NCBI GenBank assembly: GCA_021740995.1
Contig: JAIOYR010000044.1
Span: 1-32,051 of the forward strand
DNA from: Taibaiella sp.
GTDB taxonomy: Bacteria > Bacteroidota > Bacteroidia > Chitinophagales > Chitinophagaceae
DNA length: 32,051 bases
Reading direction: 5' to 3'
Shown piece by piece: positions 1 to 32,051 of this stretch. The notes under the pieces were generated by a model, which worked only from the letters and a program-made list of their open reading frames with translations, did not search any database and was not told the origin of the DNA. How positions within the stretch are numbered: position 1 is the stretch's first letter; each line of letters begins with the position of its first letter. The translations under genes were made by a program, and so were the position numbers.

Positions 1-1418
1 ATCATCTTGGTATACTCTACCCCCAGCAGGTATTGCGCCCGCCAGCTATCAGGTGCTGTTTCCAGCCCCGTCTTGTACAGGGTCAGGTTGTTGGTCCATG
101 CCTCGTTTCGCGCTGCCGTTTTTGCAGCATATAGCAAACAAACTACCCCCATTACCATAAACATGGGCCGCGCAGTAGCAAAGCTCATATTGCGGGTATC
201 TGTTTTCAGCACTTTTGCCAATATCAGCACCAGTGCAATACAGAATGCCAGCGAACCAGAGAAAATAAAACGCTCTGCCATAGTAGCACCTATATCTACC
301 AACAGGTTTGAGGTAATAACCACAGACAGCCCATAAAAAAGGATACAGTAAGCAAATACATTCCTGGCTTTGAAGGTCCTGACTGCGTATACAAACATGG
401 CGGCGATAACAGCAACTGCCGCCAGCGCCTTGGGGCTGCTGAAACCTATTATCGGTATCTGGTTATAAGAATAGTCGTAAGAAAGCGGATGAGGCAACAC
501 CAGTAGTATCAGGTACTTCAGTTGTATGTATAGAAGCGTAGCCAGTTTCTCTCCATAGTTGGTGGCAGCCATCAGCGCATTGTTATTCACCAGTATCACT
601 ACTTTTTCACCATCACTTTCTATAAACATTGCCCGCATGACCATGTACACAGCAGCCACAGCGATGTACGGTACCGTAGCCCTTACAATTTTTGATACGG
701 CAACTTCCCTAAAGAAATAAATAGTAAGCGGTGCTATAATCACCAGTGCTATCGGCGTTTCTTTCGACATCAATGCACAGAAAAAGAACAATGCCGACAA
801 AAGCAATTCTTTGATTTTTTCGGTGTCGATATATTTCAATGTTTGCCCCAGTGCCAGCGCCGCAAAGAGCAGCCCCATTATTTCATCCCGGCTTTTGATA
901 CTGGCAATAACCTCGGTATGGATGGGATGCAATGCAAACAACATCGTTATGAAGAACGGTATATACGGAGACATATCCCGAAACATGCGCCTGAGCAACT
1001 GAAACAGCACCACTACCTCCAATGCAAACAGCAGCAGATTGATAAGGTGACCGGTAAATGGATTGAAACCAAACATGTCTTTCTCTGCCGCAAAGCTGGT
1101 AAGCATCAGCGGACGGTAAGAGGCATCGTGATGCTGAAACACACCATAATAAGCGGCATGGGTAAAGAACTCCTTTATAGCAGAAAGCCCCTGACTTACA
1201 TTAGGATTGTCCTTGGTGAAAAACGGATCGTCCAGTGAATAATCATAGTTCACTATGCGTATGTTCACCAGCAGCACTACAGCGGCCAGTATTATCATCA
1301 GCCACTTTACTGCAGGTGCATTAGTGGCCACAGTTGCAGCGGTCGCTACTTTTGGGGGAGCAGACTGTTCAGCTTTGGGTTGTGTTTGTGCTTTGGGGGT
1401 TTGTTTGTGCTTAGCCAT
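1..1418 (-). CDS. TMTC-like multi-pass membrane glycosyltransferase, C-terminus cut by window edge
   Basis: Open minus-strand frame starting at the ATG at 1418 and running off the left edge (at least 472 residues). After a Q/P/A-rich cytoplasmic leader (about 1-37) comes a first membrane segment (38-55), then YDYSLDDP with paired acidic residues at 63-64. Further on are a DASYRPL stretch, LHPIHTEVIASIKSRDE, AERFIFSGSLAF and NEAWTNNLTLY. The HP-x-HTE-x(4)-S...R pattern, the AER...SLAF pattern and the run of about ten hydrophobic segments are typical of TMTC/DUF1736-type GT-C proteins, which usually end in TPR repeats. The visible end (SWRAQYLLGVEYTK) looks like the first TPR. Likely role: lipid-linked sugar transfer onto exported proteins or glycans; the substrate is unknown. 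Only the family is supported. Confidence 0.75.
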   Translation of the reverse strand, partial: MAKHKQTPKAQTQPKAEQSAPPKVATAATVATNAPAVKWLMIILAAVVLLVNIRIVNYDYSLDDPFFTKDNPNVSQGLSAIKEFFTHAAYYGVFQHHDASYRPLMLTSFAAEKDMFGFNPFTGHLINLLLFALEVVVLFQLLRRMFRDMSPYIPFFITMLFALHPIHTEVIASIKSRDEIMGLLFAALALGQTLKYIDTEKIKELLLSALFFFCALMSKETPIALVIIAPLTIYFFREVAVSKIVRATVPYIAVAAVYMVMRAMFIESDGEKVVILVNNNALMAATNYGEKLATLLYIQLKYLILLVLPHPLSYDYSYNQIPIIGFSSPKALAAVAVIAAMFVYAVRTFKARNVFAYCILFYGLSVVITSNLLVDIGATMAERFIFSGSLAFCIALVLILAKVLKTDTRNMSFATARPMFMVMGVVCLLYAAKTAARNEAWTNNLTLYKTGLETAPDSWRAQYLLGVEYTKM

Positions 1419-1430
1419 AATATGTTAAAT

Positions 1431-1438
1431 CAAAGATA
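1431..1438 (-). promoter_or_regulatory. -7 box TATCTTTG for the TMTC-like gene
   Basis: On the minus strand the sequence reads TATCTTTG, an exact match to the Bacteroidota -7 consensus TAnnTTTG. It lies 13 bases before the ATG at 1418, implying a very short leader of about 6 nt. A TTG lies about 23 bases further upstream, a poor fit to the usual spacing of about 19, so the -33 element is uncertain. Confidence 0.4.
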
Positions 1439-1643
1439 GAAAGACAAGACAGAAATAGAAACAATACGATGCACTGCAGCAGCCACAAGCACCACCAAGC
1501 ACCACATTACCAATCTATATACCTCACTTTCTTGTTACCAAAATAGACATAAAATCAATACTTCCAAAGCGAGCCAACCACAACAGCGAATAACTGAAGT
1601 GTTAAGATTACAAAAATTCTTTTCTGAGCACCCCAAATCTCTG

Positions 1644-1651
1644 TAGTTTTG
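1644..1651 (+). promoter_or_regulatory. -7 box TAGTTTTG for the glutathione peroxidase gene
   Basis: TAGTTTTG matches TAnnTTTG exactly, with TTTCTG about 17-20 bases upstream as a weak -33 candidate. The transcript would begin near 1657, leaving a leader of about 16 nt before the ATG at 1673. The box also overlaps the in-frame TTG at 1649, which argues against that codon as the translation start. Confidence 0.5.
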
Positions 1652-1672
1652 TCACTTAAACAATCAATCAAT

Positions 1673-2215
1673 ATGGCTACCCATTTACTGCTAATGTTCA
1701 ATTTCCTGTTCTTTTTCGGTGCCCCAAAGGGCGATGTACCCAAAAGCATTTATGATTTCAAGGTAGCTGCGCTCGATGGCAGCACCATAGACTTTGCGAA
1801 GTACAAAGGCAAAAAAATACTTGTGGTAAACACCGCATCTGAGTGCGGCAACACGCCCCAGTATGCCGACCTCCAGAAAATATATGAAAAATACAAAGGC
1901 AAGTTGGTAATAGTAGGATTTCCTGCAAACGACTTTGGCGCACAAGAGCCGGGCAGCAACAAAGAGATAGCTGCGTTTTGCAAAAAACAGTACAGTGTAA
2001 CCTTTCCTATGGCATCAAAGATTACAGTGAAAGGCGCCGATAAAGCCCCCATATACCAGTGGCTTACTGAAAAAGAGCACAACGGTTTTCAGGATAGCGA
2101 TGTGAAATGGAACTTTCAGAAATACCTGATCAACGAAAAAGGAGAACTGGTAGCTATGTTTGCTGCCCGCACCAGCCCAACAAGCAGTGAGGTGATTGCC
2201 GCAATAGAAAAGTAA
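1673..2215 (+). CDS. Glutathione peroxidase family thiol peroxidase
   Basis: 180 residues from the ATG at 1673. The frame extends to a TTG at 1649, but that codon lies inside the predicted -7 promoter box. The N-terminus (LLLMFNFLFFFG, 5-16) is a hydrophobic signal or anchor, so the enzyme probably acts in the periplasm or on the membrane. The peroxidatic Cys is C58 in NTASECGNTPQY (Cys in place of Sec). The second signature, GFPANDFGAQEPG, supplies the catalytic Gln, and WNFQKYL supplies Trp and Asn, so the Cys-Gln-Trp-Asn tetrad is complete. It reduces H2O2 or organic peroxides, in bacterial homologues commonly with thioredoxin rather than glutathione. It stands alone on its strand, followed 80 bases later by the Uma2 gene with its own putative promoter. 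Confidence 0.9.
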   Translation: MATHLLLMFNFLFFFGAPKGDVPKSIYDFKVAALDGSTIDFAKYKGKKILVVNTASECGNTPQYADLQKIYEKYKGKLVIVGFPANDFGAQEPGSNKEIAAFCKKQYSVTFPMASKITVKGADKAPIYQWLTEKEHNGFQDSDVKWNFQKYLINEKGELVAMFAARTSPTSSEVIAAIEK

Positions 2216-2249
2216 TATAGGTATTTGTATAGAATACCAATAAGTAGCA

Positions 2250-2279
2250 TTGCTTGTTGTGTTTTAGTTGTTACTTTTA
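2250..2279 (+). promoter_or_regulatory. Putative promoter of the first Uma2 gene
   Basis: TTG at 2250-2252, 19 bases, then TACTTTTA at 2272-2279. This matches the Bacteroidota TTG-N19-TAnnTTTG architecture with one mismatch in the last base of the -7 box. The ATG at 2296 follows 16 bases later. Confidence 0.4.
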
Positions 2280-2295
2280 TAACAACAATCTTATT

Positions 2296-2880
2296 ATGAA
2301 ACTGGCAGACCTCGATATTAATCTTGTATATACCTACGCTGACTATCTCAAATGGACATTTGAGCAGAGAGTAGAGCTGATACGTGGTAGAATTTTCGAA
2401 ATGAGTCCTGCTCCTAATTACTCACACCAGCGGCTATCGACTGTTATACAGGGAGAGATATACCAGTTCTTGAAAGGTGGTTCTTGCGAATTGTTTTCCG
2501 CGCCCTTCGATGTTCGTTTTCCACGTAAGTCGAAAGACGACAAAGATATTACTACTGTGCTACAGCCCGACCTTTGCGTGGTTTGCGACAAGGCAAAACT
2601 TGATGCAAGAGGATGCATAGGAGCTCCGGATATCGTTGTGGAAATTCTCTCACCTTCAAACAACAAAAAGGAGCTGAAAGATAAATTCGAAATTTATGAG
2701 GAGGCAGGCGTGAAGGAATACTGGGTGGTTTTTCCACCGGAAAAGAATATGTTGGTATATACACTCACTAACGGTAAATACGTTGCCTCTCCATTTTTAT
2801 ATGCGGGCGATTCGGTGGTTTCCTCCGTGCTGCCAGGGTTTTCACTAGACCTGACTTTGCTCTTCCCCGCCCAGCCGTGA
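2296..2880 (+). CDS. Uma2 family protein (PD-(D/E)XK nuclease fold), copy 1
   Basis: 194 residues from the ATG at 2296. The frame extends 14 codons upstream, but that part covers the promoter-like sequence and has no homologous counterpart in the second copy. Family hallmarks are VELIRGRIFEM (E27), LQPD (D92), PDIVVEILSPS (D112, E116) and KFEIYEEAGVKEYWVV with the conserved Lys. These acidic and Lys residues fit a Uma2-type restriction-endonuclease-like core; the cellular function of the family is not established. A close paralogue sits at 7962-8552 on the other strand, with the central part almost identical. The gene ends directly against a short GPx-like tail and a bidirectional terminator. 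Confidence 0.85.
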   Translation: MKLADLDINLVYTYADYLKWTFEQRVELIRGRIFEMSPAPNYSHQRLSTVIQGEIYQFLKGGSCELFSAPFDVRFPRKSKDDKDITTVLQPDLCVVCDKAKLDARGCIGAPDIVVEILSPSNNKKELKDKFEIYEEAGVKEYWVVFPPEKNMLVYTLTNGKYVASPFLYAGDSVVSSVLPGFSLDLTLLFPAQP

Positions 2881-2908
2881 TGTGGTGATAGCGGCTATAG
2901 AAAAGTAA
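2879..2908 (+). pseudogene. Possible relic of a GPx C-terminus (DVVIAAIEK-stop)
   Basis: Immediately after the Uma2 stop, in another frame, 2885-2908 encodes VIAAIEK followed by TAA. These are the same seven residues and stop that end the glutathione peroxidase at 2215, but the third codon positions differ (att/ata, gcc/gcg, gca/gct). This could be the tail of a decayed tandem GPx copy into which the Uma2 gene was inserted. The match is short, so chance cannot be excluded. Confidence 0.3.
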
Positions 2909-2930
2909 TAGAAATTCAAGATAACTATAT

Positions 2931-2969
2931 AACAAATCAGGCTACCCGGAAAAGGTAGCCTGATTTGTT
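2931..2969. terminator. Bidirectional rho-independent terminator between Uma2 and smc
   Basis: A perfect 16-bp stem (arms 2931-2946 and 2954-2969, core CAAATCAGGCTACC) with a 7-base loop. On the plus strand it is followed by a T-rich run at 2967-2975. It begins 4 bases beyond the smc stop codon on the minus strand. It therefore serves both converging genes, with the stronger U-tract on the plus strand. Confidence 0.85.
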
Positions 2970-2973
2970 TTCT

Positions 2974-5900
2974 TTAATTCAAACTCCTGAAATCCACCGG
3001 CACCAGCTTACTCACACCGGGCTCCTGCATGGTTACACCATATATCACATCCACAGCAGCCATTGTCTGCTTGTTGTGGGTAACAATTATAAACTGCGAG
3101 TTGTCTGAGAACTTGCGTATCATCTGTGTGAACTTTCCTACGTTGGCATCGTCCAGCGGTGCATCCACCTCATCCAGTATACAGAATGGGGCTGGCTTAA
3201 TCAGATATATCGCAAACAGGAATGCGGTAGATGTCAGCGTTTTCTCCCCACCCGATAGCTGAGTGAGCGTACTTGGCTTTTTACCCTTGGGCTGTGCATA
3301 TATCTCTATGCCACTGTCTGCTATATTGTCCGGGTCAGTCAGGCGCAGGTCACAGTTGTCCTCGGCAGTAAACAACGCCTTGAATACGTGTACAAAATTC
3401 TCGCGCACTGCGTCAAATGTCTCTCTGAACTTGGCATTGGCAGTGTTTTCTACTTCTTCTATTGTAGCCAGCAGAGAGTCCTTGGCATTCACCAGGTCAT
3501 CGCGCTGCTCTACTATAAAGTCATTGCGCACTTTCATTTCTGTATACGCCTCTATAGCCGTTGGGTTTATCTCACCCATGTTATCCAGACGCTTCTTCAT
3601 TTTTTCGGCGTCTGCCGTCAACTCTTCAATACTTTGTTCACCAGTTCTTGGCTGGTCCAGTATATCATCCAGCTTCACTTTAAACTCTATTGTCAGTCGC
3701 TCGCTCATACCAGCCACCTGCAGCTTCATAGTGCCCAGTTTGTCCTTTATGCTGCTCAGCAATGTTTCTGCATGGTCTTTCTCACGGCGTTTCTGGTTCA
3801 GGCTGCTTTCCTGCGCGCTTATATTATTGCGCATTTCATAGTATGCCCTGTCCTTCTCATTCAGTTCGCGCTCTTCGGTTTCCTTCTTGCTTAGCAGCTC
3901 ATACAGCTCATTGTCGCCACTGTGCAGCACTTTACCGGTTTCTTCCAGTTGCCCTGCTACCAGTGTCAGTTGCTCCGTATTGCTGGTTATCTGGTGCTTT
4001 AGTTCCTTCAGTTGATTGGTACGATATACCAGCTCCTGCCGCAGATTTTCCAGCTTGCTTTGCTGGCGCGTCACTGCCAGATTCTGATTGTTGTATTGTA
4101 GTGTCAGCTCATTAAATGCCAGCTCCACTGCGCGAAACTCTTCCTCTGCACCACGTATCTTTTCCTGCAGTCCTTGTAGCTCTGCGGTTATTGTTTCCAG
4201 TACTTCGCGGGTATCCTGTATGCTTTCGTGGGTAGCATCCAGTTGCTCCTGCAGCTCGGCTACACGCTTATCACCGTTCTGGTTCAGGTGCTCAAAATTC
4301 TCTATTCTATGCCCCAGATTCACTACATGGTTCTGCAATGTGTTCACATCGCGCCTTGCCTGCTCTATAGCCTTATCATTCAGCTCCATATTGAAGCCTG
4401 TAATGAGGGTTTGCGTATCTGCTACATATTGTTTCAGCTCTGCAGTAGTAGCTGTTAGTTCTATTATTTCTTTAGCCAGTCGTTCCAGGTTCTTGGCACG
4501 ACCTATTTTATTTCCTTCAAACAAGCCTATAGAGCCACCGCCCAGGGTATACTTGCCCCGTATCATTTTGCCGGTCTTGCTCACCAGCACATTGCCGTTT
4601 TGCAGCACTGCGCCCGATATATCTGTACCTTCTTCTGTTATATACACATGCCCTAGCAGCCTCTTGGCAAGGGCTGCATATTGCTCATCTACCGTTACCA
4701 CATCCAGCGCAGGTATAGCCCCTGCTGGCGCATCAGATGCGGTCTGTGTGTACTCGCCCAGATGATCCAGTATGAAAAAATTTGCTTTCCCTTTCTTGTT
4801 GGTATCCAGCAGCGATACTGCTTTTGCACCTTCCGCAGGGTTGGCTACTATGTAGTAGTTCAGATAGTTGTCCAGTACATTTTCCAGTGCAGTGCGGTAT
4901 TCATTTTGTACCACAAATACATCGCTGAGCAGCGGGGCCGTATTATCCCACTCCTTATTCTTCTTCAGAAATTTGATACTGTCCGGGTACCCTTCCAGGC
5001 TCTCCACCAGCGACTTCAGCAGGTCATGCTCATTGCGGCGGCTGTCCAGCTTACGGTTTTCTTCTACCAGCTTTGCGCGCAGTGTTTCCATCTGCTCCTG
5101 GCTTTGCAGTATTTTCGTCTTTATCTCCTCATGTCTGCTTATCAGATCCTGCAATTCTCCTTGCCGGTCTTCCAGCTTTTCTTCTGTGTCTTTTTTCTCT
5201 GTGCTCAGCTGTGTTATCTGTGTGCCGCGCTGCGCCATTTCTGTCTGCAACTGCTGCATACCCCGCTGCAGGTTCATCACCGATGTATCTGCCACTGCCA
5301 CTTTTTTCTCAGCCTCAAACTGTCCGCGCTGACGCTGCTGGTAGTCGTTGCGCATTTGCTCCAGCGCTACTTTTTTCTCATCATACGTTTTGCGCTTTTC
5401 ATCTACCGATGCACGCAATCCCTCCAGTTCTGTTTTTATGTTTTCCAGTGCAGCAGTTTCATCCGTTATCTGCTTTTCAGAAAACACGATTGACTCCTCC
5501 AGTTTTGTAGATTGTCCTCCGGCACCTGCCAGAAAATCACGCAAATTCTTATCGCGCTCCTGCAGGTGTTCCAGTTTTTGTGCAGCCAGTTTCTTATCAC
5601 TTTCCAGTTGCCGCACACGGTTCACCAACTCGTTAAACCGCTTCTGCAGCCCGTTCAGCTCCTGCTCCTTCTCTATCAGCTTTACCTTCTGCTGCTCTAC
5701 CGATGCCTCCTCTGTGGCTACTATTGCCTCCAGTTGCGTGCGCTTATCTGTTTCGGCATCGTTCTGCTCATTCAGGGTTTTATATTGCTCGTTGAAGTGC
5801 TCCAGGCTTGCCTTTGCCAACTCTATGCTGACTTCTTTATATTCACCCTTCACCACCAGGTACCGCTCAGCTTTCTTAGCCTGGCTTTCCAGTGTGCGCA

Positions 5901-6504
5901 AATTGTTACCTATCTCAAACAGCAAATCTTCTATCCTCGATATGTCTTGCTCTGTACCTTCCAGTTTTTGTTTGGCTTCTTTCTTTCGTGTCTTGTAGAT
6001 AGATATACCGGCTGCCTGCTCCAGCATGCGGCGGCGGCTGCCTTCTTTATCTTTTATTATATCATCTACCATGCCCAGCTCTATGATAGCGTAAGAGTCA
6101 TTGCTCACACCCGTATCCAGAAACAGATTGTGTATATCCTTCAGCCTGCACGATACATCATTGAGGCGATACTCGCTTTCGCCGTTCTTATAAAACTTGC
6201 GGGTAATGGTAACAGTAGTAAACTCAGTTGGCAGCAGATTGCGGGTGTTCTCAAACGTCAGCGACACCTCGGCCATGCCCGATGCACTACGTGTGCGGGA
6301 GCCATTGAAGATGAGGTCTTCCAGATTGTCTGAGCGCAATGCTTTTATTTTATGCTCGCCTATCACCCAGCGTATCGCATCTACTATATTAGATTTGCCG
6401 CAACCATTGGGCCCTACAATCCCGGTTATAGGATTGTCCAGTATGATATGGGTTTTGTCGGCAAACGACTTAAACCCTTTTATTTCCAGCGACTTTAACT
6501 TCAC
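2974..6504 (-). CDS. smc: Chromosome segregation ATPase SMC
   Basis: 1176 residues, the normal length for bacterial SMC, starting at GTG 6504 (MKLKSLEIKGFKSFADKT, the typical SMC N-terminus). Walker A is GPNGCGKS at 31-38. There are two long coiled-coil halves flanking a glycine-rich hinge (about 500-660, with GKANFFILDHLGEY and RGKYTLGGGS). The ABC signature LSGGE is at 1083-1087 and Walker B ILDEVDAPLDD around D1111-E1112. Both ATPase halves are complete. The protein forms the dimeric ring of condensin with ScpA and ScpB, which are not in this window, and organises replicated chromosomes. Transcription appears to start from its own promoter at 6528-6535. Its large antisense open frames are a by-product of biased codon use. 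Confidence 0.97.
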   Translation of the reverse strand: MKLKSLEIKGFKSFADKTHIILDNPITGIVGPNGCGKSNIVDAIRWVIGEHKIKALRSDNLEDLIFNGSRTRSASGMAEVSLTFENTRNLLPTEFTTVTITRKFYKNGESEYRLNDVSCRLKDIHNLFLDTGVSNDSYAIIELGMVDDIIKDKEGSRRRMLEQAAGISIYKTRKKEAKQKLEGTEQDISRIEDLLFEIGNNLRTLESQAKKAERYLVVKGEYKEVSIELAKASLEHFNEQYKTLNEQNDAETDKRTQLEAIVATEEASVEQQKVKLIEKEQELNGLQKRFNELVNRVRQLESDKKLAAQKLEHLQERDKNLRDFLAGAGGQSTKLEESIVFSEKQITDETAALENIKTELEGLRASVDEKRKTYDEKKVALEQMRNDYQQRQRGQFEAEKKVAVADTSVMNLQRGMQQLQTEMAQRGTQITQLSTEKKDTEEKLEDRQGELQDLISRHEEIKTKILQSQEQMETLRAKLVEENRKLDSRRNEHDLLKSLVESLEGYPDSIKFLKKNKEWDNTAPLLSDVFVVQNEYRTALENVLDNYLNYYIVANPAEGAKAVSLLDTNKKGKANFFILDHLGEYTQTASDAPAGAIPALDVVTVDEQYAALAKRLLGHVYITEEGTDISGAVLQNGNVLVSKTGKMIRGKYTLGGGSIGLFEGNKIGRAKNLERLAKEIIELTATTAELKQYVADTQTLITGFNMELNDKAIEQARRDVNTLQNHVVNLGHRIENFEHLNQNGDKRVAELQEQLDATHESIQDTREVLETITAELQGLQEKIRGAEEEFRAVELAFNELTLQYNNQNLAVTRQQSKLENLRQELVYRTNQLKELKHQITSNTEQLTLVAGQLEETGKVLHSGDNELYELLSKKETEERELNEKDRAYYEMRNNISAQESSLNQKRREKDHAETLLSSIKDKLGTMKLQVAGMSERLTIEFKVKLDDILDQPRTGEQSIEELTADAEKMKKRLDNMGEINPTAIEAYTEMKVRNDFIVEQRDDLVNAKDSLLATIEEVENTANAKFRETFDAVRENFVHVFKALFTAEDNCDLRLTDPDNIADSGIEIYAQPKGKKPSTLTQLSGGEKTLTSTAFLFAIYLIKPAPFCILDEVDAPLDDANVGKFTQMIRKFSDNSQFIIVTHNKQTMAAVDVIYGVTMQEPGVSKLVPVDFRSLN

Positions 6505-6527
6505 GACAAAAAAATTTATGAGGGAAA

Positions 6528-6535
6528 CAAAAGTA
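6528..6535 (-). promoter_or_regulatory. -7 box TACTTTTG upstream of smc
   Basis: Reads TACTTTTG on the minus strand, an exact TAnnTTTG match, 23 bases before the GTG start. No TTG lies at the standard spacing. The nearest, in TTTTGCCC, is about 13 bases upstream. Confidence 0.4.
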
Positions 6536-6658
6536 ACTAATGTTAGGGCAAAAGCGAAAAGAGATAAAAATGATATGATTGAGTAATGAAATAAAGTTTT
6601 AATCTAAAAGATTTGAACAAAGGATGACACTAAAAATGTAGCCTGAAGCACATAATCC

Positions 6659-7378
6659 TTAATAATATTCATAGTCAAAATGTATACTGTCAGATTTATA
6701 GATAAAATCAAGGCTTCTAGCTTCTCCACCAAACCCCATATAATAATAATGGTATTGGTAATTTTTAGAAAGTATACCCATCTGGCCGCCTATTCCATAA
6801 GACATATAAAAATTAGATCTACCTGAAACTGTTGTACATACCCATCTCCTGTAATATTTTCCATTTAGCGATACACTATCAATTTTTGATATGCTGCATG
6901 TAGGCCACCTGTCGAAAGTTTTGACAATATCACCAGCTTTTGTATTATAGTCTAATGTATCGGTACCACTTAAAATTACCTTCTTACCAAGTGTATCTTC
7001 TTTAATATAAATATCAGAACCCCGACTCCATGGCTTTAAAATAGTATCGTTTTTGTATATTCCAAATATAATAGTGGTTGCTGAAAAAATATGATAATGA
7101 CCGGAATTATCATCATATGTCCTGCCTGTTGAAACGACAGTGGTAATCATATGCGTTGTCGTATCCCAACGAAAACCACTACCCGTATCTCTCATAGTTC
7201 CCTGGCAATGAATGCGCCACTTAGCACTATCCATAGGAATGAACATGAAATCCCGAGAATCAATATAATTAGATGTACTATCTTCTGTCACAATGATAGG
7301 AGATGTAGCTTTTTCTTGTTTCTTGCAGGAAAAAGCAAATATTACCAACATAAACGGATACAGATACTTGCAGGGCAT
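6659..7378 (-). CDS. Hypothetical lipoprotein
   Basis: 239 residues. The N-terminus MPCKYLYPFMLVIFAFSCKK is a lipoprotein signal with the lipobox Cys at position 18, so the product is probably anchored in the outer or inner membrane. The mature part is Thr/Ser/Tyr-rich with alternating beta-type segments (RWDTTTHMITTVVS, HYHIFSATTIIFGIY, YYRRWVCTTVSG, YQYHYYYMGFGGEARSLDFIY) and looks like a small beta-sandwich or barrel. I recognise no named family. It has a predicted promoter at 7395-7402. Composition is more AT-rich than smc. No function is proposed. Confidence 0.7.
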   Translation of the reverse strand: MPCKYLYPFMLVIFAFSCKKQEKATSPIIVTEDSTSNYIDSRDFMFIPMDSAKWRIHCQGTMRDTGSGFRWDTTTHMITTVVSTGRTYDDNSGHYHIFSATTIIFGIYKNDTILKPWSRGSDIYIKEDTLGKKVILSGTDTLDYNTKAGDIVKTFDRWPTCSISKIDSVSLNGKYYRRWVCTTVSGRSNFYMSYGIGGQMGILSKNYQYHYYYMGFGGEARSLDFIYKSDSIHFDYEYY

Positions 7379-7394
7379 AAATTTCGTTTCTCTA

Positions 7395-7402
7395 CAAATA
7401 TA
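7395..7402 (-). promoter_or_regulatory. -7 box TATATTTG for the lipoprotein gene
   Basis: Minus-strand TATATTTG, an exact TAnnTTTG match, 16 bases before the ATG at 7378. No convincing -33 TTG at the usual distance. Confidence 0.45.
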
Positions 7403-7484
7403 GAAAACAATTCGATTTATCCCCTCTGTTAGACGTGCCGCCCCACCAGTCGAGCGCCCCGCTTCCTCAAAACTTCCCCCCCCA

Positions 7485-7814
7485 TCAATCCAGCAAACAC
7501 TTCTTGGAGGTATTTACCCAGCCTGCCTGGCTCGAGTATTTTACGTAGTATATCTTTATATCCGCGCTGCTTTCGGAAGTGAAGGTTATCTTCAAATCAG
7601 ACAAGCCCTCCCTTTCCACAAAGTACCAGTAACCCTCATTACCTCTCGACTGGCTTTCAAAACTCACCTTATAAACCTTCAGGTCGGCCTGAGATTCATA
7701 TTTCGCCTCATAGATCTTCACATCAGCCTGCCCTGAGAACTTAGTAATAAATACACGCTGAGCATGCAGCCGGATGCCGGCCAGTAAAAGTGATACAATC
7801 AGTAGCTTTTTCAT
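7485..7814 (-). CDS. Small secreted repeat protein, DUF6150-like
   Basis: 109 residues from the ATG at 7814 (MKKLLIVSLLLAGIRLHAQ, a clean signal peptide ending in AQ). The longer frame to 7865 adds 17 residues with no signal character and is rejected. The mature part is built from repeated units: QADVKIYEAKYES, QADLKVYKVSFES, LSDLKITFTSES and SADIKIYYVKYSS. Around these are a WYFVEREG segment and a final WVNTSKKCLLD. The AD-x-K-x-Y repeat is the pattern I associate with DUF6150 proteins of Bacteroidota. The exported location is well supported; the biochemical role is unknown. It lies 106 bases upstream of the lipoprotein gene on the same strand. Confidence 0.75.
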   Translation of the reverse strand: MKKLLIVSLLLAGIRLHAQRVFITKFSGQADVKIYEAKYESQADLKVYKVSFESQSRGNEGYWYFVEREGLSDLKITFTSESSADIKIYYVKYSSQAGWVNTSKKCLLD

Positions 7815-7961
7815 ATAGATATGTTTGCTACAAATTTCCGGCTTTACCACACCGCTTGTATCCACTTTGCCAAAAAGATATCCACAAATTTCTTTACAAG
7901 AGGCCGGCTTAGCTAATCATAACTTGAGAAAATCCGCTCTACCAATCACCGACAAAAAACA

Positions 7962-8552
7962 TCAGATTTTTGCAGCGTCAAAAAGCTCCTTGAGGTCTAT
8001 AGTGAAACCCGGCAATACAGTAGTAGTAACAATATCGCCGGCAGCCATTTGGCGGGAAGTGACGTAACGACCATCTACAAGTGTGTTCATCAGAAAGGTA
8101 TTGTCCTGCGGAGAAATAACCCAGTATTCCTTTACTCCGGCTTCTTCATACACTTCAAATTTGTTTCTAAGCTCCTTCGCGTTATTACCCGGAGAGAGAA
8201 TTTCCACTACAATATCCGGCGCACCTATACAACCTCTGTAGTCAAACTTTGAAGGATCGCAAACCACACACACATCAGGCTGCAGCACCGTTACTATATC
8301 CTTGTCTTCTTTCGATTTTCGGGGTAGCCGCACATCAAATGGCGCTATCATGGCTTTGCAGGGATGCCCCTTTAAAAAATTTCTCAGCAAACCATACAAT
8401 TCCCCTGCTATTGACTGATGAAAATAATTGGGCGTAGGACCCATCCTGAATACTCGTCCTTTTATAAGCTCCACACGCTCTTCAAACTGCCAACTGTAGT
8501 AGTCTGCATAGGTGTACAGCTTATTTATATCCAGGTCATCCAGATTGTACAT
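7962..8552 (-). CDS. Uma2 family protein (PD-(D/E)XK nuclease fold), copy 2
   Basis: 196 residues from the ATG at 8552. Same architecture as the copy at 2296-2880: VELIKGRVFRM, APFDVRLPRKSKEDKDI, LQPDVCVV, RGCIGAPDIVVEILSP and KFEVYEEAGVKEYWV. More than half of the residues are identical by eye over the full length, with differences concentrated in the C-terminal third. The putative active-site residues (E of VEL, D of LQPD, D and E of PDIVVE, the Lys of KFE) are all retained, so it is not visibly decayed. Cellular role is unknown. The gene is probably transcribed alone; I see no -7 consensus directly upstream. Confidence 0.85.
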   Translation of the reverse strand: MYNLDDLDINKLYTYADYYSWQFEERVELIKGRVFRMGPTPNYFHQSIAGELYGLLRNFLKGHPCKAMIAPFDVRLPRKSKEDKDIVTVLQPDVCVVCDPSKFDYRGCIGAPDIVVEILSPGNNAKELRNKFEVYEEAGVKEYWVISPQDNTFLMNTLVDGRYVTSRQMAAGDIVTTTVLPGFTIDLKELFDAAKI

Positions 8553-8596
8553 TGTTCCGTTTTATAAGTATTTACACATTTATCCATTTCCATCTA

Positions 8597-10273
8597 TCAC
8601 CCCAGATACTTCCCCACTATCGGCATACGCCGCCCCATACCAAATGCCTTTGGCGACACCCTGATGATGGGGCAAAACTGATTGCGCTTATACTCATTAT
8701 TGTTTACCAACTTCAGTATACGGCCCACCAGTGCTGCATGATAGCCCTTTCTCACTATCTCTGCCGGCCCCTGCCGGTGCTCTATGTACTGAAACAATAT
8801 GGGGTCCAGCGTATCATACTCCGGCAAGCTGTCGCTGTCTTTTTGCCCGGGGCGCAGCTCTGCGCTCGGTGCCTTGTCTATTATGTTTTGCGGTATCACC
8901 TCGCTGTCACGGTTTATGTAGCGTGCCAGTGCATACACCTGCAGTTTATACAGGTCGCCCAGCACACCCAGCCCGCCCGCCATATCGCCATATAGGGTGC
9001 CGTAGCCCGTAGCCAGCTCGCTTTTGTTTGATGTGTTCAGCAATATGTACCCAAACTTATTTGCCAGCGCCATCACCATTGCTCCCCTTATCCGTGACTG
9101 CAGATTCTCTTCTGCCACATTAAAAGGCAAATCCTTAAACACCGGATGCAGTGCCTGCTCATACGCTTCAAACACATCCTTGATGGCTATGATGTCATAC
9201 TGGTTGCCCAGGTTCACAGATAGCTGCACTGCATCGTCTACAGAGTGATTAGTAGAAAACTGCGACGGCAACAACAATGCACGTACATTACCTGCCCCCA
9301 GTGCCTCGCAGGCCAGTGCCAGCACCACCGCACTATCTATCCCACCCGACGATGCCACTATAGCCTTATCAAAGCCCATCTTACCAAAGTAATCCCTGAT
9401 ACCCATCAGCAATGCACTGTGTATTTGGCTTATATTCATTTCGGGCATCAGCGTCTTTATTACGACACTTTCCTCTGTCTGCACCACTGCTGTCGGGGAG
9501 TCTGCACTCAGCCCATCATCATCCCACTCCACCACCTGCATCGCCTCGGCAAAGTAAGGCAGCTCTGCTATTATACTACCATTGCTATTCATGGCTATAG
9601 AGCCGCCATCAAACACTATCTCTGTTTGCGAACCCACCGTGTTGCAATAGATCATCGGCAGATTATACCTCATTACATTCTTCCTGATTACCCCCTTGCG
9701 CCCTGCCGCATGCATATAGTCAAATGGCGATGCACTCAGGTTGATCATTATATCCGGCTGCTGCTTTATCAGCTCATCCATGGGGCACATCCTGTATAGC
9801 GGGTCATCCTCCAGGTCCCATATATCTTCGCATATCGTTACCGCCAGCCGCTTACCCTTAAACTCCAATACCTCCCACTTAGCCGCCGGCTCAAAGTAGC
9901 GGTACTCATCAAATATATCGTAGGTGGGCAGCAGTGTTTTGTGCACTATACCCTGTATCTTTTGGTCATAAAGCAGGTAGGCACTGTTATACAGGTTCTT
10001 ACCCTTAGCCTCCGGGTTCACCGATGGGCAACCCACCAGCACACCTATCGTATCCGCAGCATCACTTATCACCGCCAGTGCAGCATGAGCCTGCTCTATA
10101 AAATCTGTAAACTCCAGAAAATCCCTCGGCGGATACCCACACACCGCCAGCTCCGAGAACACCACCAGATCTGCACCCACACATTTTGCATCAGCAATAG
10201 CCGATAGTATCCGGGCAGTATTAGCCTCAAAATTCCCGATATGGTAGTTTTGCTGTGCAATAATTATTTTCAT
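8597..10273 (-). CDS. nadE: Glutamine-dependent NAD+ synthetase
   Basis: 558 residues from the ATG at 10273 (MKIIIAQQNYHIGNFEANT, the canonical start). The frame is open to 10447, but the extra 58 codons lie in the low-complexity repeat and encode a nonsense-like FYPFYPFAPLSFYP stretch. The N-terminal CN-hydrolase (glutaminase) domain has the triad E41 (VFSELAV), K112 (HKTLLPTYD) and C148 (TICEDIW). The C-terminal NAD synthase domain has the PP-loop SSGGIDSAV and the NAD/ATP-site stretch TSNKSELATGYGTLYGD. It makes NAD+ from deamido-NAD+, ATP and glutamine. A -7-like TACTTTTG on the minus strand at 10279-10286 would make the transcript almost leaderless. Confidence 0.95.
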   Translation of the reverse strand: MKIIIAQQNYHIGNFEANTARILSAIADAKCVGADLVVFSELAVCGYPPRDFLEFTDFIEQAHAALAVISDAADTIGVLVGCPSVNPEAKGKNLYNSAYLLYDQKIQGIVHKTLLPTYDIFDEYRYFEPAAKWEVLEFKGKRLAVTICEDIWDLEDDPLYRMCPMDELIKQQPDIMINLSASPFDYMHAAGRKGVIRKNVMRYNLPMIYCNTVGSQTEIVFDGGSIAMNSNGSIIAELPYFAEAMQVVEWDDDGLSADSPTAVVQTEESVVIKTLMPEMNISQIHSALLMGIRDYFGKMGFDKAIVASSGGIDSAVVLALACEALGAGNVRALLLPSQFSTNHSVDDAVQLSVNLGNQYDIIAIKDVFEAYEQALHPVFKDLPFNVAEENLQSRIRGAMVMALANKFGYILLNTSNKSELATGYGTLYGDMAGGLGVLGDLYKLQVYALARYINRDSEVIPQNIIDKAPSAELRPGQKDSDSLPEYDTLDPILFQYIEHRQGPAEIVRKGYHAALVGRILKLVNNNEYKRNQFCPIIRVSPKAFGMGRRMPIVGKYLG

Positions 10274-10319
10274 CACTCCAAAAGTAAATAGTAAAAAACC
10301 AAAATACTGTGAAATTTGG

Positions 10320-10680
10320 TATAACCACGAAGAAGGGTAAAAGGATAAAGGGGCAAAGGGATAAAAGGGATAAAAGGATAAAGGGTTAAAAGGTGGCCCC
10401 ACATTTACCACATTAACCACATTTCCCACATTCCCCCATTTAACCATTTAACCTTTTAACCTTTTAACGTCTTAACCACATTCCCCCTTTTAACCATTTA
10501 ACCCTTTAACCTATTAACCAATTCCCCACATTCCCCACATTCCCCACATTCCCACATTCCCACATTTCCCACATTCCCACATTCCCCCATTTAACCTTTT
10601 AACCTTTTAACGTCTTAACCACATTCCTCCTTTTAACCATTTAACCTTTTAACCTTTTAACCAATTCCCCACATTCCCTT
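10320..10680. repeat. Low-complexity block with a roughly 143-bp imperfect tandem duplication
   Basis: Non-coding stretch between nadE and the SDR gene. First comes a purine-rich part (about 10330-10395) of repeated GGATAAA/GGGATAAAA units. This is followed by pyrimidine-rich units of CCACATTCC and TTTTAACC. The string AACGTCTTAACCACATTCC occurs at about 10466 and again, with one change, at about 10609, an offset of 143 bases with similar surroundings. There are no uniform spacers, so this is not a CRISPR array. The block ends 25 bases before the SDR start and may influence transcription of either divergent gene. Confidence 0.8.
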
Positions 10681-10705
10681 ATCTTCGTTATCACAAACAT
10701 CACTC

Positions 10706-11527
10706 ATGACACTACAGGGCAAAACAGCATTTATCACAGGTGCCAGCCGCGGCATAGGCGAGGCCATAGCACTACGCCTCGCTCGCGAGGGCGCTAACAT
10801 TGTAGTCCTTGGCAAATCCATAAAAGAAGACCCACGCCTCGGCGGAACCATACATACCGTAGCACAAAAAGTAAACGAAGCCGGCGGCAGAGGTCTGGCA
10901 GTGCAGTGCGACATACGCGACGAAGAGCAGGTGCTCAGCGCCGTGCAGCAGGCAATAGCCCTCTTTGGTGGTATAGACATACTCGTCAACAATGCCTCCG
11001 CCATCTCCCTCAGCAACACAGAGCAGACCGACACCAAGCGGTTCGACCTCGTGCACGACATCAACGTCCGAGGCACATTCATCGTTACCAAGCATTGCGT
11101 ACCCTTCCTCCGCAAGGGCACCAACCCACACATCCTCACCCTGTCGCCGCCTATAGATATGAACCCCAAATGGATAGCCCCCTACATAGGCTACACCATG
11201 AGCAAGTACAATATGAGCATGATGACCCTGGCATGGGCCGAAGAATTTAAACAATACGGTATCGCTGCCAACTCGCTCTGGCCCGTTACTACTATAGCCA
11301 CATCCGCAGTGCGCAACATACTGGGTGGCGAAATGCTCATAGCCCGCAGCCGCACACCCCATATAGTAGCGGACGGCGCCTACCACATACTCACCCAACC
11401 CGCCACCACCTGCACCGGCAATCTCTTCCTCGACGAAGACGTGCTCCGCACCGCCGGCATCACCGACCTCACCCCCTATGCCGTAACCCCCGGCGGCCCA
11501 CTACAAAAGGACTTGTATGTGAGTTAG
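10706..11527 (+). CDS. SDR family oxidoreductase, HSDL2-like
   Basis: 273 residues. The Rossmann motif TGASRGIG is at 11-18, NNASAI follows in place of NNAG, and the catalytic YTMSK has Y163 and K167. The stretches LSPPIDMNPKWIAPYIGYTMSKYNMS, AEEFKQYGIAANSLWP and GNLFLDEDVLRTAGI follow the HSDL2-like subgroup (classically an SDR plus SCP2); here the SCP2 domain is absent. It probably acts on a lipid or acyl substrate with NAD(P); the substrate is unknown. The gene is distinctly GC-rich compared with the downstream island. It stands alone, with a weak promoter-like TATCTTCG at 10680-10687. It marks the last ordinary chromosomal gene before the defence island. Confidence 0.88.
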   Translation: MTLQGKTAFITGASRGIGEAIALRLAREGANIVVLGKSIKEDPRLGGTIHTVAQKVNEAGGRGLAVQCDIRDEEQVLSAVQQAIALFGGIDILVNNASAISLSNTEQTDTKRFDLVHDINVRGTFIVTKHCVPFLRKGTNPHILTLSPPIDMNPKWIAPYIGYTMSKYNMSMMTLAWAEEFKQYGIAANSLWPVTTIATSAVRNILGGEMLIARSRTPHIVADGAYHILTQPATTCTGNLFLDEDVLRTAGITDLTPYAVTPGGPLQKDLYVS

Positions 11528-11580
11528 TTTTATTTCAGTATTGCACCAGCTTTAGGGCCACTATCATCGTCCGAAGAGCC

Positions 11581-11624
11581 TGCCCTGAGGAATCGAAGGG
11601 TCACTCCCTTGTACGTTCAGGGCA
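11581..11624. repeat. Nested palindromic element (REP-like)
   Basis: The outer arms TGCCCTGA (11581-11588) and TCAGGGCA (11617-11624) are perfectly complementary. Inside them AAGGG (11596-11600) pairs with CCCTT (11606-11610) around TCACT. The sequence resembles the short CCCTTCGA...CTCAGGG interspersed palindromes seen in many bacterial genomes. It could serve as the terminator of the SDR gene, although no T-run follows. Confidence 0.55.
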
Positions 11625-11830
11625 ATGAGCAGCTTGTTCCATTCGCTGTAGTCATTTTTCGGGTAAGGAGGGCTGCGTGCTAATTCCAAATGGAGAAAAC
11701 TATACAGTCTCCACTTTTCTCAGTGAATTGGAGTAATCCGAAGACAATCCCAAACGGTCAAAATATTGTAAACTCCCTCGGCTTCTATACTTATCATAAA
11801 AAGACGTGTTATAGCATTTAGGAATAGTTC

Positions 11831-11860
11831 TTGTATAAATCACTCTTTTCAATACTTTTG
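11831..11860 (+). promoter_or_regulatory. Promoter of the three-gene defence operon
   Basis: TTG at 11831-11833, exactly 19 bases, then TACTTTTG at 11853-11860. This is a full match to the Bacteroidota -33/-7 architecture and the best promoter in the window. Transcription would start near 11867, giving a leader of about 42 nt, A/T-rich with no Shine-Dalgarno, before the ATG at 11909. No other comparable promoter precedes the next two genes. Confidence 0.65.
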
Positions 11861-11908
11861 AATAACTATATTGTTTCAACCACTATTTTCGGGAAGTATT
11901 AAAAAGCT

Positions 11909-14900
11909 ATGTCCACAAAATTTTTCACAAATGAAGATGAGAATACTTTAATCAATAAAATCGAGGGCATCTTCAAGCATCGCAATATTCACTTTTTCGA
12001 TGCTTTGGTTGGATACTTTAGAGCTTCGGGTTACTTTAGAATCAGGAAGTTTATTGAGAAAACGTCAGAAATAAGAATACTTGTCGGTATCAATATCGAC
12101 AGGATGATATACCATGCCCATCAACAAGGAGTTTTGTTTGATGGAGATATTGAAAGAGCACAGGAAGATTTCTTTCTGGAAATTAAAAAAAACATACAAC
12201 ATGCAGAGTACGATAAGGACGTTGAAGCGGGTATGTTACAACTCATTGAGGATATTGTCACCAGAAAAGTTCAGATAAAAGTTCACCCCAAACAAAACAT
12301 ACATGCCAAAATCTATATTTTTCGGGAGAAGGAAAAGCACAATCATGGCTATGGCGCAGTAATTACCGGATCAAGCAACCTGACAGACGCGGGATTATCA
12401 AAGAACTTTGAATTCAATGTTGAACTTAGAGATAACTCAGATATTGAATTTGCTGCTGAAACGTTCGAAAAACTGTGGGAGGAATCAGTTTCTGTTTCAG
12501 ATGAATATATTGACAAACTTAAAAAAGAGACTTTCTTAAACGATACGTTTACGCCTTATGAGGTTTATCTCAAATTCCTGATAGAGTATTTTGGAAAGAG
12601 CATTGAATTCGACCCAAACTCTGTTACTGATCTTCCCAAAGGATTTAAGAGGTTGTCTTACCAGATAGATGCGGTAAATGACGGCTACTCCAAAATGATG
12701 AAGCATAACGGCTTCTTTTTGGCTGATGTGGTGGGATTAGGTAAAACAATCGTTGCTACCCTGATAGCAAAGAAGTATTTCTATTCCAATGGCTTTCCCA
12801 CTTATAGGTCTAGGACGTTGATTATTGTTCCTCCCGCTTTGAAGGATAACTGGGTGGACACGATAGATAAGTTCCATCTGGACAATGTAGAAGTTATAAC
12901 TAATGGTAGCCTGCATAAAATAACTAACGCCGAGAAATACGACCTCATAATAGTGGATGAGGCGCACAAATTTAGAACTGACACGGCGGGCATGTATAAT
13001 GAGCTACAAAAGATATGCAAGTCACAGACAAAAAAGATTTTGCCGGATGGGAGTAGGGAAAGTAAACGGGTGATCCTTGTTTCCGCGACACCCCTTAATA
13101 ACCGGCCAGAGGACATAGCGAATCAGGTCTATCTATTTCAGGACAGTAAAAGTTCCAGTCTTGAAGTTGGCAATCTACAACACTTTTTCAGGCAGCAAAT
13201 TGATGCATATAAGAGGCTGAAGAATGAGCAGAACTTGAATCTCGTGAAGGAGGGCGTCAAGCGGATTTACGATAAAATAAGAATAAAGGTTATTGAGCCA
13301 CTTACTGTTAGAAGAACAAGAACAGACCTTACTATACATACTCAATATTCTCAGGATCTGATTGAACAGGGTATCACCTTCCCTTCCGTAAAAAAGCCCG
13401 AAAAAATATTGTATAAACTTGACCAGTTTCTCGACGATCTCTATGACAAAACAATTCTTTACTTAAGCCACCCGACCAAAGGGCTAACGTATAACAGGTA
13501 TAAAGCGATTGGAAATCTAAAGCCACACAAGAAAAAGAAGTACCATACACCAGACATGATCTCGGCTCAGTTGGCAAAGATCATGAAAACGTTACTTGTC
13601 AAAAGAATTGACAGTAGCTTCTACGCGTTTAAAATGTCTCTGGAGCGATTTATGAATGCGACCAAAGCTATGGTGACTATGTTTGAAAATGGCAAGATAT
13701 ATATAGCACCCAATCTGCCTGTTTCCGAATACATTAATGCAGGCAGAGAAGAAGAACTGCTGGATCTAATAATTAGTAAGTCTCTTGAAGACCCAACAAT
13801 AGAAATATGCGAGCCGGACGATTTTGAACATGGATTTGAAACTGGCTTAAGAAGAGACTATGAAATTTTAAAGGAGCTAAACGCTGACTGGCAAAAGGTA
13901 AATGACGACCCCAAACTTACTGAGTTTATCTTTTACATCAGGGAGAAGCTGTTCGATAAGAAAATAAATCCTGAACAGAAGCTTGTTGTATTTTCTGAGA
14001 GCAAAGAGACGACAGGCTATTTAGAACGTGAACTAAAAAACGCTATCGATCACAGGATAATAACAGTTGATAGCAAATCAAGAAAGGACAGAATGCCTGC
14101 CATTAAAGCAAACTTTGATGCAAACTATCCGCTAACGGAACAAAAGAATGATTACGACATAATACTCTCTACCGAAGTACTGGCTGAGGGCGTAAACCTG
14201 CATCGGGCGAATATTATTATCAACTACGACACGCCATGGAATTCTACCCGGTTGATGCAGCGTATAGGCAGGGTAAACAGAATAGGTTCCAGGGCGAGCG
14301 AAGTGCATATATTTAACTTCTTCCCTACAGCCAAGGTGAATGACGATATAGAACTGGAGAAAAAAGCTATCATGAAGCTACAGGCGTTTCATGCTGCGCT
14401 TGGTGAAGATAGCCAGGTGTATTCGCCTGATGAAGAGACACAGTCATTCGGAATATTCGACCATGCTATTGAAGAAGAGAAGGATGAGAAACTGGTGTAC
14501 TTGATGCGTATACGAGAGCTTAGGGAAAAAGACCCTGAACTATTTAAGCATATCAAGAATATGCCGCTGAGGGCGAGAGTGGGCCGCAAAAGCAAGATAC
14601 TAAAGGACGGAACAATCAGTTTTATAAGAGATACCAGAAGAGATGCCTTCCTGTATGTGAAAACAGATGGCGATATAGAAGAACTTACTTTTCTGGAGAC
14701 TGTAAAACAATTTGAAGCAAAGCCAGACGAAAAACACATGGTATTGCACGAGCATCACCATGAGCAGGTAAAGAAAGCTATTGAACACTTTACAAATGCC
14801 CTTGAAGAAGAAAAGGCAAAGGACAAGAAAGTGGATGTGACACAGGGGCCTAATGAAAAGAGGGCACTAACATATCTTGATGCATTCATCAACCTTCCGT

Positions 14901-15181
14901 TTATCAATGTACCGGAAAAAGAGCTGATCATGTTAGCTAAAGAGGCTATCAGGAAGGGTAAATTCCAGAACCTGCAACGAGACCTGAACAAACTGCAAAA
15001 AGCAGTAAAAGCAGCACCATTGAAACCTGTGATATTGCTGGAGCGAGTTATAGTCATATTGAAGTCTTACCCACTGGAAAAAGATGAAACTGAAGCAGAA
15101 ACAAAGCATCAGCGATATTTGCCACCGGTAACAAAACTCATCAACCCTGATATTATTATAACCGAAAGCTTTACTATATAG
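11909..15181 (+). CDS. PLD-nuclease/SNF2-family helicase fusion (defence island, gene 1)
   Basis: 1090 residues. The N-terminal part (about 20-200) is a phospholipase D-like nuclease with one HKD half: H132-A-K134, then GSSNLTDAG at 154-162 and NFEFNVE. A DEAH/SNF2 helicase follows, with motif I DVVGLGKT (273-280), motif II DEAH (350-353), motif III SATPLNN (392-398), motif V STEVLAEGVNL and motif VI QRIGRVNRIG from 784. The last roughly 270 residues form a charged helical tail. A single HKD half usually means the nuclease works as a dimer. Proposed role: ATP-driven DNA translocation coupled to cleavage of unmodified DNA. The stop is 2 bases before the methyltransferase start. The order PLD-then-helicase in one chain separates it from DISARM, where DrmC and the helicases are distinct proteins. 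Function is inferred from domains and context. Confidence 0.88.
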   Translation: MSTKFFTNEDENTLINKIEGIFKHRNIHFFDALVGYFRASGYFRIRKFIEKTSEIRILVGINIDRMIYHAHQQGVLFDGDIERAQEDFFLEIKKNIQHAEYDKDVEAGMLQLIEDIVTRKVQIKVHPKQNIHAKIYIFREKEKHNHGYGAVITGSSNLTDAGLSKNFEFNVELRDNSDIEFAAETFEKLWEESVSVSDEYIDKLKKETFLNDTFTPYEVYLKFLIEYFGKSIEFDPNSVTDLPKGFKRLSYQIDAVNDGYSKMMKHNGFFLADVVGLGKTIVATLIAKKYFYSNGFPTYRSRTLIIVPPALKDNWVDTIDKFHLDNVEVITNGSLHKITNAEKYDLIIVDEAHKFRTDTAGMYNELQKICKSQTKKILPDGSRESKRVILVSATPLNNRPEDIANQVYLFQDSKSSSLEVGNLQHFFRQQIDAYKRLKNEQNLNLVKEGVKRIYDKIRIKVIEPLTVRRTRTDLTIHTQYSQDLIEQGITFPSVKKPEKILYKLDQFLDDLYDKTILYLSHPTKGLTYNRYKAIGNLKPHKKKKYHTPDMISAQLAKIMKTLLVKRIDSSFYAFKMSLERFMNATKAMVTMFENGKIYIAPNLPVSEYINAGREEELLDLIISKSLEDPTIEICEPDDFEHGFETGLRRDYEILKELNADWQKVNDDPKLTEFIFYIREKLFDKKINPEQKLVVFSESKETTGYLERELKNAIDHRIITVDSKSRKDRMPAIKANFDANYPLTEQKNDYDIILSTEVLAEGVNLHRANIIINYDTPWNSTRLMQRIGRVNRIGSRASEVHIFNFFPTAKVNDDIELEKKAIMKLQAFHAALGEDSQVYSPDEETQSFGIFDHAIEEEKDEKLVYLMRIRELREKDPELFKHIKNMPLRARVGRKSKILKDGTISFIRDTRRDAFLYVKTDGDIEELTFLETVKQFEAKPDEKHMVLHEHHHEQVKKAIEHFTNALEEEKAKDKKVDVTQGPNEKRALTYLDAFINLPFINVPEKELIMLAKEAIRKGKFQNLQRDLNKLQKAVKAAPLKPVILLERVIVILKSYPLEKDETEAETKHQRYLPPVTKLINPDIIITESFTI

Positions 15182-15183
15182 CC

Positions 15184-18100
15184 ATGAACGAAAAACAACT
15201 GAAGGACATTTTCAAAGGACAATTCGACTTCAATAAATGGAGATCGGTATTGGAATTTGTATTTGGCAAAATAGAGGTGTTTGCACGTCCACAACATGTG
15301 TTTGACGACAGCAACAAAGTAAAGTCAGGCAAGCAATATGGTCGGATAAAACTGAGCGATGACAAGTCTATAGCGCTATTCGATGTTGAGGTGGCAGAGA
15401 GCATAAATATAGAACGCAACAGGCAAGGTTTGCGCGACATTGCGGCAAAGTATATAGATCAGAATATTACGCACGGAGCTATTGTTTTCTACCATTCTAA
15501 GAAGCAATCAAATTACCGGTTTAGCTTCATTGCCAAATGGAGTGACATAGACCTTGATAGTGGAGAACTACAAAAAGGCGAGACACAGAAAAAGAGGTTT
15601 ACTTACTTACTTGGCGAACAACAAAGTGGCGCTACGGCAGCAAAAAGATTGCTGGAGCTTGCAAATAAAAAGCCTTCGATATCAATGAAGGATGTAACCC
15701 ATGCATTCTCAGTAGAAGTGCTTAACAAGGAGTTCTTTAAAAAGTACAAAGAGCATTACGAGAAATTTTGGCGATATATTGATGAGAATAGCGCATATCG
15801 CAAGCTATTTGTAGATAAAAATATCGACGACCAGGATCTGCAAAAAACCATCAGGGATTTTGCAAAGAAGATGCTGGGACGAATAGTTTTTCTTCACTTC
15901 CTTCAGAAAAAGGGTTGGCTTGGTTGCCCTGTGCTCCCTACAAAGAAACAAAACGACGAGATATGGGAAGACGGCGAAAATAACTTTATGTGCAACTTGT
16001 TTGAAGAGTATGCACATCAAGACAAGTTTTATAGTGAATGCCTCACCGAGCTGTTTTACAACACACTCAACCAGCCAGACAGGAAAAACAATGTATTTTC
16101 AGTAACCGGCACACGTGTGCCGTACCTAAACGGGGGCTTGTTTGACAACGACCAGCCAGGTACCGAAAAAATGAATTTTCCCAAAGAGTACTATGGTGAT
16201 TTGTTCGATTTTTTTGCCCAGTACAATTTCACAATAGATGAAAACAGCCCGGATGAGCAGGAAGTGGGTATTGACCCTGAAATGCTTGGGCATATCTTTG
16301 AAAATTTGCTGGAAGAGAACAGGGAAAGAGGTGCGTTCTACACGCCCAAAGAAATAGTGCAGTATATGTGTCAGGAGAGTCTGGTGCAATATCTACATAA
16401 TCACCTGCCTCAGGACGCAGAAGTAGATCCATTTATCAGGGATCAGCAGGTTAGTAGATATCTTAGGGTACGTGAAAATGCAATTAGATTGAATGCACTA
16501 CTCGATGAAGTAAAAGTTTGCGACCCAGCTATTGGCTCAGGCGCGTTTCCCATAGGCATTTTACAGGAGATTTATAAAGCCAAGCTGCATATCTTTCCAT
16601 ACCTGAAAACTATGGAAAATTTTGACCATGGCGAGACAAAGAAGAAGATCATTGAAAATAGCATTTATGGTGTAGATCTGGAGCATGGCGCGGTTGAAAT
16701 AGCTCGGCTCCGGTTTTGGCTGGCATTAGTGGTAGATGAAGATAAACCACACCCACTGCCCAACCTCGACTATAAGATAATGCAAGGTAATAGCCTATTG
16801 GAAAAATTTGAAGGAGTTGACCTGAGTGTTGTTGGTAATAGCAAAAACGATTTGCAGATATATGAGCCCGCAAAAGACTTATTTGGCAATGTAATACAAT
16901 CACAACTGAAGATGACCTTTACCCGTAGCGAGACGGTAGAGGAAATTCAAAACCTGATTAAAAAGTATTTTAATGAACGAAATCCGCTCAAAAAAGCAGA
17001 TAAGAAAAAGCAGATAGAACAAAAGGTACACGAACATATAGATTACAACCTTGAGCTCCGGGAGAACCAACTAAGTCGCTGGATAAATGAAGCTGGGGAT
17101 TTTGACAGAGTTAGTCGTAAAGACAAATCCAGGCTTGAGGAAATGAAAAAAGAGGTCATAACCTTTGAAAAGAAAAGGCGATCCCTCCATAGGATACAGA
17201 AGACGGAAGAGAAACCCTATTTTATCTGGCATCTGTTCTTTAAAGACGTTTTTGATAATGGAGGTTTTGACATTGTAATAGGTAACCCACCCTATATACA
17301 ATTGCAAAAACTTGGCAAAGACACCGATATATTAGAGAGTGAAAAATTCGAAACTTTTGCAAGAAATGGTGACATATTTTGTTTGTTTTATGAACAAGGG
17401 TTCAAAATATTGAAATCTCAAGGAGTTCTGACTTTTATTACTTCAAGTAAATGGATGAAAGGCGGTTATGGAAAGTCCCTTAGGAAATTCCTATTAAAGC
17501 GTAACTCACTAAAATTGATAAATCTCGGTCCAGGGATATTTCAATCTGCCACTGTTGACACTAACATCTATATCGGAAAGAATGAAAGTTCCAAGAATAA
17601 AGCTACAGGTTTGACTTTAGAAGGCACTTTCAACTCAATCGCTCTAGACGAAAGTAATTTCATTGCACTCACTAGTATTAGCGAAGATGCTTGGATTATA
17701 TTGGATATTGAGGAAGCTAAGATTAATGAGGCTTTTACCAAGAAAGGAAAGCCACTTTCCTCTTGGGATGTAAAAATCAATTTCGGAATAAAAACCGGGT
17801 TTAACGAAGCTTATATTATTTCTACTCAAGAAAAGGACGAGCTTTTAAATGAACATTCTGGTTCATCAGAATTAATAAAACCGCTCGCACGAGGCAGAGA
17901 TATTAACAGATACTTGGTTGAACGTTCTGATCAATGGATAATAATTGTGAAATATGGCGCTAATAAGCATCTGAAAAGAGATTATCCGGCGATTTACAAG
18001 CATCTGCTGTACTATCAGGAACAGTTGTCGGCAAGAGGGCAATGTACAAATAGGAATGGCGAAGGCCAGCATCATTGGCTTGAATTAGACAATAATCCGC

Positions 18101-18726
18101 CTGATGCATATCTACTGCAGTTTGCTACGGAAAAGTTAGTGTGGAAAAGGGTTGGATCAATCATGCGCTTCGCTTATTCTGATGAAGAGATGTACTGTCT
18201 GGATAGTACGTGTATTGCAACCGGTGAAAAGATAAAGTATCTTACTGCTATACTCAACTCTAAAGTTGGCTTATATCAGCTGGTGAAAACATCACCCCAA
18301 ACAGGTACCGGCGACCAAATAATAAGTGTGCAGGCGCTGGAACCACTATTGGTTCATTACCCTTCAGATGAAACTGAAGAAAAGTTCAATAGGCTTGTCG
18401 ATATTATTCTTTTCATCAGGAAGTCAAGCAGAAATCTCTTAGATGCCATAACGAACGAAGAACTATCGATGGAATTTGAGAAGATCGTTGACCAAATGGC
18501 TTTCGAATTATATTTTGAGGACCACATGAAAGAAATTGAGATAGACGTGTTGCAATTAGTGAGATTTAAGGACATTAAAGAGATTAAGGGCCAACAGGCT
18601 AAGAAAGACTTTGTGTTGAAACTATATTACGATCTGCAACAAAAGGATAATAAGATAAGAAACCGGATACTTGTTGCTGAAAACAGAAGCTGGATAATAA
18701 AACGCATAAACCAAACATTGAGCTAA
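15184..18726 (+). CDS. Eco57I/TaqI-like adenine-specific DNA methyltransferase with target-recognition domain (gene 2)
   Basis: 1180 residues. The N-terminal 180 residues are mixed alpha/beta (IALFDVEVAESINIERNRQGLRDI, HGAIVFYH) and could be a degenerate nuclease-like fold, but I see no clear D-E-x-K set. A helical linker leads to the N6-adenine methyltransferase core: ERGAFYTPKEIVQYM, motif I DPAIGSGAF (447-455) and motif IV NPPY (701-704). From about 880 the TaqI_C-like recognition domain is visible (FGIKTGFNEAYII, LARGRDINRYL, CLDSTCIATGEKIKYLTAILNS). SAM binding and target recognition are therefore in one chain, as in type IIG and BREX PglX proteins. It probably protects host DNA by m6A at a specific site. 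The start is 2 bases after gene 1 and the stop 3 bases before gene 3. The recognition part is markedly AT-rich. Confidence 0.9.
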   Translation: MNEKQLKDIFKGQFDFNKWRSVLEFVFGKIEVFARPQHVFDDSNKVKSGKQYGRIKLSDDKSIALFDVEVAESINIERNRQGLRDIAAKYIDQNITHGAIVFYHSKKQSNYRFSFIAKWSDIDLDSGELQKGETQKKRFTYLLGEQQSGATAAKRLLELANKKPSISMKDVTHAFSVEVLNKEFFKKYKEHYEKFWRYIDENSAYRKLFVDKNIDDQDLQKTIRDFAKKMLGRIVFLHFLQKKGWLGCPVLPTKKQNDEIWEDGENNFMCNLFEEYAHQDKFYSECLTELFYNTLNQPDRKNNVFSVTGTRVPYLNGGLFDNDQPGTEKMNFPKEYYGDLFDFFAQYNFTIDENSPDEQEVGIDPEMLGHIFENLLEENRERGAFYTPKEIVQYMCQESLVQYLHNHLPQDAEVDPFIRDQQVSRYLRVRENAIRLNALLDEVKVCDPAIGSGAFPIGILQEIYKAKLHIFPYLKTMENFDHGETKKKIIENSIYGVDLEHGAVEIARLRFWLALVVDEDKPHPLPNLDYKIMQGNSLLEKFEGVDLSVVGNSKNDLQIYEPAKDLFGNVIQSQLKMTFTRSETVEEIQNLIKKYFNERNPLKKADKKKQIEQKVHEHIDYNLELRENQLSRWINEAGDFDRVSRKDKSRLEEMKKEVITFEKKRRSLHRIQKTEEKPYFIWHLFFKDVFDNGGFDIVIGNPPYIQLQKLGKDTDILESEKFETFARNGDIFCLFYEQGFKILKSQGVLTFITSSKWMKGGYGKSLRKFLLKRNSLKLINLGPGIFQSATVDTNIYIGKNESSKNKATGLTLEGTFNSIALDESNFIALTSISEDAWIILDIEEAKINEAFTKKGKPLSSWDVKINFGIKTGFNEAYIISTQEKDELLNEHSGSSELIKPLARGRDINRYLVERSDQWIIIVKYGANKHLKRDYPAIYKHLLYYQEQLSARGQCTNRNGEGQHHWLELDNNPPDAYLLQFATEKLVWKRVGSIMRFAYSDEEMYCLDSTCIATGEKIKYLTAILNSKVGLYQLVKTSPQTGTGDQIISVQALEPLLVHYPSDETEEKFNRLVDIILFIRKSSRNLLDAITNEELSMEFEKIVDQMAFELYFEDHMKEIEIDVLQLVRFKDIKEIKGQQAKKDFVLKLYYDLQQKDNKIRNRILVAENRSWIIKRINQTLS

Positions 18727-18729
18727 ACC

Positions 18730-20316
18730 ATGAAAATAAAAGCCCTTCACATCAATAATTTTAAATTCTTTCCCAGGCAGGATCCTGATAGTCCGCTTCT
18801 AAGAATAAATGGTAAGAACCTCCTTATCTATGGTGAAAACGGAAGTGGTAAATCAACTATTTACTGGGCCTTGTATACGCTGCTGGAAAGTGCGTTTAAA
18901 GGCAGCAATGCAAAAGTTGAAAAGTATTTTGTAAGAGGCGAAAGCAGCCTTGTTAATATTTATGCTGGTAGAAATCCTAATGCGCATATAAAGGTTGTGT
19001 TAGATGATGCAGGTGCTACCGAGTATCTTGTGTCCGGAGTTGACGCGGAAATAACAACAATTAGAGCGAATGCAGCTATTCGGGAAAGCGGTATGGCATC
19101 TGATTTCATTAACTATAGAGTGTTATTCAGACTGCATCATGCAAAACATACAAGTGATAACAATCTTTTTGAGTGGTTTGAAGGTGACATTTTGCCCTAT
19201 ATTCGAACAAGTGGCGGAAACACTTTTTTAGAGTTGCTCGATGATATCCGCAAAGGACCACATAAAGTTCAGGATCTGTTAGGAAATGAAATCTATTCCA
19301 ACGCGTCAATGTTGAATGACCCAGATCCTGGAATGAGGCAAAATTATCGTTATTACAGCCAATGGGTAAAAAGAGTAGCCAGGTGGAAAAAGGAGCTAAG
19401 TAGATTTCTCGGATTAATCAATGTTAGAGCAAATGAAATACTTGACGTAGACTTCAAGCAAAAAATAGAACTTAAGATAGAATTGATAGCTCCCCAGTAC
19501 AATGTGTTAGCAAGCCCAATTGACCCTTTAAAGCCGCTTGATAATCTAAGATGGGTAGAGCCGGAAATACGAATCATCACCTCTAAATACGATGGCAAAA
19601 AAAATGTTGTGAAGAGGGCGCATTCTTTTTTGAATGAAGCGAAATGGACGGCAATTGGGCTGTCAATAAGATTGGCTATCTTGGAAGATACAGTTTATCG
19701 ACCTAACCCTGTTCAGCTTAAGTGCCTTATTCTAGATGATATGCTTTTAAGCTTAGATATGGGTAATCGTGATATCGTTCTAAACTTGCTTCTTGATCGA
19801 TATGTTCAAGACTACCAAATGATATTAATGACGCATGATAGATATTTCTTTGAGCTGGCGAAAGGCAAAATTAATGCAAGAAATGTGGGAAATAATTGGC
19901 TTAAATTGGAAATGTATGAAGATGTAAAAGGCGGCAAACCACAACCATTCATACTTGAATCAAAGACTAATCTGGAAAAAGCGGATTCATTTTTTAGGCA
20001 AAAGGAATTTGCAGCTGCAGCAAACTTCATGAGGAAAGCTACCGAGTGTTTTGTTAGCGAATTTTTGCCCAAACGTAACCAATACGACGGGAACTTTAAA
20101 CAGCTCGACTTAAGTAAGCTGATAAATAGATCTCGAGCTCTTGCAAGGGCTTCCGGATGGCCGGCTCAAATTATTTCAGACTTAGATTTAATGCGTACTA
20201 ACATTTTCAATCCTGGATCGCACTACGATGTCTATACCCCGGTTTTTCAAAATGATTTAAAAAGGGCTATTGAAACATTGAAAGATGTAGCAGTTCGTTC
20301 AGGAATTAATCTCTAA
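18730..20316 (+). CDS. SMC/RecF-like ABC ATPase with HEPN-like C-terminal extension (gene 3)
   Basis: 528 residues. The N-terminus MKIKALHINNFKFF plus Walker A GENGSGKST (35-43) is the SMC/RecF/AAA_23 pattern. The degenerate signature is in FLNEAKWTAIGLSIRLA (K305-S312), Walker B in LILDDMLLSLD (D336, D337) and the H-loop THD at 368-370. The coiled-coil arm is short, so this is not a structural SMC. After about residue 395 comes a helical module (ADSFFRQKEFAAAANFMRKATECFV...). It ends in R489-TNIFNPGSH498-YD, reminiscent of HEPN-like tails attached to defence ATPases, although the R-to-H spacing is longer than the usual HEPN RNase motif. It may sense DNA ends or control the nuclease; a toxic RNase role is possible but unproven. 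It is the last gene of the operon. Confidence 0.85.
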   Translation: MKIKALHINNFKFFPRQDPDSPLLRINGKNLLIYGENGSGKSTIYWALYTLLESAFKGSNAKVEKYFVRGESSLVNIYAGRNPNAHIKVVLDDAGATEYLVSGVDAEITTIRANAAIRESGMASDFINYRVLFRLHHAKHTSDNNLFEWFEGDILPYIRTSGGNTFLELLDDIRKGPHKVQDLLGNEIYSNASMLNDPDPGMRQNYRYYSQWVKRVARWKKELSRFLGLINVRANEILDVDFKQKIELKIELIAPQYNVLASPIDPLKPLDNLRWVEPEIRIITSKYDGKKNVVKRAHSFLNEAKWTAIGLSIRLAILEDTVYRPNPVQLKCLILDDMLLSLDMGNRDIVLNLLLDRYVQDYQMILMTHDRYFFELAKGKINARNVGNNWLKLEMYEDVKGGKPQPFILESKTNLEKADSFFRQKEFAAAANFMRKATECFVSEFLPKRNQYDGNFKQLDLSKLINRSRALARASGWPAQIISDLDLMRTNIFNPGSHYDVYTPVFQNDLKRAIETLKDVAVRSGINL

Positions 20317-20806
20317 TTACCGCGGAAAAGATGGAAAATATACAGTACATAATGATTACGAAGTTGAAGGGGAACTGGGATAAATTCTGGACTCTCGTTC
20401 ATAACGCCCAAAGTACCCTGTGTGGCACTAGTCTTTTGGACCTGCGACTCCCCTATCAAAAAACCCTCCAAAAAAATTCTTTCCCGACCTACCCTTTTCG
20501 GCATGAATTTTGTGGCATTATACAGTACGTTTTGGCACAGCGCTATTCTTTTCGCAGAGCGTCAGGCAGAAACAGTTTTTTTCTTAAAAGTCGGACGTGT
20601 CCGCCGAAGCGATAGCGAAGGAGGAAATTTCCCTCATAACCCTTACTGGTATTGGCATACAGCCTGCTTCCGGTTTTCGCAAAGTCGGCAAAAGTCGGAA
20701 ATAAAACAGTAAAAATGTGAAACTCCGCCTACAGTCAAAGTGCTAAAAAATACTGCCAGCGGTGTCACAGATGCTAAGAAGTGACAACTTTTTAGCGCGT
20801 CACAAA

Positions 20807-20914
20807 TTGCGCATTTTGGGCAGAGTGCGCAACTTTTGCGCAAGAATAAACAGACAACTCATTGATTATCAACATAAACATGAGCAATAAAATTTTCCCG
20901 GCAAAATTGCGCAA
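20807..20914. repeat. Cluster of TTGCGCAA palindromes
   Basis: Perfect 8-base palindromes TTGCGCAA at 20836-20843 and 20907-20914, plus seven-base matches TTGCGCA at 20807-20813 and TGCGCAA at 20826-20832. Four copies within 108 bases suggest binding sites or a repeated element rather than chance. The nearest gene is the thioesterase, read away from this site. Confidence 0.6.
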
Positions 20915-20952
20915 CTTTCACCCACAACCCATGTAACCTGCCAACTGTCAAT

Positions 20953-21012
20953 TATATAAACTATAAACTATAAACTGTTAACTATAAACTGTTAACTGCC
21001 AACTGTAAACTC
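20953..21012. repeat. Imperfect tandem repeat of TAAACTATAAACTGTTAAC units
   Basis: About 60 bases made of near-identical 6-7-base words (ATAAACT, GTTAACT, GTAAACT) directly downstream of the thioesterase stop. In kind it resembles the TTTTAACC block at 10320-10680. Confidence 0.75.
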
Positions 21013-21021
21013 TGCCAACCC

Positions 21022-21435
21022 CTACCTTCCCTCTATCTGCTCCACAGCTTTCTTAAACGCATCAGATATGGGTGTTTTTTCGTTTTTCTTAAAGTCGAAG
21101 TTCACTATTACATCATTGGCCTCGGCAGCTACCTCGCCGGCAGCATTCAGTATGCGGTGGTGCAGGCCAAAGCTGGTGGTTTTTATAAATTCTATACGGG
21201 CTTCAACCACAATATTGCCGGGGAAGTGCAGCGGTTTCAGAAACCGGCAGCCGGTAGATAGCAATATGGGTCCCACGCCGGTTTCGCCAAAAGAGTCTGC
21301 TATGCCTGTAAGCTCCCAGTAGTGCACCCGCGATGCCTGTATGAATTTGAAATAAGATACATTGTTGATGTGACCAAACAAGTCCATCTCGCTCCAGTCG
21401 AGCCTTAGCGGTAGTTTTACAGGGAAGTGGTGCAT
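21022..21435 (-). CDS. Acyl-CoA thioesterase, 4HBT/YbgC-like hotdog fold
   Basis: 137 residues, normal for a single hotdog domain. The catalytic region WSEMDLFGHINNVSYFKFIQASR has D18 followed by GHINN, as in the 4-hydroxybenzoyl-CoA thioesterase/YbgC family. The central strand segment FLKPLHFPGNIVVEARIEFIKTTSFGLHHRI is also typical. It probably hydrolyses a short or medium acyl-CoA in the cytoplasm; the substrate is not predictable. It starts at the ATG at 21435, divergent from the peroxiredoxin gene. No recognisable terminator follows its stop, only simple repeats. Confidence 0.88.
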   Translation of the reverse strand: MHHFPVKLPLRLDWSEMDLFGHINNVSYFKFIQASRVHYWELTGIADSFGETGVGPILLSTGCRFLKPLHFPGNIVVEARIEFIKTTSFGLHHRILNAAGEVAAEANDVIVNFDFKKNEKTPISDAFKKAVEQIEGR

Positions 21436-21535
21436 GCGTCAGTTTTTGAGGGTAAATGATACCCACGCAAAAATACAATACCCATCATTAGTATATCGAA
21501 CTCATACTATTCAATTGCAAAAAATCAACCTAAGA

Positions 21536-21667
21536 ATCTTTGTGTCCTTATGATTACAACTAATTATAATAACCCATTTTTTCAGCACACTCCCTTTGTG
21601 ACCCTCGTGTCCTTAGTGGTGAATCCCTTTGCGTCTCCGCGCCTCCGCGGTTAAACCTTTTTTTTAG
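21536..21667. repeat. Degenerate CTTTGTGTCCTT / CTTTGCGTCTCCGCG interspersed repeat
   Basis: Between the thioesterase and peroxiredoxin genes the sequence reads CTTTGTGTCCTTATGATT, then CTTTGTGACCCTCGTGTCCTTAGTGGTGAA, then CTTTGCGTCTCCGCGCCTCCGCGGTTAAA. It is made of variants of a 10-12-base word. From memory, very similar strings occur between genes in many unrelated bacterial genomes. It is non-coding and lies upstream of the peroxiredoxin promoter. Confidence 0.6.
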
Positions 21668-21688
21668 CGTCTTGTCATGCATACAGTC

Positions 21689-21696
21689 TAAATTTG
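21689..21696 (+). promoter_or_regulatory. -7 box TAAATTTG for the peroxiredoxin gene
   Basis: TAAATTTG matches TAnnTTTG exactly and lies 31 bases before the TTG start at 21728. A TTG at 21672-21674 is a possible -33 element, with 14 rather than 19 intervening bases. Confidence 0.5.
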
Positions 21697-21727
21697 CACC
21701 ATTCCATAACACCACATACCACTCATA

Positions 21728-22186
21728 TTGTTACAGCCAGCAGATAAAGCACCCGCCTTCAAGGCCACCGATCAGGATGGCAAGGCTCATTCATTAGCCG
21801 CCTACAAGGGGCAGAAAGTAGCCCTCTACTTTTACCCGCAAGACGATACCGAAACCTGCACCAAGCAGGCCTGCGGCCTCCGCGACAACTATGCACTGCT
21901 GCAGCAGAAGGGCATAGTGCTGCTGGGCGTGAGCCCCGATGACGAGAAGAAACACAAGAAGTTTGAGACCAAGTATTCGCTACCCTTCCCCCTGCTGGTT
22001 GATACCGACCTTGCTCTTGCCAAGGCTTATGGCGTATGGGCCTGGAAGAAATTTATGGGTAGAGAGTACTGGGGCATACTGCGCACTACCTTCCTTATAA
22101 ACGAGAAAGGCAAAATAGAACATGTAATAGAAAAGGTAATCAGCAAAACCCATGCACAGCAGATACTGGATACCTGGGGTTTATAA
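21728..22186 (+). CDS. bcp: Thioredoxin-dependent peroxiredoxin, BCP/PrxQ type
   Basis: 152 residues, the usual BCP length. No ATG is available near the N-terminus; TTG at 21728 begins the conserved PADKAPAFKATDQDGK and is the best start. The peroxidatic Cys is C44 and the resolving Cys C49 in DDTETCTKQACGLRD, the CxxxxC arrangement of the PrxQ/BCP class. GVSPDD, FPLLVD and RTTFLINEKGKIEHVI are also typical. It detoxifies peroxides in the cytoplasm using thioredoxin. It is separated from ruvA by 272 bases and has its own -7 box. Confidence 0.94.
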   Translation: MLQPADKAPAFKATDQDGKAHSLAAYKGQKVALYFYPQDDTETCTKQACGLRDNYALLQQKGIVLLGVSPDDEKKHKKFETKYSLPFPLLVDTDLALAKAYGVWAWKKFMGREYWGILRTTFLINEKGKIEHVIEKVISKTHAQQILDTWGL

Positions 22187-22458
22187 ATAGTAGTCAAGTT
22201 TGTATATTATCATTTTAGTTGCATTAACTGCAAAAGGAACTGAGCCATCCACATTGCCAATATTTTTATAATAACTTACTGCCCTCTGAAATGGTAACTC
22301 ATATTATTTTCGTACCTTTCGGGCGGTATGAGCAATCATACCCTTTTTTGTCTGTATAGGTGTGTGAATGGTGTCAAAAAGCACTATTTTCAAACCAATT
22401 GCAGCTCAAAACAGTACCTCTTGTACCAGTAACGAACGAATATAAAATATTAAATAGA

Positions 22459-23037
22459 ATGTTTGCTTTTTTAGAAGGCGGCCTGGCGTATAAGTCGCCA
22501 TCGCTGCTCTATATGGATGTGCATGGAGTAGGATACGAACTCAACATCACCCTGCAGACCTATGCCAAAATCCAACATTTGGAAAGTTGCCGCCTGTACA
22601 TTCATCTGCAGGTGCGCGAAGATGCATGGGTATTGTATGGCTTTGCCGATGAAGAAGAGCGGGTTACCTTCCGCCAGTTGCTCAATATAAGCGGGGTAGG
22701 GGCAGCCACAGCCCGCATCATACTCTCCTCGCTCACCACCGACGAGCTGGAGCGGGCAGTATCGGGTGAGGACAGCAAAACCCTGGAGCGGGTAAAGGGA
22801 ATAGGTGGAAAAACAGCCCAGCGCATCATATTAGAACTAAAAGGCAAGCTGCAGAAAAGGCAAAATACGTCCTCTATATCGCCGGCGATACACAATACTA
22901 CACAGGAAGATGCGTTAATAGCATTAGTCAATCTCGGCATCAATCGGGGCGTTGCGGACAGTGCCATAAACAAAATAAGCAATATATCATCCCTGACGGT
23001 CGAAGAAATCATAAAACAAGCGCTACGGGCATTGTAA
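22459..23037 (+). CDS. ruvA: Holliday junction branch migration protein RuvA
   Basis: 192 residues from the ATG at 22459 (MFAFLEGGLAYKSPSLLYMDVHGVGYE, the standard OB-fold start). The frame is open 33 codons further upstream, but that stretch lacks homology to RuvA. Helix-hairpin-helix motifs are LLNISGVGAATARIIL and LERVKGIGGKTAQRII, followed by a flexible linker (QKRQNTSSISPAIHN) and the C-terminal RuvB-binding domain (DALIALVNLG...VEEIIKQALRAL). It tetramerises on four-way junctions and recruits RuvB, which is not in this window. A weak promoter-like TACCTTTC lies at 22313-22320. sprA starts 20 bases after the stop, so the two are probably co-transcribed. Confidence 0.96.
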   Translation: MFAFLEGGLAYKSPSLLYMDVHGVGYELNITLQTYAKIQHLESCRLYIHLQVREDAWVLYGFADEEERVTFRQLLNISGVGAATARIILSSLTTDELERAVSGEDSKTLERVKGIGGKTAQRIILELKGKLQKRQNTSSISPAIHNTTQEDALIALVNLGINRGVADSAINKISNISSLTVEEIIKQALRAL

Positions 23038-23057
23038 AAATCGCAAATTAATAACAC

Positions 23058-26000
23058 TTGAAGGGGCAGGGTAATTTTGGATATAAGTTTTTGCTGTTTA
23101 TAGCGTTGGTGGTGGCTATTGCCAACGCCACCGCACGCGGCTACCGTCCATTTTTCAGTGCCTTCACCCCCGACGAAGAAGACACCACTGCAGCCAAAGA
23201 CAGCACTGCAAAATCCGATTCGGCACGCATGCTGCGCTTCCCTATCCACGACAAGACCGGCAACCCGCTCACCGACCAGAGCAACCCTAAGAGCATAGAC
23301 CTTGAAGACCCCAAAAACGTACAGAAAACATTTGAGTACGATGCAGATTCTAACAGGTATTACTACACCTCCAAGATAGGCAACGAATACCTGCGCAACC
23401 CTACTTACCTCACGCTGGATGAGTACATGCAGTACAAAGCGCGTGAAGATGAAAATGCCTACTTCCAGCGCCGTTTTGATGGGCTTATGCTCTTCAACAA
23501 GACACCCGAGCTGCCACAGATGTACAAAGAGGGCCTGTTTGACCGTATATTTGGTAGCAGCACCATACAGGTAAAACCTCAGGGCAATGTAGATGTGACC
23601 TTTGGCGGCAACTGGCAGAATATCAAAAATCCTACTTTGCCCATACGCGCACAGAAGTATGGCATATTCGATTTTGATATGCAGATGAATATAAACCTGC
23701 TGGCTACCGTAGGCGATAAGCTGAAACTAAATATCAGCAACAACACCAAGGCTACCTTCGACTATCAGAACATACAGAAGCTGGACTACAACGGTAAGGA
23801 AGATGAAATGTTGAAAAAGGTAGAGGCGGGTAATGTTAGTTTCCCGCTCAAGAGCAGCCTTATCAACGGTGTGCAGTCGTTGTTTGGTCTCAAGACACAG
23901 CTTCAGTTTGGTAAGCTGTGGGTGACAGGGGTAGTATCTCAGCAGAAGTCGCAGCGCAAAAGCCTGACCATACAGGGCGGCTCACAGGCACAGCAAATAG
24001 CCATAAAGGCCAACAACTACGAAGAGAACCGCAACTTCCTGCTGGCACAGTACTTCCATCGCAACTATAACAAAGCACTGAAAGACTACCCGGTTATCAA
24101 TTCACTTGTTACCATCAACAAGGTAGAAGTGTGGATAACCAACCGTACGGGTGCAGTGTCCGGCGTGCGCGATATCCTCTGTCTGATGGACTTAGGTGAA
24201 TCAGATCCCTATCTGCCTTTTCTGAGCAATCCATCAAGCGGCATACGCAATGGCTTGCCGGACAACCGTACCAACAGGCTGTATAGCCAGCTGCAGATAA
24301 ACCCTAACGGCAGACAACAGAAGTCGGCTACCAATGCTGCTGTGGCTCTGGGGCTTACACAAGGGCAGGATTTCGAGCGTACCACTGCCCGCCAGTTGTC
24401 ACCTACAGAGTTCACATTCAACCCTCAATTGGGTTATATAATGCTGAACACGCAGATGAACCCCGACGATGTGCTGGGTGTGGCATACCGCTACACCTAT
24501 CGTGGTCAGGTATACCAGGTGGGTGAGTTTGCCGCCGACCTGCCACCAGACTCTACCAACCCAAAGGTGCTGTTTCTGAAATTGCTGAAAGGTACTGCAC
24601 CCCGCACGCGGCTACCTGTATGGCGGCTGATGATGAAGAACGTGTACGCGCTTGGTGGCTTTGGGGTCTCCAAAGACCAGTTCATGCTCAACATCCTCTA
24701 TCAGGACCCGGGGGGAGGCGAAAAAAGGTATATGCCCGAGGGTCCACTGGGTGGCACTCCGTTCATCAGCCTGCTGAATCTGGATCACCTGAATGCACAA
24801 AATGAGCCTCAGCCCGATGGTATTTTTGACTTTGCAGAAGGTATTACTATCAATACACAACAGGGCAAAATCATATTCCCGGTACTGGAGCCCTTTGGCA
24901 GCGACCTGCTGAAGGCAGTAGAGAATGAACCAGTGCTGCAACGCAGATACATCTATCAGGTACTGTATGACTCTACCAAGTTTATAGCGCAGCAATATCA
25001 GCAAAATGACCGCTACATCATGCGGGGTACTTACAAGTCGTCATCGTCGTCAGATATATTTCTGGGTGGGTTCAATATCCCGCCGGGTTCTGTGTCGGTA
25101 AGTGCAGGTGGTACCAGGCTGGTAGAGAATCAGGACTACTCCATAGAGTATGGTCTGGGCCGAATAAAAATACTCAATACCGGTATCCTCAATTCGGGTG
25201 TGCCTATCAATATACAGTACGAAGACAATGCCACATTCGGTTTTCAGCAGCAGAACTTCATGGCTATGCGTCTGGACTATTATGAAAATAAAAACCTTAC
25301 AATAGGTGGTACTATCATGAGGCTCAAGGAGCGTCCGTTTACCCAGAAAGTAACCTTTGGCGATGATCCTATACAGAACACCGTGCTGGGCCTCGATGTC
25401 AATTATCAGAAAGAAGTACCGGCTATTACACGCCTGGTAGATAAGCTGCCGGTTTACTCATCTACCGCGCCATCGTTTCTTAATACCAATGTAGAAGTAG
25501 CAGGCCTGCTTCCCGGTCACCCAAAACAGATAAATGCACTTGACCCCGAAGGCGCTGTCTATATCGATGACTTTGAGGGAACCAGCAGTGTATTCGACCT
25601 CAAGTTTCCGGCTCAGGCATGGTCGTTGGCATCTACCCCTTTTGGTGCGGTAAATAGGAACGGTCAAACGCTGTTTCCTGAAGCCTCACTGTCAAACAAC
25701 ACGCAGTATGGCATGAACCGCGCCCGGCTGGCATGGTATATGCTGGAGCCCACCCTTGTAAACCCCGGATCTACAGTACCTGGGTATATCATGAACGATT
25801 CCAACCAGCACTATATCAGACTGGTTGCAACTAATCAACTTTTTCCTAACAGGACAAATCCAATTGGTGCAGGTTCTACCAATACTTTTGACCTTGGTTT
25901 TTATCCTAAAGACCGCGGGCCATACAACTTTGATGTAACAAACATAGACCCTAACGATGGCAAACTGCTGAACCCTGAAAGAAGATGGGGTGGCATTTCG

Positions 26001-29000
26001 CGCTCCATAGACAATACAGACTTTGAGGCATCAAACGTACAATACCTGCAGTTTTGGGTTATGGACCCATTCCTCAATAAGGCCAACCCTAATGGCGGTA
26101 GTATGTACATCAACCTCGGTAATGTTTCGGAAGACATTATGAAAGACTCAAGGTTGTTTTTCGAGAATGGTATATCCTCTCCATTTGATGCTACAAAACT
26201 CGACACTACTGTATGGGGCTACGTACCAAAATTTGAGCAGCAGATAACCCGCGCCTTTGATAATGACAATAACGCCCGTAAGCTGCAGGACGTGGGGTAT
26301 GACGGATTGCCTGATGTAGGGCAGGCAGGGCAGGAAAGTGAAACACGAATATTTGGCAAGTTTCTCAGCAGCCTGCAGCAAAAACTGAATGGGGGGGCAG
26401 CTAACCCCGCATATGCGGCGGCTAGTGCCGACCCCGGCAATGACAACTTCCTGTTTTACCGCGATTCTTCATTCAGCAGCGGACCGAACCCTGATGATAT
26501 AAGTGTACTTACCCGCTACAAAAAATTCAATAATCCGGATGGCAACTCTCCCATCACAGATCCTAATTCTGCATTTGCCACATCGGGCACAGCCATACCA
26601 GAGTCGGAAGATATAAACCGCGACAATACGATGAATGAGTCTGAGTCTTATTTTCAGTACCGGATAGATTTTACCCGGAACATGAGAGTGGGAACAAATA
26701 ATATCATCAGTATACAAGATATAGATGCGGTAAAACTCCCCAACGGAAATTCGGCACCGGAAAGGTGGTACCAGTTCAAGATACCAATACAGAACTATGA
26801 CCGCAGGGTAGGTGGTATATCTGATTTCCGCTCTATCCGGTTCTTGCGTATGTTTCTTGCAGGCTGGCAGGACAGTGTTATACTTCGTTTTGCAACTTTT
26901 GAGCTGGGTCGCAACCAATGGCGCAATTACAATTACTCCCTCAATACACCCGGCGAAAACCTGCCACAACAAAACCAGGGTCTTACCGACTTTACGGTAA
27001 CCTCTGTAAGCCTTGAGGAAAATGCCAAACGTGCACCAGTACCTTATGTGCTGCCACCGGGTGTAAACCGCCAGCAGAGCGCCAACCCGCAGGGTGGCCA
27101 GCAAACATTGCTGCTTAACGAACAATCGCTATCATTGCGTGCATGTGCCCTTCAGGACGGTGATGCCAGAGGAGTATTCAAAGAGGTAAATGTGGATATG
27201 CGCCAGTTCAGCTACCTGCGCATGTTCTTGCATGCAGAATCTATGGTGGGCCTGCCTATGGTAAGAAATGCAGATGTAGATGCCTTTATCCGTATAGGTA
27301 GCGACTTTATCAATAACTATTACGAATACAGGACTCCGCTAACCATAACACCTGATGGCACAAGTAACCCCGAAACAATATGGCCGGCGACCAACAATGT
27401 AAATATAAAGCTGCAGGAGCTGGTAGATGCAAAAAAAGAGCGTGACAGCAGAGGATGGCCTACACATGTACCCTACGAAACCAAGGACTCTAAGGGCAAT
27501 ACCATTGTAATCATAGGAAACCCAAACATTGGCGGTTCCAAGAATATAATGCTGGGCCTGGTAAACCCCAAGAAAAACAACAGGTCTCCGGGCGATGATG
27601 GCTTGCCCAAGTGTATAGAAGTGTGGTTTGATGAAATGCGTATATCAGGTACAAACGATCAGGCAGGCTATGCAGCTGCCGGCAAGATATCTGTGCAGCT
27701 TGCAGACCTGGGCAACGTGAACCTGTCGGGCAGTATGCATACGCCCGGCTACGGCAATATAGACCAGAAAATACAACAGCGTTTTCAGGATCAGTATTAT
27801 CAGTACAACACATCTACAAACATAGCACTGGGCAAACTGCTGCCACGCAATATGGGTGTGCAGCTACCCCTGTTTGTGGGCTATACGCAAAATGTCAGTA
27901 CACCTAAATACAACCCCTTTGACCAGGACGTACTTCTGACGCACGAGCTTAGTACTGCAAAAAACGAAAGGGCTCGTGATTCAATAAAAAATGCAGCTCA
28001 GGACTTCACTTCTATTACCAGTGCCAATATCACCAATGCACGTATACAGGGCAACCCGACAAAAGCCAGTAATAACAGAATGCCGTGGAGTATCAAGAAT
28101 TTCGATTTTACCTACGCCTATAACAACCAGCTAAAACATAACCCTGTGCTGGAAATGGATAAACTAACTACTCAGCGCTACGGTCTGGGTTATACTTACT
28201 CGCTTAAGTCAAGACCAATAGAACCATTTAAAGCAGCCATAAAATCTAAATCGAAATGGCTGGCATTGGTAAAGGACTTTAATTTCAATCCAGTACCATC
28301 TACCTTCAATATGCGCAATGACCTGAACCGGGTAACACAAGAAACGCAGATACGAAATATAGATGATGGCAGTGGCTATAAAATACAACCTACCTTCTTC
28401 AAAAACTTCACCTGGAACCGCACTTATGCAATGCGGTGGGAGATAATGAAATCTGTATCACTGGACTATAATGCCACAAATATTTCGCGTATAGATGAGC
28501 CCTATGGCAGGATAAATACCAAACTCAAGCGGGATACACTATTTGACAATATAAGAAAACTAGGCAGAAACAACACCTATAACCAGACGTTTAATGGTAC
28601 TTATAATGTGCCTACCTCCAAGCTACCTTTAACAGACTGGACGAGTGCAAGACTTGGCTATTCAGCCAATTACTCGTGGACCACTGCGCCTCCCATAGCA
28701 TATGCACAGGGTAATACTATAGGTAATACACAAACGAAAACCGTAACCGGCGAATTCAACATGACGCAACTTTACAACAAGTCGAGGTGGCTGAAAGCGC
28801 TGAATAGTAAACCAAGGAAGGCTGGCGAAAGCCGGCGCGGCGATGTAGCAAAGCCAGGCGAAAGCCGCACTGCCCCTACCGACCTCCGCAAATCGGGCGA
28901 GCTGAAAAAGGCCGGAATGAAATCTGGCGATAAATCGATGCCTGATATGGAACCTGAAGTTTCAGAAGAAACCAGTGATCCAAAAGAAAATAGGAAAAAA

Positions 29001-30659
29001 GATAAGAAGAAAAAAGATGAAGACGACACTACCAAAGTACCGGAAACACCGCTGGAAATAGTGAAGGCTGCATACCCGAGACTGAATACCGCAAATCTAA
29101 CCGACGATCAACTGGACTCGCTGGTACAGGTGCAAAAGGATCTGGACCGTGCCAAAGCAATAGCGGAAAAGAAGAAGAAAAAAGCAGAAAAAAAGGCTGC
29201 CAAAAAAGCCCGTAGAAATCGTACGTTACAACTTTCACCAGTAGAGCATGTGATAGGTCATACACTTACTATGCTCAACAGGGTAACGGTGAACTATACA
29301 GAAACACAAGGCACTATATTGCCCGGCTATATGGATAGTACACGGTTTATGGGTGTAAATAATTATTCGGCCGCTCCCGGCTTCAACTTTGTGTATGGCT
29401 ACCAGCCAGACTATGCATGGCTTTCCAGCCAAGCAAATGCAGGTAGACTGTCCAGAGACTCCTTGTTCAATGCACAGTTTCAGCAAACCTATTCACGCAA
29501 TCTGAATGCACAAGCTACCCTTTTGCCTCACAAATCTTTCAGGGTAGATCTCACCCTTACCCAAACATTCAGCAAATCACACAGCGAGCTATATGCCGAT
29601 ACCAGCATAGGCAGAAATGGCCCTTTTGAACATCACACTCCATACCAGACTGGGTCGTTTAATATCTCTTATATTACCGTGAAAAGTATGTTTAAAAACT
29701 CAGGTGTCAATTCTGAGATATATAATGCATTCCTGTCAAACAGGCTAATTGTATCAAAGCGTTTGGGAGCCAGCAACCCTTATACAAACGGTCTGCCTGA
29801 CCCATACAACCCCAACTACTCGAAGGGTTACGGACCGTTTTCTCAGGATGTATTGATTCCATCATTCATTGCCGCCTATTCAGGCAACAGTGCACACTCT
29901 TCGCCCCTGATAGATTACAAACACGACAGGCTCAAAGAAAACCCATTCAAATATTTCATACCTATGCCGAACTGGCGTGTGACTTACAATGGACTCAGCA
30001 AACTGCCTGTTTTCTCAAAAGTAATGACCAGCTTTATAGTGAACCATGCCTATACCGGCACAATGGGAATGAACAGCTTTAACTCATCGCTGCTGTTTGG
30101 AGATCTGTATGGTTTGGGATTCCCTTCATTTATTGATTCCAACTCAAACAACTACATTCCTTACTATCAGGTGCCCAATGTTACCCTCACACAGGCATTC
30201 AATCCTTTGATAGGATTTGATGCCGCATTTAAAAACAATGTAACAGCAAAATTTGAAGTAAGAAAATCAAAAACCCAAAGCCTGAGTCTGATAGACTATC
30301 AGGTAGGCGAGAATGCAAGTACCGAATATGTGATTGGTGGTGGTTTTAGAAAAAAAGGCGTTAGACTACCTTTCCCTCTGTTTGGTGTAAGAAGGCTCAA
30401 AAACGAGCTGATATTCAAGCTTGATGTCGGATTAAGGGATGACAGGACCAGCAACACATTCCTTGCCAATAACGTGAGTGTTACATCTCGCGGCCAGAAG
30501 GTAATCAGGATATCACCGACAGTAAACTATGCTGTGAACGACTTGCTTACTCTTTTGTTCTTCTTCGACAGGCAACAGACGATACCCTACGTATCCAATG
30601 CATTCCCCACTACTACTACAAGAGCCGGCGTAACCCTTAGGTTTGTTTTTGCACAGTAG
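23058..30659 (+). CDS. sprA: SprA, outer-membrane translocon of the type IX secretion system
   Basis: 2533 residues, in the range of SprA, one of the largest single-chain beta-barrels known. Start: the only possible codon ahead of the signal peptide is TTG at 23058, because an in-frame TAA stands at 23052 and the next ATG is 56 codons in. The signal is KFLLFIALVVAIANATA. Family features seen are FDYQNIQKLDYNGKEDEMLKKVEAGNVSFPL, LGYIMLNTQMNPDDVLGVAYRYTY, IFDFAEGITINTQQGKIIFPVLEP, YIDDFEG (835-841) and a strand-rich C-terminal third ending in RAGVTLRFVFAQ, a typical outer-membrane terminal strand. Residues about 1915-2055 form a highly charged K/E/D-rich insertion. SprA passes folded cargo proteins across the outer membrane, and in gliding species also adhesins. 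Confidence 0.97.
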   Translation: MKGQGNFGYKFLLFIALVVAIANATARGYRPFFSAFTPDEEDTTAAKDSTAKSDSARMLRFPIHDKTGNPLTDQSNPKSIDLEDPKNVQKTFEYDADSNRYYYTSKIGNEYLRNPTYLTLDEYMQYKAREDENAYFQRRFDGLMLFNKTPELPQMYKEGLFDRIFGSSTIQVKPQGNVDVTFGGNWQNIKNPTLPIRAQKYGIFDFDMQMNINLLATVGDKLKLNISNNTKATFDYQNIQKLDYNGKEDEMLKKVEAGNVSFPLKSSLINGVQSLFGLKTQLQFGKLWVTGVVSQQKSQRKSLTIQGGSQAQQIAIKANNYEENRNFLLAQYFHRNYNKALKDYPVINSLVTINKVEVWITNRTGAVSGVRDILCLMDLGESDPYLPFLSNPSSGIRNGLPDNRTNRLYSQLQINPNGRQQKSATNAAVALGLTQGQDFERTTARQLSPTEFTFNPQLGYIMLNTQMNPDDVLGVAYRYTYRGQVYQVGEFAADLPPDSTNPKVLFLKLLKGTAPRTRLPVWRLMMKNVYALGGFGVSKDQFMLNILYQDPGGGEKRYMPEGPLGGTPFISLLNLDHLNAQNEPQPDGIFDFAEGITINTQQGKIIFPVLEPFGSDLLKAVENEPVLQRRYIYQVLYDSTKFIAQQYQQNDRYIMRGTYKSSSSSDIFLGGFNIPPGSVSVSAGGTRLVENQDYSIEYGLGRIKILNTGILNSGVPINIQYEDNATFGFQQQNFMAMRLDYYENKNLTIGGTIMRLKERPFTQKVTFGDDPIQNTVLGLDVNYQKEVPAITRLVDKLPVYSSTAPSFLNTNVEVAGLLPGHPKQINALDPEGAVYIDDFEGTSSVFDLKFPAQAWSLASTPFGAVNRNGQTLFPEASLSNNTQYGMNRARLAWYMLEPTLVNPGSTVPGYIMNDSNQHYIRLVATNQLFPNRTNPIGAGSTNTFDLGFYPKDRGPYNFDVTNIDPNDGKLLNPERRWGGISRSIDNTDFEASNVQYLQFWVMDPFLNKANPNGGSMYINLGNVSEDIMKDSRLFFENGISSPFDATKLDTTVWGYVPKFEQQITRAFDNDNNARKLQDVGYDGLPDVGQAGQESETRIFGKFLSSLQQKLNGGAANPAYAAASADPGNDNFLFYRDSSFSSGPNPDDISVLTRYKKFNNPDGNSPITDPNSAFATSGTAIPESEDINRDNTMNESESYFQYRIDFTRNMRVGTNNIISIQDIDAVKLPNGNSAPERWYQFKIPIQNYDRRVGGISDFRSIRFLRMFLAGWQDSVILRFATFELGRNQWRNYNYSLNTPGENLPQQNQGLTDFTVTSVSLEENAKRAPVPYVLPPGVNRQQSANPQGGQQTLLLNEQSLSLRACALQDGDARGVFKEVNVDMRQFSYLRMFLHAESMVGLPMVRNADVDAFIRIGSDFINNYYEYRTPLTITPDGTSNPETIWPATNNVNIKLQELVDAKKERDSRGWPTHVPYETKDSKGNTIVIIGNPNIGGSKNIMLGLVNPKKNNRSPGDDGLPKCIEVWFDEMRISGTNDQAGYAAAGKISVQLADLGNVNLSGSMHTPGYGNIDQKIQQRFQDQYYQYNTSTNIALGKLLPRNMGVQLPLFVGYTQNVSTPKYNPFDQDVLLTHELSTAKNERARDSIKNAAQDFTSITSANITNARIQGNPTKASNNRMPWSIKNFDFTYAYNNQLKHNPVLEMDKLTTQRYGLGYTYSLKSRPIEPFKAAIKSKSKWLALVKDFNFNPVPSTFNMRNDLNRVTQETQIRNIDDGSGYKIQPTFFKNFTWNRTYAMRWEIMKSVSLDYNATNISRIDEPYGRINTKLKRDTLFDNIRKLGRNNTYNQTFNGTYNVPTSKLPLTDWTSARLGYSANYSWTTAPPIAYAQGNTIGNTQTKTVTGEFNMTQLYNKSRWLKALNSKPRKAGESRRGDVAKPGESRTAPTDLRKSGELKKAGMKSGDKSMPDMEPEVSEETSDPKENRKKDKKKKDEDDTTKVPETPLEIVKAAYPRLNTANLTDDQLDSLVQVQKDLDRAKAIAEKKKKKAEKKAAKKARRNRTLQLSPVEHVIGHTLTMLNRVTVNYTETQGTILPGYMDSTRFMGVNNYSAAPGFNFVYGYQPDYAWLSSQANAGRLSRDSLFNAQFQQTYSRNLNAQATLLPHKSFRVDLTLTQTFSKSHSELYADTSIGRNGPFEHHTPYQTGSFNISYITVKSMFKNSGVNSEIYNAFLSNRLIVSKRLGASNPYTNGLPDPYNPNYSKGYGPFSQDVLIPSFIAAYSGNSAHSSPLIDYKHDRLKENPFKYFIPMPNWRVTYNGLSKLPVFSKVMTSFIVNHAYTGTMGMNSFNSSLLFGDLYGLGFPSFIDSNSNNYIPYYQVPNVTLTQAFNPLIGFDAAFKNNVTAKFEVRKSKTQSLSLIDYQVGENASTEYVIGGGFRKKGVRLPFPLFGVRRLKNELIFKLDVGLRDDRTSNTFLANNVSVTSRGQKVIRISPTVNYAVNDLLTLLFFFDRQQTIPYVSNAFPTTTTRAGVTLRFVFAQ

Positions 30660-30730
30660 CACCCATAGTAAATGCTATTAATGGAACTGGGTTCAATAAA
30701 GAAAAAAATGGGCAATAATATTTTTTACTC

Positions 30731-30738
30731 TATCTTTA
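30731..30738 (+). promoter_or_regulatory. -7-like box TATCTTTA upstream of the lipoprotein gene
   Basis: TATCTTTA is one base off TAnnTTTG and sits 19 bases before the ATG at 30757. No TTG is present at the -33 position, so the promoter call is tentative. Confidence 0.3.
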
Positions 30739-30756
30739 ATGTGATAATTTAGCAAC

Positions 30757-31302
30757 ATGAAAAAGATTTTTCACACGGTACTTTGTTGTTTAGTAATATT
30801 AGGACTCAATGCCTGTAGCAACGGAGATTATAATGCGGACCCTGCAAGCAATGCCAATGGCGCAGTAAACCCAATTACACCACTTACGCCCACTCAGTTT
30901 ACATGGACTGGTGATGAACCTATGAGCGCTGACATAAACGGCAATCGCTGGAAAGCAGATAACGCAACCTGGGCATTAGATACCAATGGTGCAAATATAG
31001 TATTGGGCACTAAGGACAACAGCCCTATAAGGCTTAGTTTTTATTTATCCGATGTTTGGGGTGATGTGAACGGAGGTAATACCTACTCGATGGAGTGGAA
31101 AGATTATGACCGTTTTGGCTTGTATACAGACAGTATGAGTATCATAGAAGGTGGTTTTTATAGCTACTTAAGTAATTCAGGCGGCATAAAAATACTGCGA
31201 AACGACTCGGTTGTGTTTCAAGGTTTGTTTTATTTTAAAGGGGTAAGTCCTACCGGAAAAGTGGTTAATATCAGCAACGGATATTTTAAGATCGATAAGT
31301 AA
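30757..31302 (+). CDS. Lipoprotein, DUF6252-like
   Basis: 181 residues. The signal peptide ends in the lipobox LNAC with Cys at position 20. It is followed by an N/A/T/P-rich linker and the pattern MSADINGNRWKADNATW, the 'ING-x-x-W-x-A' start I associate with DUF6252-type lipoproteins of Bacteroidota. The rest is predicted beta-strand (ANIVLGTKDNSPIRLSFYLSDV, TYSMEWKD, VFQGLFYFKGVSPTGKVVNISNGYFKI). Probably surface- or periplasm-anchored; no biochemical function can be given. It follows sprA by 97 bases and is closed by a strong terminator. Confidence 0.75.
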   Translation: MKKIFHTVLCCLVILGLNACSNGDYNADPASNANGAVNPITPLTPTQFTWTGDEPMSADINGNRWKADNATWALDTNGANIVLGTKDNSPIRLSFYLSDVWGDVNGGNTYSMEWKDYDRFGLYTDSMSIIEGGFYSYLSNSGGIKILRNDSVVFQGLFYFKGVSPTGKVVNISNGYFKIDK

Positions 31303-31328
31303 TTTTTAATATTTTTTTCATCATATAA

Positions 31329-31375
31329 GACAGCGATAATTTTACTCAAAGCAAAAATTATCGCTATCTTTTTTT
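31329..31375 (+). terminator. Rho-independent terminator after the lipoprotein gene
   Basis: Arms 31329-31343 (GACAGCGATAATTTT) and 31354-31368 (AAAATTATCGCTATC) form a 15-bp stem with a single C-A mismatch and a 10-base loop. Seven T follow at 31369-31375. It lies 26 bases beyond the stop codon. Confidence 0.88.
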
Positions 31376-31925
31376 GTCCATATCAGTGCATATGCCAGCA
31401 ATGACTATCTGACCGTTTCCCACTTATATATTCCCGGATATGTGATATTTTTCATGCTCAGGAAAAATGGACGAGTCCTCTATACAAAAATGACCTAAGG
31501 CAGAAAACCTATATTGCGAGTTACAACATGGCAAAAACCAACTATCCATTTACATTAGGAACATCCGTTTTGACGATATAAGGACACCTTCTTTGTTTAG
31601 CTTCTGCCCGCCTAGACTTGGCGGGGAGTGTGAATGACTTGTATAGTAAGCGATTGAAAATAATTGCCACACTCCAGACCTATCCCTATTTCTCCCCTTA
31701 GCTACTTTTGGGGCACCGCAAGGAGAAGTGAAGAAGCGTAAGTGTATGCTCCAAGTTTTCTCAAACATCCTGAACATGACATTGGGCGGGCGCCTTCGCT
31801 AGTGCTTTTCCATTGGATCAAACATGCCCACGTTTTGTCACCTAGGTGCTGCTTCACCTTAAGAAACAAGATTCAAATTCGTCTGTGTTCTTCCATTCCG
31901 ATTCGTGAAATAAACCACCCAAAAA
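31376..31925. other. Intergenic region without a convincing gene
   Basis: About 550 bases. Open frames on both strands (minus 31550-31777, plus 31742-31951) have translations without protein-like features and no promoter or family match. The stretch contains a GC-rich hairpin CCCGCC (31607-31612) / GGCGGG (31620-31625). Otherwise I see nothing in it. Confidence 0.5.
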
Positions 31926-31962
31926 CAAGAACACCACCACAATTACTGTGATGGTGTTCTTG
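31926..31962 (-). terminator. Rho-independent terminator of the right-edge minus-strand gene
   Basis: Arms 31926-31941 (CAAGAACACCACCACA) and 31947-31962 (TGTGATGGTGTTCTTG) pair over 16 positions with one mismatch, around a 5-base loop. On the minus strand the hairpin is followed by TTTTTGGG, and it lies 24 bases past the stop codon at 31987. Confidence 0.8.
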
Positions 31963-31986
31963 TATAATTACTTAATTGCTTATTGA

Positions 31987-32051
31987 TTATCTGATGATGG
32001 TTACATCACCCTTCGCTTCCAACGTCTTGCCACCACAATCATATTTCAGGT
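31987..32051 (-). CDS. C-terminal end of an unidentified gene cut by the window edge
   Basis: The minus-strand frame ends LKYDCGGKTLEAKGDVTIIR followed by TAA at 31989-31987. The reading frame is supported by the terminator placed just downstream. Only about 21 codons are visible, too few to name a family. Confidence 0.55.
   Translation of the reverse strand, partial: LKYDCGGKTLEAKGDVTIIR

Follow-up and report, generated by a model that had tools for sequence, protein, structure and literature searches.

A PLD-SNF2 helicase and adenine methyltransferase core in Taibaiella sp. with an optional ABC ATPase that carries a HEPN-like domain and pairs with a methyltransferase tail

The window, that is, the whole stretch of DNA analysed here, comprises 32,051 nucleotides of Taibaiella sp. 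(assembly GCA_021740995.1, contig JAIOYR010000044.1). Three ORFs follow one another on its + strand at 11909-15181, 15184-18726 and 18730-20316, separated by 2 and 3 bp as the original prediction had described, and encode proteins of 1090, 1180 and 528 aa. The motifs named earlier (HKD, DEAH, DPAIGSGAF and NPPY) proved correct, with column conservation beyond chance. Gene 1 (11909..15181, +) is a PLD-SNF2 helicase, in which PLDc_2, SNF2-rel_dom and Helicase_C score above the Pfam cut-off. Its PLD (NgoFVII-like) nuclease domain covers residues 1-200 (11909..12508, +; PLDc_2 82-190, RE_NgoFVII 115-198) and contains HAK 132-134, whose HxK codons lie at 12302-12310 (+), and GSSN 154-157. The SNF2/SF2 helicase core extends over residues ~241-810 (12629..14338, +; SNF2-rel_dom 251-330, Helicase_C 685-793) and contains GLGKT 276-280, DEAH 350-353 and QRIGR. 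Among aligned homologs, H132 (76/77), K134 (77/77), N157 (76/77) and E168 (77/77) are conserved in the PLD domain, and the helicase columns G276-x-G278-K279 and D350-E351-x-H353 are found in 78 of 78 aligned sequences. Gene 1 is presumed to be a restriction subunit, combining a nuclease with a translocase.

Gene 2 (15184..18726, +) is predicted to be an adenine methyltransferase, in which Pfam places Eco57I at residues 492-779, N6_Mtase at 686-804 and the target recognition domain TaqI_C at 900-1029 (17881..18270, +). The motifs DPAIGSGAF (447-455) and NPPY (701-704) are accompanied by columns D447-P448 and P702-P703 conserved in 82/82 sequences and N701 in 81/82, and PADLOC assigns REase_MTase_IIG with 514 bits. 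In the N-terminal domain (residues 1-180; 15184..15723, +), the column conservation of up to 68 aligned sequences reveals no conserved acid/lysine triad, and PD-(D/E)xK-like conservation is absent, the E69 column being 41% E and the D59 column 66% D. Because the N-terminus has no conserved nuclease motif, the earlier description "type IIG-like" holds for the methyltransferase and recognition parts but not for a nuclease. This N-terminal domain co-varies with the helicase (distance correlation 0.94, partial 0.86). The recognition region (model columns 841-1085) gives 0.11 with the helicase and 0.20 with the ATPase head (partial r 0.06), and the recognition domain diverges largely independently of both. 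The C-terminal tail, residues ~1100-1180 (18481..18723, +), is a putative docking element for the ATPase, present where the ATPase is present and absent where it is not. Both the tail and the HEPN-like part of the ATPase had been overlooked in the original prediction.

Gene 3 (18730..20316, +) encodes an ABC ATPase of 528 aa with Walker A GENGSGKST at 35-43; AAA_23 scores above the Pfam cut-off, SMC_N just under it, and the head resembles Rad50, SMC and RecF. The C-terminal part, residues 414-524 (19969..20301, +), is predicted to be HEPN-like on the basis of an AF2 model, PDB matches and conservation. That is to say, the "SMC-like ATPase" first proposed stands as an ABC head of Rad50/RecF type, but the protein is not a bare motor. 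The AF2 model of this domain has a pLDDT of 86.2, and 16 of its best 25 PDB matches are by title HEPN (7), Csm6 (7) or MntA-HepT (2) structures; two more of these 25, 7bxo and 5yep, we take to be MntA-HepT-type pairs. Csm6 and HepT are HEPN RNases. At the sequence level, Pfam HEPN reaches E 3.6e-4 on the C-terminus of one relative (21.1 bits vs a cut-off of 22), and when the profile of the HEPN-like domain was run against PDB sequences, no family reached significance (best E 0.008, for designed or coiled-coil proteins). In residues 405-528, conservation of at least 93% is reached by R435 (93/93), E439 (92/93), H498 (88/88, as 5 of the 93 rows have no aligned residue there), N494 (84/88), S497 (82/88) and A418 (88/93), and in 57 aligned C-terminal domains only the R and E of Arg-x3-Glu and the later His are invariant. 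The near-complete conservation of Arg-x3-Glu and Ser-His looks like that of a catalytic site. The HEPN motif Rx4-6H is not found, since R435 and H498 are 63 positions apart, and the conserved N494 and S497 precede H498.

The original prediction had also assigned the three genes one shared consensus promoter, which was not borne out: in a sigma-70 scan of 11400-20800, no + strand site is listed before 12054, and the 16 sites found in total are fewer than in shuffled sequence (mean 22.8). The Bacteroidota-type -7 box has the consensus TAnnTTTG. A possible box of this type, TACTTTTG at 11853-11860 (+), is a pattern match only, and a weak one, because the + strand of the window has a match to TAnnTTTG roughly every 2 kb. 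DISARM is defined by DrmA and DrmB (and DrmC), and BREX by PglZ and BrxC. None of these five was found among 15 ORFs of the window (5 scanned with PADLOC and Pfam, 10 more with Pfam), in agreement with the earlier statement that PglZ and DrmA/DrmB are absent. Horizontal gain was examined by an empty-site comparison, but in none of the family genomes searched did the flanking genes, a dehydrogenase upstream and RuvA downstream, lie next to each other. Plasmid records with gene 1 relatives number 110, of which 5 have at least 80% coverage, and those with gene 3 relatives only 2.

Of 80 loci retrieved by way of the ATPase, 49 have all three families in the same order, which upholds the proposal of a conserved DNA-modification operon, with a probable role in defence. 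Viewed from the helicase, the composition is different: the methyltransferase lies downstream in 29 of 31 helicase-selected regions (partial ones included), whereas in the 26 with the methyltransferase 3′ end on the contig, the ATPase comes next in 9 (two broken) and is missing in 17. Seen from this side, the core is the pair of PLD-SNF2 helicase and Eco57I/TaqI_C methyltransferase, with the ATPase as an optional addition. The trio recurs in order but not as a constant unit, and the fixed minimal DISARM/ISP-like class once suggested is not supported. A search of genomes with the ATPase alignment matched at least 13 of 395; only the best 3 candidates were scored per genome, so this value is a minimum and does not serve as the count. 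Regions L106 and L115 duplicate L020 and L080; they count in the helicase-selected tally but not in the figures for conservation, tree contrasts and co-variation. Since L003 is identical to L092, the ATPase G290 was counted once among distinct ORFs.

Among 82 methyltransferases, 62 have both tail and ATPase, 19 neither, 1 the tail only and none the ATPase only. In the helicase-selected regions alone the corresponding numbers are 9, 16, 1 and 0 (Fisher p 3e-6, relatedness ignored). On the methyltransferase tree, tail and ATPase agree on average in 7.9 of 8 independent supported pairs (median p of 0.0078 in a sign test), and the partial r between tail and ATPase head is 0.54. Seen from the ATPase, 89 of 93 distinct ORFs have an upstream tail, 2 are cut by the contig start and 2 have none. 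The tail is also carried by non-homologous proteins adjoining the ATPase, that is, by unrelated platforms, and gene 3 relatives also lie behind TIR-TPR-TRD and TPR-TRD proteins, with no gene 1 relative in the stretch examined. Architecture, conservation, gene order, tail-ATPase association and co-variation map are direct observations. The tail and the ABC-HEPN protein look like a portable module. No description of this module was found in the literature searched; a 2020 classification of ABC ATPases may already mention gene 3 relatives.

The original prediction knew of no named system with exactly this trio, and no PADLOC family fits the whole of it; the one strong score is that of gene 2, so automatic annotation would probably report this gene alone. 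Gene 2 resembles type IIG restriction enzymes in uniting methyltransferase and target recognition in a single polypeptide, but here the helicase-nuclease is separate. DISARM class 1 (DrmD, DrmMI) and ARMADA (ArmA, ArmB) share the pair of SNF2 helicase and PglX/YeeA-like methyltransferase, according to the available part of PMC12458937, and PADLOC gives 130 bits for DrmD and 119 for DrmMI. However, no YprA-like, DrmA or DrmB gene was seen among the scanned ORFs, the nuclease is fused to the helicase, and an ABC-HEPN protein is added. Hma was suspected from the HmaA model (105 bits on gene 1, PADLOC). Hma and the BREX-related (BR) type-2 systems likewise comprise helicase, methylase and ATPase, and the accessible part of PMC12839542 describes BR type-2 helicases that carry an HKD nuclease at the N-terminus and are partnered by an N6-methyltransferase; HmaB is predicted as m5C in what was available of the PADLOC paper (PMC8565338). 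Hma was rejected because its ATPase HmaC is of the DUF499 type (PMC12839542, same part), whereas gene 3 matches AAA_23 and has no DUF499 match in Pfam. The PbeABCD/CxC systems combine an HKD nuclease-SF2 helicase fusion with an ABC ATPase, some with methylases, but those in the available text of PMC10853773 have a zinc-hook CxC ATPase, a DndE partner and cytosine methylases. Here the methyltransferase is adenine-specific by prediction and the ATPase HEPN-like, and this identity was rejected because CXXC is missing (0 of 93 gene 3 family sequences). For MADS, the mad3 match was weak (39 bits, PADLOC) and nothing relevant was among the 6 entries listed in a literature search.

The closest parallels to gene 3 are anticodon nucleases. 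In the part of PMC2610378 available, RloC has the motif Arg-X3-Glu-X36-52-His, often with Ser before His, reminiscent of the PrrC triad; its Ala mutants are inactive, and PrrC shows genetic linkage to a restriction-modification system (EcoprrI, type Ic) that keeps it silent. The gene 3 protein likewise has ABC ATPase motifs and then a C-terminal domain with Arg-x3-Glu...(Ser)-His in PrrC/RloC order. In contrast, its Glu-His spacing is 58 (mostly 56-66 in relatives) vs 36-52 in RloC and 31 by residue numbers in PrrC; it lacks the zinc hook of RloC; it neighbours a PLD-SNF2 helicase and an Eco57I/TaqI_C methyltransferase rather than a type Ic system; and it has a dedicated tail on the methyltransferase. 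The 2013 HEPN survey (PMC3710099) includes ABC ATPases with a C-terminal HEPN fusion (APECO1_4465, ERFG_01251), and places the PrrC/RloC/APECO1_4465 group often in restriction-modification operons with RhuM-like or Fic/Doc genes, but its available sections describe no tail-bearing partner or PLD-SNF2 and Eco57I core. A HEPN-like domain with a triad of PrrC/RloC type points to a guard or effector function for gene 3. It is rather probable that the locus combines a restriction-modification core with a guard RNase of PrrC type, which would be docked on the tail of the methyltransferase as a built-in fail-safe.

A possible, if doubtful, alternative is that the system consists of genes 1 and 2 only, and gene 3 with the tail forms a separate toxin-antitoxin-like addiction or Abi cassette, the tail being an antitoxin part fused to whichever host protein lies upstream. 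Repeated gain or loss (supported branches require 8 changes or more), the tail-ATPase pairs on unrelated platforms and probable translational coupling, indicated by 4-bp overlaps in 35 of 82 adjacent pairs, would suit it; but every scanned tail is fused to a methyltransferase, a TaqI_C recognition protein or another defence-type protein, and, apart from contig-end pieces or a remnant (L048, L036, L125), the tail was never met as a separate protein of antitoxin size. Rather doubtful is a role of gene 3 in DNA sensing or loading, in the manner of SMC/Rad50-type partners, by which its ATPase would activate or target restriction by gene 1, the helical domain binding partners or nucleic acid without RNase activity. 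Its head is like those of DNA-acting proteins, the family shares an operon with a translocase-nuclease, and the available part of PMC3710099 describes HEPN domains that lack the active-site motif and are probably not catalytic; yet the Arg-x3-Glu and Ser-His look catalytic, and gene 3 is absent behind most assessable core pairs and present behind TIR-TPR-TRD and TPR-TRD proteins, with no gene 1 relative in the stretch examined there. Shared inheritance and linkage of tail and ATPase, with neither contact nor common function, is unlikely: their adjacency and the clustering of the trait on the tree would suit it, but the independent contrasts, the non-homologous carriers and the lack of any ATPase next to a tail-less methyltransferase (0/82) stand against it. 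That gene 2 is simply a type IIG enzyme standing on its own among incidental neighbours, as its PADLOC score might suggest, is very improbable in view of the adjoining helicase, the N-terminus without PD-(D/E)xK-like conservation and its co-variation with the helicase.

Under the reading of a core with a docked RNase guard, gene 2 would be the scaffold: its Eco57I-type domain would methylate adenine at a site set by the exchangeable TaqI-like recognition domain, its N-terminal domain would couple to gene 1 and its tail to gene 3. Gene 1 would be the restriction arm, in which, at unmodified targets, the SNF2 motor would translocate DNA and the PLD nuclease cut it. Gene 3 would be the guard, a Rad50/RecF-like ABC ATPase, presumably dimeric, with a HEPN-like RNase kept silent on the tail; we infer all of these activities and contacts, and likewise the trigger and the RNA target. 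Inhibition or overload of the machine, or binding of abnormal DNA, would release or activate gene 3, which would then cut RNA, possibly tRNA as PrrC and RloC do, and the infected cell would be stopped. The gene 3 protein is probably held on the methyltransferase, in other words, as a last-resort antiviral switch.

The system occupies the + strand of the window, where three open reading frames of 1090, 1180 and 528 amino acids, separated by gaps of 2 and 3 bp, confirm the compact arrangement of the original prediction, each claimed motif lying at the residues named there. Gene 1 (11909-15181) carries the Pfam PLD, SNF2 and helicase C-terminal domains, gene 2 (15184-18726) is a predicted adenine methyltransferase of the Eco57I/N6_Mtase/TaqI_C type, and gene 3 (18730-20316) matches AAA_23, with SMC_N slightly under its cut-off. 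The shared consensus promoter was not borne out: no sigma-70-like + strand site is listed 5′ of 12054, and the sole candidate upstream is a weak match at 11853 to the Bacteroidota-type -7 box. The flanks are mostly of housekeeping type, with SMC, NAD synthase and short-chain dehydrogenase genes on one side and thioesterase, RuvA and SprA genes on the other; two Uma2-family putative endonuclease genes lie at 2254-2877 and 7965-8552.

With PADLOC, strong support was obtained for gene 2 only (REase_MTase_IIG, 514 bits). Gene 1 scored 148 bits with 'C3a139 HKD+Snf2' and 130 bits with DrmD, and gene 3 at most 40 bits. The top model for gene 1 (PDLC01075, 'C3a139 HKD+Snf2') also has matches in 11 of 14 control genomes. 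Since column conservation revealed no conserved nuclease triad in the N-terminal 180 residues of gene 2, DNA cleavage would most likely fall to the PLD domain of gene 1.

The co-occurrence of the three families holds in part. The gene 3 alignment was scanned against contigs of one genome per species, and among the best 80 of 205 relatives the ordered trio is present at 49 loci, absent at 20 with at least 6.9 kb upstream, the other 11 offering less room. The named hosts include Bacteroidota, Ignavibacteriota, Chlorobiota, Campylobacterota, Planctomycetota, Fusobacteriota, Pseudomonadota, Thermodesulfobacteriota, Latescibacterota and others, many being metagenome bins whose naming may be wrong. 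Of 395 genomes belonging to the window's phylum, 32 contain gene 1 at E 1e-60, which gives 31 regions once the window's own and a second, partial match in genome G588 were left out. A methyltransferase follows in 29 of the 31, sometimes truncated at a contig end; the exceptions are L117, whose helicase stops at the contig end, and L122, which has none. Gene 3 could be assessed in the 26 regions with the methyltransferase 3′ end and sequence beyond it on the contig, including L096 although only 357 bp follow, and excluding L118, whose contig ends after 145 bp. It is present in nine (seven intact, one of them 624 bp from the methyltransferase, and two broken) and absent in 17, so the helicase and methyltransferase form the core and gene 3 is optional, not fixed.

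Broken ATPase remnants occur at L113, L116, L126 and L124, in genomes that share the window's phylum (genus code g187), and adjoin intact tails (gene 2 residues about 1100-1180, a putative docking element for gene 3) in the first three. Tandem cassettes of methyltransferase, or its fragment, and ATPase are seen at L032, L033, L069 and L087, the last with an additional methyltransferase lacking both tail and adjacent ATPase.

Pairwise protein distances were compared over 47 loci (the window and 46 others; 820 usable pairs), tandem-copy loci being excluded. The methyltransferase N-terminus follows the helicase (r 0.94; partial 0.86, a value that none of 500 permutations reached; over the 91 pairs of 15 loci without gene 3, partial 0.84), while its raw correlation of 0.75 with the ATPase head falls to a partial 0.13. 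The tail follows the ATPase head (r 0.80, partial 0.54, or 0.58 once the TaqI_C recognition region joins the controls; 0 of 2000 permutations). The recognition region itself gives r 0.11 with the helicase and 0.20 with the ATPase head, which indicates that it varies largely apart from both, whereas each end of gene 2 tracks its adjacent partner. Its correlation with the catalytic domain of gene 2 (0.38, rising to 0.72 in loci without gene 3) counts against its being fully free. Physical contact is one explanation of the co-variation between ends and neighbours; the other is that the linked genes were inherited together while the middle of gene 2 recombined.

In some loci, Schlafen AlbA_2, KilA-N, DUF1016/YhcG nuclease, Fic, DUF3800 or GmrSD-HNH genes lie among the three. 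According to PMC3710099, RhuM-like and Fic/Doc genes neighbour PrrC/RloC-like proteins in RM operons. The trio is also carried by a Prevotella sp. oral taxon 299 record, NC_022111.1 (L090), which is classed as a plasmid of 1.77 Mb; there, a gene judged Schlafen-like by eye separates helicase from methyltransferase. At L104 (6750-15385), the place of the ABC-HEPN gene behind a methyltransferase with a tail is taken by two genes without assignment plus a SIR2-like and a HerA-like gene, possibly a replacement effector. Many relatives of gene 3, P0034, P0065 and P0076 among them, are about 600-650 amino acids long, with an additional domain C-terminal to the HEPN-like one.

ABC-HEPN proteins close to RM genes have been known as a class since 2013, as PMC3710099 describes. 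In the literature searched, with few subscription papers and the compared sources (PMC12839542, PMC8565338, PMC10853773, PMC3710099, PMC12458937, PMC2610378) represented in part, no description was found of the trio, the tail or the pairing of tail and ABC-HEPN protein. As far as searched, the trio as a whole matches no named system. The system is real and widespread, and its best interpretation is a restriction-modification core of two genes to which an optional PrrC-like guard is joined via a portable tail. On this reading it would work in the manner of PrrC-EcoprrI, but it departs from PrrC/RloC membership in spacing, zinc hook and RM partner.
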